A stretch of DNA of 64,000 nt from Candidatus Tectomicrobia bacterium (lineage in GTDB: Bacteria; UBA8248): assembly GCA_016192135.1 (NCBI GenBank), contig JACPUR010000001.1:186001-250000 (forward strand), given 5' to 3'. Below are positions 1-64,000 of the stretch, piece by piece (the first letter of the stretch is position 1; each line of letters begins with the position of its first letter). A program made the position numbers and the translations under genes. Under the pieces are notes generated by a model. The model did not search any database and was not told the origin of the DNA. It worked only from the letters and a program-made list of their open reading frames with translations.

Positions 1-586
1 GGATGAGCACCCGCACCCCCTCCAGCGCCCGCATCGACGCCTTGGGGATGGCGTTGCAGTCGGTGGCGTAGGCGAAGTCGCCGATGCGGAGGCCCATCAC
101 CCGGATGCCGCCGTGCTCGAGCTCGATGGGCCGCACCCGGAACCCCCCCGCCTCGAACGGGCGCCCCGCCACCTCGTGGAGGGTGAGCTGGGGCTTGAAG
201 CCCTGGTAGTCGGGAGTTTCGCCGAAGATGTAGCTGAAGTTGCGCCGCAGGACGGCGGCCGTGTCGGGGTAGGCGTAGCAGGGGATGGTGCGCTTCATCA
301 GGAAGTTGAAGACGCGCAGGTCGTCGATCCCGTGGGTGTGGTCGGCGTGGTGGTGGGTATAGACGACGGCGTCCACCCGGCGGAGCCCGTGGCGCAGGGC
401 CTGCTCGCGGAGGTCCGGGCCCGTGTCCACGAGAAGGCCCGTCCCATCCCCCTCGATGAAGATGCTCGGCCGCAGCCGCTTGTTGCGCGGGTCGTCCGAG
501 AGGCAGACGGGATCGGTGCAGCCGATGGCCGGGACCCCGGTGGAGGTGCCGCACCCCAGGACGATGACGCGCGCTCCCGCGCTCAT
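1..586 (-). CDS. PhnP-like metallo-beta-lactamase-fold hydrolase (3' end cut by window)
   Basis: The frame is open from ATG at 586 to the window edge, giving 195 residues. The N-terminus carries a [11 protein letters not shown] motif and a Cys pair (GCTDPVC), and the metal site THHHADH lies near residue 80. This combination matches the PhnP/phosphoribosyl cyclic phosphodiesterase-like branch of the MBL fold, whose members hydrolyse phosphodiesters with two bound metals. A later YATDCN stretch would supply another metal ligand. The ATG overlaps the threonine aldolase stop (ATGA), so the two are probably translationally coupled. No phn genes are nearby, so the substrate is unknown. A cytosolic enzyme is expected because no signal peptide is visible. 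Confidence 0.85.
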
Positions 587-1620
587 GCAACGGCCTCGGC
601 CAGCGCCTTGGCCGCATCCTCCACGTCCTTCCGGCTCACGTCCAAGTGGGTGACGGCGCGCATGTGGGCCGGGCCGAAGGTCGAGAGCGCGGCCCCGCGC
701 TCCATCAGGCGGGCGTTCACCTCATCGGCCGTCCTCCCCGACTCGGAGACGTCGAGGAAGACGATGTTGGTGGGGGTCGTGGGGAAGGCGTGCCGCACCC
801 CGGGGATTCCCGCGGTGAGCTCGGCGAAGCGCTGGGCGTTCGCGTGGTCCTCCGACAGACGCCCGGCGTGGTGGTCGAGCGCGTAGAGACCCGCCGCCGC
901 CAGGATGCCCGCCTGCCGCCAGCCCCCGCCCAGGATCTTGCGGATGCGCCGCGCCTTCTGGATGAAGGCCCGGCCCCCGATGAGCACCGAGCCAACGGGG
1001 CAGCCCAGCCCCTTCGAGAGGCAGAAGGAGAGGGAGTCGCACTGGCCGCCCCACTCCAGGGGCGGGATGCCGGAGGCCGCCACGGCGTTGAAGATGCGCG
1101 CCCCGTCCATGTGGAGGGGGACCCCGCGCCCGAGGGAGAGCGCGCGCAGCTCCTTCATCCGCTCCAGGGGAAAGACTTGCCCGCCGCCGGCGTTGTGGGT
1201 GTTCTCGATCCAGATGAGGGCGGTGTGCGGCCCCAGGCCCATCTCGGGCCGGAGGACCGCTTCGGCGTCGCGGCGGGCATAGACTCCCCGGTCGGCCGGC
1301 ACGAACGCGAACTGGATTCCCGAGATGAGGGAGGGAGCCCCGGCCTCGCTGCGGAAGGGATGGCACTTGGCGTCGGCGACGATCTCGTCCCCGGGCTGGG
1401 AGTAGGCCTTGATGGCGATCTGGTTGGCCTGGGTGCCGGAGGGGACGAAGAGGGCGGCCTCCTTGCCGAAGATGCCCGCCGCGCGCTCCTGGAGGGAGTT
1501 GACGGTGGGGTCCTCGCCGAAGAGGTCGTCGCCCACCTCGGCGCGCATCATGGCCTCGCGCATCGGGGGCGTGGGGCGGGTGACGGTGTCGCTTCTCAAG
1601 TCAATGAATCGGCGTGGCAC
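583..1620 (-). CDS. ltaE: low-specificity L-threonine aldolase
   Basis: This PLP enzyme cleaves L-threonine or allo-threonine to glycine and acetaldehyde. The 345-residue product begins with the family signature [13 protein letters not shown]. It also contains [12 protein letters not shown], the [10 protein letters not shown] aspartate block, and the PLP lysine region [14 protein letters not shown]. The chosen start is GTG at 1620, just before the conserved block and about 10 bases after a GAGAGG-like ribosome site. The frame stays open far upstream, but that extension overlaps the next gene and has no family similarity. Length is normal for the family. Its stop overlaps the start of the hydrolase downstream. 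Confidence 0.93.
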
Positions 1621-1634
1621 GGCGGAAGGGCCTC

Positions 1635-3626
1635 TCAGGAAGCGGGTTCGGCGTATTCGGCTTCCCTGAACTGCTCCACCGCCCGGTAGACCTTCTTCTT
1701 GACGAAGATGTCCACCAGCTCCGGATCTAGATGCTGGTCCTTCACCTCGAACTTGAGGATCTGGATGGCCTTCTCCAGGGGAGCGGCCTTCTTGTAGGGG
1801 CGATCCGTGGCGGTGAGGGCGTCGAAGATGTCGCATACGCACATGATCTTGGCCTGAAGGACGATCTCCTCTTCCTTCAGGTGCCGGGGATATCCGGTCC
1901 CGTTCAGCTTCTCGTGGTGGCCGTGGGCGATCTCGGGCACGCCCCGGAGCGCCCGGGTCCACGGGATCTGGACGAGGAAGTCGTAGCTGTGGACGACGTG
2001 GGACTCGATCTCCTTGCGCTCCTCCTCCGTCAGGTTCCCCCGGCGGAGAGCGAGGCACTTGAGCTCGTTGGGGGTGAGGTAGGGCTTCTCCGTCCCGTCG
2101 AAGTCACGATAGGTGATCTCCCCGAGCTTCATCAGGCCGTCGAAGTCCCCGTCCGGCATCATGGTGGGGACGTCGGAGCGGACGATCAGGCTCAGGTAGT
2201 GGTCCACCTCGGCCAGCCTGGCGTTCATCTCCCCGCGCTGTTTCTCCACCTCATCCCGCTTTCCGGCGAGGGCGAGCTCGAGCATCCGTTCCTGGTACTC
2301 GGCCTGGATGGTCCGCTTGATGACGGCGAAGCGGTTCTTCACTACCTCCATCTCCATCGGGTAGAGCTTGTTCGCCTTCTGGAGCACGTGCTCGCGGACG
2401 CCGATCTTGCCGAAGTCGTGCAGGAAGCCCGCGTAGCGAAGCTCCTTCATCTGCTCCTCGGTGAAGAGCGTCTCGGCGTAGCGGCCCTCGGTCGTCTCGC
2501 TCACGGCGTGGGCGAGCGCGCAGGTGAGCTCCGTGACGCGCTCGGAGTGGCCGGACGTGATCGGGTCCCGCTGCTCGATCGCGTGGACCGAGGCCTTGAC
2601 CAGCCCCTCGAAGGTCCGCTCGAGGCTCTCGATCAGCATGCTGTTCTCCAGGGCCACGGCGGCCTGGCTGGCCAGGGAGGAGACCAGGTGCTCGACCGCG
2701 TGGTCGAAGGGCACGACGTGCCGCTCGGCCGCCTCGGGCGTCGGGATCAGGATGTCGGCCGAGGGCTTGGCGTTGATCAGCTGCAGGACGCCCGTGATCT
2801 CGTTGTTATGGTCGCGCATCGGCACCACGAGCATGGACTTGCTCCGGTAGCCCACGCTTTGGTCGAAGGACTTGTTGACCGAGTATTCGACCCCAGGCGG
2901 CAGGTCGTACACGTCCGGGATGTTGAGCGTCCCACCCGTCACGGCGACGTAGCCGGAGATGCTCGTCTTGGTGGCGGGCATGATGAACTGCTTGAAGGGG
3001 ATGCGCTTCGAATCGTTCTGGGTGTGCACGAAACGGAGGTTCCTCTTCCCGTCGCTGGTTTCCTCCACCAGATAGAGGCTCCCCGCGTCGGCGTTGGTGA
3101 GCTCCCGGCTGTGGGTGAGGATCATGTCGAGGAGGCGGTAGTGGTTCTGCTCCGCCGAGAGGGCGATTCCGATCTGGGTCAGCTTGTCCAAGTTCCGGGT
3201 GAGGAGGCCCCGGTGGTGGCGCTCGATATGGGCCGAGCGCTGGAGGGCCGCGTGCCAGAAGGCCCCCCGCAAGGCGAGCATGAGGGCCGTCTCCTGGACG
3301 GGGCACTGGAGCACGCCCGAGACGTGGGGCGGAAGCTCTCCCGAGGGCATCCCCGCCAGGCCGGACGGGATGACGCGGATGATCGAGGCCGGGGTCGTCT
3401 CGGCGGAGAAACGCTCCAGCCCGGGGAGCCCGTTCTCGCCCGCCAAGCGGTCATCGAGGAGGATGACGTTGAGCGCGTCCTGGGCCGGCTCGATCGCCTC
3501 CAGCGAGGGAACCTCGTGGAGCACGAAGCCCTGGCCCTCGAGCTGCCCCCGCCACTCCTGGAGCGGAAGGGCGGGGGAGTGGTACACCACCTTCGCGAGC
3601 TGGGGAAGATCAGCGGAGAGGTTCAT
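1635..3626 (-). CDS. GAF/HD-GYP signalling phosphohydrolase with receiver-like N-terminus
   Basis: Residues 1-125 resemble a degenerate response-regulator receiver ([13 protein letters not shown]). About 140-335 is a GAF domain, and 340-650 is an HD-GYP domain of the cyclic-di-GMP phosphodiesterase class. The HD pair is at 403-404 (LHDFGKIGV), and the GYP block is at 570-580 ([11 protein letters not shown]), followed by [15 protein letters not shown]. The residue before GTGYP is Asn where Asp is usual. The HD and GYP blocks are about 165 residues apart, roughly twice the common spacing, because of a helical insertion at about 425-530. The ATG is preceded by GGGAGAAAGCGG. It probably senses a small ligand or partner signal and lowers c-di-GMP, but the changed motif leaves the activity open. 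Confidence 0.9.
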
Positions 3627-3822
3627 CCGCTTTCTCCCTTCTGCCCCTGCGTGGGACTGCGCCCGCCGGAGGCGGACCTAGCTCGGGAAGCGGAAGAGGC
3701 GGCCGTTTTCCCGAATAAGCCACGGATTATCCCTTTATTTATACCCCCCGCCTTCGCGGTTGCCAAATCGGTTCTCGGGCGCCGGAAAGCTAGGTCGGGC
3801 CGGGGGAAGAAGAGGAGGAAGG

Positions 3823-4950
3823 ATGGCCGAGGGACCCTTCCCGCCCGGGCACCGTGTCCGGGCGCGGCGCTACCAGATGCAGCGGCTGGGGCTGGGGCTG
3901 GCCGCCTCCGCCGTGGAAGCCGGAGCCGTCCTGGCCGTCCTCTCCCTTGCGCCGCGGGGGGGCTGGCCGATGCCGCATGCCCCGGCTTTCATCTCGGGGA
4001 TGGTCTATTTCGCGCTCCTGGCGCTCCTGCGCGAGGCGGTCTCTTTCCCGCTGGACTACCTGGCCGGCTACCGGCTGCCCCGCCGCGAGGGCCTCTCGAC
4101 CGAGACGCTGGGCGGGTGGCTCCTCGACCGGGCCAAAGGGATGCTGCTCCTCCTGGCCATCGGGGGCCCGGCGGCCGGGGCCTTCGTGGCCGTCATGGCG
4201 GCCCGCCCGCAGGACTGGTGGTGGCTCGCCGCCGGGCTGGGGATTCTCCTGGGAGGGGCCCTCACCCTCATCGGGCCGGTCGTGCTGGCCCCCCTGTTCT
4301 TCCGCTTCAAGCCGCTGGAGGACCCCGGCCTCCGGGAGCGCCTGGAGGGCCTCCTCGCCCGGACGGGGGCCCGGGTGCGGGGCGGGGTGTGGGAGATGGA
4401 CCTGAGCCGCAAGAGCCGGGCCGCCAACGCCGCCCTGGTGGGCTGGGGGCCCTCCCGCCGGGTGGTGCTCTCGGACACCCTGCTCGATTCCTCTCCGGAG
4501 GAGATCGAGGCCGTGCTCGCCCACGAGATCGCCCACCACGTGGGGCGGCATATCCCGCGGCTGCTCCTGGCGCGGGCGGCGGCCCTGGCGGCGGGGCTGT
4601 TCCTCGTCCAGAAGGTCCTGGAGCATCCGGGGTGGCACGCCTGGGCGGGCATCCCCCCCGTCCCGCCCGGGGAGCCCGCCGCGATCGCCGCCGCCTGGCT
4701 GCTGCTCGGGCTGTGGGGGATGCTCCTCGCGCCCGCGACGCTCGCCCACGCGCGCCGGCTGGAGTACTGGTGCGACGCCTTCGCCGTCCGCCATACGGGG
4801 TCGGGCGAGGGGATGGCCTCCGCCCTGGAGAAGCTCTGCCTCAAGAACCTGGCGGACCCCTGTCCGCCCCGCTGGGTGGTGGCGCTGTTCCATTCCCACC
4901 CGCCGCTGGGAGAGCGTATCCGCCGCGCCCGGAGGGGCGGGAGCGCCTAG
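3823..4950 (+). CDS. M48-family integral membrane metallopeptidase (Ste24/HtpX-like)
   Basis: The 375-residue protein has several hydrophobic segments in the first 170 residues and the zinc-peptidase motif HEIAHH at about 234-239. A downstream ExxxCDAFA block supplies the third zinc ligand (family form ExxADxFA), and the C-terminus ends with FHSHPPLGERIRR, typical of CAAX protease 1/M48 proteins. The start at 3823 has an excellent AGGAGG site; an upstream ATG at 3760 has none. Family members degrade or process membrane proteins in the inner membrane. It is transcribed divergently from the HD-GYP gene, and the roughly 200-base gap between them presumably holds both promoters. Confidence 0.9.
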   Translation: MAEGPFPPGHRVRARRYQMQRLGLGLAASAVEAGAVLAVLSLAPRGGWPMPHAPAFISGMVYFALLALLREAVSFPLDYLAGYRLPRREGLSTETLGGWLLDRAKGMLLLLAIGGPAAGAFVAVMAARPQDWWWLAAGLGILLGGALTLIGPVVLAPLFFRFKPLEDPGLRERLEGLLARTGARVRGGVWEMDLSRKSRAANAALVGWGPSRRVVLSDTLLDSSPEEIEAVLAHEIAHHVGRHIPRLLLARAAALAAGLFLVQKVLEHPGWHAWAGIPPVPPGEPAAIAAAWLLLGLWGMLLAPATLAHARRLEYWCDAFAVRHTGSGEGMASALEKLCLKNLADPCPPRWVVALFHSHPPLGERIRRARRGGSA

Positions 4951-4955
4951 CGCCG

Positions 4956-5080
4956 CCCGCCCGGCCAGGTCAGAAACGGCATGTTCACCACGATCCCCGA
5001 ATCCTCGACCGTGATTTCCCCCTTTTTAGCGCCTCCTTCACTTCGGTGACCGGCTTCTGGAGGCAGCCTTCTTCGTCTCT
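4956..5080 (-). pseudogene. truncated, frameshifted copy of the 3' end of the exported-protein gene at 5808-6362
   Basis: About 125 bases closely match 5817-5943, the last part of the exported-protein gene, with a nearly identical core of about 70 bases. This copy has lost a base near 5024 (CCTTTTTAGCG against CCTTTCTCATCG), which destroys the frame. It lies immediately after the DUF3105 gene, so that gene is bracketed by two direct copies about 861 bases apart. It is best read as the scar of a tandem duplication or recombination event; no product is expected. Confidence 0.8.
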
Positions 5081-5093
5081 CACTAATTGACCT

Positions 5094-5711
5094 TTACCGG
5101 ACCGGCCTCTCCGGGCCCCGGCCCCGGAACCGATCGATGAACGCGGCCGCCGCTTTCGAGTCGAATTCAGCCAGTTGGAGTTTCTTCGTCCACGCCGTCA
5201 GGATGACCACCCGTCCCAGGCCCGGCTTCGGCGTGACGACCAAACCCGCCCACGGGTCGGCGTAATGGCTCGCCCACTCCCTCAGCCTTTGCATCGCCTC
5301 CCGGCCGGGGTCGTCGTAATAGATGACGATACTTCCATGCTCCAGCGCATGGACCAAGTTTCCGGGGAGCTGCGGGCTCTCGTAGAAACCGGGGGATGTG
5401 GCGACCGGATAGTGCGACCCTGAGGTGGGCGGATCCGTCCGGTAAAACATCGGTGAGCCTTGCGAGACATGCTCGTTTCCCTCGCTGGCGAGGGACTCGA
5501 TCTTGCTCAAAGCCCCTTGGCCCTGCGCAGCCTGCCGCTGGAAAGTCGTCTCCCCTTCGTCCCAGTCCCACCATGACCACCACAGGAGCGCTATGCCAAT
5601 GCAGAAGATCGCGGAGAGGATGATCTTCCAGCGGGTGAGGCCCCAAAGGCGGGCCCTCCCTCGCCCTTTTGGGACAGGGTTTTTATTCTTCCTGCCCTTT
5701 GAGCGTGGCAC
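5094..5711 (-). CDS. DUF3105 membrane-anchored protein
   Basis: The 205-residue product has a basic N-terminus, one membrane anchor at about residues 29-48 (ending in a Trp-rich LLWWSWWDW), and an outward-facing domain with the DUF3105 hallmarks PTSGSHYP and ALEHGSIVIYY. The translation start is GTG at 5711, with GGAG seven bases upstream. The function of DUF3105 is unknown; the conserved His, Tyr and Glu residues could bind a metal, which is my inference from the neighbours. It is the last intact gene of the minus-strand metal-handling run, 96 bases after the exported protein, and is flanked by direct repeats. Confidence 0.85.
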   Translation of the reverse strand: MPRSKGRKNKNPVPKGRGRARLWGLTRWKIILSAIFCIGIALLWWSWWDWDEGETTFQRQAAQGQGALSKIESLASEGNEHVSQGSPMFYRTDPPTSGSHYPVATSPGFYESPQLPGNLVHALEHGSIVIYYDDPGREAMQRLREWASHYADPWAGLVVTPKPGLGRVVILTAWTKKLQLAEFDSKAAAAFIDRFRGRGPERPVR

Positions 5712-5807
5712 CTCATATCTCCATATCTCTCAATGACACAAAAGACGTTTTCCTCCGCGCCTGCTGCACAACGACATTAAGAACAGGCGAAAGTGCCTAT
5801 CGATTCC

Positions 5808-6362
5808 TCACCGTTTCCCGCCCGGCCAGGTCAGGAACGGCATGTTCACCACGATCCCCGAATCCTCGACCGTGATTTCCCCCTTTCTCATCGCTTCCTT
5901 CACCTCGGCGGCCGATTTCTGGAGGCGGGCCGCTTTCTCGTCCTTCCAGGCTACCAGGGCCACCTTCCGGAGCGGCCGGTATCCAGCCTGCCCGGGCGGG
6001 TTCTCGAACACGTCGGGCTGGAAGCCCAGGGGGCCGCGGGGGCCCTCGGGCTTCAAGCCGTTCTTATAGACGTACACGCGGGCCAGGTTCTCCCCGGGCA
6101 CTCGGGCGAGGGAGGGGACGTGCAGGACGGGCGAGCCCATCATGTCCGTCAGGAGCTTGGCGATCTTGGGATCCGAGGCTTCGGTGTGGATGAAAAGAAT
6201 TTCCCGGCCCTCGCTGTAGCCCGTCACCGGCGGGACGACGGGGGCGCCCGCGGGGGCCTTCATGCTCCCGGTCGGGGCGGACGCGGGCTGGACATAGAAG
6301 CCGACGGCGTAGCCCGTGAGCGCCACAGCGGCCATCAGTGCGAAAAGGGGAAGGCGGCTCAC
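5808..6362 (-). CDS. exported protein of unknown function
   Basis: The 184-residue product starts with an uncleaved anchor or signal peptide (residues 4-21). It is followed by a soluble domain containing ILFIHTEASDP, PVLHVPSLARVP, VYVYKNGL and a C-terminal VNMPFLTWPGGKR. GTG at 6362 is chosen because AGGAGG lies six bases upstream; longer frames run into the preceding gene. I do not recognise a characterised family. The position between a CcdA-like protein and a DUF3105 protein in the MerR-controlled run suggests a periplasmic role in metal or redox handling. A decayed copy of its 3' end lies at 4956-5080. Confidence 0.8.
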   Translation of the reverse strand: MSRLPLFALMAAVALTGYAVGFYVQPASAPTGSMKAPAGAPVVPPVTGYSEGREILFIHTEASDPKIAKLLTDMMGSPVLHVPSLARVPGENLARVYVYKNGLKPEGPRGPLGFQPDVFENPPGQAGYRPLRKVALVAWKDEKAARLQKSAAEVKEAMRKGEITVEDSGIVVNMPFLTWPGGKR

Positions 6363-6405
6363 GTCTTGCCTCCTCTGGGATGAATGAATCTTCTCTCTCC
6401 TGGCG

Positions 6406-7062
6406 TCAGCCCCGCGGCGGAAGGCCACGCCAGCCGATCCAGATGCTCCAGGCGCCCACCAGCACCAGGAACACCCCCGCCCACAAGGGTGCCCGGGCCG
6501 AGTGGCGCCCCAGGCGGATGAGCCAATCGGAGGCACGCCGGGAGGCCGCGATAACGAGAAATGGGGCGGAGAGAGCGACTCCGAAGAGGGACATCGAGAT
6601 GAACCCCTTCCCCACGCCGGCCAGGCCCGCCTGCCCCAGGAGGGCCAGGAACAAGGGGGTGGCGCAGATCGGGGCGCTCAGGCCGAAGACGGCCCCCATC
6701 GGCAGCGCCAAGCCTGATTTCCTTTGAAGCCAAGCCAAGTCGCCCACCGGCAAGGTGAATCCCCCGAAATGGACACTCAAGGCCAGAATCCCCAGCAGGA
6801 CGTACAGCGCCCCCAGCCCCGCGCTGTACAGATAAACCCCCGCCGCGAAGGAGCGGCCCAGCCAAGCCACCCCGGCGCCCAGGAGCCCGAGAAAAAGCGC
6901 CCGGCTCAGGACGAAGGCCGCGGCCTGGCCGAGTTGCTCCGCTAGGGGCCGGCCCCTCAGGTAGGCCAGGAACACGAAATTCGCCCCCATCGAGCAGGGC
7001 TCGACGAAGCCGAGGAGGCCGAAGGCCAAGGGAATGGCCCCGAAGCGGAACAGCTCTTCCAC
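6406..7062 (-). CDS. CcdA/DsbD-type thiol-reducing membrane protein
   Basis: The 218 residues form about six membrane segments with two Cys-containing conserved spots, FVEPCSMGAN near residue 20 and SAPICATPLF near residue 130. These match the paired half-motifs of the CcdA/DsbD core, which carries electrons from cytosolic thioredoxin to periplasmic thiols. No thioredoxin-like domain is attached, as in CcdA. The start is GTG at 7062 with GGGAGTAGGAC upstream. It lies 43 bases before the exported-protein gene in the same direction. Keeping periplasmic Cys ligands of the MerP-like protein reduced would fit the context, but this is inference. Confidence 0.85.
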   Translation of the reverse strand: MEELFRFGAIPLAFGLLGFVEPCSMGANFVFLAYLRGRPLAEQLGQAAAFVLSRALFLGLLGAGVAWLGRSFAAGVYLYSAGLGALYVLLGILALSVHFGGFTLPVGDLAWLQRKSGLALPMGAVFGLSAPICATPLFLALLGQAGLAGVGKGFISMSLFGVALSAPFLVIAASRRASDWLIRLGRHSARAPLWAGVFLVLVGAWSIWIGWRGLPPRG

Positions 7063-7151
7063 GTCCTACTCCCTCCACGGCGAGATCACAGAAGCTCCAC
7101 CTTGTCCGAAATGGCATACCGGGTGCATCCCAGCCGCCACCTTTGGTGCTC

Positions 7152-7946
7152 TCACGAACCTGGACCCGGAACCAAGTCGGCCGTGACATCGTAGACCTTC
7201 ACGGGCCGGCCGATGTTCTTCAACTCAAAACTTCCGGCATAGCAGCCCTTGAAAGCCCCGTTGAGACGGCGCCAGGTTTCCTCGGATGCGTAGGTCTTCC
7301 TGGCGGGCGCGAGGCCGGTGAGGCGGGCGGCGAGGTTGGTCACCGGCCCGATCGCCGTATAGGTGGCGCGGACCTCCCGCCGCCCCCGGTATTCCATCAC
7401 GCCCAGGTTCGCGGGTCCGGAGTTGACCCCGATGTGCACGGCCAAGTCCCGGCACTCGCTCTCATGGCACACCTCGAATTCCATCGTGCGGGAATGGATG
7501 AGAGACGCGGCGCGGACGGCGGCGCGGGCGTGTCCTTCCGGCCCTTCCCCGGGGAAGAGAACCATCAAGCCGTCCCCGGCCGTCTCGTTGATCGTCCCTC
7601 CGAGCTCGTGCACCTCGTCGATGAAAGAGGAGAAGTACTCCTCGATGAGGTCCTGCACCCGCTCGGCCGGGAGCTCCTCGCACAGGCGCGTGCACCCGGC
7701 GATGTCGACGAAGAGCACGGTGAGATCCCGCATCTGCCGGCAAAGCCGGCACAGCGGCGGGGTGAACGGATCTTTCTCGATGGCCTCGCGAACGGCGGAG
7801 GGGACGAAGCGCCGCAGCCATTGGTTCTCGGCCTCGATCCGCGTCATTTTCCCGGCCGCTGCGTCCGGAATTCCGCCACCGGCACCAAAGGGTTCAAAGT
7901 CCATCGGATTTCGAAATCCCGCCTCGTTGTTGTCTTTCGGGCGCAT
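7152..7946 (-). CDS. class III adenylate/guanylate cyclase domain protein
   Basis: The 264-residue product has a short N-terminal part with a CRLC pair (about residue 65), then a full cyclase homology domain. The first metal aspartate is in LFVDIAGCTRL and the second metal site is in ETAGDGLMVLFPG. The transition-state Asn/Arg pair is in GPVTNLAARL. No membrane segment is seen. The start at 7946 (GAGGGA seven bases upstream) avoids overlap with the NHL gene; an ATG at 7988 would overlap it. It would make cAMP or cGMP. A cyclase inside a metal operon, with its own Cys pair, suggests a metal- or redox-gated signal, which is speculative. Confidence 0.88.
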   Translation of the reverse strand: MRPKDNNEAGFRNPMDFEPFGAGGGIPDAAAGKMTRIEAENQWLRRFVPSAVREAIEKDPFTPPLCRLCRQMRDLTVLFVDIAGCTRLCEELPAERVQDLIEEYFSSFIDEVHELGGTINETAGDGLMVLFPGEGPEGHARAAVRAASLIHSRTMEFEVCHESECRDLAVHIGVNSGPANLGVMEYRGRREVRATYTAIGPVTNLAARLTGLAPARKTYASEETWRRLNGAFKGCYAGSFELKNIGRPVKVYDVTADLVPGPGS

Positions 7947-7969
7947 TCCAAGTTCCCTCGTAAACGAGG

Positions 7970-8950
7970 TCACTTCCGGGGCCGCCACTTCTGGACGCGG
8001 TTGTTCGCGAAGTCGGCGGCGAAGACGGCGCCGTCATCGGCGGCGGCGACGGCGATCGCGTGCTGGAACTGGCCGGGCCCATCGCCTTTTTTCCCGAAGG
8101 CGGCGAGGAAGGTCCCGTCGGGCGCGAACTTCTGGACGCGGTTGTTGTAGAAGTCGGCGGCGAGCAGATTTCCGTGCTCGTCGAAAACGATGGATGTCAC
8201 CGTCGTAAACCAGCCATGGAACGGGCCGTAGATGCCGCGCGCGAGCGGCCCGCCCCATTTGCGCAGGAATTTGCCGTCAGCATCGAACACTTGAATCCGA
8301 TTCCCATAGCCGTCGGCCATGTAGACATTGCCCGTTCGGTCGAGCTTCACATCGGTCGGATAGTAGAATTTGCCGGCCGCATGACCTGTCTCGCCCGTTT
8401 TCCCCCACTGCCGCACGAAGCTTCCGTCCGCCCGCAAGTGCTGGACCCGCTGGTTGTAGAAGTCGGCGACGAAGAGGTCCCCGTCGGCCGAGACGGCCAC
8501 CCCCCCCGGCGCGCCGAACTCTCCGGGGCCCTTCCCTTTGCGGCCGATGCTCCTCCGGTGCGTCCCGTCCAGGGCGAAGACCTCGACGCGGTCGTTCCAG
8601 TAGTCCGCGACGTAAAGATCGCTCCGCGATACGGTCAAGTTCATGGGGCGGCCGAGCCGGCCCGGCCCGCTCCCCTTCTCGCCGAACTGGCGCTTGAACT
8701 TCCCGCCCAGGTCGAAGACCTGGATACGGGCGTTCCGCGCGTCGCTCACGAACACTTCACCCCCGGCGACCGCGACGCCGGTAGGATCATGGAACTGGCC
8801 GGGGCCGGTTCCGCGGCCGCCCCATGCGATGACGAACTCGTATCCCGGCTCCTTGGGCGAGGGCACCCAGACGAACCAGCCGGCGGCGACCAACCCGATC
8901 AGGGCGGCCGCCGCGCCGCCCAGGATTTTCAGGACGAGCCGGAGCTTCAT
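7970..8950 (-). CDS. NHL-repeat beta-propeller protein, membrane-anchored
   Basis: This 326-residue protein has an N-terminal membrane anchor (residues 6-30) followed by about six NHL repeats. Each repeat has the pattern GPGxF..P.GVAV...VFVxD..N.RVQ.F. NHL propellers are binding scaffolds and the anchor places this one in the periplasm. It starts 17 bases after the stop of the outer-membrane protein gene and ends 23 bases before the cyclase, so it is within the operon. It could present the cyclase system or the outer-membrane channel with a ligand, but no ligand can be deduced. Confidence 0.87.
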   Translation of the reverse strand: MKLRLVLKILGGAAAALIGLVAAGWFVWVPSPKEPGYEFVIAWGGRGTGPGQFHDPTGVAVAGGEVFVSDARNARIQVFDLGGKFKRQFGEKGSGPGRLGRPMNLTVSRSDLYVADYWNDRVEVFALDGTHRRSIGRKGKGPGEFGAPGGVAVSADGDLFVADFYNQRVQHLRADGSFVRQWGKTGETGHAAGKFYYPTDVKLDRTGNVYMADGYGNRIQVFDADGKFLRKWGGPLARGIYGPFHGWFTTVTSIVFDEHGNLLAADFYNNRVQKFAPDGTFLAAFGKKGDGPGQFQHAIAVAAADDGAVFAADFANNRVQKWRPRK

Positions 8951-8967
8951 GGTTCAATCCTTTCCGC

Positions 8968-9888
8968 TCAGAAGTTGATCCGGAAGCTCACGAGGACGGT
9001 GAAGTCGTTCTCCAGCGCCGTTCCGTTGAGGTCCTGGACCACGGGGAGTTGCACGCCCCCCTCGACCACCCAACGCCTCGTCACGTACTGCAGGCCGGGG
9101 GTCAAGAACAGCTGCGTCCCGCCCGAATTCCGGTCCTTCATCCCGTTGGCCTCATTCTTCTGCTGGTGGACCAGGCTGGCCTCCAGGACCCCATACAGGA
9201 AGCCCGGGACGCCGCTGCCCAACACGCGCGGCCACAGCCGGTACTGGAACGAGGTGTCGAAGCGGGCCACATCGCCGAACTCGAAATCGTTGGCTTCCGT
9301 CTTGGCGCGGTAGGCGGCTTGTCCGTCAATCTGAAAATCCAGCGTCTGGTAGGTGAAGACGATCCCGCCAAAGGGGTCCAGCGATCCCGACCCGGCCTGG
9401 ACGCTGGGCGGCAGCCGGCCGAGGCGATCGGTCTCGCCGTCATCGCCGGTCGGGACCTTGAGCCCCGCGAAGGGCGCGATCCGGAAGTTGCCGCCCGGCC
9501 AGTTCTTCTGGAACATGGTGTAGCGCGCGAAGAACTCGGCGTCTCCGATCCCCCTCGCGCTCCGCGTGCGGCGAACGCCGCCGGAGGCGAGTTCGAGGCG
9601 GTTCTCGACGTAGGGGATCACCCCGAAGAGCGCCAAATCCGCATTCACCCCGTAGGCGAGGACGGAAACCGCGGCCCAGTGGTCCATCTCCCGCTCGGCG
9701 GGGTCCGGATCGTCGGTCGATCGGCTGAACACGGCCAGCTCGCGGAAGAGGAATTGATCCTTTGCGATTGGCAGCGCGGTGTTGAAGGTGATCGGCGCCG
9801 CGTGCGCGGCGCCCACCCAGGCCAAAACCCCTAGGGCGAGTGCGCCGCAGGGGAGGAAGGCGTGGGCAAAACGCGCGCGGCGGTTCAT
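8968..9888 (-). CDS. outer-membrane beta-barrel, transporter/phenol-MetA-like
   Basis: The 306-residue product has a cleavable signal peptide (ALALGVLAWVGAAHA, cut near residue 30). It continues with alternating amphipathic strands, many Tyr/Phe residues and a C-terminal Phe (VSFRINF), the classic end of an outer-membrane barrel. Segments such as FAGLKVPTGDDGETDR and LTPGLQYVTRRWVVEGGVQLPV match proteins annotated as transporter or phenol MetA-degradation-like barrels. The ATG overlaps the stop of the MerP-like gene (ATGA), indicating coupling. A metal efflux or uptake channel is likely from context. Confidence 0.82.
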   Translation of the reverse strand: MNRRARFAHAFLPCGALALGVLAWVGAAHAAPITFNTALPIAKDQFLFRELAVFSRSTDDPDPAEREMDHWAAVSVLAYGVNADLALFGVIPYVENRLELASGGVRRTRSARGIGDAEFFARYTMFQKNWPGGNFRIAPFAGLKVPTGDDGETDRLGRLPPSVQAGSGSLDPFGGIVFTYQTLDFQIDGQAAYRAKTEANDFEFGDVARFDTSFQYRLWPRVLGSGVPGFLYGVLEASLVHQQKNEANGMKDRNSGGTQLFLTPGLQYVTRRWVVEGGVQLPVVQDLNGTALENDFTVLVSFRINF

Positions 9889-10190
9889 GGGTTGGAGGTC
9901 TTGATGCTTCTTACCGCAAAACCCGCGTCCTTGACCGCCTGGCGGATGGCGGGCTCTCCGATGCTCGCCCCATCGGCCGTGGTGACGGTCACCAGGCCGC
10001 TCGCGATGTCGACCTCGACCTTCTTGACGCCCTCGACGGCGGAGAGGCTCTTTTCGATCCCGTAGGCGCAGAAGGGGCACGCCAGGCCGTCGACGCGCAC
10101 CTCATAGACCGTGGGCGCAGCCGCGGCAATCGCAGGGGTCAAGACCAGTAAAGCCGACAAGAACAACGCGTTTAAACCGGCATTTCGCAC
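9885..10190 (-). CDS. periplasmic HMA-domain metal-binding protein (MerP-like)
   Basis: The 101 residues comprise a signal peptide (to about residue 24, AIAAAA) and one ferredoxin-like HMA domain. Its metal motif is GLACPFCAYGIEK and its end is GFAVRSIK. Both Cys residues of the CxxC site are TGC codons here, unlike the neighbouring ATPase. MerP/CopZ-like proteins bind Hg(II), Cu(I) or similar soft metals and hand them to membrane transporters. It starts 47 bases after the extended ATPase frame ends and is translationally coupled to the barrel gene. Confidence 0.9.
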   Translation of the reverse strand: MRNAGLNALFLSALLVLTPAIAAAAPTVYEVRVDGLACPFCAYGIEKSLSAVEGVKKVEVDIASGLVTVTTADGASIGEPAIRQAVKDAGFAVRSIKTSNP

Positions 10191-10237
10191 GGTATTTCTC
10201 CTGTTGATGCGGGAGGATATGGGCTTCCCCGCATCGC

Positions 10238-12712
10238 CTACCTTTCCACCGGGTAGCCGATCTGCTTCATGAGCCTGACCACCTCTTCTTCGGTTTCTCC
10301 CGCGGCTCCCTCGCGCACGCGCACCTCGAGGCGCTTGGTCCGGGGGTCGCCCCCCGTCTTCTCGACTCCGGGAACCGTATCGAGCGCCCGCTCGATGGCC
10401 GCGAGGCAGCCGTGTCAGTGCATGCTCTTGACGGTGAAGGCGAGGGTGCGCCCCCCGCCGGGAACGAGGGTTCTTTCCGCCGCCGGGGCGATGGCCGTCC
10501 CGCCGCCTCTCTCTCCCGCTTCTTCCCGGCCCCGGGGAGCGATGCGCCCGCCGAAGGAGTTCAAGAGCACGGCCCCCACGCTCGCCGCCATCGCGATCAT
10601 GGCCCAGACGGGCTCCACCAGGCCCGCCGCCGCGAGAGGGACGCCCACGCCGTTAAAGGCGAAGGCCAAGCCGATGTTCTGGAGCGTCTTGCGGTAGCTC
10701 CGCCTGGCGATGAGGAACGACTCGTAGACCGTCCACATCCGCTCCCCCACGAGGACGATGTCCGCCGACTCGACGGCGATGTCGGTGCCCGCCCCGATGG
10801 CGAGCCCCACGTCGGCCTGCATGAGGGCGGGGGCGTCGTTGATGCCGTCTCCCACGAAGGCCACGCGCTTCCCCTGGGCCTGGAGCTGGCGCACGCGCTC
10901 GGACTTTTCCTGAGGCAGCACCTGGGCCAACACCTCGCCGATCCCGAGCTCCCGGGCGGCCCGCTCGGCGGTCCGCCGGTTGTCCCCCGTGATCATGATG
11001 GTTTCGAGGCCCATGCCCCGGAGGCGCTCCACCGTCTCTTTGGCATCTTCCTTGATCCGATCGGAGAGGCCGATCAGCCCCGCGACCTCGTCTCCTTCGG
11101 CGAAACCAGACACGGTAAAACCCTTCTCCTCGAACTCCTCCCCGATCCGCCGGGCCTCGCCGACATCCACACCTTCGTCCGCCAGGAACCGCAGGGTGCC
11201 GACGCGGACCCGCTTTCCTGCCACAATGCCTCGCACCCCCCGTCCCGGGACGGCCTGGAAGCCCTCCGAGGGAAGAAGCTTGAGCCCCTCCTCCTCGGCG
11301 CGGGCGACGATGGCCCCGGCGAGGGGATGCTCGGAGGCGCTCTCCAGGCTGGCGGCCATCCGGAGGATTTCCTGCGGGCTCCGGCCGCCGAGGGGCACGA
11401 TCTGCGCCACGGAGGGCTTCCCCTCGGTCAGGGTGCCGGTCTTGTCGAAGACGAACGCCGAGACGTCCTTGTAGGCCTGGATGGCCTCGCCGCTCCGGAG
11501 CAGGATGCCCCGGCGCGCCGCCTGTCCGCCCGCGTTGATCAGGGCGAGCGGGGTGGCCATCCCCAGGGCGCAGGGATAACCCATGACGAGGACGGCCAGG
11601 GCGGCGAAGCCCGCCCGGGCCGCGTCGGGCGCGCCCCAGAGGAGCCAGGCGCCCGCCGTCCAGAAGATGAAGGCGCCCGCGCTGAAAGCGAGAACGCCCG
11701 GGACGAAGTAGAGAAGCACCCGCTCGACCAGGAGGAGGATGCCCGGCTTGAGGGCCCGCGCCTCCTCGATGCTCCGGGCCACCCGGCGGAGGAAGCTCTC
11801 CTCCCCGACCCGGCTCACCCGGACCAGGAGGGTGCCGTGATGGTTGAGGGAGCCCCCGATTACCTCCTCGCCCGGGCCTTTCTCCTTCGGGATGGGCTCG
11901 CCCGTCACGAGGCTCTCGTCCACGGTGGAATGTCCCTCGGCCACCACCCCATCCACCGGCACATGCTCGCCGGGACGGAGGCGGACCAGCTCCCCGGGAG
12001 AGAGCTCCTCGACGGGTATCTCCTCCTCCCGCCCCTCGCGCACCACCCGGGCCGTCGCGGGCTGGAGGCTCAGGAGCTTGCGCACCGCCTGGGAGGCCCG
12101 GGTCCGCACGAGGAGGGAGGTGTAGCCGCTCAGAACGTGGTAGGCCGTCACGAAGACCGCGACCCCGAAGAAATCGGGCGAGGGGAAGGCGGGGTAGTAG
12201 AGGCCCAGGAAGCCCCCCGCCAGGCCCGCGAAGGCGGCGAACTCCATGAGGACGTGCTGGTTCAGGATGCCCCGCCGGAGGGAGCCGGCCGCCATCCGCA
12301 GGATATAGCGCCCCGGGCCGAAGACGGTGAGGAGGGCCAAGCCCATCATGGTCCACTCGGTCCAGGGATGAGGCTTGTCCAGCCACATGAGGGCCATCCC
12401 GAGGAAGGCGGCCCAGGCGAGCGCCCCGGCCAGGATGAGGCGGTCCTTTTCGTGGTGGAGTTCGGCCGCCTCCTCTTCAAAGGTGCGCGCTTTCCGGGGG
12501 TCGGCGGTGGTGAACCCCAGGTCGCGCAGGGCGTCCAGGAGCTCCGCCGGGCTCCGCCTCTGCGGGTCGTAGTGGATGAGCGCCTCCTCATGGGCAAGGC
12601 TCACGCTCACCTCCCCCACCCCATCCATCCGCCCCAGTCCCTTGCGGATGGTTTCGGTGCAGAAGGAGCAGTGCATCCCCCCCACCCGGACGTGGAGCTT
12701 CTGCATCGGCAT
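10238..12712 (-). CDS. P1B-type heavy-metal ATPase, candidate selenoprotein with in-frame UGA
   Basis: A conventional reading stops after 765 residues at TGA (10415-10417). The same frame then runs 58 more codons to TAG at 10238, completing an HMA domain: TVKSMH-(UGA)-HGCLAAIERAL ... QIGYPVER. The UGA sits where the first Cys of CxxC belongs, so I read it as Sec766 with Cys769. Other parts: N-terminal HMA (Cys15, Cys18), actuator TGE at 270-272, DKTGT at 423-427, and a GDGINDAP hinge. Transmembrane helix 6 has YPCALG at 379-384 where CPC is usual. FNGVGVP and MAAS..NS near the end resemble Cu+ ATPases. It would export a soft metal across the inner membrane. The start overlaps the merR stop (TGATG). 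Confidence 0.8.
10385..10417 (-). promoter_or_regulatory. candidate UGA-Sec codon with downstream bacterial SECIS-like hairpin
   Basis: UGA occupies 10415-10417. Numbering from the next base, nucleotides 3-13 can pair with 21-30, with a G-G mismatch, one U-G wobble and one bulged C. This leaves a 7-base loop CGGCCAU with GG at its second and third positions. Bacterial SECIS elements are hairpins directly after the UGA with guanines in the apical loop. An alternative 6-bp hairpin (nucleotides 4-9 with 13-18) competes, so the structure alone is not decisive. Confidence 0.45.
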
Positions 12713-13203
12713 CAGCCGTCCCTCTTGGCGCGGGAGAGAAGAGAAGCCACGGCTCCAGGGCGCCTCTTGGCTTTCCCCCTCGTTCGGAAAGCGATCGCCG
12801 CCTCGTCCGGGCGGCCCTCGATGTGGGGGCAGACGACCGCACCCTCGCCCTTCTTCAGATGCTCATCCCATGCCTCGAGCGTCTCGCGCATCTCGCCGCG
12901 CAATTTCCTTAGCTCCAGAATCCGCCGTTCCAGCTCGGCCACCTTGGCCTCGAGGAGGGAACGCAGGTGCATACAGGGGAGATTCCCCGCTTTGCGGATC
13001 TCGGTCAGCTCCCGGATCTCCGCGAGGGTGAGGCCGAGCGCCTGGGCCTTGCGGATGAAGCGGAGGAGGTCCACCACTTCGGGGTCGTACCGGCGGAATC
13101 CTCCCTCGGTCCGCGCGGGCCGGGGCAGGAGGCCGATGTCCTCGTAGTAGCGGATGGTCTTGGCCGGGACCTCGGCCGTCTTAGCGAGTTCTCCGATCTG
13201 CAT
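12712..13203 (-). CDS. MerR-family metal-responsive regulator
   Basis: The 163-residue product opens with the MerR winged helix (MQIGELAKTAEVPAKTIRYY) followed by the RRYDPEVVDLLRFI block, then the dimerisation helix. Candidate metal ligands are Cys in LPCMHL (about residue 80) and a C-terminal CPHIEG. This dispersed Cys arrangement resembles ZntR/PbrR/MerR more than the short CueR loop. A palindromic operator lies 37 bases upstream in its own promoter, so it should control itself and the ATPase operon. Its stop overlaps the ATPase start. A Lys/Arg-rich tail of about 30 residues is extra compared with typical family members. Confidence 0.92.
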   Translation of the reverse strand: MQIGELAKTAEVPAKTIRYYEDIGLLPRPARTEGGFRRYDPEVVDLLRFIRKAQALGLTLAEIRELTEIRKAGNLPCMHLRSLLEAKVAELERRILELRKLRGEMRETLEAWDEHLKKGEGAVVCPHIEGRPDEAAIAFRTRGKAKRRPGAVASLLSRAKRDG

Positions 13204-13233
13204 GGCGTCTCCCCCGCGGAAAAGTCACCCAAC

Positions 13234-13265
13234 AACATACACCTTCCAGTGAACTGGAAGGTCAA
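13234..13265 (-). promoter_or_regulatory. MerR-type promoter and operator for the metal operon
   Basis: A perfect inverted repeat, ACCTTCCAGT-GA-ACTGGAAGGT at 13241-13262, lies between -35 TTGACC (13260-13265) and -10 TATGTT (13234-13239) on the minus strand. The spacer is 20 bases. Overlong spacers of 19-20 bases spanned by a dyad are the hallmark of MerR-activated promoters, where metal-bound regulator untwists the DNA. The arms resemble the CueR/ZntR class consensus. Confidence 0.9.
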
Positions 13266-13301
13266 GGGGGAATTTTCGCGGAGTCGACGGTGAGGAAAAG
13301 A

Positions 13302-13565
13302 TCAGGCGGCCGCTTCGTTTTTCATCGCGATCTGGGTGAAGAGGAAGCCGGCCCCGCTGTCCGGGGGGGGGAACTTCCCGTTCAGCAGGTTGAGGGAATT
13401 GTAGGCGGTCACGGCCGGAGAGAGGGGCCGGGGCTGGGGCTCCGCGGCCTCGGCGGCGGCCGCGTCCAGGAAGGCCGAGAAGCCGAAATCGCCCACCTCC
13501 CGGGCGGGCGGGACCGCCGGGGGCGCTGCCTTCTCGAATCCAACGATGCCGATGGGTTCGCTCAT
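13302..13565 (-). CDS. small hypothetical protein
   Basis: An 87-residue frame starts at ATG 13565 after GAGGGCGGC. It has third-position GC enrichment like real genes here. The middle is Ala/Pro-rich (AAAAEAAEPQPRP). The ends look more constrained, with EPIGIVGFE at the start and TAYNSLNLLNGKFP and GFLFTQIAMKN near the C-terminus. No signal peptide, Cys or membrane segment is seen. I do not recognise a family. It points away from the MerR promoter's upstream side and lies 79 bases after the hydrolase-like lipoprotein gene, so the two may be cotranscribed. Confidence 0.55.
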   Translation of the reverse strand: MSEPIGIVGFEKAAPPAVPPAREVGDFGFSAFLDAAAAEAAEPQPRPLSPAVTAYNSLNLLNGKFPPPDSGAGFLFTQIAMKNEAAA

Positions 13566-13644
13566 GCCGCCCTCGTGGGGGAACTCTCCTGTGCCTTTAT
13601 CGGCCGGAGCGGGCCCGGACTTGAATTTCCGCGGGGGAGGGGGC

Positions 13645-14505
13645 TCAGGGGACCCGCCGGAGGGGTTTTTCGGGGGGGAGATGGGTCCGCACGAAGGGCA
13701 CGACCCACCGCTCCAGGCTCGCGCTGCGGAACTCGATGGATTGCTTCCGGGCGGGCTGGAGTTGCGCCGCCCGGCCCCCCTCCCGGACGGCCCGCACCAG
13801 AGCCTCGGCCTGGGGGAGGGGGGTGACGCGGCCCTGGGGGTCGTGGATGACGAGAAGGGGGCTCTGGAGCTTGGGGGCCCACTCCCGGGCGGAGCGCCGC
13901 CGGTATTCCGCCGGGCGCGTTCCGGGCGGGCCGTCCAGCGCCCGCAGGAGCCGCCTCTGCTGGGCCTCCGGGAGGCGCGGGAGGGCCTCCGCCAGGTCAT
14001 AGATCGGTTCTTCCACCGCCACCGCGCGAACGCGTGCGTCCTCGGCCGCCGCGGCCATGAGCGGGGCCGCGCCCAGCCCCTCCCCGAAGGCGGCGATCCC
14101 CCCGGGCCGCACCTGGGACTGCTTCGAGAGGTAGTCCACCGCCAGCAGGATGGCCTTCACGCTCCGGGGGCCGCCCAGGTCCTCAGGCCCGGTGGACTGC
14201 CCGAAGCCGGGGAGCGAGACGCTCATCCCGTAGAACCCCTGGCGGGCCAGCTGGAACATGTCCCGCCGGTGGCTCTGGGCGCTCCCCCGGTCGCCATGAA
14301 CGAGCAGCAGCGCCGGCAGGGAACCCTCGGCCTGGGCGGGCCAGACGGCAAGGGCCTCGATCCGCGCCCCGTCCGCCTCGAGGAACCATTCCCGCACCCC
14401 CTCCCCGCGCAGGGTTTCGGTCTCGTAGCCTCCCCGGCAGCCCGCGGCGAGGAGCCCGAGCGCGGCTAGGGCGGGGAGTGTCCGGCGGAGGAAACGGCGG
14501 GTCAT
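13645..14505 (-). CDS. alpha/beta-hydrolase-fold lipoprotein lacking the catalytic serine
   Basis: The 286-residue product has a lipoprotein signal (LLAAGC, lipidated Cys23) and an alpha/beta-hydrolase core. The oxyanion region is LLLVHGDRGSAQSHR, followed by YGMSVSLPGFGQS. The nucleophile elbow at 141-145 reads GEGLG, so Gly replaces the Ser of GxSxG. The acid region VIHDPQGRVTP is present but no convincing catalytic His follows. It is therefore probably a non-enzymatic binding protein or an enzyme with another chemistry. The start at 14505 has AGGAG six bases upstream. Frames extending upstream cross intergenic repeats and were rejected. Confidence 0.85.
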   Translation of the reverse strand: MTRRFLRRTLPALAALGLLAAGCRGGYETETLRGEGVREWFLEADGARIEALAVWPAQAEGSLPALLLVHGDRGSAQSHRRDMFQLARQGFYGMSVSLPGFGQSTGPEDLGGPRSVKAILLAVDYLSKQSQVRPGGIAAFGEGLGAAPLMAAAAEDARVRAVAVEEPIYDLAEALPRLPEAQQRRLLRALDGPPGTRPAEYRRRSAREWAPKLQSPLLVIHDPQGRVTPLPQAEALVRAVREGGRAAQLQPARKQSIEFRSASLERWVVPFVRTHLPPEKPLRRVP

Positions 14506-14581
14506 TTTTGCTCCTTCTGGGGCGGCCCTCCGGGGGCATGTAGCACGGGGCGGCCCGGCGCGGAAGGGGCGGATGGATTTT

Positions 14582-14611
14582 TTCCCCTGGAATATCGTGA
14601 AATATCGTGAA
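14582..14611. repeat. direct repeat copy 1 (AATATCGTGA doublet)
   Basis: A T-run is followed by a doublet of the 10-base unit AATATCGTGA. The whole module recurs about 102 bases downstream at 14684-14713. The 10-base period places the units on the same DNA face. Confidence 0.75.
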
Positions 14612-14683
14612 AAACGCGGGAAATTCGGGCCTCCGCCGGCCAGGCCCCCTCCCTCAGCCGCCGGAAGGTGTAAGGTGGATTTT

Positions 14684-14713
14684 TTGTCCTCGAATATCGT
14701 GAAATATCGTGAA
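14684..14713. repeat. direct repeat copy 2 (AATATCGTGA doublet)
   Basis: Second copy of the module at 14582-14611, with the doublet at 14693-14713. Only the few bases between the T-run and the doublet differ. Function unknown; protein-binding sites or remains of a short duplication are both possible. Confidence 0.75.
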
Positions 14714-14999
14714 CAGCCTGGGGAAGGGCGGTTTCCCAGGAGGCTCTCCCCGCCCTCCCGAGAGGCGCGGCGGACGCCCTGGCCCACTCCCGCCCGGGAC
14801 GGGTCAGGGGAAGGATATCCCCTCTGCCCGCCTTCCCGGTTACCGCATTTTCCGCCAATTTCATGTATCCCTGAAATAATCCTTTGGTGACGGGGTTTCT
14901 TCCGATGGGAAATTTTTTTCGGAAGGGAGGGCTTGCGGGGACTAAATTTTCGTGTTATTTTCGTATTTGGGATGAGATGGTGAAGTTTACAACATATTG

Positions 15000-15029
15000 T
15001 TGCAACGTGGCGGTGCCAGACGCTATATA
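15000..15029 (+). promoter_or_regulatory. sigma70-like promoter for the 62-residue gene
   Basis: TTGCAA at 15000-15005 and TATATA at 15024-15029 are separated by 18 bases, 48 bases before the ATG at 15077. A 13-base palindrome (14990-15002) overlaps the -35 box and could be an operator. Confidence 0.55.
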
Positions 15030-15076
15030 CAGTGGAGAGGGCTCTCTCTCCCGCCGCCGAGGGAAGGAGAACCTGG

Positions 15077-15265
15077 ATGACGAAGCTCAAGACCCGCCCC
15101 ATCCACGAGGCCTGCTTCCAGAACCTCCAGCTCCTGCTAAAGGGCCAAATCTCCTTCACGGAGTGGCAGCGGCGCCAGGAGGAGCTCGAAAGCCGCCTCA
15201 GCCCTGAGCCCGAGCTTCCCTTCATCGGGGAATCGGGCGGGGGCCCGAAGACCAAGGCCGCGTAG
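15077..15265 (+). CDS. small hypothetical protein, 62 aa
   Basis: The start at ATG 15077 follows AAGGAGA with normal spacing and gives a 62-residue protein. An in-frame start at 15032 exists but lacks a ribosome site. The sequence is mostly one predicted helix (FQNLQLLLKGQISFTEWQRR then QEELESRL) followed by an acidic, Gly/Lys-rich tail. A short amphipathic helix protein could bind a partner protein, but I recognise no family. It sits alone between AT-rich spacers and has its own candidate promoter. Confidence 0.65.
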   Translation: MTKLKTRPIHEACFQNLQLLLKGQISFTEWQRRQEELESRLSPEPELPFIGESGGGPKTKAA

Positions 15266-15378
15266 CCCGGCTCCCCCGGGCTTCCCTGCACCACCTCCCT
15301 GCGGTCTCCCCTCACCCCGTCCCGCCGCCGCCCGGGGTGCGCCCACGCCCTGCGGCAACGTACGGGCCTATATACATA

Positions 15379-15438
15379 ATAAAAATACTTTTAAATAAAA
15401 ATAAAAATCTTGACTAGAATGTATGCCTTGGGTATTGT
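15379..15438 (+). promoter_or_regulatory. promoter with AT-rich UP-like element for the cysHDN operon
   Basis: TTGACT at 15410-15415 and TATTGT at 15433-15438 are separated by 17 bases. They are preceded by about 30 bases of nearly pure A/T (15379-15409), like an UP element. The cysH start is 100 bases downstream of the -10, leaving an AT-rich leader that could hold a regulatory site. No known sulfur operator was identified. Confidence 0.7.
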
Positions 15439-15537
15439 GCCGGGGATAAATATAAGCAATTTACTATATATTAAATCATAAATTGGATCGCTACAGTGAG
15501 CTAAGAAGTTTTCACCGGCTGGACGAGGGAGGATCGG

Positions 15538-16230
15538 ATGGCCCTGGAAGAGAGAATCCGAGAGGCGATGGACGTTCTGGAGGAGACGGTGGCCCGGCAC
15601 CCCCCCGCCGTCCTGGCCACCAGCCTGGGCGCCGAGGACATGGTGCTCACCGACATGGTGGCCGCGCATTTCCCCGGCATCGGCATCTTCACGCTCGACA
15701 CCGGCCGGCTGAATCCCGAGACCTACGATCTTCTGGCCGAGGTGCGCTCGCGCTACGGGCGCGAGGTGCGGGTCTATTTCCCCGACGCCGCCGAGGTCGA
15801 GGCCTTCGTCGGCCAGCACGGGCCCAACGCCTTCTACGAGAGCGTGGGCCTCCGGAAGACCTGCTGCCACATCCGCAAGGTGGCGCCCCTCAAGCGTGCG
15901 CTCGCGGGCCGGGGGGCCTGGATCACCGGGCTGCGCCAGGAGCAGTCCCCCACCCGGCAGGGGGTCCGGCCCATCGAGTGGGATGGCCCGAACGGCCTCT
16001 ACAAGGCGAATCCGCTCTGGGACTGGACGGCCGAAGAGGTCTGGGCCTACCTCGGCTCCCGGGGCGTCCCCTACAACCGCCTCCACGACCAAGGCTACGC
16101 CAGCGTCGGCTGCGCCCCCTGCACCCGGCCCATAGGACCCGGCGAGGATATCCGCGCGGGCCGCTGGTGGTGGGAGAGCCCCGACACCAAGGAGTGCGGC
16201 CTCCATCCCGTGCCTTCATCTCTCGTGTGA
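15538..16230 (+). CDS. cysH: assimilatory adenylylsulfate (APS) reductase, [4Fe-4S] type
   Basis: This 230-residue enzyme reduces activated sulfate to sulfite with thioredoxin or a similar donor. The substrate loop TSLGAEDMV is near residue 28. A Cys pair at 109-110 (RKTCCHIRK) plus Cys192 and Cys195 (GCAPCTRP) make the four iron-sulfur ligands diagnostic of APS-using enzymes. Catalytic Cys220 lies in KECGLH. The start follows GAGGGAGGA. It is the first gene of the operon with cysD and cysN, and because no APS kinase is fused or nearby, the route sulfate-APS-sulfite is complete without PAPS. Confidence 0.97.
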   Translation: MALEERIREAMDVLEETVARHPPAVLATSLGAEDMVLTDMVAAHFPGIGIFTLDTGRLNPETYDLLAEVRSRYGREVRVYFPDAAEVEAFVGQHGPNAFYESVGLRKTCCHIRKVAPLKRALAGRGAWITGLRQEQSPTRQGVRPIEWDGPNGLYKANPLWDWTAEEVWAYLGSRGVPYNRLHDQGYASVGCAPCTRPIGPGEDIRAGRWWWESPDTKECGLHPVPSSLV

Positions 16231-16264
16231 GCGGCTTGATTCTTTTACGGAGGAAATATCGGAG

Positions 16265-17209
16265 ATGACCCCGAGCGTCATGGAATGCGCCTTTGAGACG
16301 GCCGGCCGGGCCTCCCGGCTGGATCACCTGGACTTCCTGGAGAGCGAGGCCATCGCCATCCTGCGCGAGGCGGTGGGCGAGTCCGAGAGCCCCGCCCTCC
16401 TGTTCTCGGGGGGGAAAGACTCGGCCGTCCTCCTCCGGCTGGCCGAGAAGGCCTTCCGGCCCGGCCGGCTCCCCTTTCCCGTCGTCCACATCGACACCGG
16501 CCACAACTTCCCCGAGGCCATCGCGTTCCGCGACCGCCGGGTGCGGGAACTGGGCGCGCGGCTCATCGTGGGCAGCGTTCAGGCCTCGATCGATCAGGGC
16601 CGGGTGACGCTCCCCCATCCCAAGGCGAGCCGGAACGAGGCCCAGACCGTGACCCTCCTCGACACCATCGAGGCCCACGGCTTCGACGCCCTCTTCGGCG
16701 GGGCCCGCCGGGACGAGGAGAAAGCACGGGCCAAGGAGCGCGTCTTCTCCTTCCGGGACGCTTTCGGCCAATGGAATCCCAAGCGCCAGCGGCCCGAGCT
16801 CTGGGACCTCTACAACGGCCGGGTGCGCAAGGGCGAGCACGTGCGGGTGTTCCCCCTCAGCAACTGGACCGAGCTGGACGTCTGGGAATACATCGCGCGC
16901 GAGGCGGTGGAGCTCCCCTCGCTCTACTACGCCCACGAGCGCGAGGTGGTGGCGCGGCGCGGCCGGCTGCTCGCCATGTGCGAGCTGATCGACCTGGAGG
17001 AGGGGGAGCGGACCGAGCGGCGCACGGTACGCTTCCGCACCGTGGGGGACATGTCCTGCACCCTCCCCGTCGAGTCCCGCGCCCGGACGAACGAGGAGAT
17101 CATCGCCGAGCTACTGGCGGCCGAGCTGACCGAGCGGGGTTCCTCCCGGCTCGACGATCAGACCTCCGAGGCCTCCATGGAGCTCCGCAAGAAGAAGGGA
17201 TACTTCTAG
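16265..17209 (+). CDS. cysD: sulfate adenylyltransferase subunit 2 (CysD)
   Basis: The 314-residue protein is the catalytic ATP-pyrophosphatase half of ATP sulfurylase. The PP-loop SGGKDSA is at 48-54, followed by FPVVHIDTGHNFPE. The RDEEKARAKERVFSFRD block and the closing MELRKKKGYF are typical of CysD. The start at 16265 follows a GGAG-rich leader; an ATG five codons later is the alternative. It lies 34 bases after cysH and two bases before cysN, with which it forms the active complex. Confidence 0.97.
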   Translation: MTPSVMECAFETAGRASRLDHLDFLESEAIAILREAVGESESPALLFSGGKDSAVLLRLAEKAFRPGRLPFPVVHIDTGHNFPEAIAFRDRRVRELGARLIVGSVQASIDQGRVTLPHPKASRNEAQTVTLLDTIEAHGFDALFGGARRDEEKARAKERVFSFRDAFGQWNPKRQRPELWDLYNGRVRKGEHVRVFPLSNWTELDVWEYIAREAVELPSLYYAHEREVVARRGRLLAMCELIDLEEGERTERRTVRFRTVGDMSCTLPVESRARTNEEIIAELLAAELTERGSSRLDDQTSEASMELRKKKGYF

Positions 17210-17211
17210 CC

Positions 17212-18495
17212 ATGAGCGCGCAACCGGCCCCCGCGGCCCTCCTGAACGGGACGAAGGAAGTCCTCCGCGTCGTCGCGGCCGGCAGCGTGGACGACGGCAA
17301 GAGTACCCTCATCGGCCGGCTGCTCTACGACAGTGGCTCCCTGCTCAAGGACCAGATCGACGCCGTGGCGCGCGCGAGCGAGAAGCGCGGGGAGGAGGAG
17401 CTCGACCTCTCCCTCCTGACCGACGGCCTCATCGACGAGCGCGAGCAGGGCATCACCATCGACGTGGCCTACCGCTACTTCGCCACCCCGAAGCGCAAGT
17501 TCATCTTCGCCGACGTGCCGGGCCACGAGCAGTACACCCGCAACATGGCCACCGGCGCGAGCACCGCCGACCTCGGAATCGTCGTCGTGGACGCCCTCAA
17601 GGGCATGACCCGGCAGTCGAGGCGCCACCTCTATCTGCTCAATATCCTCGGGGTGGAGCGGGTGATTGTCGCCGTGAACAAGATGGACCTCGCCGGCTAC
17701 TCCCGGGAAGTCTTCTCGGCCATCCAGGATGATCTGGCCGCCTTCGCGGATCGGATCGGGCTGGAGAATGTCCTCGTCATCCCCGTCTCGGCCCGGCGGG
17801 GGGACAACGTCGTGCACCCGGGCACGAACATGCCCTGGCACGCCGGGCCGCCCCTGCTCGAGTTGCTCGAATCGGTTCCCGCGGCGGCCGAGGGGGAGCC
17901 GGGCCCGCTGCGCTTCCCGGTACAGGGCGTCCTCCGGCCCCGGAGGGATGGGGGCGTCCCCTACCGCCTCTACGCGGGCCAGCTCAAGAGCGGGGCCGTC
18001 CGCCCGGGGGACGAGGTCGTCGTCCATCCCGGCGGCCTGCGCAGCCGGGTGCGCGAGGTGCGCGTCTTCGAGGGCGAGCTTCCGGAGGCCGCCGCCCCCC
18101 GGAGCGTCATGATCGCCCTGGAGGACGAGCTCGACGTCGCCCGCGGCAGCCTCATCGCGGCGGCGGAGGAACCGCCCCGCCTCTCCGACGAGCTGAACGC
18201 CCTCCTGTTCTGGATGGCCGAGCGACCCTTCGACCCGGACCGCACCTGGCTCCTCAAGATCGGCGCCCGCGTCGAGCGCGCCCGGGTGGCGGCGATCCAC
18301 GCCCGGCTCGACGTGGACCGCCAGGCCGAGGAGCCGGGCGGGGCCGTCGGCCTGAACGACATCGCCCGCGTCACCCTGCGCGTCCAGAACCCCATCGCCC
18401 ACGACCCCTACGCGGAGAACCCGGCGACCGGCGCCTTCATCCTCATCGACCCCGACACGAACGACACCGTGGCCGGCGGCACGATCTGCCCCTGA
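17212..18495 (+). CDS. cysN: sulfate adenylyltransferase subunit 1, GTPase (CysN)
   Basis: This 427-residue EF-Tu-like GTPase drives the energetically unfavourable CysD reaction. GTPase motifs are GSVDDGKST (24-32), DEREQGITIDVAYRYF, DVPGHEQY and NKMD. Domains 2 and 3 follow, ending in DTNDTVAGGTI. It lacks the C-terminal CysC kinase found in fused CysNC proteins, in keeping with the APS-specific CysH. The ATG is two bases after the cysD stop. A longer upstream frame overlapping cysD is spurious. Confidence 0.97.
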   Translation: MSAQPAPAALLNGTKEVLRVVAAGSVDDGKSTLIGRLLYDSGSLLKDQIDAVARASEKRGEEELDLSLLTDGLIDEREQGITIDVAYRYFATPKRKFIFADVPGHEQYTRNMATGASTADLGIVVVDALKGMTRQSRRHLYLLNILGVERVIVAVNKMDLAGYSREVFSAIQDDLAAFADRIGLENVLVIPVSARRGDNVVHPGTNMPWHAGPPLLELLESVPAAAEGEPGPLRFPVQGVLRPRRDGGVPYRLYAGQLKSGAVRPGDEVVVHPGGLRSRVREVRVFEGELPEAAAPRSVMIALEDELDVARGSLIAAAEEPPRLSDELNALLFWMAERPFDPDRTWLLKIGARVERARVAAIHARLDVDRQAEEPGGAVGLNDIARVTLRVQNPIAHDPYAENPATGAFILIDPDTNDTVAGGTICP

Positions 18496-18530
18496 ACCCA
18501 TCGGAACCAGCCTGTGCCTGGGCGCGTGCA

Positions 18531-19358
18531 ATGCTTTTTTCCGTAGAGCTGATGGCGATTGGGCTCGGCGTGGGGTTCCTGGCGACGCTGGCCGGGATAG
18601 GAGGAGGGGTGATCCTCACCCCGCTCCTTCTCCTTTTTTTCCCGGACCGTCCGGCCCAAGTCATCGCGGCCGCCTCTCTCTCCGTCGTCGCCCTGAATAC
18701 GCTTTCCGGTTCCATCGCGTACCACCGGATGGGCCGGATCGATCTCAAGACGGCCGCCGCGTACGGAGCCGCCGCATTGCCGGGGATCGTCCTCGGCTCG
18801 CTCGGAACGGCGCATGTCCCCCGGGGGATATTCGACTTTCTCCTGGGTGCGCTCCTTCTCGCCCTCGCCGCCGGGCTCCTCCGGCCGGCCGCCCGCGCGG
18901 CCTCCCGCCGCCTCACGGAAGAGAAGGGTTCGTTCGCGCCGCGCCGGATCGTGGACCGGGACGGCCGCGTGTACGAGTTCCGGTTCCGCTACCGGGCGGG
19001 CATCTGGGTCTGCTCGTGCGTGGCTTTTCTGTCCAGTTTGCTCGGGATAGGCGGCGGCTCGATTTACGTGCCGCTGATGATCCGCTTCCTCCACATTCCT
19101 CCCCACATCGCGACGGCCACCTCACAAGGCCTGCTGCTCATCACCTCCTCGGCCGCGGTGCTGGTCCACTTTCTGCGAGGGAACCTCGCCCGCGACCTGA
19201 TCGTCCCCCTCGCCCTGGGGGTGGTCTGCGGGGCGCAGGGCGGGGCGGCGGTTTCGGGCCGCCTCCGCTCCACCTCTCTGACGCGCGTCCTGGCGTGCCT
19301 GCTGATCTTCGTGTCGGCCAGGATCCTGCTGCAGGGGGCGAAGGCGTTCCTGGGCTGA
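18531..19358 (+). CDS. TauE/SafE-family sulfite exporter-like permease
   Basis: The 275-residue membrane protein has about eight hydrophobic segments in two halves, each with the family glycine motif (LATLAGIGGGVILTP and LSSLLGIGGGSIYVP). Family members move sulfite, sulfonates or other organic anions. A hydrophilic loop of about 35 residues separates the halves. It starts 35 bases after cysN, so it belongs to the operon and may expel excess sulfite or take up a sulfur anion. An alternative ATG lies seven codons downstream; neither start has a strong ribosome site. Confidence 0.88.
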   Translation: MLFSVELMAIGLGVGFLATLAGIGGGVILTPLLLLFFPDRPAQVIAAASLSVVALNTLSGSIAYHRMGRIDLKTAAAYGAAALPGIVLGSLGTAHVPRGIFDFLLGALLLALAAGLLRPAARAASRRLTEEKGSFAPRRIVDRDGRVYEFRFRYRAGIWVCSCVAFLSSLLGIGGGSIYVPLMIRFLHIPPHIATATSQGLLLITSSAAVLVHFLRGNLARDLIVPLALGVVCGAQGGAAVSGRLRSTSLTRVLACLLIFVSARILLQGAKAFLG

Positions 19359-19465
19359 GCGCCGCCCGCGGCCGGCTCCCCCCTCCCTTCCCTCCGCCTC
19401 CCCGCCGGGGTAATCTGTCCGCCGGCCTTTCGGCGGACGCCCGCGCGGCGAGAGGGGGAAAGGGA

Positions 19466-21544
19466 ATGGCCCGGCCACCGCTGTCCCGGCGCCGCAACAT
19501 CGGCATCATCTCCCACATCGACGCAGGCAAGACGACCACCACCGAGCGCATCCTCTTCTACTCGGGCGCCATCCACCGCATCGGCGAGGTGGACGAGGGC
19601 TCGGCCACCACCGACTGGATGCCCCAGGAGCGCGAGCGCGGCATCTCCATCACCGCCGCCGCCGTCACCTGCCCCTGGAAGGACCACGAGATCACCATCA
19701 TCGACACCCCCGGCCACGTGGACTTCACCATCGAGGTGGAGCGCAGCCTCCGCGTGCTCGACGGCGCCGTCGCCATCTTCAGCGCCGTCGAGGGCGTCGA
19801 GCCCCAGAGCGAGACGGTCTGGCGCCAGGCCGAGCAGTTCCGCGTCCCCCGCATCGCCTACATCAACAAGCTCGACCGCACCGGGGCCGACTTCGACCGC
19901 GCCGTGGCCATGATGCGCGAGAAACTGGGGGCGCGGACCATCCTCATGCAGCTCCCGGACGGGGAGGGGGACCGCTACCGGGGGCAGGTGGACATCCTGA
20001 CCGGGGACTACCTCGAATGGGAGGACGCCGACGAGGGCCGCACCCTCCGCCGCCGCCCCGCCGAGGGGGAGCTCGCTGCCCGCGCGGCGGCGCTCCGCGA
20101 GGCCGCGGCCGAGGCCGCCGCCGACTTCGACGAGGACCTGATGGCCGCCTTCCTGGACGGGAAGCCCGTCGAGGCCGAGGCCCTGAAGCGCGGGTTGCGC
20201 AAGGGGGTGCTGGCCGGGAAGCTCGTCCCCGTCCTCTGCGGCTCCTCCTTGCGGAACCGGGGGGTGCAGCCCCTCCTCGACGCCGTGGTGGACTACCTGC
20301 CCTCGCCCCTCGATGTGCCCCCCGCCGGAGGCCTCCGCCCGCCCAAGGAGGGGGAGGAAGGCCCGGGCGAGCCCGAGGCGCGCCCCCCCGACCCGGACGC
20401 CCCCTTCTCCGCCCTGGTCTTCAAGGTGCAGATGGACGAGGGCCGCCGCCTCACCTACCTCCGCGTCTACAGCGGCCGGCTCGCCTCGGGCGCCCCGGTC
20501 TACAACAGCGCCCGCAAGACGGCCGAGCGCGCCGCCCGGCTCTTCCGCATGTACTCCCACAAGCGCGAGCGCATCGAGGAGGTGGGCCCGGGCGACATCG
20601 CGGCGGCGGCCGGCTTCCGCTACGCCGCCACGGGCGACACCCTCTGCGACGAGGCGCACCCCGTGGCCTTCGAGCCCATCCGCGCCCCCCACCCCGTCAT
20701 CTCCATCGCGGTCGAGGCGCGCGACTCGGCCGGGGCCAGGAAGCTCGAGGAGGCCCTGGAGAAGCTCAAGGCCGAGGATCCCACCTTCCACGCCCGGCGC
20801 GACCCGGACACCGGCCAGGTGGTGATGAGCGGCATGGGGGAGCTCCACCTCGACGTCCTCACCCGGCGCATCGGGGAGGAGTTCGGGGTGGACGTGCGGG
20901 TCGGCAAGCCCCGCGTGGTCTACCGCGAGACCATCCTCCGGGCCGAGGAGGCCGAGGCCATCTACGACCGCGAACTGGCGGGGAAGCCCCAGTACGCCCG
21001 GGTGCGGGTGCGCGCCGCCCCCGCCCCGGGGGCGGGCGTCTCGGTCGGGAGCCGGGTGCGGGCCCTGGAGGAGGGGGGCACCCTCCCCCGCAAGCTCCTC
21101 AGCGCGGCGCTCGAGTCCCTCAAGGCCTCGGCCGGGGGCGGCCCCATGGCGGGCTACGAGATGACCGACGTGGCGATCGAGCTCTCGGACGCGGACTACG
21201 ACCCCGCCCGGGGCACCGAGGCCGCCTTCGCCCTGGCCGCCTCCCACGCCTTCATCGAGGCCTGCCGCAAGGCGGGGGGGGTGCTGCTCGAGCCCGTCAT
21301 GGCGGTCGAGGCGGTGACGCCCGAGGAGTTCCTGGGGGCCGTCATCGGGGACCTCAACGCGCGGGGCGGGCGCATCGAGCGCATCGAGGAGCGCGGGGGC
21401 GCCGCCCCCTTCCAGATCGTGCGCGCCAGCGTGCCCCTCGCCCGCATGTTCGGCTACTCCACCTCGCTGCGCTCCGTCACCCAGGGGCGCGCCACCTTCA
21501 CCATGGTCTTCGCGCGGTACGAGAAGAGCGAGATGGGGGGGTAG
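19466..21544 (+). CDS. fusA: translation elongation factor G paralogue
   Basis: The 692-residue GTPase has all G motifs: HIDAGKTT (17-24), RGISIT, DTPGHVD, NKLD and GSS. Domains II-V follow, including the GMGELHLDV and FGYSTSLRS blocks. The switch region reads MPQERERGIS where canonical EF-G has QEQERGIT. There are no rpsL, rpsG or tuf genes beside it. It is therefore likely a second EF-G copy (EF-G2-like), with a role in translocation or recycling still to be shown. Coding bias is extremely GC-rich. The stop is only three bases from the AT-richer AlbA_2 gene. Confidence 0.93.
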   Translation: MARPPLSRRRNIGIISHIDAGKTTTTERILFYSGAIHRIGEVDEGSATTDWMPQERERGISITAAAVTCPWKDHEITIIDTPGHVDFTIEVERSLRVLDGAVAIFSAVEGVEPQSETVWRQAEQFRVPRIAYINKLDRTGADFDRAVAMMREKLGARTILMQLPDGEGDRYRGQVDILTGDYLEWEDADEGRTLRRRPAEGELAARAAALREAAAEAAADFDEDLMAAFLDGKPVEAEALKRGLRKGVLAGKLVPVLCGSSLRNRGVQPLLDAVVDYLPSPLDVPPAGGLRPPKEGEEGPGEPEARPPDPDAPFSALVFKVQMDEGRRLTYLRVYSGRLASGAPVYNSARKTAERAARLFRMYSHKRERIEEVGPGDIAAAAGFRYAATGDTLCDEAHPVAFEPIRAPHPVISIAVEARDSAGARKLEEALEKLKAEDPTFHARRDPDTGQVVMSGMGELHLDVLTRRIGEEFGVDVRVGKPRVVYRETILRAEEAEAIYDRELAGKPQYARVRVRAAPAPGAGVSVGSRVRALEEGGTLPRKLLSAALESLKASAGGGPMAGYEMTDVAIELSDADYDPARGTEAAFALAASHAFIEACRKAGGVLLEPVMAVEAVTPEEFLGAVIGDLNARGGRIERIEERGGAAPFQIVRASVPLARMFGYSTSLRSVTQGRATFTMVFARYEKSEMGG

Positions 21545-21547
21545 GGG

Positions 21548-22774
21548 ATGATTCTAAACAAGCCTGTTCAAGATATAACGTTTGAAGATGTTGACTTGTT
21601 CTGTGGCGAGCGTCCTAAAGAAAGTCATTTCTTGGACTATAAGGAAAACTTTCCGAGAGATTTGGAAAAGACCATCGCTGCGATGGCCAATACATTTGGC
21701 GGACTCATTTTAATTGGTGTCGCAGAAGACGATGAGGGATGCCCCGTTCTTCCCATAGCAGGCATTGAATTTGAGAGAGGTTTGGAGGAGAGGGTAATTC
21801 AAAAAGTTTTGTCCAATATTTATCCTCCCTTTGTGCCAGAGGTTAAGGCATGCGTTCGTGAAGCTGATCAAAAAACGGTTGTGGTCATTAAAATAGCCCA
21901 AAGTCAAGCTACCCCACACGCCATAGCCGGGAGAAGAGAAATCTATCTGAGAACTGGAAACAGAAATCACCCAGAAGATATTGCAACTTTAGAGCGGCAC
22001 GAATGGCTACGTGATCGCAGAGCGCTGTCTGTCCAGTTGAAAGAACGAATACTGAATGCGTCCAGGGAAAGGGCAAGCAAACTATATAATGAGTGGTTGG
22101 TTACGAATCCTCCAAGACCTGGCGAGCAGTGGCATTCATTTGAAGATGCGTTGCTGGAATTTTATGCTGTCCCAAAGTTTCCGTATGAAATATATGGGAC
22201 ACCGCCGCGATGTGAACAATTGAGGCGCGATTTCGCGGTCAGGGATTATTCTAGAACATTTGATTCGTTTCCCTTTGAGGCGGGTTCACGCAGGATAACT
22301 CAGGATTCGGCTATTCGGATATTGGTTTGCGACAATCGGAAGCACTACTATTTCGAGACTGGAATCTACGGAAATATTTTTTACCGGCAAGGGCTCCTGA
22401 GGGAAGAAGGTGGCACTCAGTTCATTCGTGCTTGGGAAATTATTGCTAGGCTGGATCAGGTTCTGAGCTATGCGACGGCGGTATATCGAGAATTCGGTTT
22501 CAGTGGTGCCATTGATCTAGGACTAAGAATTACTGTTCGTGGAGGATGGCCATTAAGAGAGATTGATTTTGGAGGTGCACCTCCGCTGAGCCCTTTCCAT
22601 AATCCACTTGATCCCGCGATATCTCATTTTTGCGAAGCGCCTGTTGCGCAGCTACAAGCAGTAGAGGCTAGAGGTGAAATAATTGCAGATATTTTTCGAG
22701 CTGTTGCGTGGGGATTTGATTGGAATCCTCCACTGAATATTGTGCAGCGATATTTTGACAGACACAGACGTTGA
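21548..22774 (+). CDS. AlbA_2/Schlafen-like domain protein, probably acquired
   Basis: The 408-residue product has an N-terminal AlbA_2 (Schlafen-like, divergent AAA-4) domain at about 20-150. It is recognisable from ESHFLDYKENFP, ANTFGGLILIGVAED and RREIYLRTGNRN. The remaining 250 residues are Tyr/Phe-rich and unrecognised, possibly an effector or sensor. Codon use is strikingly AT-richer than every neighbour (TTT, ATT, AAA common), indicating horizontal transfer. AlbA_2 proteins often occur in defence or mobile loci, acting as nucleic-acid-binding or regulatory modules. The gene begins three bases after the EF-G stop and is followed by fragments, so this is an insertion point. Confidence 0.85.
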   Translation: MILNKPVQDITFEDVDLFCGERPKESHFLDYKENFPRDLEKTIAAMANTFGGLILIGVAEDDEGCPVLPIAGIEFERGLEERVIQKVLSNIYPPFVPEVKACVREADQKTVVVIKIAQSQATPHAIAGRREIYLRTGNRNHPEDIATLERHEWLRDRRALSVQLKERILNASRERASKLYNEWLVTNPPRPGEQWHSFEDALLEFYAVPKFPYEIYGTPPRCEQLRRDFAVRDYSRTFDSFPFEAGSRRITQDSAIRILVCDNRKHYYFETGIYGNIFYRQGLLREEGGTQFIRAWEIIARLDQVLSYATAVYREFGFSGAIDLGLRITVRGGWPLREIDFGGAPPLSPFHNPLDPAISHFCEAPVAQLQAVEARGEIIADIFRAVAWGFDWNPPLNIVQRYFDRHRR

Positions 22775-22823
22775 GTCGTCCCCAATCCGGGGTGGGCGGA
22801 CCTTGCCCCGGGGCGGTCCTTGT

Positions 22824-22849
22824 AGATTCCTCGCTGCGCTCGGAATGAC
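22824..22849. repeat. half copy of the dispersed GTCATTCC palindrome family
   Basis: The 26 bases match the right-hand arm of the elements at 38085-38170 and 44398-44486 (AGATTCCTCGC...CGGAATGAC). The left arm is missing, in keeping with breakage at the insertion scar. Confidence 0.65.
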
Positions 22850-22871
22850 ACCTTCGCGTGAGGGGTATCCC

Positions 22872-22958
22872 ATGACCCGCATCCGCTACCTGGGGGTTTC
22901 GGCGTTCGAGATCGTGACGGGGGAGGGGCGCGGACACTGCTTTGCTCGATCCACCTGA
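22872..22958 (+). pseudogene. truncated N-terminus of an UlaG-like metallo-hydrolase
   Basis: ATG at 22872 encodes MTRIRYLGVSAFEIVTGEG and then diverges to a stop after 28 codons. This opening strand pattern (IRYLGxSAFEI) is typical of UlaG/YcaO-type MBL hydrolases (usual length more than 200). The HxHxDH metal site never appears. It is a broken remnant next to the acquired AlbA_2 gene. Confidence 0.55.
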
Positions 22959-23142
22959 CTGCCCCTTCCTCCCCCGGCAAACAAACCCCAAAAACGCGCC
23001 GCTTTCTTTCTTCGCCTTCCTCCGGTAAGGTGTCCCCCAAGTTTCAAAATGCGCAGCTCCATTTGATGAGCCGCTCATGCGGGCTTCGCCAAAGCTGCCG
23101 CCGTTCATCGTGTGCCGTTTCGTTTGATGGGAGGAGCGATTG

Positions 23143-23517
23143 ATGGATATGCAGAAGATTCGAGACAACTGGAACGCGGCCAAGCCCTACCTGAAGGGCG
23201 CGGCCGCGGGCCTCATCGCCGGGCCCCTCTTCTCGCTCTACATGGGCTGGGTGGTCACCTCGGGGAACGCGGCGGGCAAGGTTGAGGCGGCGCTGGTGAG
23301 CGCGCGGGCGTCGATATGCGTGGCGCGGGCCCGGGCGGCGTCAACGGGGAAGGATCCCTCCACCTTGGACTGGAGCGCGCGGAGCAAGCTGGCCGAGAAG
23401 TGGGCGGTGATGCCGGGCCAGGCGGGCGAGGCGGAATACGCGGTCGCGAGCGCCTGCGCGGAGAAGCTGGCGGAGCCGGTGAAGGAGGTTTCCTCCAAGG
23501 CGGAGAAGCCTTCGTAG
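23143..23517 (+). CDS. small membrane-anchored protein, tandem family copy 1
   Basis: The 124-residue protein has one membrane segment (about 17-40, AAAGLIAGPLFSLYMGWVV). A soluble part follows with SARASICVARARA, LDWSARSKLAEKWAVMPG and EYAVASACAEKLAEPV. Two Cys residues (in SICVARA and SACAEKL) are conserved in all three tandem copies. The start at ATG 23143 follows GGGAGGAG; a TTG one codon earlier is possible. I recognise no known family. A perfect terminator follows at 23590. The domain faces the periplasm or cytosol depending on topology, which the sequence does not settle. Confidence 0.8.
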   Translation: MDMQKIRDNWNAAKPYLKGAAAGLIAGPLFSLYMGWVVTSGNAAGKVEAALVSARASICVARARAASTGKDPSTLDWSARSKLAEKWAVMPGQAGEAEYAVASACAEKLAEPVKEVSSKAEKPS

Positions 23518-23589
23518 GGGCGCTTCCGGAAGCTTGGGCTCGAGGCGCCGCTTGGAGATGCGGGGCCGCGCGAGGCGGAGATCCGGATG

Positions 23590-23621
23590 CGGGGCGGGCT
23601 TCGGCCCGCCCCGTTTTTTTT
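23590..23621 (+). terminator. Rho-independent terminator after tandem copy 1
   Basis: Stem CGGGGCGGGC / GCCCGCCCCG with loop TTCG is followed by eight T. The stem is identical to those at 24199 and 24885. Confidence 0.92.
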
Positions 23622-23779
23622 CGGACGAAGAGGCGTTTCTTGAGGGCCGACGCCGGTTTCCGCGCCCTGCTGAAATCCCTCCTTGCTTTCCGGCCCATTT
23701 ACGATACTATGAGCCATGGCATAGAAAATGAAACGGGTTTTCGTGTGCCGCCGATGTCTCGGAGTTCGCGGAGCGCAAA

Positions 23780-24160
23780 ATGAATTTCCTGAAGAACGTG
23801 CAGGCGCAGTGGAACGCGTGGGTGCCTTTCATGAAGGGCGCGGCGGTGGGCGTCATCGTTGGGCCGCTCTTCACTCTCTACATGGGCTGGATGGTGACTT
23901 CCGGGAACGTGACGGGGCAGGTGGAAGCCGCCTTGGTCAACGCGCGGGCCTCGATCTGCGTGGCGCGCGCCCGGGCGGCGGAGGCGGCGGTGAAGGATCC
24001 CTCCTCCCTCGACTGGAGCGCACGGCGGGCCCTCGCGGAGAAGTGGTCGCTGATGCCCGGCCAGAAGGCGGGGACGGCGGAGTACGCGGTCACCAACGCG
24101 TGCGCGGAGATGCTCGCGGAGCCGGTGAAGAATATCTCGAAGAAGGAGACGCCCTCCTAG
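23780..24160 (+). CDS. small membrane-anchored protein, tandem family copy 2
   Basis: This 126-residue paralogue of the preceding gene is highly similar along its length. It has the same anchor (GVIVGPLFTLYMGWMV), ARASICVARARA, LDWSARRALAEKWSLMPG and EYAVTNACAEMLAEPV blocks. The ATG follows CGGAG. It has its own terminator at 24199, and a 260-base spacer separates it from copy 1, so each copy appears to be a separate transcription unit. Both conserved Cys residues are present. No function can be assigned. Confidence 0.8.
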   Translation: MNFLKNVQAQWNAWVPFMKGAAVGVIVGPLFTLYMGWMVTSGNVTGQVEAALVNARASICVARARAAEAAVKDPSSLDWSARRALAEKWSLMPGQKAGTAEYAVTNACAEMLAEPVKNISKKETPS

Positions 24161-24198
24161 GGAGCGCGTTAGCGCGATAGCAGCGGACAACCTTTGAG

Positions 24199-24230
24199 CG
24201 GGGCGGGCTCCGGCCCGCCCCGGTTTTTTT
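24199..24230 (+). terminator. Rho-independent terminator after tandem copy 2
   Basis: Stem CGGGGCGGGC / GCCCGCCCCG with loop TCCG is followed by seven T. Confidence 0.92.
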
Positions 24231-24474
24231 GCGCCGGTTTACGGCGGCGTGAGCTTGGCTTCGCTCTGCGTTTCCTGGGAAACCCCCGCTCGCGGGCGCC
24301 CCGCGCCCGGGCGATATTGAGGGCCAAGAGGGTTTGCCTTCCCGCCGGATGGGATATCCGGGCGGAGGCGCCTGGGTCTTTTCGGTTTTCTTCATGAATT
24401 GCCGGTGGACGCGCTGCCCGCTGGTTCGCATGGGGTTCGCGCGCCGCCGCGGTGCCGCCGTGCGGAGTGCGGAA

Positions 24475-24867
24475 ATGCGCAGATCGGGAGCCGGTTTCGG
24501 CATCTTCTTGACGGGCCTGGTGATCGGCTTGATCGCCGGCCCCGTCATCGGTGTGTGGCTCGGGTTCATGGCGTACAAGGGGGAGAGGGCGGATGTGGCG
24601 CGGCGCGCGGGCCAGCAGACAAGCCTGCGCGACGCCCTGGTGAGCGTCCAGGCGTCGCTCTGCGCGGTGCGCGCGCGAACGGAGGTGCCGAACCCGGCCG
24701 GCCTGGACTATAACGAGCGGTGGAAGCTCGCCGAGAGGTGGGCGGTGATGGCCGGGGAGCTGCAGGGCGAGGCGGACAACCAGGTGAAGCACGCCTGCGC
24801 GGAGCTCCTGGCCCAGGCCCCGACCGATCCGCCGGCCGGGCAGCAGTCCCAGCGCCCGCCCTCCTAG
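24475..24867 (+). CDS. small membrane-anchored protein, divergent tandem copy 3
   Basis: The 130-residue product shares the layout of the two preceding genes: anchor at about 7-30 (FLTGLVIGLIAGPVIGVWLG), then VSVQASLCAVRAR, LDYNERWKLAERWAVMAG and VKHACAELLA. Both Cys positions are kept. It is clearly the most diverged copy. ATG 24475 with CGGAG upstream gives a length matching its paralogues; an earlier in-frame ATG at 24334 would add 47 unrelated residues. It ends with its own copy of the terminator. Confidence 0.78.
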   Translation: MRRSGAGFGIFLTGLVIGLIAGPVIGVWLGFMAYKGERADVARRAGQQTSLRDALVSVQASLCAVRARTEVPNPAGLDYNERWKLAERWAVMAGELQGEADNQVKHACAELLAQAPTDPPAGQQSQRPPS

Positions 24868-24884
24868 GAGGGGCGCGGGCGGGA

Positions 24885-24914
24885 CGGGGCGGGCCAAGCC
24901 CGCCCCGTTTTTTT
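24885..24914 (+). terminator. Rho-independent terminator after tandem copy 3
   Basis: Stem CGGGGCGGGC / GCCCGCCCCG with loop CAA is followed by seven T. It also separates this array from the transporter array. Confidence 0.92.
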
Positions 24915-25108
24915 GCGCGCGCGCCGCCACCTTGAGCATCGCCTCGGCGCGCGCGAATGCCGGAGTCCGCCGCGAGGCCCACGCGGCCTCCAAGGGCGGA
25001 CTCGCCGGCGGCGGGCCCCTGCGCCTCGCGCCGGGGGGCCGCATCTGCTAGGGTCTTCCCCGCCCCGGCCACGCCTGCTCCCGGCCCCGCGCAGGAAGGA
25101 CCGCCCGA

Positions 25109-25990
25109 TTGCCGAACACCCCGCTCGCCGTCTCCTTCGCCCTCGCCAACGCCGTCACGGTGAGCTTCCTGAACCTGTCGGTGCGGCGCGCCGACCGCCA
25201 CGGGAATGCGGCCACCGGGGTCAGCATCGGCCTCCTCTTCGCCCTGCCCTTCACGGGGGCCGCCTCCTGGTACCTCTGGCGGGAGGGATGGTGGGACCCG
25301 GCGGCGTGGGCGTACTTCGCGGCATCGGGCGCCGTCGGCCCCTCGGTCGCGCGGGTGCTCTTGTTCCTCTCGATCCAGCGCCTGGGTGTCCCCCGCGCCG
25401 TGCCCCTGGTTTCGACCATGCCCCTGGCGGCGGCCGTCATGGGCATCGCCTTCCTGGACGAGCGCCCCGGCCTCATCGTCCTGGCGGGGACCCTCCTGGT
25501 CGTGGCGGGATGCATGGCCATCACCGCCAAGCGCGGGGAGGACCGGTCCTGGAGCCGGCGCGACCTGTGGCTGCCCTTCGCCTCGGTCGTCGCCTTCTCG
25601 CTCTCGCACGTCCTGCGGAAGAAGGGCCTGGTCCTGGTGCCCTCGCCCGTCCTGGGGTTCACCGTGATGAGCGCGGCCGGGCTCGCCTGCCTCTGGCTCT
25701 TCGGGGGGCTCCTGCCCAGGGAGCAGCGGCCCGGCTGGGGCACGGCGGCCGCCTGGCGGGTCTACAGCGTGGCCGGGGCCTTCAACGCCGTCTCCGTCCT
25801 GTTCCACTTCTACGCGCTCCAGCACGGGGACCTGACCGTCGTCATCCCCCTGGCTTCGACGGCGCCCTTCTTCTCCCTCGTGCTGAGCTGGATCTTCCTG
25901 CGCGGCATCGACCGGGTGACCGGCCTCATCGTGGCGGGGACGGTGCTGGTGGTGCTGGGCGGGGCGCTCATCACCTGGCGGGTGCTGTGA
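25109..25990 (+). CDS. EamA/DMT-family transporter, array copy 1
   Basis: The 293-residue protein has ten predicted membrane helices in two EamA repeats, with the characteristic late motifs PLASTAPFFSLVLSWIFLR and VVLGGALITWRVL. Drug/metabolite transporters move small solutes, often out of the cell; the substrate is unknown. It begins with TTG at 25109 after AGGAAGGA. It is the first of four adjacent homologues in the same direction, and the next starts 12 bases after its stop. Confidence 0.9.
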   Translation: MPNTPLAVSFALANAVTVSFLNLSVRRADRHGNAATGVSIGLLFALPFTGAASWYLWREGWWDPAAWAYFAASGAVGPSVARVLLFLSIQRLGVPRAVPLVSTMPLAAAVMGIAFLDERPGLIVLAGTLLVVAGCMAITAKRGEDRSWSRRDLWLPFASVVAFSLSHVLRKKGLVLVPSPVLGFTVMSAAGLACLWLFGGLLPREQRPGWGTAAAWRVYSVAGAFNAVSVLFHFYALQHGDLTVVIPLASTAPFFSLVLSWIFLRGIDRVTGLIVAGTVLVVLGGALITWRVL

Positions 25991-26002
25991 GGGAGGGATC
26001 CC

Positions 26003-26905
26003 ATGGGGAAAGCCGCCTTTTTCCCGCTGACCGACGCCCCGCTCGCGGTGTTCTTCTCCATCGCCAACGCCCTCACCATGGGCCTGTTCGGCTTCCTGGT
26101 GCGGCACTCGGAGAGCCGGGCGAACGCCGCGACGGGGGTCCTCATCGGCCTCATCGTGAGCCTCCCCTTCATGGCGGCGGCCACGTACTTCCTCTGGGAG
26201 CCCTCGTGGTGGAACTGGAAGGCTCTCGGCTTGTTCGCCGCGGCGGGCGCGATCAACCCGGCGGTGGGGCGGGTGTTCCTCTTCCTCTCGATCTACCGGC
26301 TGGGACTGGCCCGGGCGGTGCCCCTGGTCTCGACCCTGCCGCTCGCCTCCGCGGGCCTGGGGATCGCCTTCCTCGGGGAGCGCCCCGGCGCGGCCGTGTA
26401 CGCCGGTACGCTGCTCGTGGTGGCGGGGTGCATGGCCATCACCTCCCGGAAGGGCATGGAGGGGTCCTGGGACCGGCGCTCCCTGTGGATGCCCTTCGCG
26501 GCGGTGGCGGCGTTCTCCCTCGCCCACCTGTGGCAGAAGATCGGCCTCGCCCTGGTGCCCTCGCCCGTCCTGGGCCTCACGGTGATGAGCGCCGCCGGGG
26601 CGGCCTGCCTCCTGCTGTTCGGCCGGGCGCTCCCGGAGGTCCACCGCCCCCGGCTCGGCCGGGGGGGATGGCTCTTCCTGGGGATGACCGGCCTCTTGAA
26701 CACCCTCTCCGTCCTCTGCCACTTCAGCGCGCTCCGCTACGGCGACCTCACCCTCGTCGCCCCCCTGACCTCGACCGCCCCCTTCTTCTCGCTGGTGCTG
26801 AGCTGGGCCTTCCTGCGCGATTCGGAGCGGGTGACCCTCCGGGTCCTGGCCGGGACGGCGCTGGTGGTGCTGGGCGGGGCGCTCATCACCTGGCGGGCGC
26901 TGTGA
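26003..26905 (+). CDS. EamA/DMT-family transporter, array copy 2
   Basis: The 300-residue product is about as long as copy 1 and shares runs such as RAVPLVSTLPLASAGLGIAF, APFFSLVLSWAFLR and VVLGGALITWRAL. ATG 26003 follows GGAGGGA. Ten membrane helices are expected. The third copy starts seven bases downstream. Conservation of the central MPFAAVAAFSLAHLW helix suggests the same substrate class as copy 1. Confidence 0.9.
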   Translation: MGKAAFFPLTDAPLAVFFSIANALTMGLFGFLVRHSESRANAATGVLIGLIVSLPFMAAATYFLWEPSWWNWKALGLFAAAGAINPAVGRVFLFLSIYRLGLARAVPLVSTLPLASAGLGIAFLGERPGAAVYAGTLLVVAGCMAITSRKGMEGSWDRRSLWMPFAAVAAFSLAHLWQKIGLALVPSPVLGLTVMSAAGAACLLLFGRALPEVHRPRLGRGGWLFLGMTGLLNTLSVLCHFSALRYGDLTLVAPLTSTAPFFSLVLSWAFLRDSERVTLRVLAGTALVVLGGALITWRAL

Positions 26906-26912
26906 GGGGCAT

Positions 26913-27794
26913 ATGAGCGCCAGCCTGATGGCCGTCTTCTTCGCCTTCGGCAACGCCATGGGGTCGAGCACCTTCGGCCTTCTGGTGCGCCGGGGGGAGC
27001 GCTTCGCCAACGCGACCACGGGCGTGCTCATCGGGCTGCTGGTGAACCTCCCGATCATGGGGGCGGCCGCCTGGTACTTCTGGGACCCGGCCTGGTGGAA
27101 CCCCTGGGGCATCCTCTGCTTCGCCATCGACGGCGTCCTGGGGCCGCCCGTGGGGCGGGTGCTGATGTTCCTCTCGATCCAGCGGCTGGGCTTGGCCCGC
27201 ACGGCGCCGCTCATGTCCACCCTGCCGCTCGCCGCCTCGCTGCTGGGCATCGCCTTCCTGGGGGAGCGGCCGGGGCTGCCCATCCTGGCCGGGACGCTTC
27301 TGGTGGCGGCGGGCTGCGCGGCCATCACCTCGAGGCGAGGGGGCGGCGGGGGGTGGGACCGCCGGAACCTCTGGCTTCCCTTCGCGGCGGTCGGCGCGTT
27401 CGCGCTCGGGCACCTGTTCCGCAAGGTGGGGCTGGGGCTCATCCCCTCCCCCCTCTTCGGGCTCACGATGCTGAGCCTGACGGGGGCGCTCTTCCTCTAC
27501 CCCCTGGGGCAGCTCCTCCCGGAGGCGCACCGCCCCCGGCCCGGCCGCTGGCGCGCATGGCCCTTCTACGCCCTGGTCGGGCTGGTGAACACGGTGGCAG
27601 TCGGGTGCCACTTCACCGCGCTGCGCTACGGCGATCTCTCCGTCGTGGCGCCCCTGACCTCGACCGGGCCCTTCTTCTCCCTGCTCTTGAGCGGGCTCTT
27701 CCTGCGCGACCTGGAGCGGGTGACGCCCTGGCTCGTGGCGGGGACGTCGCTGGTGGTGCTGGGCGGCGGGATCATCACCTGGCGGGCGCTGTGA
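26913..27794 (+). CDS. EamA/DMT-family transporter, array copy 3
   Basis: This 293-residue paralogue has ten predicted membrane helices and the same repeat motifs (RTAPLMSTLPLAASLLGIAF; VVLGGGIITWRAL). The ATG lies seven bases after the stop of copy 2, with GAGGGG upstream, so translation is tightly linked. Its nearest relative appears to be copy 2, from the shared AHRPRPGRW-type loop and the CHFTALRYGDLSVVAPLTS block. Confidence 0.9.
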   Translation: MSASLMAVFFAFGNAMGSSTFGLLVRRGERFANATTGVLIGLLVNLPIMGAAAWYFWDPAWWNPWGILCFAIDGVLGPPVGRVLMFLSIQRLGLARTAPLMSTLPLAASLLGIAFLGERPGLPILAGTLLVAAGCAAITSRRGGGGGWDRRNLWLPFAAVGAFALGHLFRKVGLGLIPSPLFGLTMLSLTGALFLYPLGQLLPEAHRPRPGRWRAWPFYALVGLVNTVAVGCHFTALRYGDLSVVAPLTSTGPFFSLLLSGLFLRDLERVTPWLVAGTSLVVLGGGIITWRAL

Positions 27795-27825
27795 GCGCGC
27801 GCGTCTCCGGAAGAGGGCCTTCCCG

Positions 27826-28704
27826 GTGAGCGGCGCCTTCCTCGCGGCGGCCTATTCGCTCGGGACCTCCCTCTGCACCGCCTCCTTCAGCCTCATCGTG
27901 CGCCGGGGGCAGCAGCACGGCTCGGCCTTCACCGGGGTCGTGATCGGGCTCATCGTGAGCGTGCCCGTCCTCCTCGCCATCTGCGCCGTGGCCTGGGACC
28001 CGCGCACCTGGGACACCGCCGGGGTGCTGTGGTTCGCGCTGGGGGGCTTCACCGGGCCCTCCCTGGGCCGGATATTCATGTACCGGGGCATCCATCATCT
28101 GGGGGTGGCCCGGGCCATGCCCATGATGGCCACGGGCCCGCTCTTCACGGGCGCCCTGGCCGTGATGTTCATGGGGGAGAGGCCGGGGCCCCTCGTGTGG
28201 GCCGCGACCTTCCTCATCACGGCGGGCTGCGCGGCGATCTCCTACAAGAAGAAGGAGGACAAGAGCTGGAACCGCCGCCACCTGTGGATGCCCCTCGTCT
28301 CCCTCGTCGGCTTCGCCCTCTCCAACATCTTCCGGAAGATGGGGCTGATGAGCGCCCCCTCGCCCCTGCTGGGCATCACCGTCACGAGCGTGGTCGGGCT
28401 CGTCTTCCTGACGATCCTGGCCCGCTTTCTCTCCCCGGCGCAGCGCCCGAGTTTCGATTCCGGAAAGGCCTGGGCCTTCTACGGCGTCTGCGGGCTCGTG
28501 AACACCCTCTCTTTCTTCCTCCACTTCTTCGCGCTCCTGTACGGCGACCTCACCATCGTGACGCCGCTCTCCTCCACCGCGCCGCTGTTCGCGCTCCTGT
28601 TCAGCTGGATTTTCCTGCGGGACGTGGAGCGGGTGACGGGCTGGATCGTGTCGGGGACGGCGCTGATCGTCCTGGGGGTGGCGCTGATCGCCTGGTCGGT
28701 GTGA
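27826..28704 (+). CDS. EamA/DMT-family transporter, array copy 4
   Basis: The 292-residue product begins with GTG at 27826. It keeps the ten-helix layout and the closing VLGVALIAWSV. It is the most diverged of the four: its middle loop is Lys-rich (YKKKEDKSWNRRH) and several Met residues appear in helices. The gap to copy 3 is 31 bases. Divergence suggests an older duplication with a distinct substrate. Confidence 0.9.
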   Translation: MSGAFLAAAYSLGTSLCTASFSLIVRRGQQHGSAFTGVVIGLIVSVPVLLAICAVAWDPRTWDTAGVLWFALGGFTGPSLGRIFMYRGIHHLGVARAMPMMATGPLFTGALAVMFMGERPGPLVWAATFLITAGCAAISYKKKEDKSWNRRHLWMPLVSLVGFALSNIFRKMGLMSAPSPLLGITVTSVVGLVFLTILARFLSPAQRPSFDSGKAWAFYGVCGLVNTLSFFLHFFALLYGDLTIVTPLSSTAPLFALLFSWIFLRDVERVTGWIVSGTALIVLGVALIAWSV

Positions 28705-28707
28705 GGG

Positions 28708-29457
28708 CTACGTCGCCTGGTTCCCCTCGGCAGGCTTGGGGAGGGCGCGCGGGGCCGGGCCGTGCGGCCGGGCCATCATCTCCATCTGGATCTTCTGGAT
28801 CTCGAGAAGCCGCTGCCACTGGTTGGTGAGCAGCTGGTCGATCTTGCCGTGCAAGAGGCGGATCTCGAGCTCGGCCTTGAGGTTCACCCGGTAATCGTGC
28901 TCGGCGCGCAGCCGGTCCCTCGCCTCCTGGCGGTTCTGGCTCATCATGATGATGGGTGCCTGCAGGGCGGCCAAACAGGAGAGGACGAGGTTGAGGAGGA
29001 TGTAAGGGTAGGGATCGAAGGGATGCCTCGCCATGAGGAACGAGTTTAGGGCAATCCAAAGGAGGAGAACCAGGCCGAAGCTCAGGATGAAAGACCAGCT
29101 CCCGCCGAACTCGGCGATCTTGTCGGCCATGCGCTCGCCGAAGGTGAGCTGGCGGTCGAACTCGGGGTTGATGTTCTCCGCCAGGATGTCCTCCTGGTCG
29201 CGAAGGCTGGTCACGACCTCCTCTTCCAGCTTCGAGAGCTCGCCCTTGTCCTTTTCGAGGATGTCCTCCACGTAGTCCGCGCGGAAGCGGTTGACGCAAG
29301 AAAGGCAGATGCTGTCGGCGGGGGACCACTGCGGGCTCTTCTGCCGGATCAGCTCCACGATGGGCGGGCGCACCAAGCCGCCGTCCATCATGTCGCCCGC
29401 GCGCCTGGACAGGCTGCACACCGGGCAGGTCTGATAACTGTGGTTTCCTCGGGCCAT
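28708..29457 (-). CDS. DUF1003 membrane protein with N-terminal Cys motifs
   Basis: The 249-residue product has four Cys in two pairs near the start (TCPVC and SICLSC), which could form a zinc ribbon. An acidic helix follows, then the DUF1003 core with two membrane segments (about 115-165: FGGSWSFILSFGLVLLLWI and PYILLNLVLSCLAALQAPI) and the family motif NRQEARDRLRAEHDYRVN. ATG 29457 is chosen over 29505 because of GGCGGGA upstream and the lack of any ribosome site for the longer form. Function unknown; it converges on the EamA array, with stops three bases apart. Confidence 0.85.
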   Translation of the reverse strand: MARGNHSYQTCPVCSLSRRAGDMMDGGLVRPPIVELIRQKSPQWSPADSICLSCVNRFRADYVEDILEKDKGELSKLEEEVVTSLRDQEDILAENINPEFDRQLTFGERMADKIAEFGGSWSFILSFGLVLLLWIALNSFLMARHPFDPYPYILLNLVLSCLAALQAPIIMMSQNRQEARDRLRAEHDYRVNLKAELEIRLLHGKIDQLLTNQWQRLLEIQKIQMEMMARPHGPAPRALPKPAEGNQAT

Positions 29458-29561
29458 GACGCATCCCGCCTGAAAGATTTCCCACCTGGCGGCGAGCCGG
29501 GCCATTCTAGCGCAAGGGAAGACGAAGGGGCTTCAATGGTTTTCAGCTAATAGCGAAAAAA

Positions 29562-30137
29562 TTATCCTGAGCGCCCGCCGAGCAGCGTCGTCTTGGTGTA
29601 GAGGGCGTCGAGGGAGAAGCCGCGGGCGGCGAGGTTCTCGCGCCCTCCTTCTTCCCGGTCCACGAGGCAGATCACCTGGACCACATCGAGCCCCGCCGCC
29701 TGGGCCGCCTCGATGGCGCCGAGGGTCGAGGAGGCCGTCGTCACCACGTCCTCGACGATGGCCACCTTCATCCCCCGCGCGAGGTTCCCCATGCCCTCGA
29801 TGCGGTTCCCCATGCCGTGATCCTTGGTGCCCTTGCGGATGATGAAGGCGGGGAGATCCAGTCCCTCGACGGCGGCGGTCATGGCGATGGCGGTGACCAT
29901 GGGGTCGGCGCCCAGCGTGGGGCCGCCCACGGCACGCGCCCCGCTCGCCTTGACGCGATCAAGGAAGAGCCTCCCGACGAGCCGGGCGCCCTGGCCGTGG
30001 AGGGTGGTCTGGCGGCAGTCGACGTAGAAGTCGCTCTCGCGGCCCGAGGCGAGGACCACCTTCTTCTTGGCGTAGGACTTGCTCAGCAGGAGCTGGCGGA
30101 GCTCCTCCCATTCCCGGTTCGTTCCGGCGGCGTTCAT
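29562..30137 (-). CDS. pyrE: orotate phosphoribosyltransferase
   Basis: The 191-residue enzyme joins orotate to PRPP to make orotidine monophosphate in pyrimidine synthesis. The PRPP-binding loop is VAIVEDVVTTASST (about 125-138), and catalytic loop residues lie in IRKGTKDHGMGNRIEG. The start follows GGGAG. Length and domain order are standard. It stands apart from other pyrimidine genes. Confidence 0.95.
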   Translation of the reverse strand: MNAAGTNREWEELRQLLLSKSYAKKKVVLASGRESDFYVDCRQTTLHGQGARLVGRLFLDRVKASGARAVGGPTLGADPMVTAIAMTAAVEGLDLPAFIIRKGTKDHGMGNRIEGMGNLARGMKVAIVEDVVTTASSTLGAIEAAQAAGLDVVQVICLVDREEGGRENLAARGFSLDALYTKTTLLGGRSG

Positions 30138-30250
30138 GCAATCATCTCCCGCGCGGGGTGCCGCTTGGATGGAGGAATTGATTTTCCTCCCTCCGGGGGA
30201 GGGGCGGAAGCTGCCTCACGCATCGATTTAGGCACTTATCCGGCCGCGCC

Positions 30251-30523
30251 CTACGCGGCGTCTCCTCCTTCGATGGGCTCGGCCTCCCCGCCGCACAGGC
30301 GAAGGGCGGCCTCGGCGAAGGCCTCGGGCACCAGGACGTCCACCCGCCCCATGCCCGTGGCGGCGAGCCCGTAGAGGGAGCCCGCGGCCTCGTAGCGCAG
30401 GTGGACGGGGATGCCCTCCGCCTCGAGGCGGGACTTCACGATGAGCGCCTCCATCTGCCCCCCGGCCGCCTTCACCAGCCGGAGGGAGGGGAGGGCTTCG
30501 GGGTCTGTCAGGATTTTCCACAT
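30251..30523 (-). CDS. DUF2007-family small protein
   Basis: The 90-residue protein carries the DUF2007 pattern EALIVKSRLEAEGIPVHLR followed by VDVLVPEAFAEAALRL. DUF2007 domains are small ferredoxin-like modules proposed to bind proteins or ligands in signalling. ATG 30523 follows a GGGGGGACGAGAG leader; a much longer frame continuing upstream overlaps the divergent amidase gene and is spurious. The gene ends 113 bases from pyrE. Confidence 0.8.
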   Translation of the reverse strand: MWKILTDPEALPSLRLVKAAGGQMEALIVKSRLEAEGIPVHLRYEAAGSLYGLAATGMGRVDVLVPEAFAEAALRLCGGEAEPIEGGDAA

Positions 30524-30686
30524 CTCTCGTCCCCCCAAGGGAACCGGCGGGCCTCCTCGGCCCCCGCCCCACGGCATTTTCCCCGTTCCCGGGGCCTGAG
30601 TAAACCGGCGCTTTCCTTCGCTCGGCTGTTGGTCCTCCGGAATGATGGTGCTACTGTTCCGGGGTCGCTGGAGAGGAGCCGGGAAC

Positions 30687-31550
30687 GTGCCCCGACCGAG
30701 GTTCTCCCCCGTTCTTCCGATCGCCGCCCTTCTGGCCGCCGCCCTGGCTTGGAGCGGGGCGCGCGCGCAGATGCCCCTCGTGCCCGCCCCCGCCGCGCCC
30801 GCGATCACGCCCCGGGCGCCGGGCGCCCGGCCGGGGGACCGGGCGGCGGGCTTCTTGCTGGTGATCGATCCCGGCCACGGCGGCCGTGACGAGGGGAGCA
30901 AGGGGCCGGGGGTCGCCGAGAAGGAGGTCACCCTCAAGGCGGCGAAGCTCCTCGGCGAGCGTCTGAAGCGCCACGAGGGCATCACGGTGCTCTTCACCCG
31001 GGAGGACGACACCGAGCTCACGCCCGTGCAGCGCGCGGCGATCGCGAACTTCAACCTCGCCTCCTTCTTTCTCTCCCTCCAGGCCGACGCCTCCTGGCGC
31101 CCCGGCGCCCGGGGGGCGAGCATCCTCCTCTCGGCGCCCCAGCGCCCGCCCCGTGTGGAGGGGGAGCCCTTCGAGGCGGTGGCCCTGCGCTGGCAGCGGG
31201 GCCAGAACGTCCACCTGGCGGGGAGCCTCCGCTTCGCCCAGGAGCTGCAAACTCGCTTCGCCGCCATCCCGGGGGCGGGGAAGCCCCCCATCCTCACCCT
31301 GCCGCTCCAGGGCCTCGAGGGGGCGCGGATGCCCGCCGCCTACGTGAGCCTGGGCGTCATCTCCACCCCCGAGGAGGCCGCGCGGCTGCGGGAGCTCGAC
31401 GCGGAGAACCCCTACATCGTGGCGCTCGAGGCCGAGATCCTGCGCCTGGCCGGGCTTCAGCCGGCCGCGCCCCGGGGGCAGGACGCTCCGCCGGGCCCGG
31501 GGCAGCCCTCCGGCCGGCCCGATGGCCCGGCCCGCCAGGACAAGGATTGA
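30687..31550 (+). CDS. exported Amidase_3-fold protein with altered active site
   Basis: The 287-residue product has a signal peptide (cut near ARA-QM) and an N-acetylmuramoyl-L-alanine amidase fold starting VIDPGHGGRDEG. The first zinc His (64) and Glu (78, in AEKEVTL) are kept. The usual SIHADA block reads SLQADA, giving Gln132 for the third zinc ligand, and the catalytic Glu of the VELGF block is Ser221 (YVSLGV). Hydrolysis of peptidoglycan is therefore doubtful. GTG 30687 follows GAGGAG; an ATG 45 bases upstream is the alternative. It is four bases before the GerMN gene, so the pair probably acts together at the envelope. Confidence 0.85.
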   Translation: MPRPRFSPVLPIAALLAAALAWSGARAQMPLVPAPAAPAITPRAPGARPGDRAAGFLLVIDPGHGGRDEGSKGPGVAEKEVTLKAAKLLGERLKRHEGITVLFTREDDTELTPVQRAAIANFNLASFFLSLQADASWRPGARGASILLSAPQRPPRVEGEPFEAVALRWQRGQNVHLAGSLRFAQELQTRFAAIPGAGKPPILTLPLQGLEGARMPAAYVSLGVISTPEEAARLRELDAENPYIVALEAEILRLAGLQPAAPRGQDAPPGPGQPSGRPDGPARQDKD

Positions 31551-31553
31551 GGG

Positions 31554-32285
31554 ATGAAGGAACTGAAGGAGCTGAGGCTGAAGCGCCGGCGGCGGGCGAT
31601 GCTCTGGGTGGGGCTCTGGGTGGTCCTGGGTTTCGCCGCGGCCCTCTACTTCTTCGACCCGTTCACCGACCTCATCCAGAAGGGGCGCCGGGCCGCCTTC
31701 GGCCCGCCGGACGGCGGGCGGCCCGCCCTCGCCGCCCCGGCCCAGGTGGTGCTCTTCTTCCCCAGCGCCGAGGCCGACCTCCTCGCCCGCCACCCGGCCG
31801 AGGTGGAGCAGGGGAAGGAGCCCATCCACACCGTGCGCAACACCCTGGAGGCCCTGCTGAAGGGCCCCCAGCGGCCCGGCTACGCGCCCGCCGCGCCCCC
31901 AGGCGCCAAGCTCCGCACCGCCGTCCCCGGCCCGGACGGCACCCTCCTCGTGGACTTCGACAAGAGCTTCCGCGCCTCCCACCCCGGCGGCGCCTGGAGC
32001 GAGTACCTCACGGCCTACGCGGTGGCCAACACCGTCCTCCACAACTTCAAGGATTTCCAGCGGGTGCGCATCCTGATCGAGGGCCAGGAGACCGAGACCG
32101 TCGCCGGCGCCCTCTCCCTCAACGAGCCCCTGCGCCTGCGGGAGGACCTGGTGATGCGGGAGGACGAGGCCGCCGCGCCCGTCCAGCCGGGCGCCGTCCC
32201 CCCCGCACCGGCGCCGGCGGGAGCGGCACCGCCGGCCCAGAGCCCGACCCGGGAGAATCCGGCGCAGGCCCCCGCGAAACCCTGA
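31554..32285 (+). CDS. GerMN-domain membrane-anchored protein
   Basis: The 243-residue product has a basic start, a membrane anchor at about 15-35, and a GerMN (GerM/sporulation-germination type) domain at about 60-195. Family features include QVVLFFPSAEAD, TLEALLKGP and DGTLLVDFDKSF. A Pro/Ala-rich tail follows (residues 205-243). In non-sporulating bacteria GerMN proteins are envelope-associated and often pair with amidases, as here. The start is three bases after the preceding stop. Function is likely cell-wall related by association. Confidence 0.85.
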   Translation: MKELKELRLKRRRRAMLWVGLWVVLGFAAALYFFDPFTDLIQKGRRAAFGPPDGGRPALAAPAQVVLFFPSAEADLLARHPAEVEQGKEPIHTVRNTLEALLKGPQRPGYAPAAPPGAKLRTAVPGPDGTLLVDFDKSFRASHPGGAWSEYLTAYAVANTVLHNFKDFQRVRILIEGQETETVAGALSLNEPLRLREDLVMREDEAAAPVQPGAVPPAPAPAGAAPPAQSPTRENPAQAPAKP

Positions 32286-32288
32286 AGG

Positions 32289-33656
32289 CTATCCCACCGC
32301 CTCCTCGATGCTCTCCCGCACCACCCGCACCATCCAGGCGATCTCGTCTTCGCTCACGCAATAGGGGGGCATGAGCACCACCACGTCCCCCAGGGGGCGG
32401 ATGGCGAGGCCCCTCTTGCGCGCCGCGAGGATGACCCGCCGCCCCATCCGGAGCGCGGGGCCGAAGGGGGCCTTCGCCGCCTTGTCCCGGACCAGCTCGA
32501 TCCCCGCCATGAAGCCCAGGCCGCGCACCTCCCCCACGTGGGGCAGATCGCGCAGGGATTCGAGCTCGCGCCACAGGCGGGCGATCTTGGGCTGGAGGGC
32601 GTCGAGCGTCCTGTCCTTCTCGAAGATGTCGAGGTTGGCGAGCGCCGCCGCGCAGCCCAGGGGGTTCCCGGTGTAGGAGTGGCCGTGGAAGAAGGTGCGG
32701 CCCTCCTCGGGCGCCCCCCGGAAGGCGTCGTAGATGGCCTCCGTGGCCAGGGTGGCGGCCAAGGGCAGGTAGCCCCCCGTGATGCCCTTGGCGAGGCACA
32801 GGATGTCGGGGGAGACGCCCGCGTGCTCACAGGCGAACATCCGCCCCGTCCGCCCGAAGCCGGTGGCCACCTCGTCCGCGATGAGGAGGACGTCCGCCCG
32901 GGTGCAGGCCTCGCGGATCCTCCGAAGGAAGCCGGGGGGCTGGACGATCATCCCCGCCGCCCCCTGCGCCATGGGCTCGAGGATGACGGCGGCCAGCTCC
33001 TCCGCGTGGGCGAGGATCGCGGCCTCCGCCTCCTCCCCCGCGCAGACGGGGCAGGGGGGCTCCGCCGCCCCGCGCGGGCAGCGGCAGCAGTAAGGAGCCT
33101 CGATGCGCAGGACGGGGAAAAGGAGGGGCCCGAAGATGTGGTGAAAAAGATCGATGCCCCCCGCGCTCACCGCCCCCAGGGTATCCCCGTGGTAGGCGAG
33201 GCCGAGGGCCATGAAGCGGCCCTTCCCGGGCCGGGGCGGGGTGCGCTGGCGCTGGTACTGGAAGGCCATCTTGAGGGCGATCTCGACGGCGGTGGCCCCG
33301 CTGTCCGAGTAGAAGACCCGGGTGAGGCCCGGGGGGGCGATGCCCGCGAGGCGCGCGGCCAGCTCGATGGGGGCCGGGTGGCCCATGCCGAGCTGGGTGG
33401 AGTGGGCGATGCGGCCGAGCTGGTCCCGCACGGCCCGGTCGAGCTCCTCCCGGCGGTGGCCGTGGAGGTTCACCCAGAGGGAGGAGACGCCGTCCAGGTA
33501 GCGGCGGCCCTCGACATCAATGAGGTATGCGCCCTCGCCCCGCTCGACGATGAGGGGCGGGTCCTCCCGCTCCCACTCGTCCGCCGGGGTGAAGGGGTGC
33601 CAGAGGTGCTTCCGGTCGAGCGCCGCCAGCCGGCGCAGGCGCTCCGGCTCGTCCAT
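32289..33656 (-). CDS. bioA: adenosylmethionine-8-amino-7-oxononanoate aminotransferase
   Basis: The 455-residue PLP enzyme makes 7,8-diaminopelargonate in biotin synthesis with SAM as amino donor. It begins DRKHLWHPFTP, has SSLWVNLHGH and FFHGHSYTGNPLGCAAAL, and carries the PLP lysine in LCLAKGITGGYLP. A Cys-rich stretch at about 195-215 (YCCRCPRG then CPVCAGEE) is an insertion seen in some BioA proteins and may bind a metal. No other bio gene lies in the window. It starts five bases after the methyltransferase stop, which suggests one transcript. Confidence 0.93.
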   Translation of the reverse strand: MDEPERLRRLAALDRKHLWHPFTPADEWEREDPPLIVERGEGAYLIDVEGRRYLDGVSSLWVNLHGHRREELDRAVRDQLGRIAHSTQLGMGHPAPIELAARLAGIAPPGLTRVFYSDSGATAVEIALKMAFQYQRQRTPPRPGKGRFMALGLAYHGDTLGAVSAGGIDLFHHIFGPLLFPVLRIEAPYCCRCPRGAAEPPCPVCAGEEAEAAILAHAEELAAVILEPMAQGAAGMIVQPPGFLRRIREACTRADVLLIADEVATGFGRTGRMFACEHAGVSPDILCLAKGITGGYLPLAATLATEAIYDAFRGAPEEGRTFFHGHSYTGNPLGCAAALANLDIFEKDRTLDALQPKIARLWRELESLRDLPHVGEVRGLGFMAGIELVRDKAAKAPFGPALRMGRRVILAARKRGLAIRPLGDVVVLMPPYCVSEDEIAWMVRVVRESIEEAVG

Positions 33657-33661
33657 GAGGC

Positions 33662-34438
33662 TCAGGGGCGAAGGGCGAGGATGACGGCCTCGACCTCGTC
33701 GAAGACGAATTGGCCTCCTTCCTCGCGGGGGGCGAGCCAGTGGCGGATGGCGGGGGAGGGGTTGTCGAGGAAGGCGCGCAGCTCCCGCTTGGTCTTCTCG
33801 TCGAGGTGGGGCCGGTTGGTCCACTCGTCCAGGACCATCTTCTTCCGCACCATCTCGCAGTGAAGGACGCGCAGGCCCGCCTCCTCCATCATCTCGATCA
33901 GAACGGGGGTCGGGTCGCAGCGGTTGTGGCTGGGGTCGCGGACCTTCTCGAAGTGGTTGTAGGCGGCCGCCTCGCGGGGTTCCTCGGGCGCCACGTTGTC
34001 CACGTAGACGAGCTTCCCGCCCCGCTTGAGCACCCGCGCCGCCTCGCGCAGGAACCCCCGCACGTCGGCGAAGTGGTGGGGGGCGATGCGCACCGAGAGG
34101 TAGTCCAGGGCGCTGTCCCGGACCCCCAGGTTCTCCGAGTCGGCCCGGAGGAAGCGGACGTTCGCGGCCTTCTTCTCGCCGGCCAGCTTGCGGGCCGAGT
34201 CGAGCATCCCCTGGGTCAGGTCGCTCGCGATCACCTTGCGGCAGCCCTCGGCCATCTTGAACGCGGTGTGGCCCGCCCCGGTGGCCACGTCGAGGAGGAC
34301 GCCGCCCTGCGGGTTCAGCACCTCGAAGGCGCGGGTGAGGGAATTGCTCCGCGCGTGGGGCACGCTGGTGATGTAGTAGTCCGAGTCGCGGTTGTAGATG
34401 CGCTGGACGGCCTCGCGCTGCGCCTTGGAGCTGTCCAT
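33662..34438 (-). CDS. class I SAM-dependent methyltransferase
   Basis: The 258-residue enzyme has the SAM motif LLDVATGAGHTAFKMA (about 48-63), then VIASDLTQGMLDSAR and RVLKRGGKLVYVDN. This is the UbiE/MenG-like class, but without UbiE signatures. The start at 34438 has GGAGGA upstream; a longer form is unlikely. Placed before bioA, it could correspond functionally to BioC, but sequence evidence for that is weak and the substrate is unknown. Confidence 0.85.
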   Translation of the reverse strand: MDSSKAQREAVQRIYNRDSDYYITSVPHARSNSLTRAFEVLNPQGGVLLDVATGAGHTAFKMAEGCRKVIASDLTQGMLDSARKLAGEKKAANVRFLRADSENLGVRDSALDYLSVRIAPHHFADVRGFLREAARVLKRGGKLVYVDNVAPEEPREAAAYNHFEKVRDPSHNRCDPTPVLIEMMEEAGLRVLHCEMVRKKMVLDEWTNRPHLDEKTKRELRAFLDNPSPAIRHWLAPREEGGQFVFDEVEAVILALRP

Positions 34439-34538
34439 GGGTCCTCCGTCCGAGGGCATGCAGGAAACGGGAAGGAGGATAGCCCGAAGGGAGCGGGGCC
34501 TCAAGGGGGCGCGGGAAGGGAAAAGGATGCCGGGAATT

Positions 34539-34568
34539 CGTAGGGGCGTATTGCAATACGCCCCTACG
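34539..34568. repeat. REP-like palindrome (GTAGGGGCG family)
   Basis: A perfect 30-base palindrome with arm CGTAGGGGCGTATTG. Its core is identical to that at 50614-50641. It lies between convergent-spaced minus-strand genes, just after the frameshifted cyclase. Confidence 0.9.
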
Positions 34569-34585
34569 GTACGGCCAACCCTATT

Positions 34586-35214
34586 TTATCTCGTCCGCAG
34601 CACCGCCCGCGCCGGGGCGCCGTCGCGGCCCTCGAACAGGGGGGCAGGGCGATGAGCTCGTAGTCCCCGGGCTCCGCCTGGGAGAGGTCGAGGCCCTCGA
34701 GCAGCACCACCCCCTTGGGGAGGAGGAGATGGTGGACAGGGGCGCCCGGGGCGCCCTTGCCGTCCACCGAGAGGGAGTCCACCCCCAGGAGGCGCATCCC
34801 GGCCTCGAGGAGCGCCTCGGCCGCCCCGGGCGTCATGTGGCAGAAGCCGGGGTCGAAGGGCTTCTCCCACCAGCGGGCGTCGGAGTTGCGCGTTCGGATG
34901 AGGAAACGCGCCGCGCCCGAGAGGTCGTGGCGGCGCAGCTCCTCCGCCGTCACCTCGTGAGGGTGCTCGATGCGGATGACCCGGGCCGGGCCGATGAGGA
35001 CGCCGAGGGGCAGGGCCTCGACCCCGCCCGCCCCTTCGAGGAAGTGCATGGGGGCGTCCAGGTGGGTGCCGGTGTGGAGGCCGAGGGAGGCCTCGCTCAC
35101 GTTGTTCTTATCCCCCGCGGCGAAGGACTGCGTGAAGCGCAGGCGGGGCTTGGGATCGCCCGGCCAGACGGGCATCCCCTCGCGGATGGGGACGCTCAGG
35201 TCGATGATGCGCAT
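34586..35214 (-). pseudogene. kynurenine formamidase-like cyclase with a homopolymer frameshift near its end
   Basis: Residues 1-180 match the cyclase/formamidase family: opening IIDLSVPIREGMPVWPGD, metal motif HTGTHLDAPMHF, and LLGVDSLSVDG. These enzymes hydrolyse N-formyl or cyclic amides with zinc or manganese. After YELIALP the frame changes at a run of six C (34641-34646). The shifted frame reads PLFEGRDGAPARAVLRTR and stops at 34586, which is the expected family end, whereas the unshifted frame gives unrelated residues to 34564. Either one base was lost in assembly or the gene is mildly damaged. The ATG follows GGGAGAA. Confidence 0.8.
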
Positions 35215-35257
35215 GGGGGTTCTCCCGGGTCCGGAGGGAGACGGCGCGGGCAGGGTA

Positions 35258-36538
35258 TCAAAACCCCCCGCGCAGGAGCCAGCGCAGGGGGGCCAGGGTG
35301 ATCTCGGGGAGGTAGGTGATCAGGGCCAGGGCGAGGAGCCGCCACCACAGGAAGGGCACGGACGCCCGCCACACCTCGGTCAAGGAGACGCGGAAGCGGT
35401 TGGCCGCGATGAAGAGGTTGAGGCCGACGGGAGGCGTCGTGTAGCCGATCTCGAGGTTCGCCAGGAAGATGACGGCCAGGTGGACGGGGTGGACGCCGAA
35501 GTCTCGCGCGATGGGGAGGATGAGAGGCGTCACCACCACGATGGCCGAGAAGATGTCCATCATGCAGCCCACGGCCAGGAGGAAGAGGTTCAGGGCCAGG
35601 AGGAAGACCCAGCGGTTCACGATGAGCGCCTTCATCGCCGCGAGGAGCTTCTGGGGCACCTGCTGATCCACCAGGTAGTTCGTGAGCCCGAGCGCGGCGC
35701 CCAGGATGACCAGGATCACCCCGACCAGGATCATGCTCTCGCGGGCGATGCGCGGCACGTCCCGCCAGAGGTCCAGGTCGCGGTAGACGAAGACCTCGGC
35801 GGCGAGGACGTAGAAGGCGGTCACCGCCGCCGCCTCGGCCGCCGTGTAGAAGCCCCCGTAGATGCCGCCCAGGATGAGGACCGGCAGCGGCAGCTCCCAG
35901 GCCGACTCCCGCAGCGCGCGCGCGAGGGCCGGGGCGGAGAAGGGGGTGCGCGGGGCGGCGCGCCCACCGGTCCGCATGCTGTAGACGGCCAGGATGACCA
36001 GCAGGAGGAGGCCCGGCGCGATTCCCGCCAGGAAGAGGTGGTCGATGTTCACCTGGGCCACCACCCCGTAGAGGATGAGGGGCAGGCTCGGCGCGAAGAG
36101 GAGCCCCAGCCCTCCGCTCGAGGTGACGAGCCCCAGCGAGAATCGCTGCGGGTAGCCGTCCCGCAGGAGGGAGGCGTACAGCAGCCCTCCCAGCGCCACG
36201 ATGGTCGCCCCCGAGGCCCCCGTGAAGGCGGTGAAGAAGGCGCAGGTGGCGAGCGTCACTGCCGCGAGCCCGCCCGGCATCCAGCCCAGAGCGGCGCGCG
36301 CGAGATGGGTCAGCCGCTGGGGGGTGCGGGCCTCGGCCATGAGGTAGCCCGCGAAGGTGAAGAAGGGGATGGCCAGGAGCGCCGGGGCGTCCGTCATCCG
36401 GTAGAGCTCGATGACGACCGCCGCCGCGCTCACCCCCTCCGAGGCGAAGCCCAGGAGGGCGGCCGCCCCGATGACGGCGAAGAGCGGCGCGCCCAGCAGG
36501 GCCGCGCCCGCCAGGAGGAGGACGGCCAGCGCCGTCAT
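35258..36538 (-). CDS. TRAP transporter large permease (DctM-like)
   Basis: The 426-residue product has about 12 membrane helices and the TRAP-M signatures FFTFAGYLMAEA, FTGASGATIVALG, GYPQRFSLGLVTSSGGLG and LEIGYTTPPVGLNLF. It forms the sodium-driven channel of the tripartite transporter. ATG overlaps the stop of the small permease (ATGA). A longer frame into that gene is spurious. It works with DctQ, DctP and the TatT lipoprotein encoded just upstream. Confidence 0.95.
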   Translation of the reverse strand: MTALAVLLLAGAALLGAPLFAVIGAAALLGFASEGVSAAAVVIELYRMTDAPALLAIPFFTFAGYLMAEARTPQRLTHLARAALGWMPGGLAAVTLATCAFFTAFTGASGATIVALGGLLYASLLRDGYPQRFSLGLVTSSGGLGLLFAPSLPLILYGVVAQVNIDHLFLAGIAPGLLLLVILAVYSMRTGGRAAPRTPFSAPALARALRESAWELPLPVLILGGIYGGFYTAAEAAAVTAFYVLAAEVFVYRDLDLWRDVPRIARESMILVGVILVILGAALGLTNYLVDQQVPQKLLAAMKALIVNRWVFLLALNLFLLAVGCMMDIFSAIVVVTPLILPIARDFGVHPVHLAVIFLANLEIGYTTPPVGLNLFIAANRFRVSLTEVWRASVPFLWWRLLALALITYLPEITLAPLRWLLRGGF

Positions 36539-37071
36539 GGACGCGGCGCCGGAGGGCCGGCCGGGGTCCTGGGCGGCCGGCCCCAGGCGGCCGCCGCCAG
36601 GAAGCGCAGCGCCATGAGCAGAAATCCCAGCGGGAGGATGGATTGCAGCGCCCAGGCGGGGATGGCGCCCGCGATCCGGCTCGCCGCGCTCCATTCCTCG
36701 GCCACGAACAGGAGCGAGGCCCGCGCCAGGAGGAGGCAGGCACCCCCCGCGAAGAGATCGGCGAGCCGCCGCGCCCGGCGGTCCCAGGGCGGGGCGATCA
36801 GGCGCGAGAGGATGTCGATCTCGATGTGGCGGCTCTCCCCCCGCGACGCGAGCGAGGCGCCGGCGAGCCCCAGCCAGAGCATCCCTTGGCGCAGGAGGAG
36901 GTCGGCCGCGAAGAGGCCCGACTGGAAGGCGTTGCGGAGGATGACCTGGAGGAAGCCCCCCCCCACCATCGCGAGAAGGAGGACGGCCAGGAAGGCGCCC
37001 TCGAAGCGGGCGAGGCCCCGGTCGAACCTCTCCCACCCCCGGCGGATCGGGGAGGCGCCGGGGCCGGGCAT
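36535..37071 (-). CDS. TRAP transporter small permease (DctQ-like)
   Basis: The 178-residue membrane protein has four predicted helices and a TRAP-Q pattern: QVILRNAFQSGL, LLRQGMLWLGLAGASLAS and HIEIDILSRL. It joins the binding protein to the large permease. Its stop overlaps the DctM start and it begins four bases after the DctP stop. The Pro-rich end (TPAGPPAPRP) is likely unstructured. Confidence 0.92.
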   Translation of the reverse strand: MPGPGASPIRRGWERFDRGLARFEGAFLAVLLLAMVGGGFLQVILRNAFQSGLFAADLLLRQGMLWLGLAGASLASRGESRHIEIDILSRLIAPPWDRRARRLADLFAGGACLLLARASLLFVAEEWSAASRIAGAIPAWALQSILPLGFLLMALRFLAAAAWGRPPRTPAGPPAPRP

Positions 37072-37075
37072 CGGC

Positions 37076-38089
37076 TCAGCGGGGGGAGCGCGCTTCGGCC
37101 AGGGCCTTGCGCGCGCGCGCGAGGAGATCGGCGGGGATGAGGGAGCCGGCGAGCTTCTTCTCCGCCTCTCGCCCGATGCGCCGGAACTCCTCCAGCTCGG
37201 CGGCGGAGGGAGGCTCGCTGATCAGGAGGCCCCTCTTGCGCATGGCCTCCACCGCGCGCCCGTTCTCGTCCCGGGTGCGGCGGCGGAGCTCCTCCATCTG
37301 CTCCCGGGTCTTCTCGATCAGGAGGCGACGGTGCTCCGCCGGGAGGCGCTGGAAGGCCTCCTCCCGCACCACGACGGCCCCCGTCACGTTCGCCATGGGG
37401 ACCGGGCTCATGTACTTGACCTTGGTGAACCACTGGAGGGCCACCGCCCCCAGGGGGTTGACGTACACCGTGTCGATGAGGCCCGTCTGGAGCGAGGTGA
37501 GCACGTCCGTCACGCTCAGGGGGATGGGCCGCACCCCCAGCGCCTCGAAATAGGCCCGGGCGAGCGGGTCTCCCTCCCACATCCACACCTTCCGGCGCCG
37601 CAGGTCCGCCCGGCTCCGGATGGGGGCCTGGGAGAAGAAGTGCGCGAAGCCCACCTCAGACCAGCCGAGGAGGACGAAGCCCTTCTCCCGGAAGGCGTCC
37701 TCGTACCACCCGGAGAGCGCGCGGCGGACGGCGTCCGCCTCGCCGTAGTCCCGGAAGAGGAAGGGCAGCTCCATGAGGCGCACCGCCGGGAGGATCTCCC
37801 CCAGCCCCACCCCCGTGAAGCCCGCCGCGTGGAGCTGGCCCACCCGGATCTTCCGCACCACGTCCTTCTCGTTGCCGGAGACCCCTCCCGGATAGATGCG
37901 GAAGCGCACCGCGCCGTCCGTGGCCTGGCGCATGTCCCTGTCGAGGGCGCGCATGACCTCCATCCAGGTGGTGCCCTCGGGGGCGAGGCTCGCGAACTTG
38001 ATCTCCGTCGCGGCGGCGGCGGGAGAGGCCCAAAGGAGAAGGGCCAGCGCGATGGCGGCCCGGAGAAGGCGCGGGATTGGGAATGTCAT
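37076..38089 (-). CDS. TRAP transporter substrate-binding protein (DctP/TatP-like)
   Basis: The 337-residue periplasmic protein has a signal peptide (cut after ASPAAAA) and a DctP core. Recognisable parts are KFASLAPEGTTWMEVM, RFRIYPGGVSGNE, KVWMWEGDPLARAYFEALG and DTVYVNPLGAVALQWF. The last region corresponds to where TRAP proteins bind carboxylates, but the usual Arg is not evident, so a non-standard ligand is possible. The chosen ATG (38087-38089) lies within the edge of a dispersed palindrome, with only a weak CGGA ahead. Longer frames into the repeat are unlikely. The neighbouring TatT gene marks it as the TPR-associated type. Confidence 0.88.
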   Translation of the reverse strand: MTFPIPRLLRAAIALALLLWASPAAAATEIKFASLAPEGTTWMEVMRALDRDMRQATDGAVRFRIYPGGVSGNEKDVVRKIRVGQLHAAGFTGVGLGEILPAVRLMELPFLFRDYGEADAVRRALSGWYEDAFREKGFVLLGWSEVGFAHFFSQAPIRSRADLRRRKVWMWEGDPLARAYFEALGVRPIPLSVTDVLTSLQTGLIDTVYVNPLGAVALQWFTKVKYMSPVPMANVTGAVVVREEAFQRLPAEHRRLLIEKTREQMEELRRRTRDENGRAVEAMRKRGLLISEPPSAAELEEFRRIGREAEKKLAGSLIPADLLARARKALAEARSPR

Positions 38090-38170
38090 TCCGAGCGGCG
38101 CAGCCGCGAGGAATCTGCTTTTCGGTTCAAAAGCAGATTCCTCCCTCCGCTCCGCTCCGGCCGGAATGAC
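38085..38170. repeat. dispersed hairpin element, full copy (GTCATTCC family)
   Basis: The 86-base element has ends GTCATTCC and GGAATGAC and an inner hairpin GAATCTGCTTTT / AAAAGCAGATTC (38111-38140). Related copies lie at 44398-44486 and 22824-22849 (half). It sits between the TatT and DctP genes and supplies the DctP start codon. Confidence 0.9.
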
Positions 38171-38202
38171 AACTTGAAATTCCGGAGATTGAACCAATGG
38201 AG

Positions 38203-39093
38203 TCACGAGAAAAATTCCTCCGCCTTTTTCAGCAGCGACTTCGCCCGCTCCCGGGCCAGCGCGTTGGCCAGGGCCTGCTCGGGCAGAAGGCCCCGGGGCG
38301 CGGCCTCCACCTCCCGGAGCAGCCTCTCGAAGAGCGCGCGGTCCTGCGCCTGGACGGCGTAATGCCGCGCCATGAGCACCTTGGCCATGAGGAAGCGCCC
38401 CTTCGAGGCGGCGAGGGCGCGCTCGAAGTGATGCTTGGCCTTGGCGGGGTCCCCGCCCAGCAGCGCCGGACGGCCGCCGTAGTAGAGCCCGAAGAACAGA
38501 TGGGGCCCGCCGTGGAAGTACGTGGGGTCGAGGGCGAGGGCCCGCTCCATCATGGCCGCGACGCGGGAGAGATCGGCCAGCGCCTCGGGGTCGGTGCGGT
38601 TCAGGTTGATCCAGCCGCTCCAGCAGTAGGCTGTCCAGAAAAGGAGCGGGAGGTCGTCCCCTCCCAGCCGGGCCAGGGCCTCCTTCTGCGCGGCGGCGTC
38701 CCCTTGGAAAAGCCCCGCCATCCCCGGCCGCGCCCGGAGCGCCGCCGCGCCGTGGCTCCGCCCCCGGCGGTAGAACTCTCCCGCCCGCGCGGGCTCGGCC
38801 TCCTCCAGGAAGCCGAAGGCGTAGCTGCCGTAGGCCTGTGCCGCGGCGCGGCGCAGGCCGTCGTTCCCGGGGTCGGAGCGCAGCAAGCCGTCGATCATGA
38901 CGAAGAGGGTGGGTCCGGCCCCGCGCGCCTGGACGGGGTCCGTCTCGGCGTGCATGGCGGCGATCATATCGTCCACCACCAGGCCCGTGGCCCGGGCCAC
39001 CGCCTGCCTCGGCGCGCAGCCAGCCAGCGCCGCCAGGAGCGCCGGGAGGAGGAGAAGGCGGGGCAGGATGAGGAGGAGGCGCGCGCGTCTCAT
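38203..39093 (-). CDS. TatT-family TPR lipoprotein, partner of the TRAP binding protein
   Basis: The 296-residue product has a lipoprotein signal (LAALAGC, Cys26) followed by all-helical TPR-like repeats. It shows the TatT signature GGPHLFFGLYYGGRPALLGGD and AKHHFERALAASKGRFLMAKV. TatT proteins form trimers that bind the DctP-like TatP in TPR-associated TRAP transporters, which probably move hydrophobic or bulky ligands. The gene is just upstream of dctP, dctQ and dctM in the same direction, with only the repeat element in between. Confidence 0.9.
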   Translation of the reverse strand: MRRARLLLILPRLLLLPALLAALAGCAPRQAVARATGLVVDDMIAAMHAETDPVQARGAGPTLFVMIDGLLRSDPGNDGLRRAAAQAYGSYAFGFLEEAEPARAGEFYRRGRSHGAAALRARPGMAGLFQGDAAAQKEALARLGGDDLPLLFWTAYCWSGWINLNRTDPEALADLSRVAAMMERALALDPTYFHGGPHLFFGLYYGGRPALLGGDPAKAKHHFERALAASKGRFLMAKVLMARHYAVQAQDRALFERLLREVEAAPRGLLPEQALANALARERAKSLLKKAEEFFS

Positions 39094-39167
39094 GGCCCGC
39101 GATTATGCCACACGCCGCCGGGAGGCTCGACGCGCCGGGATGTTCCAGTTTTGATCGCCCGGGCGCC

Positions 39168-40256
39168 TCATGCGTCCCGGTAGGGCCGAACGCGCTCCTC
39201 GTTGAGCTCGAGCCCGAGGCCGGGCTTCTCGGGGATGCGCATGATGCCCTTCTGGGGGACGGGGGGATCCTTGAAGAGCATGGCGCCCAGGCCGGCGGGC
39301 TCGAGGTGGTACTCCATCCGCCAGCCGTTCGAGACCGCCCCCGCCAGGTGCATGTTGAGGTGGGGCCAGCCGTGGGTGGCGATGGGGAGGTTGAAGGCCT
39401 GGGCGAGGTGGGCCACCTTCACCCCCTCGGTGTAGCCCCCGACGAAGACCACGTCCGGCTGGGCGATGTCCACGGCGCCGCTCGCGATGAGGTCCCGGTG
39501 GCGCCAGCGCATGCCCTCCTGCTGGCCGGCGGCGATGGGGATGGTGGTCGAGGCCTTGAGGGCCAGGAGGTCCTTCACGTCGTTCCCCGCGACGGGCTCC
39601 TCGAACCAACGGACATCGTATGGCTCGCACAGGCGGGCCAAATCCTTCGCCTGCATGAGGCTGAAGAGGTGGTTGGCGTCCATCATGATCTCGACGCCTT
39701 CGCCCACGGCCTCCCGCACCTCCTGCACGCGGGCGGCGTCCTCGGGGATGTTCCGGGAGCCGTCCACGCACACCTTCATCTTGAGCTTGTCCCAGCTGTC
39801 GCGGACGAGGCCGGCGGCGAGCTCGGCCAGGTCTTTCCGGCTGTACTCGAGCATCCCGAAGGTGCAGTAGGCCGTCACCTCGCCCGAGTGGTTCCCCAGG
39901 AGCTTGTAGACGGGCTGGCCGAGCGCCTTGCCCTTGATGTCCCAGAGCGCGATGTCCACGGCGCTCAGGGCCGCCGTCCATACCCCGGTCATGCGGCGCT
40001 GGTTGAACTTCCAGAACATCTGATCCCAAAGGCGCTCGGTGGCGAGGGGGTCCTTCCCGGCCAGCCAGGGGCCGAGCTCGCGGCGGATGTTCTCCCGGCA
40101 GGCGAAGCGGTTGACCCGGTGGGTGGCCCCGATCCCGGTGATGCCCGCGTCGGTGTGGACGCGGCAGACGACGCAGTCCGACTTCTCCGGCTCCGGGAAG
40201 CGGGGGAGCTCGACCGGCACGACGTAGGAGTCCGCCTCGACGTGGGTGATCTTCAT
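39168..40256 (-). CDS. enolase-superfamily (mandelate racemase/muconate lactonising) enzyme
   Basis: The 362-residue protein has the capping domain, then a barrel with acid-base Lys in KLKMKVCVDG. Metal ligands are in MMDANH and WFEEPV, and the far-end catalytic His is in ATHGWPHLN. This KxK/His arrangement fits the mandelate racemase or sugar-acid dehydratase subgroup. ATG follows AGAGAGGA. Its substrate may be delivered by the TRAP transporter encoded upstream, an inference from proximity. Several acidic residues in IGATHRVNRFACREN are unassigned. Confidence 0.9.
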   Translation of the reverse strand: MKITHVEADSYVVPVELPRFPEPEKSDCVVCRVHTDAGITGIGATHRVNRFACRENIRRELGPWLAGKDPLATERLWDQMFWKFNQRRMTGVWTAALSAVDIALWDIKGKALGQPVYKLLGNHSGEVTAYCTFGMLEYSRKDLAELAAGLVRDSWDKLKMKVCVDGSRNIPEDAARVQEVREAVGEGVEIMMDANHLFSLMQAKDLARLCEPYDVRWFEEPVAGNDVKDLLALKASTTIPIAAGQQEGMRWRHRDLIASGAVDIAQPDVVFVGGYTEGVKVAHLAQAFNLPIATHGWPHLNMHLAGAVSNGWRMEYHLEPAGLGAMLFKDPPVPQKGIMRIPEKPGLGLELNEERVRPYRDA

Positions 40257-40508
40257 GTCGTCCTCTCTGGGGGTCTGGCCGTGCTGGCCGTGAACTCTAA
40301 ATAAACAGGTTGCTCTTATTGAGCGGCACTCGAGAGAAGCAAGCTGCCCGGGCGGCTCCGGCTCCCCCTCCCTCCGGGAGGTCGGGCCCGCATGGGCCCG
40401 AGGGGGGAGGGAAGGCCCAGAGCGCTCCCCCGCCCCGGCCCTCCCCCGGTGGGGGAGGGAGGATGGCTGCCGCATTTGCGGCGTGAACAATACGCGTGGA
40501 TTCCATAC
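40257..40508. repeat. spacer with CCCTCCCCC-type palindromes
   Basis: This 252-base gap contains a hairpin CCCTCCCCC-GGT-GGGGGAGGG at 40440-40460 and a second GC-rich inverted repeat around 40385-40405 (GGGCCCGCATGGGCCC). Similar hairpins occur at 59100, 59163, 60583 and 62780. No gene is seen. Confidence 0.6.
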
Positions 40509-41609
40509 TTAGCTGTACGTCACCACGCTCCGGGCCACTTCCCCGCGCAGGAGCGCCCCGTAAGCCTCGTTGATCTGCTCGATGGGCCAGGAGCGGGTCA
40601 GCAGATCATCCAGGTTGAGCTTGCCCGCCATGTAGAGGTCGATGAGGCGCGGGACCTCGAGGCGGGGGCTAGAGGAGCCGTAGAGGGAGCCGATGAGGCG
40701 CTTCTCCTCCGTCACGAGCGGCACGGGGTTGATGGAGATGACGGATTTTGAGTCGGCGATCCCCACCACCACCGCCGCGCCCCCCGTGCGGAGGCAACGG
40801 AAGGCGGTGGCCATCACCTCGGCCACCCCGATCATCTCGAAGGCGTAGTGAACGCCCTTCCCCCCGGTGATCTCCTTGATGCGCTCGACCGGGTTCTCGT
40901 CCGAGGAGTTGACGGTGTGGGTCGCCCCGAACTTCCGGGCGTAGTCGAGCTTCCCCTGCATGATGTCCACCGCGATGATGGGCTCGGCCCCCACCAGCCT
41001 GGCTCCCTGGATGGCGTTCAGGCCCACGCCCCCCGCCCCGAAGACGGCCACGCTCTCCCCGGGCCGCACCTTGGCCCCGTTGATCACGGCGCCCACCCCG
41101 GTGATGACGGCGCAGCTCACCACGGCGGCCTTCTCCAGCGGCATGTCGTCGCGGATCTTGAGCACCGAGCGCTCGGACATGACCGAGTGGGAGCTGAAGG
41201 TCGAGACCCCGAGCCAGTGGTGGACCCGCTCGCGGCCCTTCTTGAAGCGGGTGGTGCCGTCCGAGAGGACGCCCCCGGCCCGCATCTGCGCCCCGTGGCC
41301 GCAGGTGGCCGGCCGGCCCGAGAGGCAGGGCTCGCAGGCGCCGCAGGAATAGCGCCAGACCGAGACCACGTGATCCCCGGGCTTGACCGAGGTGACGCCC
41401 GCGCCCACCTCCTCCACCACGCCCGCCCCCTCGTGGCCGAGGATGATGGGGGTGGGGGCGGGGATGATGCCAACCATCACATGGTGGTCGCTGTGGCACA
41501 CCCCGGCCGCGGCGTAGCGCACGAGCACCTCGCCCGCGCGCGGGCCCTCGACCTCGATGCTCTCCACCGCGAGGGGCTTTCCGACCTCGTACAGGATAGC
41601 CGCTTTCAT
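40509..41609 (-). CDS. zinc-dependent alcohol dehydrogenase
   Basis: The 366-residue medium-chain dehydrogenase has the catalytic-zinc block GVCHSDHHVM and GHEGAGVVEEVG. The structural-zinc Cys cluster is CGACEPCLSGRPATC (about 91-105), and the NAD(P) site is AVFGAGGVGLNAIQ. It is of the NDMA-dependent/class III-like group by its HHWLGVSTF segment. It oxidises an alcohol or reduces an aldehyde. ATG follows AAGGAG. It is probably cotranscribed with trpB2 upstream (gap 28 bases). Confidence 0.92.
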   Translation of the reverse strand: MKAAILYEVGKPLAVESIEVEGPRAGEVLVRYAAAGVCHSDHHVMVGIIPAPTPIILGHEGAGVVEEVGAGVTSVKPGDHVVSVWRYSCGACEPCLSGRPATCGHGAQMRAGGVLSDGTTRFKKGRERVHHWLGVSTFSSHSVMSERSVLKIRDDMPLEKAAVVSCAVITGVGAVINGAKVRPGESVAVFGAGGVGLNAIQGARLVGAEPIIAVDIMQGKLDYARKFGATHTVNSSDENPVERIKEITGGKGVHYAFEMIGVAEVMATAFRCLRTGGAAVVVGIADSKSVISINPVPLVTEEKRLIGSLYGSSSPRLEVPRLIDLYMAGKLNLDDLLTRSWPIEQINEAYGALLRGEVARSVVTYS

Positions 41610-41637
41610 GGCATAGTCTCCTTTTTCCCGCCCGCGC

Positions 41638-43011
41638 TCAGCACGGCTGGGGCAGCCCCGCGAGCTCCGCGATGGCCGAGTCGATGGCCTCCTGGGGGAG
41701 CTCGTAGTCCTGGAGGTTCCCCGAGAGGTAGGCGGCGTAGGAGGCCATGTCGAAGTGGCCGTGGCCGCTCAGGTTGAAGAGGATGACGCGCTCGCGGCCT
41801 TCCTCCTTCGCCCGCTCCGCCTCCGCCTCCGCGACCGCGGCGCGGATGGCGTGGGAGGTTTCGGGGGCGGGGAGGATGCCCTCGGTCCGGGCGAAGAGGA
41901 GCGCCGCCTCGAAGCACTCCCGCTGGCGGTGGGCCACGGCCTCGATGACGCCGTCCCTGAGGAGCTGGCAGACGAGGGGGGCGTCCCCGTGGTAGCGGAG
42001 GCCCCCCGCGTGGATGCCGGGGGGGATGAAGGAGTGCCCCAGGGTGTGCATCGGGAGGAGGGGGGTGAGCCGGGCCGTGTCCCCGAAGTCGTAGGCGAAG
42101 CGCCCCCGGGTGAGGGTGGGGCAGGCGGCGGGCTCGGCGGCGATGATGCGCATCTCCTTGCCCGCGATCTTCTCCGCCGCGAAGGGGAAGGCCAGCCCGG
42201 CGAAGTTGCTCCCGCCCCCGCAGCAGGCGATGACGGCGTCGGGGCCCTTCTCCCCGGCCAGGGCGAGCTGCTTTTGGGTCTCCAGGCCGATGACGGTCTG
42301 GTGGAGCATGACGTGGTTGAGGACGCTCCCCAGGGCGTACTTCGTGTCCTCGCGGGAGGCGGCGTCCTCCACCGCCTCGCTGATGGCGATGCCGAGGCTG
42401 CCGGGGGAGTCGGGCGTGGCGGCGCGGATGCCCCGGCCGGCCTGGGTCTCCTCGCTCGGGCTGGGGATCACCCGGGCGCCCCAGGACTCGATCAGCGCCT
42501 TGCGGTAGGGCTTCTGCTCGTAGCTCACCCGCACCATGTAGACCTGGCAGGCGAGCCCGAAGAGGCTCGTTGCGAAGGCCAGGGCGCTCCCCCACTGGCC
42601 CGCCCCGGTTTCGGTGGCCAGGCGCTTCACCCTCGCCTGCTTATTGTACCAGGCCTGGGGGACGGCGGTGTTGGGTTTGTGGCTCCCGGCCGGGCTCACG
42701 CTCTCGTTCTTGTAGTAGATGCGGGCCGGGGTGCCGAGGGCTCGCTCCAGCCGCCGGGCGCGGTGGAGGGGGGTGGGGCGCCACAGCGCGTAGGCCTCGA
42801 TGATGGGTTCGGGGATGTCGATCCACCGCTCCCGGCTCACCTCCTGCTCGATGAGGCTCATGGGGAAGAGGGGGGCCAGGGCGTCGGGGCCGATGGGCTG
42901 GCCGGTCCCAGGGTGGAGCGGGGGGAGGAGCGGGGTCGGCATGTCGGCCGCGACGTTGTACCAGCGGCGGGGGATCTCGGATTCGGGCAAGAGGTAGCGC
43001 GTGGGCTCCAT
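41638..43011 (-). CDS. TrpB2-type tryptophan synthase beta-like PLP enzyme
   Basis: The 457-residue protein carries the TrpB2 signature: long N-terminus with [18 protein letters not shown] lysine in [22 protein letters not shown] and [10 protein letters not shown]. TrpB2 enzymes condense serine with indole without needing TrpA and may salvage indole; other beta-replacement roles are possible. No trp operon genes are near. The start follows AAGGA. It is about 30 residues longer than catabolic TrpB1. Confidence 0.93.
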
Positions 43012-43080
43012 GGTCTTCCTTCACAGGGGAACGCCCGGGGGGGCAGGCCCCATTATGCCATTCCCATCCCGCCGTTTGAC

Positions 43081-43202
43081 ACCCGCTTCCTTCGCGGTAA
43101 GATCGGGGGCGCAGGACCCGCTAGGGGTGTTTTGGCTGAGAGCCCTGGAACCAGGGCAACCCTTAGAACCTGATCTGGGTAATGCCAGCGAAGGGAAGCG
43201 GG
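43081..43202 (+). ncRNA. TPP riboswitch (THI element)
   Basis: The conserved TPP aptamer is plain: GGGTGTTTTGGCTGAGAG, then CCCTTAGAACCTGATCTGG and GTAATGCCAGCGAAGGGA. A 5' strand CCCGCTTCCTTCGCG (43082-43096) can pair with GCGAAGGGAAGCGGG (43188-43202), an extended P1 stem. The same GAAGGGAAGCGG could instead pair with CCGCTTTCCTTC of the terminator, so TPP binding should free the terminator and switch thiS-thiG off. Confidence 0.95.
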
Positions 43203-43242
43203 CCGGGATCGGGCGGAGGGAAAGTCCCCTCCGGCATCTTGG

Positions 43243-43272
43243 GCCGCTTTCCTTCCGGGAAGCGGCTTTTTT
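43243..43272 (+). terminator. riboswitch-controlled intrinsic terminator
   Basis: Stem GCCGCTTTCC / GGGAAGCGGC with loop TTCC is followed by six T, 24 bases ahead of thiS. Its 5' arm overlaps the predicted antiterminator pairing. Confidence 0.9.
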
Positions 43273-43295
43273 GCTGGCCGCCGAGGGCGTGGCGG

Positions 43296-43496
43296 ATGCG
43301 CATCCGGGTGAACGGGGAGGAGAAGGAGGTGGCGGGAGGGCTGACGGTATCGGCCCTGCTGGAGTCCCTGGACCTCCCGCCCACGGGCATCGCCGTCGCC
43401 CTCAACATGGAAGTGGTCCGGCGCAGCGACTATGCGGCCGTCGCGCTGTCGGAGGGGGATGAGGTCGAGATCGTCCGGGCGGTGGGCGGGGGCTGA
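43296..43496 (+). CDS. thiS: sulfur carrier protein ThiS
   Basis: This 66-residue ubiquitin-like protein starts MRIRVNGEEKEVAGG and ends with the Gly-Gly pair (VGGG) that is adenylated and thiocarboxylated to donate sulfur for the thiamin thiazole ring. The ATG at 43296 follows GAGGG; a longer frame across the terminator is spurious. ThiG follows 39 bases downstream. Expression is governed by the TPP riboswitch. The activating ThiF is not in the window. Confidence 0.93.
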   Translation: MRIRVNGEEKEVAGGLTVSALLESLDLPPTGIAVALNMEVVRRSDYAAVALSEGDEVEIVRAVGGG

Positions 43497-43535
43497 GCCC
43501 CGCCGGCGCCCGCATGCAGGCGAGGAGAGAGCGTC

Positions 43536-44312
43536 ATGTCGAGCACCTGGCAGGTCGGAAGCCACACCTTCACGTCCCGGCTCATCGTGGGCTCGGGCAA
43601 GTACCCCAACTTCGCCGTCATGCGGGACGCCCTCGATGCGGCCGGCGCCGAGATGGTGACGGTGGCCATCCGCCGGGTGGACCTGAGCGACCGCAGCGAG
43701 AAGGGCTTCTGGGCCTTCTTCGACCAGAAGAAGCACACCATGCTCCCCAACACGGCCGGCTGCTACGACGTGAAGAGCGCGGTCACCACCGCCCGGCTCG
43801 CGCGCGAGGTGACGGGCTCGGACCTCATCAAGGTGGAGGTGATCGGGGACGAGAAGACCCTCTTCCCGGACAACGAGGGGCTGCTCGATGCCTGCAAGAT
43901 CCTCCTCAAGGACGGCTTCACCGTGCTGCCCTACTGCATCGACGACCCCGTCATCTGCAGGAAGCTCGAGGACATGGGCTGCCACGCCGTCATGCCCCTG
44001 GCCGCCCCCATCGGCTCGGGCCTGGGCATCCGCAACCCCTATAATCTGCGGATCATCCTGGAGCAGTGCTCCGTCCCCGTCATCGTGGACGCGGGGGTGG
44101 GCACGGCCTCGGACGCGGCGGTGGCCCTGGAGCTGGGCGCGGCGGCCGTCCTCATGCAGACGGCCATCGCGGGGGCGGACGACCCGGTCAAGATGGCCCG
44201 CGCCATGCGCCTGGCCGTCGAGGCCGGCAGGCTCGCCTTCGAGGCGGGACGCATCCCGATGAAGCTCTACGCCACCGCCTCGAGCCCCTTGACCGGGGTG
44301 ATCGGGAGCTAG
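43536..44312 (+). CDS. thiG: thiazole synthase
   Basis: The 258-residue barrel enzyme builds the thiazole phosphate from deoxyxylulose phosphate, ThiS thiocarboxylate and a glycine imine. The Schiff-base Lys lies in [17 protein letters not shown]. Phosphate-binding motifs are [11 protein letters not shown] and [14 protein letters not shown] follows GAGGAGAG. It is the second gene of the riboswitch transcript. Confidence 0.96.
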
Positions 44313-44397
44313 AATCAACATATGTGCGCTTGCGGCTTTGGCAAGCCGGTGGAAGATCACCTCTTCCTCCTCTCCCGGCAGGAGGGGCGCCAAGGTT

Positions 44398-44486
44398 GTC
44401 ATTCTGAGCGACCGGAGGGAGCGAAGAATCTGCTTTTCGGAACAAGAAGCAGATTCTTCACTTCGCTTCGCTCCGTTCAAAATGAT
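44398..44486. repeat. dispersed hairpin element, copy 2 (GTCATTCTG family)
   Basis: About 89 bases resemble the element at 38085-38170, with inner hairpin GAATCTGCTTTT / AAGAAGCAGATTC and the terminal arm GTCATTCTGAGCG. It has inserted between thiG and thiE and could influence thiE expression. Confidence 0.85.
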
Positions 44487-44560
44487 GGCCTTTTGCCGAG
44501 GCTGTTTGGATCTGTCCTCAGTGCGCATTGCCCGCTTCGGCTTCTCCGCTAGGCCCGCCG

Positions 44561-45199
44561 ATGGCTGAGCGCCTCGATCTCGATTCCCTCTACCTCATCA
44601 CGGACCGGAGCGTCCCCCTCGCGGGGGACCTCCTGGGCGCGCTCGGCGCGGCGCTCCGGGGCGGGGTGCGCCTCGTGCAGTTCCGGGAGAAGGACCTCCC
44701 GCCGCGCGCCCGCTGGGAGCTCGGCGAGAAGGTGATGCGGCTGGCGGAGGGCTGCGGCGCCTCCGTCGTCGTGAACGGCGACCCGGCCCTCGCCCTGGCC
44801 CTCGGGGCGGTGGGGGTGCACCTGGGGAAGGACACCCTCCCCGTCCGCGCGGTGCGCGAGCGGGTGGGCTGGCGCGGCCTCCTCGGCTACTCCGCCCACA
44901 GCGGCGCTGAGGCCGCCCGGGCCTTCGCCGAGGGGGCGGATTTCGTCACCCTGAGCCCGGTCTTCCCGACCCGGAGCAAGGCGGCCCAGGGGCCCGCGCT
45001 GGGGCTGGAGGGCTTCCGCGCCCAGGCGGAGGGCCTCCCGGGGCCGGTCTACGCCCTGGGCGGGGTGGGGCCCGGGAACGCCGCGGGCTGCCTCCGGGCC
45101 GGGGCGCACGGGGTGGCCCTCATCGGCGCCATCCTGGCCGCCCCCGACCCGGCCGCGGCGGCGGCGGCGCTGCGGGAGGCGCTGGCGCAGCGGGGGTGA
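44561..45199 (+). CDS. thiE: thiamin-phosphate synthase
   Basis: The 212-residue enzyme couples the thiazole and pyrimidine halves of thiamin. Motifs are [40 protein letters not shown] and the phosphate site [15 protein letters not shown] 44561 lacks a strong ribosome site; an upstream start at 44528 would extend it by 11 residues from the repeat side. It is 248 bases from thiG, with a hairpin element in between, so it may have lost tight coupling to the riboswitch. Confidence 0.94.
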
Positions 45200-45312
45200 C
45201 TCCCCCCTCCAAGCCCCGCGCGCTCTTGAGAAATCTTCGTGATTCCCCAACAATGGGGCATACATTCCGGCTCCTCCGGCACGAGGTGCCCCTGAAGGAG
45301 GGAGAAATCCGC

Positions 45313-47271
45313 ATGGCCCAGCCGACGCAGAACATCAGCACCCTTCTCCAGGAGAACCGCGTCTATAAGCCCCCCAAGGAGTTCTCCAGCCAGGCCCACA
45401 TCAAGTCCATGGCCGCCTACAGAAGGCTCTACGAGGAGTCGATCAAGAGCCCGGCCAAGTTCTGGGGGCGCCACGCCGAGCAGTTCCATTGGTACAAGAA
45501 GTGGAAGAAGGTGCTGGAGTGGAAGGAGCCCCACGCCCAGTGGTTCGCCGGCGGGACGACGAACATCTCCTACAACTGCCTGGACCGCCACCTCGCCACC
45601 TGGCGCAAGAACAAGGCCGCCCTCGTCTGGGAGGGCGAGCCGGGCGACTCGCGCGTCCTCACCTACCAGGACCTCCACCGCGAGGTCTCGAAGTTCGCCA
45701 ACGCGATGAAGAGCCTGGGCATCGGCAAGGGCGACCGGGTCATCATCTACCTGCCGCAGACGCCCGAGGCGGCGATCGCCATGCTGGCCTGCGCGCGCAT
45801 CGGCGCCCCCCACAGCGTGGTGTTCGCGGGCTTCAGCGCCAACTCCCTGCGCGACCGCATCCAGGACACCGAGGCGAAGGCGGTCATCACCGCGGACGGG
45901 GGCTGGCGGCGGGGCAACGTCGTCCCCTTGAAGCTGAACGCGGACGAGGCCATCGAGGGGTGCCCCTCGGTCAAGACCGTCGTCGTCTTGAAGCGCACCA
46001 ACACCCAGGTGCGCTTCCAGGAAGGGCGGGACCACTGGTGGCAGGACATCATGGCGGACGCCTCTCCCGACTGCCCCGCCGAGGAGCTCGACGCCGAGCA
46101 TCCCCTCTACATCCTCTACACGAGCGGAACGACCGGGAAGCCCAAGGGGATCGTCCACACCACGGGCGGCTACATGGTGGGCACCTGGCTCACCACCAGG
46201 TGCGTCTTCGACGTGAAGGACGAGGACACCTTCTGGTGCACCGCCGACATCGGCTGGGTGACGGGGCACAGCTACATCATCTACGGCCCCCTCCTGAACG
46301 GCGCCACATCGGTCATGTACGAGGGCGCCCCGAACCACCCCGGGCCGGGCCGCTTCTGGGACATCGTCCAGAAGTACCGGGTCAACATCTTCTACACCGC
46401 CCCCACCGCCATCCGCGCCTTCATGAAGTGGGGGGAGGAGCACCCCAAGCAGCGCGACCTCTCCTCCCTGCGCCTCCTCGGCACGGTGGGCGAGCCCATC
46501 AACCCCGAGGCCTGGATGTGGTACCGCCGCGTCATCGGCGGCGAGCGGTGCCCCATCGTGGACACCTGGTGGCAGACCGAGACGGGCACCATCCTGATCA
46601 CGCCCCTGCCCGGCGCCATCCCCACCAAGCCGGGGACGGCCACGCTGCCCTTCTTCGGGGTGGTGCCGGACGTAGTCACCAAGGAAGGGAAGTCGGTGGG
46701 CCCCGAGGCGGGCGGGTTCCTCGTCATCAGGCGCCCCTGGCCCGCCATGCTCCGGACCCTGTGGCGTGACGACGAGCGCTACCGGAAGCAGTACTGGGGC
46801 GAGATCAAGGGTTGCTACTTCACCGGCGATGGCGCCCGCCGCGACAAGGACGGCTACTTCTGGATCATGGGCCGGGTGGACGACGTCATCAACGTGGCCG
46901 GCCACCGGCTGGGCACCATGGAGATCGAGAGCGCCCTGGTGGCGAACCCTCGCGTGGCCGAGGCCGCGGTGGTGGGCATTCCCCACGAGCTGAAGGGCCA
47001 GGGCATCGCCGCCTTCGTGACGCTCAAGGGCGCGAACGCCAAGAACGTCGCCCTCGAGCAGGAGCTCAAGGACTGGGTGGTGAAGGAGATCGGCGCCATC
47101 GCCCGGCCCGACGTGCTGCGCTTCACCGACGCCCTGCCCAAGACCCGCAGCGGCAAGATCATGCGCCGCCTCCTGCGCGACATCGCCTCGGGCTCGGGCC
47201 AGGTGGGCGACACCACCACCCTCGAGGACATCTCCGTCCTGCAGTCCCTCCAGCAGTACCAGGACGAGTAG
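45313..47271 (+). CDS. acs: acetyl-CoA synthetase (AMP-forming)
   Basis: The 652-residue ligase activates acetate to acetyl-CoA through acetyl-AMP. Signatures are [35 protein letters not shown] and the regulatory Lys in TRSGKIMRR. Length is standard. ATG 45313 has AGGAGGGAGAA upstream; a longer frame beginning at 45196 overlaps thiE. A likely terminator follows. The enzyme should be cytosolic and probably regulated by lysine acetylation. Confidence 0.96.
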
Positions 47272-47348
47272 GGGATTTCCGCGAAAAGAGGGGGGGCGGC
47301 CCTCCTGCGGGAGGCCGAAGCCGCCCGCCACGGGGAATCGAAGCCCTT

Positions 47349-47382
47349 CGGAGGGCGAAGGCCCTCCGGGGCCCCCCTTTTT
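47349..47382 (+). terminator. possible terminator after acs
   Basis: Perfect stem CGGAGGGC-GAAG-GCCCTCCG is followed by GGGCCCCCC and five T. The T-run is offset from the stem, so efficiency is uncertain. Confidence 0.4.
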
Positions 47383-47421
47383 CGCCGATTTCCGCTTGGC
47401 CCCGCCCCAAAGTTTGGTAGG

Positions 47422-48156
47422 ATGCCGGGAGTCCCGGCGGCGCCGGGAAAGCGAACTGCCCTGGAGGACGGGCTCATCATCCGGTTCATCGGCGAGAAAG
47501 AGGACTTGAACGGGTCCTTCCCCCGCCTCGCCACCTGGGGGGAGGAGCGGCTGGCCGGGAACGTCGCCTACTGCCCGGAGGGCGGCTTCTTCGTGAACCT
47601 GGCGGGCGACTACAACTACATCGAGGCCGCCTACTACGTCTCCCAGGACATCGAGGCCGAGGGCCGCCCCGTCCACCCGACCTGCCAGGAGATGCTCGAC
47701 GCATACGTCCCCCCCCTCTTCCTGGAGAAGGCCCGGCTGGCCGGGCTCCCCGTCCCCAACTACTACGTCACCAACGATTTCTTCGAACCTCCCGTCATCG
47801 TGGACACCATCAACCCCTTCATGTACCGCCAGATGGTGGTGCTGAAGGAGGGGATGCAGCGGCGGGTGGCCAAGTCCCTCACCCGGAACTTCACCTACGC
47901 CATCTGCTGCCAGGAGCTGCCCGAGAGGGCGAAGGTGGCCTACTTCCGCTGCGTGATGGGCGAGTGCGGCGCCGGCCGCTTCCGCGAGGCGGCCCGCCGG
48001 TTCTGGGAGGCCTTCCGGCTGCCCCTCGCCGAGGTCCGGGTCATCCTCGCGCCGGGGGGCGAGATCCTCCTGAGCGGGGTGGACCCGCTCCCCTGGAAGA
48101 AGCTCACCCCCCGGGAGCGGGCCCGGCTCAACCGGCGGGTGCAATGGCCCGGATAG
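47422..48156 (+). CDS. RLAN (RimK-like ATP-grasp N-terminal) domain protein
   Basis: The 244-residue protein matches the RLAN domain. It begins IIRFIGEKEDLNGSF, then GGFFVNLAGDYNYIEAAYYV and PNYYVTNDFFEPP, and ends EVRVILAPGGEILLSGVDPL. In many proteobacteria RLAN is fused to a RimK ATP-grasp; here the partner is the next gene, which starts within the last 13 bases of this one. It is likely a substrate-recognition subunit of an amino-acid ligase. ATG 47422 is preceded by GGTAGG. The final product of this three-gene cluster is unknown. Confidence 0.85.
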   Translation: MPGVPAAPGKRTALEDGLIIRFIGEKEDLNGSFPRLATWGEERLAGNVAYCPEGGFFVNLAGDYNYIEAAYYVSQDIEAEGRPVHPTCQEMLDAYVPPLFLEKARLAGLPVPNYYVTNDFFEPPVIVDTINPFMYRQMVVLKEGMQRRVAKSLTRNFTYAICCQELPERAKVAYFRCVMGECGAGRFREAARRFWEAFRLPLAEVRVILAPGGEILLSGVDPLPWKKLTPRERARLNRRVQWPG

Positions 48157-49028
48157 GCGTCTTCATCGAGCGCTACACGGTGCAGAAATCCGAGGAGATG
48201 GGGGCCCTCCTCCGCCTGGGGCACGCCGCCGAGCGCCTGGGCCACCGGCTGGACGTCCTCTTCCGGTCGGACATGTACAAGATCCCGGAATACGACGCCC
48301 TCTTCATCCGCGCCCTGACAGACCCGCTGAACGCCTCCTTCGTCGCCGCCCGCCTCGCCGAGATGCACGGCCTGAGGGTGATCGACGACCCCGGGTCCAT
48401 CCTCGTCTGCTGCGACAAGGTGAACATGTACCGCCGCGTCCAGGCGGCGGGCGTCGCCATGCCGGACACCGTCTTCCTGGACGCGCCCGACGTGAACCTC
48501 GAGTCCGCCGCCGAGGTGCTCGCCCGGCTCGGCTCCCCCGCCGTCCTCAAGGCGCCCAACTCGAGCTTCTCCCGCTTCGTGGACAAGGTGGAGACCCCCG
48601 GGCAGTTCGTCCGCGTGGGCAAGCGCTTCCTCCGGCGGGCCGACCGCCTCGTGGCCCAGCGCTTCGTCGCCTCCGAGTACGACTGGCGGGTGGGGGTGCT
48701 GGCCGGGGAGCCCCTCTACGTCTGCCGCTACATGATCCCCAAGCGGCGCTGGAAGGTGCTCACCTACATGCCCTCGGGCCGGGCGGTCTTCGGCGAGGTG
48801 CGGGGGCTTCCGGTCGCCCAGGCGAACCCCCTCCTCGTGGACACCGCCCTGCGGGCCGCCGCCGCCATCGGCAAGGGCCTCTACGGCGTGGACCTCAAGC
48901 AGGTGGGGGACGAATACTTCGTCATCGAGGTGAACGACAACCCCACCATCGCGGCCGGCGAGGAGGACCAGAAGGCGCCCGGCCTCTACGAGCGCATCGT
49001 CCGCTACCTGGCCCGGGAGTGGGGCTAG
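48144..49028 (+). CDS. RimK-type ATP-grasp amidoligase
   Basis: The 294-residue ATP-grasp enzyme begins MARIGVFIERYTVQKSEEMG. It has ATP- and metal-binding stretches CCDKVNMYRRVQAAG, ADRLVAQRFVASEYDWRVGV and GVDLKQVGDEYFVIEVNDNP, the last with the acidic Mg-binding Glu and Asn. Such enzymes join an amino acid to a carboxylate through an acyl phosphate. It overlaps the RLAN gene by 13 bases and ends one base before the GNAT-C39 gene, so all three are translationally linked. Confidence 0.93.
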   Translation: MARIGVFIERYTVQKSEEMGALLRLGHAAERLGHRLDVLFRSDMYKIPEYDALFIRALTDPLNASFVAARLAEMHGLRVIDDPGSILVCCDKVNMYRRVQAAGVAMPDTVFLDAPDVNLESAAEVLARLGSPAVLKAPNSSFSRFVDKVETPGQFVRVGKRFLRRADRLVAQRFVASEYDWRVGVLAGEPLYVCRYMIPKRRWKVLTYMPSGRAVFGEVRGLPVAQANPLLVDTALRAAAAIGKGLYGVDLKQVGDEYFVIEVNDNPTIAAGEEDQKAPGLYERIVRYLAREWG

Positions 49029-49029
49029 G

Positions 49030-50280
49030 ATGGCCCCGAAATTCTCGGTGCGGCCCGCGGGCCCCGGGGACCTGGACGCCCTCGAGCGCCTGGAGAGGGC
49101 CGGCTTCCGCCCGGAGGACGCCTTCAGCCGGGCCCAGCTCCGCCGCCTCCTGGCCGGCAACGCCGCCGCCTTCCTCGCCGAGTCCACCCAAGGGGCCAAG
49201 CGCCCCGTGGGCTCGGCCGTCGTCCTCTGGCGGCGGGGCTCCCCCTCGGCCCGCCTCTATACCATCGCCGCCGACCCCGCCTTCCAGGGCAAGGGGGCGG
49301 GGAGCCTCCTCCTCGAAGCCTGCGAGCGCGCCGCCGCGGAGAAGGGCTGCGCCCAGATGCGGCTCGAGGTGCGCCAGAGCAACCGCCGGGCCATCGCCTT
49401 CTACGAGCGGCGCGGCTACCGCGCCGTCGAGACCCTGCCCGGCTACTACCCCGGCGGCGAGGCCGGCCTGCGCATGGCCAAGGACCTGGGCCCGTCCTCC
49501 TCCGCCGAAGCGGCCGCCCCCGCGCGCCGCGGCGCCGCGGCGCGCGGAGGCCCGAAGGCGGGTGCGAGTTCCGGTAAGCCGGGCGCCCCGGCCGGAGCCG
49601 GAGGGGACGGCCCCCGGCTCGACCTGCCCTACTACGCCCAGACCCTCGGCTTCACCTGCGGCCCCGCCTGCCTGATGATGGCCATGCGGCACTTCGACCC
49701 CAAGCTCCGCCTCGACCGCACCCTGGAGCTCGTCCTCTGGAAGGAGGCCACCACCGTCTTCATGACGGCCGGCCTGGGCGGCTGCGAGCCCTTCGGCCTC
49801 GCCGTGGCCGCCGGGCGCCGGGGTTACCGGGCCGAGGTGCTCGTCCCGGGCCGGGGCGTTCCCTTCCTCGGCTCGGTCCGCACCGAGGACAAGAAGGAGG
49901 TGGTGCGCCTCGTCCACCGGCAGATGAAGGCCGAGGCGGAATCCCTGGGGACGGCCGTCCGCTACCGCGGCTTTGGCTCCGCCGACATCGCCCGGGCGCT
50001 GCGCGGGGGCGCCGTGCCCATCGTCCTCGTCAGCGCCCACCGGCTCCACGGCTTCAGGGTGCCGCACTGGGTGGTGGTCACCGGCTTCGACGGGCGGAAC
50101 ATCTACCTGCACGACCCCTACGAACGCCACTACCGGCCCCACCCCCGGCGGGCCCGCCACCTCCGGGTGAGCGCCGGGGAGTTCGAGCGGATGACGCGCT
50201 GGGGCAAGGACTCCCTCCGCAGCGCCGTCCTCATCCGCCCCGCCCCCCGCGCGCGTAAAAATAAGCCTGAATATCCCTGA
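49030..50280 (+). CDS. GNAT acetyltransferase fused to C39-like cysteine peptidase
   Basis: The 416-residue fusion has a GNAT domain at 1-150 with acetyl-CoA motif GKGAGSLLLEA (87-97) and AIAFYERRGY. A disordered Ala/Pro/Gly-rich linker covers 153-195. A papain-like C39 domain covers 198-410 with catalytic Cys210 (FTCGPACLM), His346 (PHWVVVTGF) and Asp362 (HDP). The fused pair plus RimK/RLAN suggests the cluster makes and trims, or acylates, a peptide-like compound. The last codons lie in a 10-base repeat tract, which gives the KNKPEYP tail. No signal peptide is present. Confidence 0.92.
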   Translation: MAPKFSVRPAGPGDLDALERLERAGFRPEDAFSRAQLRRLLAGNAAAFLAESTQGAKRPVGSAVVLWRRGSPSARLYTIAADPAFQGKGAGSLLLEACERAAAEKGCAQMRLEVRQSNRRAIAFYERRGYRAVETLPGYYPGGEAGLRMAKDLGPSSSAEAAAPARRGAAARGGPKAGASSGKPGAPAGAGGDGPRLDLPYYAQTLGFTCGPACLMMAMRHFDPKLRLDRTLELVLWKEATTVFMTAGLGGCEPFGLAVAAGRRGYRAEVLVPGRGVPFLGSVRTEDKKEVVRLVHRQMKAEAESLGTAVRYRGFGSADIARALRGGAVPIVLVSAHRLHGFRVPHWVVVTGFDGRNIYLHDPYERHYRPHPRRARHLRVSAGEFERMTRWGKDSLRSAVLIRPAPRARKNKPEYP

Positions 50281-50314
50281 ACATCCCTGAATACCCCTGA
50301 AAGAGCCTGAAACC
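50265..50314. repeat. five 10-base units (CCTGAA core)
   Basis: Five successive 10-base units start GCCTGAA or CCCTGAA (GCCTGAATAT, CCCTGAACAT, CCCTGAATAC, CCCTGAAAGA, GCCTGAAACC). The gene's stop codon (50278-50280) is inside the second unit. Single units of similar form occur near 14868. Confidence 0.8.
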
Positions 50315-50756
50315 CTCACCCGCCCGCACGATCACCGGCGCCAATTCGCCTTCCGCTTTTATTGGGGAACTACCCGGTATTAACGGCGACTATCCGGAAC
50401 TTTCCCGCCGCCGGAGCCCCGCCGCCGCCCTTTCTCTCCATTCCCGACACCTCCCTCCGCGCGGGCGCGGCTCGCCCGCCTCTGGCAATCTAGGCCCTGC
50501 GGGAGAAAATCCATTTACCGCAAATCGCGGCAATTTCGCGCACGGTCATGGATGGGAGGGATTTTTTGGGGGAATCCGAATCCATTGAGGATGGAGGAGG
50601 TGCCGGTTGGTTCGTAGGGGCGTATTGCAATACGCCCCTACAGGCCGGGTGGCGGTCCCCACCATGGCGCCCAGGAATTTCGCGCGGAGGTCCGCGGCCA
50701 TGCGGTCTTCCCTGCAAAGAGGCGGCGCAGAATGGAGGGGCGCTCCCCCGGCCTCC
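50281..50756. other. intergenic region with repeats
   Basis: This 476-base gap separates converging genes. It holds the end of the 10-base repeat tract, a moderately AT-rich part around 50355-50400 and a REP-like palindrome at 50614-50641. No convincing gene was found; frames in it lack ribosome sites and biased codons. Confidence 0.6.
50614..50641. repeat. REP-like palindrome (GTAGGGGCG family)
   Basis: A perfect 28-base palindrome with arm GTAGGGGCGTATTG, identical in sequence to the core at 34540-34567. Confidence 0.9.
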
Positions 50757-51155
50757 CTACCGGAAGGTGTTCGTCACCTTCCCGTTGGTGCCCACGATGT
50801 TGATGCGCGGGGAATCCGCCGCGGTGATGCCCACGGCCATGCGGACGTTCCCGTTCTTGTCGCGGAAGTCGATGTGGGCCGCCCCCGTGTTCCCGAGGCT
50901 GTAGACGCTGCGGAACTTGCCCGCGGCGTCGCGCAGGAAGAGCCCCACGGAGCCCTCCTTGGTCACGAGCAGGGCGGCGCGCTCCTTTCCCGCGGCATTC
51001 ACGAGGTAGATCTCCTCGGCCACGATCCGCCTCGGGCCTTGGGCGACGGCCCCGCTCAGGAAGAAGGAGGCGGCGAGGAGGACCATCAAGGCGCCCATGC
51101 GCTTGAACCACCGGTTCTGCCGCTCCATCCGTGCCACGCGCTCCTCCAGGGACAT
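50757..51155 (-). CDS. small exported or membrane-anchored protein
   Basis: The 132-residue protein starts MSLEERVARMERQNRW (short coiled coil) and has one hydrophobic segment (MGALMVLLAASFFLSGAVA). A repeating beta-rich domain follows with VAEEIYLVNAAGKERAALLV and HIDFRDKNGNVRMAVGIT. The regular spacing of AGK/DKNG turns suggests a beta-solenoid or propeller-blade-like fold. AAGGAGG precedes the ATG. No family is recognised; the domain is likely periplasmic. It ends 57 bases downstream of the recN stop, in the same direction. Confidence 0.78.
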   Translation of the reverse strand: MSLEERVARMERQNRWFKRMGALMVLLAASFFLSGAVAQGPRRIVAEEIYLVNAAGKERAALLVTKEGSVGLFLRDAAGKFRSVYSLGNTGAAHIDFRDKNGNVRMAVGITAADSPRINIVGTNGKVTNTFR

Positions 51156-51211
51156 CGACGCCTCCTTCGCTGGTGTGAACCCGCCGGAGCCGCTCCGGCC
51201 GGGGAATTCCC

Positions 51212-52942
51212 TCACCCCCGCCTCGCGGGCTTCTTGGCCCCGCGGAGCATCTCCTTGGCGTGCTGGCGGGCGGCCCGGGTGATCTCGAGGCCGGCCCCCA
51301 TGCGGGCGATCTCCTCGACGCGCGCCTCGCCGTCGAGGGGCCGGATGGAGGCCGTGGTGCGCCCCTTGGCGACGTGCTTCTCGATGCCGAAGTGCCGGTC
51401 CGCGAGGCTCGCCACCTGGGCCAGGTGGGTGATGACGAGCACCTGGTGATCGCGGGAGACCTCCAGGAGCTTGCGGCCCACCACCTCGGCCACCGCCCCC
51501 CCGATGCCCGCGTCCACCTCGTCGAAGATGAGGGTGGGGATGAGGTCTCCGCGCCGCAGCACCGACTCGAGCGCCAGCATGAGGCGGGAGAGCTCCCCGC
51601 CCGAGGCCACCCGCGCCAGGGGCCGGGGGGGCTCCCCGGGGTTGGGGGAGAAGAAGAACTCGCCCTCGTCGGCCCCGTCCGCGCGCAGGCGCACCCTCCG
51701 GCCCCCGATCTCCAGGAAGCTCTCCGGGTCTTCCGCGTGCGCGAGGTTCGTTTGGAAGACCGCGCCCGGGAGGCCCAGCTCGGCCAGGCCCGCGCCCATG
51801 CGCTTGTCGAGGGTCCTGGCCGCCTTGCGGCGCGCCTCGGAGACGTGCCGGGCCAGCCCGCCCGCCTCGGCCCGGAGCCGGTCCCGCCCGGCGAGGAGGC
51901 GCTCCCCGCCCGCTTCGTCCGAGAGCGAGGCCAGCTCGTCTTTCGCCCGGGCGAGGAAGCCGAGGCACTCGGCCTCGTCCGCCCCGTACTTGCGGCGCAG
52001 CTCCCGGAGGAGCCCCCGCCGGGCCTCGAGCGCCTCGAGGCGCGCCGGGTCGCCCTCGGCCCCCCCGGCGTAGGCCCGGAGCCCCTCCGAGAGGGATTCC
52101 ACCTGGGCGAGGAGGGAGGCCGTGTCCTCTTGCCACTTGGCCCGGCCGGGGTCCAGCTCGGCGAGGCGCCCCAGCCCCCTTTGGATCTCCCCCAGGCGCT
52201 CGAAGACCGAGCCCTCCGCCTCGTAGAGCCGCTGGTGGAGCTCCCCGGCGAGGGTCCCCAGGCGCTCCGCGTTGCGCAGCCGGGGGAGCTCGGCCTCGAT
52301 CGCCTCCATCTCGCCGGGCGCGAGGCGGGCGGATTCCAGCTCCTCCACCTGGAAACGCAGGAGGTCCGCCCGCTGGGCCCGCTCCCGGGCGCCCCGGTCG
52401 CGCTCGGCGAGCGCGCGCTCCGTCTCGCGCAGCGCCCGCACCGTTTCGCCGAGTTTCGAGAGTTCCTCCCCCAGCCCCGCGAACTCATCCAGCAGCCCGA
52501 GGTGGGCGGAGGGCCGCAGCAGGGTCTGGTGGGCGTGCTGGCCGTGGATGTTCACCAGGCGCTCCCCCACGGCGGCGAGGGTGGCCGCGGTGCCGAGGGC
52601 GCCGTTCAGGTAGATGCGGCTGCGCCCGGCGGGGGCGACCCGGCGGCGCACGATGAGCTCCCGCTCGGGGCCCACCTCGACCCCCGCTTCCTCGAGGATT
52701 TTCTGGGCGGCGCGGCCGCCCGGGGTGTCCGGGAGGTCGAAGAGGGTCTCGACCACCGCCTCCCCGGCCCCCGCGCGGACGGTCTCGGCCCCCGCCCGGC
52801 CCCCGAGGGTGAGGTTCAGGGCCTCGAAGATGATGGACTTGCCCGCCCCGGTCTCCCCCGTCAGGGCGTTCAGGCCGGGCCCGAACTCGACTTCGAGCGC
52901 GTCGATGATGGCGAAGTTGGCGATCCGCAGGAGGCGGAGCAT
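51212..52942 (-). CDS. recN: DNA repair protein RecN
   Basis: The 576-residue SMC-like ATPase acts in double-strand break repair. Its opening FAIIDALEVEFGPGLNALTG includes Walker A GETGAGKS. A long coiled-coil middle (about 150-360) is followed by the signature ARVASGGELSRLMLALE and Walker B TLIFDEVDAGIGG. NAD kinase is immediately upstream, the classic nadK-recN pairing; the ATG is seven bases after the nadK stop. Length is normal. Confidence 0.96.
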   Translation of the reverse strand: MLRLLRIANFAIIDALEVEFGPGLNALTGETGAGKSIIFEALNLTLGGRAGAETVRAGAGEAVVETLFDLPDTPGGRAAQKILEEAGVEVGPERELIVRRRVAPAGRSRIYLNGALGTAATLAAVGERLVNIHGQHAHQTLLRPSAHLGLLDEFAGLGEELSKLGETVRALRETERALAERDRGARERAQRADLLRFQVEELESARLAPGEMEAIEAELPRLRNAERLGTLAGELHQRLYEAEGSVFERLGEIQRGLGRLAELDPGRAKWQEDTASLLAQVESLSEGLRAYAGGAEGDPARLEALEARRGLLRELRRKYGADEAECLGFLARAKDELASLSDEAGGERLLAGRDRLRAEAGGLARHVSEARRKAARTLDKRMGAGLAELGLPGAVFQTNLAHAEDPESFLEIGGRRVRLRADGADEGEFFFSPNPGEPPRPLARVASGGELSRLMLALESVLRRGDLIPTLIFDEVDAGIGGAVAEVVGRKLLEVSRDHQVLVITHLAQVASLADRHFGIEKHVAKGRTTASIRPLDGEARVEEIARMGAGLEITRAARQHAKEMLRGAKKPARRG

Positions 52943-52949
52943 CCCTACC

Positions 52950-53864
52950 TCAGGCGCGGCCCCCGCGCGAGTCCCCGCCGCGGGGGTGGGTCTCCCAGAC
53001 GAGCTTGTCCCGGAGCACCTGGAAGAAGTCCGCCCCCTCGGGCCGGACGAGGCGCACCGGGTCCGGGCTCTTGACCACCTCGAGGCGGTCGTCCGGCTGG
53101 AGCTCCACGCCCGGGAGGCCGTCCAGGGTCAAGAGGGTGTGGCGGTGCTCGGCCTCGGGGTCGCGGAAGAGCCGCACCTCGACCCGGGCGTCCCCCCCGA
53201 CCACGATGGGCCGGTGGCTCAGGGTGTGGGGGCAGATGGGGTTGATGAGGATCACCTCCATCTCGGGCACGACGAGGGGGCCCCCGGCCGAGAGGGAGTA
53301 GGCGGTCGAGCCCGTCGGGGTGGCGAGGATCAAGCCGTCCCCCCGGAAGTTGCCGAGGTGGCGGCCATTCACCCGGACGGTGAACTCCACCATCCGGGCC
53401 AGCGGCCCCGAGGTGAGCACCACGTCGTTCAGCACGTCGTCGAGGGGGATGCGCTTCCCGTCCCTGAGCGCGCAGGGCCTGAGCCGCATCCTGGACTCGA
53501 TGGCGAACTTGCCCTCCAGCAGGATGCGCTCGAGCGCGGGCAGGAGCTCGCTCAGGGGCACGTCCGCCATGAAGCCCAGGTGGCCCGTGTTCACCCCGAG
53601 CATGGCCGGGCCGCCGTCGCGGAGGTGGTGGGCCGTGCGGAGCATGGAGCCGTCCCCCCCGAACACGATGAGGAGGTCGGCCCCCGCGATCACCTTCTCG
53701 GTCGGGAGGTCCCCGGGCTCGCCCGCCAGCTCCGCCGCCGTCCGGTCGAGGGCCAGCTCGAAGCCCCGCTTCCGCAGCCAGGCGGCCGCCCCCGCGAGGT
53801 CGGGCGAGGCCTTCTTCGCGAAGGGCCCGGCGGCCAGGGCGATGCGGCGGAAGGGCTGGGGCAA
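52950..53864 (-). CDS. nadK: NAD kinase
   Basis: The 304-residue kinase phosphorylates NAD to NADP using ATP or polyphosphate. The GGDG motif is in LLIVFGGDGSMLRTAH, and NAD contacts lie in GVNTGHLGFMAD, NDVVLTSGP and DGLILATPTGSTAYSLSAGG. I choose TTG at 53864 because AGGAG lies seven bases upstream and the family N-terminus (RRIALAAGP) follows; the longer ATG form at 53957 adds an unrelated Pro-rich stretch. It is coupled to recN. Confidence 0.94.
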   Translation of the reverse strand: MPQPFRRIALAAGPFAKKASPDLAGAAAWLRKRGFELALDRTAAELAGEPGDLPTEKVIAGADLLIVFGGDGSMLRTAHHLRDGGPAMLGVNTGHLGFMADVPLSELLPALERILLEGKFAIESRMRLRPCALRDGKRIPLDDVLNDVVLTSGPLARMVEFTVRVNGRHLGNFRGDGLILATPTGSTAYSLSAGGPLVVPEMEVILINPICPHTLSHRPIVVGGDARVEVRLFRDPEAEHRHTLLTLDGLPGVELQPDDRLEVVKSPDPVRLVRPEGADFFQVLRDKLVWETHPRGGDSRGGRA

Positions 53865-54068
53865 GGCGGGGCTCCTGTCGGGGACGGGCGCTGACGGGGA
53901 AGTATCCCAAGGCCACCCGGGGGCCGCAAGGCGCGGGAGACGCCGAAGCGGAAACAATGCGAATCTTCCCCCGCCGACATGCTTGGCCCCCCTTCCACTG
54001 CTCTTGCAGTATAATCGGTTTCATCTCCAAATCGGACGCCGCTTCGGCTGCAAGGGGTACCCCCTGCC

Positions 54069-55862
54069 ATGGAAGAAAAGCTTCCGCGCAGGCTGTCCGC
54101 CATCTTCAGTGCCGACGTGAAGGGCTACAGCCGCCTCATGGGGGATGACGAGGAGGCGACGGTCCACACCTTGACCGCTCTGCGGAGCACCAATTTCTCG
54201 ATCATCAAAGCATTTGGCGGCAGGGTGGTGGACTCCCCCGGGGACAACATGCTGGTGGAGTTCCCCAGCGTGGTCGAGGCCGTGAAGTGCGCCGTGGAGA
54301 TTCAAGAGCGCTTGCGGGAGGCGAACGCCGAGCTTCCCTCCAGCCGGCGGATGGAGTTCCGGATCGGGATCAACCTGGGGGACGTGATCGCCGACGGCGA
54401 TCGCATCTACGGCGACGGGGTGAACATCGCCGCCCGGCTGGAGGGCCTGGCCGAGGGGGGCGGCGTCTGCGTCTCGGGCACGGTCTTCGAGCAGGTGGAG
54501 AGCAAGCTCGATCTCAAGTGGGAGTTCATGGGCGAGCAGGCGGTCAAGAACATCGCCCGTCCGGTGCGGGCATACCGGATGCGAATGGGTGACGGCGCGG
54601 GCGTTGAAAAATCCGCGGAAGGCGCCAGGCGGGACGAGCCGCCGCGCTTCTCCATCTTCGTCCTGCCCCTTCAGAACCTCTCGGGGAATCCAGACCAGGA
54701 CTACTTCTCGGACGGGATCACCGAGGATTTGATCACCGACCTCTCCCGCATCTCGGGGGCCTTCGTCATCTCCCGCAGCACCTCCTTCGCCTACAAGGGC
54801 AAGGCGGTGGACGCGAAGCAGGCCGCCGCCGAGCTCGGCGTCCGCTACGTGCTGGAGGGCAGCGTGCGCCGGGCGGGGGATCAGGTGCGCGTGAACGTCC
54901 AGTTGATTGACGCTGAGACGGGCAGCCACATCTGGGCCGAGCGCTTCGACCGCGAGGTAGGGGACATCTTCGCGCTCCAGGACGAGGTGACGGGCCGGAT
55001 CGCCCGGGCCCTGAACCTACAGGTCCTTGAGGCGGAGAGCCACCGGGCCCAGAAGGGGAGGCCGGAGAACCTCGACGCCGAGGATTACGCCCTGCGCGGC
55101 TGGGCGGAGCTGTGCACCAAGCCGATGAGCCCGGAGTCGAACCATGCCGCCCAAAAATATCTTGAGGAGGCTCTCCGTCTGGACCCGGATTCCGCCCGAG
55201 CGTGGACTTGCAGGTCGTTTATGTACATCCGGGCGGCCCAATTCGGCTGGCTGCCCGAGCCCCGGGCCGAGCTTCAGAAGCGCGCGGTCGAGGCGGGGGA
55301 GAAAGCGATCTCCCTGGACCCGAAGAGTGCCGAAGCCCACTACGTGTTGGGATTGCCCCTCCTATTATCGGGCCAGGGGGAGAAGGCGCTCCCTGCGTTT
55401 GAAACGGCCATCGAGATCAACCGGAACTACGCGCCCGCCTACCGAGGGGTGGGATTCAGCCTGACCCTACTGGGACGGGCGGGCGAGTCTTTCTCGTGGT
55501 TTGAGAAAGCGATGCGCCTCAGTCCCCGCGATCCTTTTTGGGCGGTCTGGTGCTGGAACATGGGGTATGCGAAGCACCTGATTGGCGAGGACAAGGAGGC
55601 GGTCGCGTGGGCGAAGCGGGCGATTGCCGCCAACCCAAAATATCCCAACTCATATTTCCTGTTGGCCTCCGCCCAGGCGTGGCTCGGCGAGGAAGAGGAG
55701 GCGAGAAAAGCCCTGGATGAAGGACGCAGGTTCATGCCCCTCTACGACACGATAGCCCTGTACCGTCCCCTCTGCGCCCTCTCTCTGAACGAAACTTTTC
55801 TGTCCCAGCTCGAGGAGCGCCACATCGCCGGCCTGCGCAAGGCCGGGATGCCGGAGGCGTAG
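54069..55862 (+). CDS. class III adenylate cyclase-TolB-like-TPR signalling protein
   Basis: The 597-residue protein has a cyclase domain at 1-180: metal Asp in FSADVKGYSRLM, SPGDNMLVEF and YGDGVNIAARLEG. A FlgO/TolB-like domain at about 195-325 begins FVLPLQNLSGNPDQDYFSDG. Several TPR repeats at about 345-580 follow. Many bacteria carry paralogous sets of this architecture; they probably make cAMP in response to partner proteins. A strong -10-like TATAAT lies at 54010-54015. Codon use in the TPR part is less GC-biased than elsewhere, so the fusion may be recent. Confidence 0.92.
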   Translation: MEEKLPRRLSAIFSADVKGYSRLMGDDEEATVHTLTALRSTNFSIIKAFGGRVVDSPGDNMLVEFPSVVEAVKCAVEIQERLREANAELPSSRRMEFRIGINLGDVIADGDRIYGDGVNIAARLEGLAEGGGVCVSGTVFEQVESKLDLKWEFMGEQAVKNIARPVRAYRMRMGDGAGVEKSAEGARRDEPPRFSIFVLPLQNLSGNPDQDYFSDGITEDLITDLSRISGAFVISRSTSFAYKGKAVDAKQAAAELGVRYVLEGSVRRAGDQVRVNVQLIDAETGSHIWAERFDREVGDIFALQDEVTGRIARALNLQVLEAESHRAQKGRPENLDAEDYALRGWAELCTKPMSPESNHAAQKYLEEALRLDPDSARAWTCRSFMYIRAAQFGWLPEPRAELQKRAVEAGEKAISLDPKSAEAHYVLGLPLLLSGQGEKALPAFETAIEINRNYAPAYRGVGFSLTLLGRAGESFSWFEKAMRLSPRDPFWAVWCWNMGYAKHLIGEDKEAVAWAKRAIAANPKYPNSYFLLASAQAWLGEEEEARKALDEGRRFMPLYDTIALYRPLCALSLNETFLSQLEERHIAGLRKAGMPEA

Positions 55863-55892
55863 CGCCGGGAAATTGCGCTTGAGGGACATCGC

Positions 55893-56690
55893 ATGGCCGG
55901 GATGTTCTCGAACGCCGCCGCGTACGACGGCTACATGGGCCGCTGGAGCGCCAAGCTCGCGCCTCTCTTCCTCGACTTCGCCGGGATTCATGACGGCGGC
56001 CGGCTGCTGGATGTGGGCTGCGGCACGGGGGCGCTCTGCCGGGCGGCGGCGGAGGCCGCCCCCCGCTCGGAGGTCGTGGGCGTCGATCCGGCGCAAGCTT
56101 TCATCGAGCACGCCCGCGCGCAGTGCACGGACCCACGCATCACATATGACCTCGGCGATGCGCTGAACCTTTCTTATCCGGACGATTCCTTCGACCAATC
56201 CCTCTCCCTGCTCGTGTTCATGTTCATCCCCCAGGGGGAGAGGGCGGCGGGCGAGATGCGCCGCGTCACGCGCCCGGGAGGCGCGGTGGCGGCCTGCACC
56301 TGGGACAGCGGCGATGGGAAGATGGAGCTGGCGAGCACGTTCTGGGAGGAGGCGGTCCGGCTGGACCCGGCCGCCGAGGCGCGCCGGGCGGACAAAACCC
56401 TGCGCTACAACCGCCGGGGCGAGCTCGGCGCGTTATGGAAGGGCATCGGCCTGGAAGGCGTGGAGGAGACGGCCATCGGGATGCGGATGGAATTCGCCTC
56501 CTTCGGCGACTACTGGCTTCCCCTCCAGCGGGAGGTGGGGCCGATTGGCACCTATGCGAAGGGCTTGTCCCCCGAGGCCCGGGATGCGCTCCGGGGGGCG
56601 CTCCGTGCGCGGTTTCTCGGGGGCGGCCCCGACGGCCCCTTCACCCTCCGGGCCCGGGCCTGGGCGGCGCGGGGCACGGTGCCCGGCTGA
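55893..56690 (+). CDS. SAM-dependent methyltransferase, twin copy 1
   Basis: The 265-residue class I methyltransferase has its SAM site in LLDVGCGTGALCRAAAEA (residues 38-55), an acidic loop (VVGVDPAQAFIEHAR) and the post-motif RVTRPGGAVAACTWD. It has a close paralogue 27 bases downstream. Both belong to the UbiE-like Methyltransf_11 class with a substrate-binding C-terminal part unlike characterised enzymes. No target can be named. It begins 30 bases after the cyclase-TPR gene. Confidence 0.88.
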   Translation: MAGMFSNAAAYDGYMGRWSAKLAPLFLDFAGIHDGGRLLDVGCGTGALCRAAAEAAPRSEVVGVDPAQAFIEHARAQCTDPRITYDLGDALNLSYPDDSFDQSLSLLVFMFIPQGERAAGEMRRVTRPGGAVAACTWDSGDGKMELASTFWEEAVRLDPAAEARRADKTLRYNRRGELGALWKGIGLEGVEETAIGMRMEFASFGDYWLPLQREVGPIGTYAKGLSPEARDALRGALRARFLGGGPDGPFTLRARAWAARGTVPG

Positions 56691-56717
56691 GGGCCGGGGC
56701 GGCGGAGGAGGCATCAC

Positions 56718-57503
56718 ATGGCGGACATGTTCTCGAAATCCGAAGCCTACGAGAGCCTCATGGGCCGCTGGAGCGACCGGCTTGCGCCCGTGTTCATGGA
56801 ATTCGCGGGGGTCCGCGACGGGGGGCGGGTGCTCGATGTGGGGTGCGGCACCGGGGCGCTCTGCCGCGCGGTGCTGGACGCCGCCCCCCTCTCGGAGGTC
56901 GTGGGCGTCGACCCGTCGGAGCCCTTCATCGCCTACGCCCGCGAGCGGTGCGCCGACCCGCGCGCCGCCTTCGACGTCGGCGACGCGCTGAACCTTCCCT
57001 ACCCCGACGCGTCCTTCGATCAGACACTGTCCCTGCTCGTGTTCCAGTTTATTCCTGAGGGAGAACAAGCGGCAGAAGAGATGCACCGGGTGACGCGACC
57101 GGGCGGCACGGTGGCGGCCTGCACCTGGGACGGCGAGGGAGGATTTGAATTGACGAGTGCTTTTTGGGACGAGGCGGGCAAGCTGGACCCCGCCCTGAAG
57201 AAGAGAGGCGATTCCCGTCTCTTCCGCAGGGGTCAGTTCTCTAGGTTGTGGGATGCGGCGGGCCTTCAGGACGTGGAGGAGACGGGCCTCGGGATTCAAA
57301 TGGACTTCGCCTCCTTTGACGATTACTGGCTCCCTTTCCTTCAAGGCGCTACCCCAATGGGCGCTTACGTGAAGGCCCTGGTTCCCGAGGGCCGGGAGGC
57401 GCTCCGCGAAGCGCTCTGGAAACGGTTTCTGCCGGGCGGGGAAGATGGCCCATTCGCGCTCGGGGGGCGGGCCTGGGCGGCGCGGGGCAAGGTCCCCGGT
57501 TGA
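56718..57503 (+). CDS. SAM-dependent methyltransferase, twin copy 2
   Basis: The 261-residue paralogue of the preceding gene shares VLDVGCGTGALCRAVLDA, EVVGVDPSEPFIAYAR, DASFDQTLSLLVFQFI and the C-terminal GGRAWAARGKVPG. The 5' half is GC-rich like copy 1, whereas 57030-57370 uses more A/T. This mixed composition suggests gene conversion or partial replacement after duplication. GGAGGAGGCATCAC precedes the ATG. The transposase starts 10 bases after its stop. Confidence 0.88.
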   Translation: MADMFSKSEAYESLMGRWSDRLAPVFMEFAGVRDGGRVLDVGCGTGALCRAVLDAAPLSEVVGVDPSEPFIAYARERCADPRAAFDVGDALNLPYPDASFDQTLSLLVFQFIPEGEQAAEEMHRVTRPGGTVAACTWDGEGGFELTSAFWDEAGKLDPALKKRGDSRLFRRGQFSRLWDAAGLQDVEETGLGIQMDFASFDDYWLPFLQGATPMGAYVKALVPEGREALREALWKRFLPGGEDGPFALGGRAWAARGKVPG

Positions 57504-57513
57504 GACGGGTGCC

Positions 57514-58077
57514 ATGAAATTCAACCCCGGCATCCACCGCCGCCGGTCGGTGCGTTTGAAGGGGTGGGATTACGCCTCGCGCGGGGCGTATTTCGTGACG
57601 GTGTGCGCCCACGGGCGGGAATGTGCGTTCGGGGAGGTGAGGAGCGGGCGGGTGGCCTTGAACGAGGCGGGGCGGGTGGTGGAGTCCGCCTGGAACGACC
57701 TGCCCCGGCATTACCCGCGCGCGGGATTGGATGCGTTCGTCGTGATGCCGAATCACGTGCACGGGATTTTGGTTATCGGCAAGGGTTCGTACGTAGGGGC
57801 GGATTTCAAATCCGCTCCTACAGACATGAAGCCGATGCGCCGTCATCCGTTGTCCGAAATCGTGCGGGCCTTCAAGGCATTTTCCACCCGCCGTATCAAC
57901 CTCCTCCGTCAGACGCCGGGCCATCCTCTCTGGCAACGGAACTATTACGAGCACATCATCCGCGGCGAGGACGAATTGAACCCCGCGCGGGAATACGTCC
58001 TGCACAATCCCCTGAAATGGGCGGAGGACGAGAATTACCCTGGGAATGTGAAGAGGAACAAACAGGTTGGTACGTAG
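57514..58077 (+). mobile_element. REP-associated tyrosine transposase (RAYT), IS200-like Y1 domain
   Basis: The 187-residue protein is a single-strand HUH nuclease-type transposase. It has RGAYFVTVCAHGREC near the start, the metal motif MPNHVHGILV (His81, His83), a candidate nucleophilic Tyr in QRNYYEHIIR (144-145) and YVLHNPLKWAED. These proteins mobilise or maintain REP palindromes. One palindrome (57793-57821) lies inside the frame and encodes the YVGADFKSAPT insert at 93-103. Another (58074-58102) contains the stop codon. ATG 57514 follows the second methyltransferase; a longer frame is spurious. Confidence 0.9.
57793..57821. repeat. REP-like palindrome inside the transposase gene
   Basis: GTAGGGGCGGATTT-C-AAATCCGCTCCTAC, an almost perfect 29-base palindrome of the GTAGGGGCG family. 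It is read in frame by the transposase. Confidence 0.9.
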
Positions 58078-58102
58078 GGGCGGGTTTGAAACCCGCCCCT
58101 AC
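58074..58102. repeat. REP-like palindrome at the transposase stop
   Basis: GTAGGGGCGGGTTT-G-AAACCCGCCCCTAC, a perfect 29-base dyad. TAG of the transposase lies at 58075-58077. It shares flanks (GTAC before, AGACAT after) with the copy at 57793, so these two form a pair. Confidence 0.9.
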
Positions 58103-58137
58103 AGACATTGGCGCTCAACCCCCTTTGTTCCTCTTTC

Positions 58138-59043
58138 CTACCCCGCCCCCATGAGCGCCGCCTTTCTCGCCCTCGGCACCCTGCGCCAGTAGCGGCACGA
58201 GTCCTGGAGGGGGCAGCCGGCGCACAGGCGCGCGTCGCGGCGGCTGGGGCAGCGGCCCAGGATGCCCAGGCGCGAGAGGGCAAAGTCGTAGCGCACCGGA
58301 TCGGCCGGGTCGAGGAGGCGGAGCGAGGCCGTCACTTCTTCCGCCATGAGGCGGCCCGGGGTGCGGCGGTCGGTGAGGCCCAGCAGGCGCCCGATGCGTG
58401 CGAGGTGGGTGTCGAGGGGGATGAGGAGCTGGTCCGGCCGGGGGCCCTTCCAGAGCCCGAGGTCCAGGCCGTCGGCGGGGCGCACCATCCAGCGGAGAAA
58501 CAGGTGGAGCCGCTTGCAGGCGCTCGGGCCCTCGGGGTCGGGGAGGAGGCAGGCGGTCTCGCGGAGAACGTGCTTCGGCAGGGAGGCCCCCAGGGCGAGG
58601 AGGCTCCGGCGGAAGGCGGCGAGGGCGCCCAGGAGGTCCGGGGCGGCGGGGTCGTAGCCTTGCATGAAGAGGACCCCCAGCGAGCCCGCCTCGCGCAGCG
58701 CCGCCCCCGTGAGATGCGCGAGGGCGGCGAGGGAGGCTTCTCCCGCCCAGCGGTGGCGGAGGCCCCGGAAGAGACCGGCGTCGCGGCCGTAGTCGAAGGC
58801 GTGCAGCGCCCCGGCGGGATGCTCTCCCAGCCGGCCCAGGATGCGGGCGAGGCTCCCCCGGATGGCGGCCGCCTTCCCGAAGGCGAGGGAGGCGGCGAAG
58901 AAGGCGGCCACCTCGCGGTCCGCGTCATCCGGGTAGGGGTGGACGAGCCCCAGGGGGTCCGAGTCCAGGAAGGCGGGGCCGTAGGCCCGCATGAGGCCGC
59001 CCAGCCTGGCCCGGAGGAAGGGGACGTGGCGGGGCGCGAGCAT
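58138..59043 (-). CDS. TIGR02757/DUF2400-family protein
   Basis: The 301-residue protein has the family features FLDSDPLGLVHPYPD, REVAAFFAASLAFGKAAAI and RPDQLLIPLDTHLARIG. It ends with a Cys cluster CPSRRDARLCAGCPLQDSC (about 272-290) that could bind an iron-sulfur cluster or zinc. The helical pattern recalls endonuclease III-like glycosylases, but the function is unknown. ATG 59043 follows GGAGAA; extension upstream runs into repeats. Confidence 0.87.
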   Translation of the reverse strand: MLAPRHVPFLRARLGGLMRAYGPAFLDSDPLGLVHPYPDDADREVAAFFAASLAFGKAAAIRGSLARILGRLGEHPAGALHAFDYGRDAGLFRGLRHRWAGEASLAALAHLTGAALREAGSLGVLFMQGYDPAAPDLLGALAAFRRSLLALGASLPKHVLRETACLLPDPEGPSACKRLHLFLRWMVRPADGLDLGLWKGPRPDQLLIPLDTHLARIGRLLGLTDRRTPGRLMAEEVTASLRLLDPADPVRYDFALSRLGILGRCPSRRDARLCAGCPLQDSCRYWRRVPRARKAALMGAG

Positions 59044-59099
59044 CAGGGGGTTCTCCGGGGCGGGGGCGCATTGCGATATGCCCCGCGTCTTTGGCCTTT

Positions 59100-59183
59100 C
59101 CCCCTCCCGCCGGGAGGGGGCAGGGGGAGGGAAAACCACCGGCGGATTTTCCCCCACCCCGGCCCTCCCCCGGAGGGGGAGGG
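59100..59183. repeat. two CCCTCCC-type hairpins between the TIGR02757 gene and dtd
   Basis: Hairpin CCCCCTCCC-GCC-GGGAGGGGG at 59100-59120 and hairpin CCCTCCCCC-GGA-GGGGGAGGG at 59163-59183. An 18-base sequence (GGCGGGGCGCGAGCATCA) is repeated at about 59028 and 59222 on either side, so the element may have been inserted with a duplication of the gene start. Confidence 0.7.
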
Positions 59184-59236
59184 AGGTTCAGTCACCATCC
59201 CTCCGGAGGTGGAGGCGGCACGGCGGGGCGCGAGCA

Positions 59237-59689
59237 TCAGAAGGCCCCCCGGGAATCGAGGAGGAGGGTGACGGGGCCGTCGTTCACCAGCTCGACCTCC
59301 ATCAGGGCGCCGAACCGGCCCGAGGCGGTGGGGGCGCCGAGGCGGGCGGCCTCCTCGATGAAGCGCTCGTAGAGGCGCTCGGCCAGCGGGGCCGGGGCGG
59401 CCGAGGCGAAGGAGGGCCGCCGGCCCTTGCGGCAGTCTCCCAGGAGGGTGAACTGGCTGACCACCAGCATGGCGCCCCCGGATTCGAGCAGGGAGAGGTT
59501 CAGCTTGCCCTCTTCGTCCGGGAAGATGCGCAGGTTCACGCTCTTCCCGGCCAGGGCGCGGGCGTCTTCCTCCCCATCCTCCTGGCCCACCCCGAGCAGG
59601 ACGAGGAGGCCCGGGCCGATTTCCCCGACGGTTTCTCCTTCCACCCGGACCCGGCACCGCCCGACCCGCTGCACCACCGCGCGCATCAT
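59237..59689 (-). CDS. dtd: D-aminoacyl-tRNA deacylase
   Basis: The 150-residue enzyme removes D-amino acids and glycine from mischarged tRNA. The SQFTLLGD motif (about 78-85) and the gly-cis-Pro region in [11 protein letters not shown] near the end are diagnostic. The start [16 protein letters not shown] is typical. Length is normal. Two adjacent ATG codons are possible starts. Confidence 0.95.
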
Positions 59690-59799
59690 CCGCCTTTCCG
59701 GCCCGCGGAACTTGGCCGTCCCGACACCAGGTCCAAATATATCAAAGGTTTGAAGCCCCGGTCCCCGCGCGGCCGCCGCCAGGGGCCCGCGTGGGCATA

Positions 59800-59828
59800 T
59801 TGTGGTCGCCGCAAAAATGATCTAGAAT
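59800..59828 (+). promoter_or_regulatory. sigma70-like promoter for the HTH-REC gene
   Basis: TTGTGG at 59800-59805 and TAGAAT at 59823-59828 have a 17-base spacer, about 85 bases before the preferred start codon. Confidence 0.55.
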
Positions 59829-59911
59829 TACTTTGATTATTTGAGGTGTTCCCTTTCCCAGAGGGGAACCGGCCCTCCGCGCTGGTCCCGGGCATTGCCG
59901 AAGGTGAGGCG

Positions 59912-60520
59912 GTGGAAGAAGACAAACTGCTGACGAAAAAGGCGTTCACCACGTTCGAGGTGGCCCACATCTGCGACGTCACCCCGGTCACCATCCAGAA
60001 CTGGATCGACAAGGGGTGGCTCGTCGCCTACCGGACGGCCGGGGGCCACCGCCGGGTGCGCCGGGAGGACCTCATCTCCTTCCTCGAGTCGCGGAACATG
60101 CCCCACCGGCTGACCGGGCGCGGGGGCGGGCCCCCCAAGGTCCTCCTGATCGGGGGGGAGGAGGAGGCGAGCAGCCTCATCCGCGATGTCCTGCGGGGGG
60201 AGGACGCCTCCTGCGAGATCCACGTGGCCCAGGACGCCTTCCAGGCCGGGCTCCTCTACGCGGGCGAGCGGCCCGACGTGGTGATCCTCGACGTGGCGCT
60301 CCCGGGAGCGGACGGGGCCGAGATGTGCCGCCGCATCCGGCAGGGCCACGCCGCGGGCGGCGCCTCGATCATCGCCCTCCTGGGCACCGGCGAAACCGAG
60401 CTCCGCAACCGCCTCCTCCAGCTCGGCGTGACCCACTTCGTCCAGAAGCCCATCGACACCGTGGCGCTCAAGGAGCTGGTGCACGAGGTGGTGCGGGCGC
60501 GCCGTCCGCCGGGGGCTTAG
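59912..60520 (+). CDS. excisionase-type helix-turn-helix plus receiver-domain regulator
   Basis: The 202-residue protein has an excisionase/MerR-like HTH at about 8-60 (FTTFEVAHICDVTPVTIQNW ... GGHRRVRREDL). A response-regulator receiver follows at about 75-195, with phosphoacceptor Asp in DVVILDVALPGADG and conserved Lys in FVQKPID. This order (DNA-binding first) is the reverse of most response regulators. GTG 59912 after AGGTGAGG is preferred; GTG at 59846 would add 22 residues. No histidine kinase is nearby. Phosphorylation probably controls DNA binding. Confidence 0.85.
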   Translation: MEEDKLLTKKAFTTFEVAHICDVTPVTIQNWIDKGWLVAYRTAGGHRRVRREDLISFLESRNMPHRLTGRGGGPPKVLLIGGEEEASSLIRDVLRGEDASCEIHVAQDAFQAGLLYAGERPDVVILDVALPGADGAEMCRRIRQGHAAGGASIIALLGTGETELRNRLLQLGVTHFVQKPIDTVALKELVHEVVRARRPPGA

Positions 60521-60582
60521 CCGTGGAAATCAAACATGCGGTTTAGGCACACGGCGCTCAACCGCCAAAGGGCACGCCGCCG

Positions 60583-60605
60583 CTCTCCCTCTCCCGGAGG
60601 GAGAG
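60583..60605. repeat. CTCTCCCTC-type hairpin
   Basis: Arms CTCTCCCTC and GAGGGAGAG with a five-base loop, between converging genes; it may serve as a bidirectional terminator. Confidence 0.55.
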
Positions 60606-60681
60606 GGTTTCATCACCCGGCTGAGAGGCTCCTCTCTGCGCGGGAATCGGGTCAACTGAACCACATACGGGAAATTCCCAC

Positions 60682-61569
60682 CTAGCCCTTCTCCCCCGGC
60701 TTCTCCCCGCCCTCGCCGCGCCGGCGCTCGCGCAGGTACTTCTCCAGCTCCCGGGCCAGGTCCTCGCCCGACGGGAGATCGCCCGGCTCCTCCTCGTCCC
60801 CGCTCCGCAGCCTTAGCTGCTCGACGTAGTCCCGCACCGCCTGGTTCGAGGCGAGGGCCTGGTCCACCTTCTCCTCGAACTCCCGCGTCCCCGCCACCAG
60901 GCCCGACACGTCGAAGGCGATGGAGAGGAAGTCCGACATCCGCTCGATCAGGGCCAGCGCCGCCTTGGGGTTGGGCGAGACGTTCACGTAGTGCGGGGTG
61001 TTCGCCCAGACGCTGACGGCGGGCAGGTTCTCGTCCTTGAACAGGCTGTTCAGGATGCCGACGATTCCGGTCGGGCCCTCGTAGCGGGAGGGCCGCAGCC
61101 CCAGCCGCTCGCGCAGCTCCGGGTTGGTCGAGGAGCCCGTGATGCGCACGCTGGCGCCGTGGTACACGTCCGCCAGGAGCGCCCCCAGCGTCACCACGAT
61201 GCGCACGTTCAGGCGGCGCGCCATGTCGAGGACGAGGCCGGAGAAGCGCTTCCACTGCAGGTGCGGCTCCACCCCCAGGAAGACCACCAGGTCGTGGTCG
61301 AGGTTGGGGGTGCGGCAGGCGTAGAAGGCGTTCGAGGGCCAGGTGATCTTGCGCATCCCCCGCTCGTCCAGGGTGACGAGGGGGCGCATGTCCTGGAAGT
61401 TGTAGAAGATATCCGACTCGATGTGGGCGAAGCGCCGCCCCCCGACCTCCTGGGCGATGAAGCTCGCCGCCGTGGTCGCGGCGCTGCTGGCGTCGTTCCA
61501 GCCGGCGAAGGCCATCAGGAGGGTGGGGCTCCGCAGGGGCGGGACTTCCTCGATGTGCAGGTGGTCCAT
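60682..61569 (-). CDS. PAC2-family protein
   Basis: The 295-residue protein has the PAC2 (proteasome-assembly-chaperone-like) pattern: LLMAFAGWNDASSAATTA, FLGVEPHLQWKRF, IVVTLGALLADVYHG and GIVGILNSLF. The Lys/Glu-rich C-terminus is charged and probably disordered. In bacteria PAC2 proteins occur with and without proteasomes and their function is unclear. ATG follows GAGGACAGG. Confidence 0.88.
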   Translation of the reverse strand: MDHLHIEEVPPLRSPTLLMAFAGWNDASSAATTAASFIAQEVGGRRFAHIESDIFYNFQDMRPLVTLDERGMRKITWPSNAFYACRTPNLDHDLVVFLGVEPHLQWKRFSGLVLDMARRLNVRIVVTLGALLADVYHGASVRITGSSTNPELRERLGLRPSRYEGPTGIVGILNSLFKDENLPAVSVWANTPHYVNVSPNPKAALALIERMSDFLSIAFDVSGLVAGTREFEEKVDQALASNQAVRDYVEQLRLRSGDEEEPGDLPSGEDLARELEKYLRERRRGEGGEKPGEKG

Positions 61570-61918
61570 GGCGCCTGTCCTCGGGAAAAAGCGGGCTCGC
61601 GCCGCAGCGCAGGGATCGCATATTGTACCGTCCCGCCCGGGGGAGGTTCAAGGAAAGGATCGGGGAGAATAATTCACCGCCATTCATCTTCTCATTCTTC
61701 GTCTCGGTCCGTAGGGGCGAGGCATGCCTCGCCCCTACGTATTGAGATGGCGGATTCCGCAGGCTGCCTTCCGGAGCGGCCCCGTTTGATGAAGCCGCCC
61801 GGATGGGCTATATAGACGCCGTTCCCGTCCAGAGCGGCGCCGGCCCGGGCCGCTCCCTCCGTCCCACGGGGCCTCCGGCCTTTCGCCCCCGGCCCCCTCG
61901 CCCGGTGGTTCCCAAGCG
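61570..61918. other. intergenic region with REP-like palindrome
   Basis: This 349-base gap between divergent genes holds a 28-base palindrome at 61711-61738 and a TATATA box near 61810. The rest is unremarkable and no gene is supported. Confidence 0.55.
61711..61738. repeat. REP-like palindrome (GTAGGGGCG family)
   Basis: GTAGGGGCGAGGCA-TGCCTCGCCCCTAC, a perfect 28-base palindrome sharing the GTAGGGGCG arms of the family. Confidence 0.9.
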
Positions 61919-62698
61919 ATGCCGGACGATCACTTTCGCGGCAAGGTGGCCCTCGTCACGGGCGGCTCGCGGGGCATCGGGGCGGCCGTGGCCCGGCGCC
62001 TCGCGCGCGCCGGCGCCGATCTCGTCATCAACCACCGGGAGGCCAGGGGCCGCTCGGCGGAGCTGGCGGCCGGGGTGTGCCGGGAGGCCGGGGAGCTGGG
62101 CGTGCGCGCCGTGGCGGCCCCCGCCGACATCTCGGATAAGAACGCCGTCCTCTCGATGGTCGCGCGCGCCGGGCGGGAGTTCGGCCGGCTCGACGTGCTG
62201 GTGCTGAACGCGGCGCGCGCCCCCTTCAAGCCCTGGGAGAAGCTCCTCGAGCGCGACCTGCGCCAGCTCGTCGAGACGAACTTCCTGGGCAACGTCTTCT
62301 GCATGCAGGCGGCGCTCCCGCTCCTCGCCCGGCAAGGGGGCTCGGTCGTGTTCGTGTCGAGCCTGGGGAGCCGCTTCTACAATCCCGACTATCCCCTGGG
62401 CGCCATGAAGGCCGCGATGGAGGCGGCGGTGCGCCACTGGGCGGAGAGCTTTGGGGAGAAGGGGATCTCCGTCTGCGCGGTGTGCGCCGGGCTGGTGAAG
62501 ACGGACTCCTTCAAGACTCTGCGGATGATCCAGCCCGAGCTGGAGAGCCTCCCGGAGCGGCTCTTCGTCACCCCCGAGGAGGTGGCTGAGGTGGTCTGGT
62601 TCCTGGCCGGGCCCATGGGCGCCGTCTTCCGGGGGCAGACCCTGGTGGCCGACCGGGGGATGAGCAACCGCCTCCTGCGCCCGCCCGAGGGGGGATGA
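61919..62698 (+). CDS. short-chain dehydrogenase/reductase, enoyl-ACP reductase (FabL)-like
   Basis: The 259-residue Rossmann enzyme has the cofactor loop VTGGSRGIGAAVARRL, LNAARAP and a catalytic region VSSLGSRFYNPDYPLGAMKAA. The Tyr-to-Lys spacing there is five residues, neither the YxxxK of classical SDRs nor the six of FabL/FabI. The following AMEAAVRHWAESF block resembles FabL. With an acyl carrier protein and a ketosynthase downstream, an acyl-thioester reductase is the best guess. No strong ribosome site precedes the ATG. Confidence 0.85.
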   Translation: MPDDHFRGKVALVTGGSRGIGAAVARRLARAGADLVINHREARGRSAELAAGVCREAGELGVRAVAAPADISDKNAVLSMVARAGREFGRLDVLVLNAARAPFKPWEKLLERDLRQLVETNFLGNVFCMQAALPLLARQGGSVVFVSSLGSRFYNPDYPLGAMKAAMEAAVRHWAESFGEKGISVCAVCAGLVKTDSFKTLRMIQPELESLPERLFVTPEEVAEVVWFLAGPMGAVFRGQTLVADRGMSNRLLRPPEGG

Positions 62699-63072
62699 GA
62701 GAAGGGGAATCTTTGGCGGGGCCGGTTCGTTGTAGTCGCCCTTACGGACCCAAGAAGGCCTCCGGAGGCGCGTTCCGCCCCCCTCTCCCTCCGGGAGAGG
62801 GGATGGGGGTGAGGGAAGGAACGGCGGCTTCTCCCTCACCCGGGCATCCAAGCGGCAAGCCGCTTGGATGCCCCACCCTCTCCCAAGGGGAGAGGGAAAA
62901 AGCCGGCATTCCCAAGCGGGCGCCGTGTTCGGATTGCGCGGCTGCCGGCGGCATCCTTCCCCCCGGTTGCGTTCCGGGGAAGGCCCCGGTTTAATACGGC
63001 GGCTGGCTCGGACAGGCCTGAAGCGGCGGCGAAGGCGGGAGCCTTCCGGAATCAAGAAGTTGAGGAGCGTCC
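62699..63072. other. intergenic composite of nested hairpins
   Basis: This 374-base gap contains CCCTCTCCC-TCC-GGGAGAGGG near 62781, GGGTGAGGGA facing TCCCTCACCC, the perfect dyad GCATCCAAGCGG-CAAG-CCGCTTGGATGC at 62844-62871, and CCCTCTCCC-AA-GGGGAGAGGG near 62877. The pieces form one folded 120-base structure. A decayed GTAGGGGCG-like arm occurs near 62731. No gene is supported. Confidence 0.7.
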
Positions 63073-63630
63073 ATGGCACAGAATTTGATCGGCGAAGAGC
63101 GGATTCTCGAGGAAGTGAAGGAAGCCATCGCCCACACCACGGGGGTGGAGAAGGCGGCCATCACGCCGGACAGCTCCCTGGTGCAGGACCTGGGCGTCCT
63201 CTCCCTCGACTTCCTGGACGTGAACTTCCGGCTGGAGCAGGTCTTCGGGATCAAGATGGCCCGCAACTTCGTCCTCGAGCACGCCGAGGAGCTCTTCGGC
63301 GAGGGGACGGTCATCAACCCGGACAACGAGGTGACGGAGAAGGGCGTCGAGATCCTCAAGCTCCGCGTGGGCGAGAAGGCGGAGGGCCTCGAGCCCGGCA
63401 CCCCGGTGGACGAGCTCCCGGCCCTCGTCACCCCCCGCACCCTGACCAAGGCCATCCGCGACATCCTCGACTGCCTGCCCGAGAAGAGCCCCGCCGGGGC
63501 GGACTGGACGGTCAAGGACGGCACCCGCATCGTCTGCTCGAAGACGGGGACGCCCGCCGCCCTGCCGAGCGGGGACGAGATCGTCCAGCGCTGGCTCAAG
63601 TCCCTCCAGGAAGAGAAGCAGCTCTTCTAG
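63073..63630 (+). CDS. acyl carrier protein with long C-terminal extension
   Basis: The 185-residue product has an acyl-carrier fold in about residues 10-80. The attachment region is QDLGVLSLDFLDVNFRLEQ, where Ser49 would carry phosphopantetheine although the canonical DSL is LSL. Residues 85-185 form an unrecognised extension with EVTEKGVEILKLRVG, ALVTPRTLTKAIRDIL and IVQRWLKSLQEEKQLF. Normal ACPs have about 80 residues. GAGGAG precedes the ATG. It is 27 bases before the ketosynthase, so it likely serves that enzyme. Confidence 0.85.
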   Translation: MAQNLIGEERILEEVKEAIAHTTGVEKAAITPDSSLVQDLGVLSLDFLDVNFRLEQVFGIKMARNFVLEHAEELFGEGTVINPDNEVTEKGVEILKLRVGEKAEGLEPGTPVDELPALVTPRTLTKAIRDILDCLPEKSPAGADWTVKDGTRIVCSKTGTPAALPSGDEIVQRWLKSLQEEKQLF

Positions 63631-63657
63631 CCCCGCCGCCGCGCCCGGGAGATGCAG

Positions 63658-64000
63658 ATGCCGAGGAAGCGCGTGGTGGTGACGGGCTACGGCGCGGTCA
63701 CTCCGCTCGGGCCCGACGTGGCCTCCACCTTCGCCGCCGCGCGCGAGGGCCGCTCCGGCATCCGCCCGCTGCGGAACTTCGACCCCGCCCGCCTGCCCTG
63801 CCAGATCGGAGGCGAGGTCGAGGACGCCTGGCTCGACGGGCGGCCGGACCCCTCCCGCCGGCTCGACAAGTTCTCCACCCGGGGCGTCAGGATGATGCGC
63901 CTCGCGGCGGCCGAGGCCGCAGCCGCGGCCCGCCTGGGCGAGATCGGGGACCGCTCCCGGATCGGCGTGACGCTCGGCTCCCACGGCGAGCACCCGGGCG
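63658..64000 (+). CDS. beta-ketoacyl-ACP synthase II-like (3' end cut by window)
   Basis: The frame starts KRVVVTGYGAVTPLG, the standard opening of FabF/KAS II, continues with GRSGIRPLRNFDPARLPCQIGGEV, and is open to the window edge (114 codons). The catalytic Cys lies beyond the edge. ATG 63658 has GGGAG six bases upstream; an ATG two codons earlier is possible. It condenses acyl-ACP with malonyl-ACP. Whether it is housekeeping or part of a dedicated lipid or polyketide pathway cannot be judged. Confidence 0.9.
   Translation, partial: MPRKRVVVTGYGAVTPLGPDVASTFAAAREGRSGIRPLRNFDPARLPCQIGGEVEDAWLDGRPDPSRRLDKFSTRGVRMMRLAAAEAAAAARLGEIGDRSRIGVTLGSHGEHPG

Follow-up and report, generated by a model that had tools for sequence, protein, structure and literature searches.

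What is made by a locus in which a stand-alone RLAN gene, an ATP-grasp ligase gene and a gene for an acetyltransferase fused to a papain-like peptidase follow one another on the same strand? Neighbourhoods combining RLAN (PF14401) with ATP-grasp ligases were reportedly predicted in 2009 by Iyer, Abhiman, Burroughs and Aravind, and RLAN clusters are said to have been catalogued since then without a product. The first-pass annotation of the DNA analysed here, a 64,000-nucleotide stretch of a Candidatus Tectomicrobia genome (the window), took the product to be not established, and the literature that we searched indeed gives none and yielded no experimental work on RLAN. The features of the locus are as follows.

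47422..48156, + strand: stand-alone RLAN protein (P0001), 244 aa, matching PF14401
48144..48156, + strand: RLAN/ligase overlap of 13 nt, with the ligase ATG lying across the RLAN CAA-TGG codons (caATGGcccggatag)
48144..49028, + strand: ATP-grasp carboxylate-amine ligase, RimK/LysX-like (P0002), matching TIGR00768 at 2.4e-15
49030-50280, + strand: P0003, RimI-like GNAT fused to a DUF3335 papain-like domain, matching PF00583 and PF11814
49030..49509, + strand: GNAT half of P0003, approximately residues 1-160, RimI-like, with the acetyl-CoA motif QGKGAG
49624..50235, + strand: DUF3335 papain-like (C39-like) half of P0003, residues 199-402, with Cys-His-Asp intact (TCGP, PHW, HDP)

The operon and its three proteins

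The three genes form one operon. Open frames on the plus strand run through all three sets of coordinates, RLAN and the ATP-grasp are encoded by separate overlapping genes rather than by a fusion, as had been proposed, and the GNAT gene starts 1 nt past the ATP-grasp stop. The earlier description of a single operon of overlapping or abutting genes is borne out by the 13-nt overlap, the 1-nt gap and 40 like loci, and because gene order, strand and families repeat in these loci across four phyla, the arrangement is not a chance one. Matches to PF14401, TIGR00768, PF00583 and PF11814 likewise agree with the first assignment of RLAN, ATP-grasp and GNAT plus papain-like domains, and P0003 supplies the linked GNAT–peptidase fusion by which RLAN neighbourhoods are recognized.

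P0001 matches PF14401 with an E-value of 1.3e-10 and 41.6 bits, exceeding the curated cut-off of 25. Its start is uncertain: if translation began at the TTG at 47506, which follows GAAAGAGG, the protein would have 216 rather than 244 aa, and in the first loci compared the homologues are mostly ~205-230 aa long. An ORF that reads as an acetyl-CoA synthetase (45196-47271, same strand) ends ~150 bp upstream of RLAN; it is probably there by coincidence, since the other loci do not show it as a regular neighbour.

The nearest curated ligases of P0002 are RimK, LysX, MptN and CofF. It matches the RimK family TIGR00768 (E 2.4e-15, 56.6 bits) below the curated cut-off of 143.4, LysX (E 2.9e-14) below the curated cut-off and PF08443 at 19.2 bits, under a cut-off of 21. 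The label of RimK ligase given to it earlier is apt in that P0002 is an ATP-grasp nearest RimK/LysX, and goes too far in that the curated RimK cut-offs are not reached. RimK (S6-L-glutamate ligase) and LysX/ArgX are its closest curated families, yet it scores below their cut-offs, is paired with RLAN and shares its genome with a separate RimK. The catalytic residues K92, K136, R182, D250, E262 and N264 are intact, and 72-73 of 73 relatives keep the ATP- and Mg-binding residues unchanged.

The GNAT half of P0003 matches PF00583 at 5e-17, with rimI as its best curated relative (9.5e-19), and the C-terminal half matches DUF3335 (PF11814) at 1.1e-72. A review places the DUF3335 family beside Guanylate_cyc_2, describes GNAT fusions as frequent and, citing the 2009 amidoligase paper, raises a possible peptide ligase or acetylation role (PMC10318531).

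One reading suggested by these relatives is protein tagging. RLAN and the ATP-grasp would then extend a host protein with amino acids, at its C terminus or on a side chain, in the manner of RimK or tubulin ligases; the GNAT would acetylate the N terminus of a protein, and removal of the tag or trimming of the target would fall to the papain-like half. We consider it unlikely. RimK and RimI, the closest curated relatives, do act on protein C and N termini, respectively, a papain-like hydrolase suits deconjugation, and small-molecule pathway genes are not linked at the loci related to the window; but the RimK and RimI jobs are already filled by other genes of the window genome (C19:213528-214094, 159 bits, and a gene on C27, 115.6 bits, above the cut-off, respectively), no target gene is linked, and scattered occurrence (1/18 genomes of the window phylum, 34/133 of the Zixibacteria phylum) fits a housekeeping target poorly. 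The first-pass annotation had set its reading against separate action of the genes in known pathways such as S6 glutamylation; with separate RimK and RimI genes present, the operon is not needed for S6 or S18, and modification of either by it is unlikely.

The split family and the fused RLAN ligases

No related loci were retrieved with P0003 alone as the query; an alignment of split RLANs succeeded, finding relatives in one Gemmatimonadetes MAG, two Zixibacteria MAGs and two Lambdaproteobacteria. The collection of split loci, with neighbouring genes called by a simple script, comprises 40 from the window phylum, Zixibacteria, SAR324/Lambdaproteobacteria and Gemmatimonadota. Among the samples of genomes searched, whose phylum names are taken solely from named records, split RLAN is found in 34 of 133 Zixibacteria, 4 of 52 Lambdaproteobacteria and, at full length, 1 of 346 Gemmatimonadetes (three more match in short pieces); RLAN occurs in 1 of 18 genomes of the window's own phylum. 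In a second genome of the window's genus a DUF3335 gene lies at the end of a contig, and the genes after it are those found downstream in the window.

All 40 split loci have RLAN, ATP-grasp and GNAT on one strand, and every one of the 40 RLANs matches PF14401. Conserved RLAN motifs are NLAG-x-Y-x-Y...YY-x-SQ, TRN-x-x-YA-x-CCQE and PLA-x-VR. The overlap between ligase start and RLAN stop is exactly 13 nt in 33 of the 40 loci and 5-10 nt in the remaining seven, a tightness that suggests translational coupling. At most loci the ligase ATG shares its TG with a Trp codon of RLAN, and this explains why the final Trp of RLAN is near-invariant. By eye, the overlaps hold no common slippery heptamer, and a programmed frameshift yielding a fused RLAN-ligase was rejected. 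In one relative (L025, 937-2913) GNAT, RLAN and ATP-grasp are joined in a single 659-aa protein without a papain domain.

No fourth gene family is common to more than five of the 40 split loci. Four Zixibacteria loci (L048, 1592-6582; L102; L105; L110) share an upstream block of five genes, encoding a TetR, a SpeD-like AdoMet decarboxylase, a FemAB/GNAT-fold protein, an L-amino-acid-ligase-like ATP-grasp and a PLP decarboxylase, which looks like a polyamine-peptide pathway.

The papain-like half is intact in 26 split loci, undetectable in 12, where tblastn of the flanks around each locus also found none, and degenerate in two Lambdaproteobacteria loci (L031, 9720-10736; L032, 6233-7192), in which what follows the GNAT is a papain-like remnant that has lost Cys, His and Asp, a pseudo-peptidase. 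With fused-type loci counted in, the triad is intact in 29/29 relatives that have a papain-like domain. Lack of an intact half requires at least 10 state changes on the ligase tree; loss is the simpler reading, on a tree that cannot separate gain from loss. Missing in 12 loci and stripped of catalytic residues in two, the papain-like half is accessory rather than core. The first-pass annotation had counted a peptidase in the set, which holds for the GNAT fusion of the window and not for the core, since it is absent or dead in 14/40 loci; the C-terminal half of P0003 is DUF3335 as elsewhere in PF11814, yet of a kind lost or dead in more than one third of its relatives here.

RLAN also occurs in a fused form. 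It scored above threshold in 25 of 386 sampled genomes, in nearly all of them within a long frame that includes an ATP-grasp (mostly 485-545 aa); only three, the window and two Lambdaproteobacteria, had a short stand-alone RLAN. At the fused loci examined there are C39-like, GCS2 and N-formylglutamate amidohydrolase-like (FGase) genes, GCS2 (1.8e-31) and FGase (8.9e-18) adjoining the fused RLAN-ATP-grasp, with GNAT-C39 instead in Azospirillum and Tistrella. One genome, G367, carries both kinds of cluster. Split and fused RLAN are homologous (hhalign probability 97.8, E 1e-12), the split form being longer by extra residues in its middle. In a maximum-likelihood tree of 64 ligase domains, made by a quick search with SH-aLRT support only, the split (40) and fused (24) ligases are fully apart with a branch support of 100. 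Judged from these sequences, the split form is a distinct ancient family, newly recognized here, and not a broken fusion. At P0002 residues 89-90, before the ATP-site lysine, lies a CC-DK motif whose first Cys is found in every one of the 72 ligases aligned from the two families; at the second position the split family has C and the fused family mostly T or S.

The neighbourhoods of 2009 reportedly share with the window RLAN, a RimK-like ATP-grasp and a GNAT fused to a DUF3335 papain-like peptidase. The present set differs in that RLAN is separate with a longer middle, the ligase forms its own clade, the papain half is dispensable, and GCS2, FGase and ferredoxin genes are missing.

The fused clusters bring in a thiol or gamma-glutamyl metabolite, a reading in which RLAN ligases may extend a gamma-Glu-type compound and the GNAT would replace the GCS2/FGase steps in the split family. 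Its attraction is that the fused sister cluster has GCS2, of the gamma-glutamyl ligase family, together with the N-formylglutamate amidohydrolase-like gene, that GCS2-like neighbours occur in six loci and that a Cys-bearing short ORF lies upstream in seven loci (see below). We think it improbable all the same, as GCS2 and FGase genes recur at none of the 40 split loci examined and the long branch between the two ATP-grasp families means that their substrates may differ.

RLAN and the ATP-grasp fold

An AlphaFold model of P0001 from six sequences (mean pLDDT 68, pTM 0.65, with poor quality at residues 1-45 and over most of 122-163) was used as the query of a fold search, in which 50/50 listed PDB matches were ATP-grasps, with a best E-value of 5e-4 and TM-scores of ~0.24-0.42. 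The graspetide ligases MdnB (5e-4) and PsnB (7.7e-4) came first. As a control, a poorer model (pLDDT 56) of the true ATP-grasp P0002 matched ATP-grasps at 3e-9. Sequence-profile comparison of RLAN with ATP-grasps by hhalign and HMMER gave nothing significant; the best HMMER matches of RLAN, to tautomerases, were weak (E 0.24) and were set aside.

A register between the two proteins can nonetheless be proposed. Sliding the N-terminal RLAN secondary structure along P0002 ranked P0001 = P0002 + 5 first of 223 registers. The same register was among the top diagonals of an earlier profile scan, and it comes first of 218 if the N-terminal block is moved in its entirety as a single piece. The unconstrained sequence signal is borderline (P 0.035-0.23 depending on window length), and in profile Smith-Waterman comparisons against permuted columns 10, 2, 13 and 6 of 200 shuffles, by set and shift, scored as high. 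The C-terminal register ranks third of 233 by secondary structure, with no support from the sequence test. In the secondary-structure register, the ligase Mg ligands D250, E262 and N264 correspond to RLAN R206, S218 and V220, and the ATP-lysine K136 to about RLAN D128, such that RLAN, if it is an ATP-grasp and the register holds, would lack Mg ligands. From this modelling, we consider it probable that RLAN is a decayed, catalytically dead ATP-grasp. The PF14401 assignment made earlier stands; in place of the recognition domain described there, we read RLAN as an ATP-grasp subunit that has probably decayed.

The fold matches also recall the graspetides. In microviridin biosynthesis two ATP-grasp ligases act with the GNAT MvdB, and in other graspetides processing is the work of C39 domains (PMC13039773). 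Microviridin and graspetide ligases (MdnB/MdnC, PsnB) have in common with the operon the ATP-grasp fold of the RLAN model, paired ATP-grasps, a GNAT and, across the wider group, a C39-type protease; they differ in that no precursor was found here and one member of the ATP-grasp pair would, in the secondary-structure register given above, lack catalytic residues. A graspetide-like ribosomal peptide would need a precursor encoded elsewhere or too short to be noticed, from which the C39 domain would remove the leader, leaving a fresh N terminus for the GNAT tethered to it to cap.

As the first-pass annotation had noted, no precursor gene is evident in the window. A conserved short peptide near homologous clusters, which it had suggested seeking, did not emerge: small ORFs across the 40 split loci are conserved only within local clades. 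One such set is a Cys-containing ORF of ~23-26 codons (e.g. MNKYNEKCICSRLSGSGRSPEGKRGK), ~300-450 bp upstream of RLAN and directly behind a promoter-like TTGACTTG/TATTAT sequence, common to seven related Zixibacteria loci (L106, L107, L114, L117, L120, L123 and, as a 2-mismatch match upstream of the L122 RLAN, G471:C146:25443-25481). It shows many synonymous third-position changes among these loci, occurs once per genome in the six genomes with exact matches, has no match in Rfam, and might encode either a leader peptide containing Cys or a small peptide that serves as substrate. This ORF, the microviridin-like parts list (two ATP-grasp proteins, GNAT, C39 protease) and the ranking of MdnB and PsnB are what commend the ribosomal peptide. 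The precursor is missing, however, in the window and in 33/40 loci, the ORF is limited to one clade and has no acidic core of the graspetide type, DUF3335 differs from the C39 domain of ABC transporters, and the papain half is absent in 12/40 loci, making a graspetide-like product doubtful in our view.

Proposed function of the operon

We favour an N-acetylated small peptide over protein tagging, a ribosomal peptide or a thiol/gamma-glutamyl compound, on the precedent of Ngg. This enzyme both acetylates a glutamine and links it by a peptide bond to another (PMC8070244); NAGGN synthesis by Ngg, a combination of GNAT and ATP-grasp (TIGR03103), is credited to Sagot et al. 2010 in the passage of PMC8070244 that cites that work. 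In the NAGGN system, as may be the case here on the likeness of the genes, GNAT and ATP-grasp together make an N-acetyl dipeptide and a peptidase is linked. GNAT and ATP-grasp are adjacent genes in the window and a single chain only in L025. The window differs from the NAGGN system in lacking an AsnO gene, in its peptidase family, in the added RLAN subunit and in a far lower TIGR03103 score.

In the proposed mechanism, RLAN, as a decayed ATP-grasp, would pair with the active ATP-grasp subunit and help to bind the acceptor. The active subunit would phosphorylate a carboxylate to an acyl phosphate and form an amide with an amino acid through the latter's amino group, in the way of RimK/LysX/CofF-type ligases. 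The GNAT would place an acetyl group on the alpha-amino group, acetyl as the acyl group being assumed. Trimming or recycling of the product would be left to the papain-like half, which is optional and which such a role would allow to be lost. RLAN and ligase are likely to constitute one enzyme, as the sister family has them fused, and this fusion together with the GNAT-RLAN-ATP-grasp chain of L025 points to physical partnership of all three activities.

The N-acetyl peptide reading is supported by the 40/40 co-occurrence, the 13-nt overlap in 33/40 loci, the invariant ligase residues and the dispensable papain half, and by the result that the 40 loci have neither a further gene nor a precursor in common. 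Counting against it, no amide-forming or amino-acid-supplying gene lies beside the operon to mark a substrate, a RimI-like GNAT with a papain-like domain suits a peptide or protein substrate equally well, and P0002 and P0003 score 14.9 and 21.3 bits against the Ngg model TIGR03103, whose cut-off is 569. By sequence, then, the operon belongs to neither the Ngg nor the RimK family, to which it is likened in its working. That it yields an N-acetylated small peptide, acting like NAGGN synthase without being a member of it, is a tentative proposal. We give about equal weight for and against the combined picture of an active and a pseudo ATP-grasp forming a hitherto unrecognized hetero-oligomeric ligase with an acetyltransferase as its obligate partner, the whole belonging to an ancient family apart from the fused RLAN ligases and having an acetylated peptide as product.

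With the split family, the system comes down to a minimal core of three genes, open to expression and assay, in which the papain-like protease is optional and RLAN is suggested to be a pseudo-ATP-grasp partner. A cluster without an assigned product thereby becomes a set of testable questions: whether the proteins form a complex, which carboxylate is the substrate and what accepts the acetyl group.
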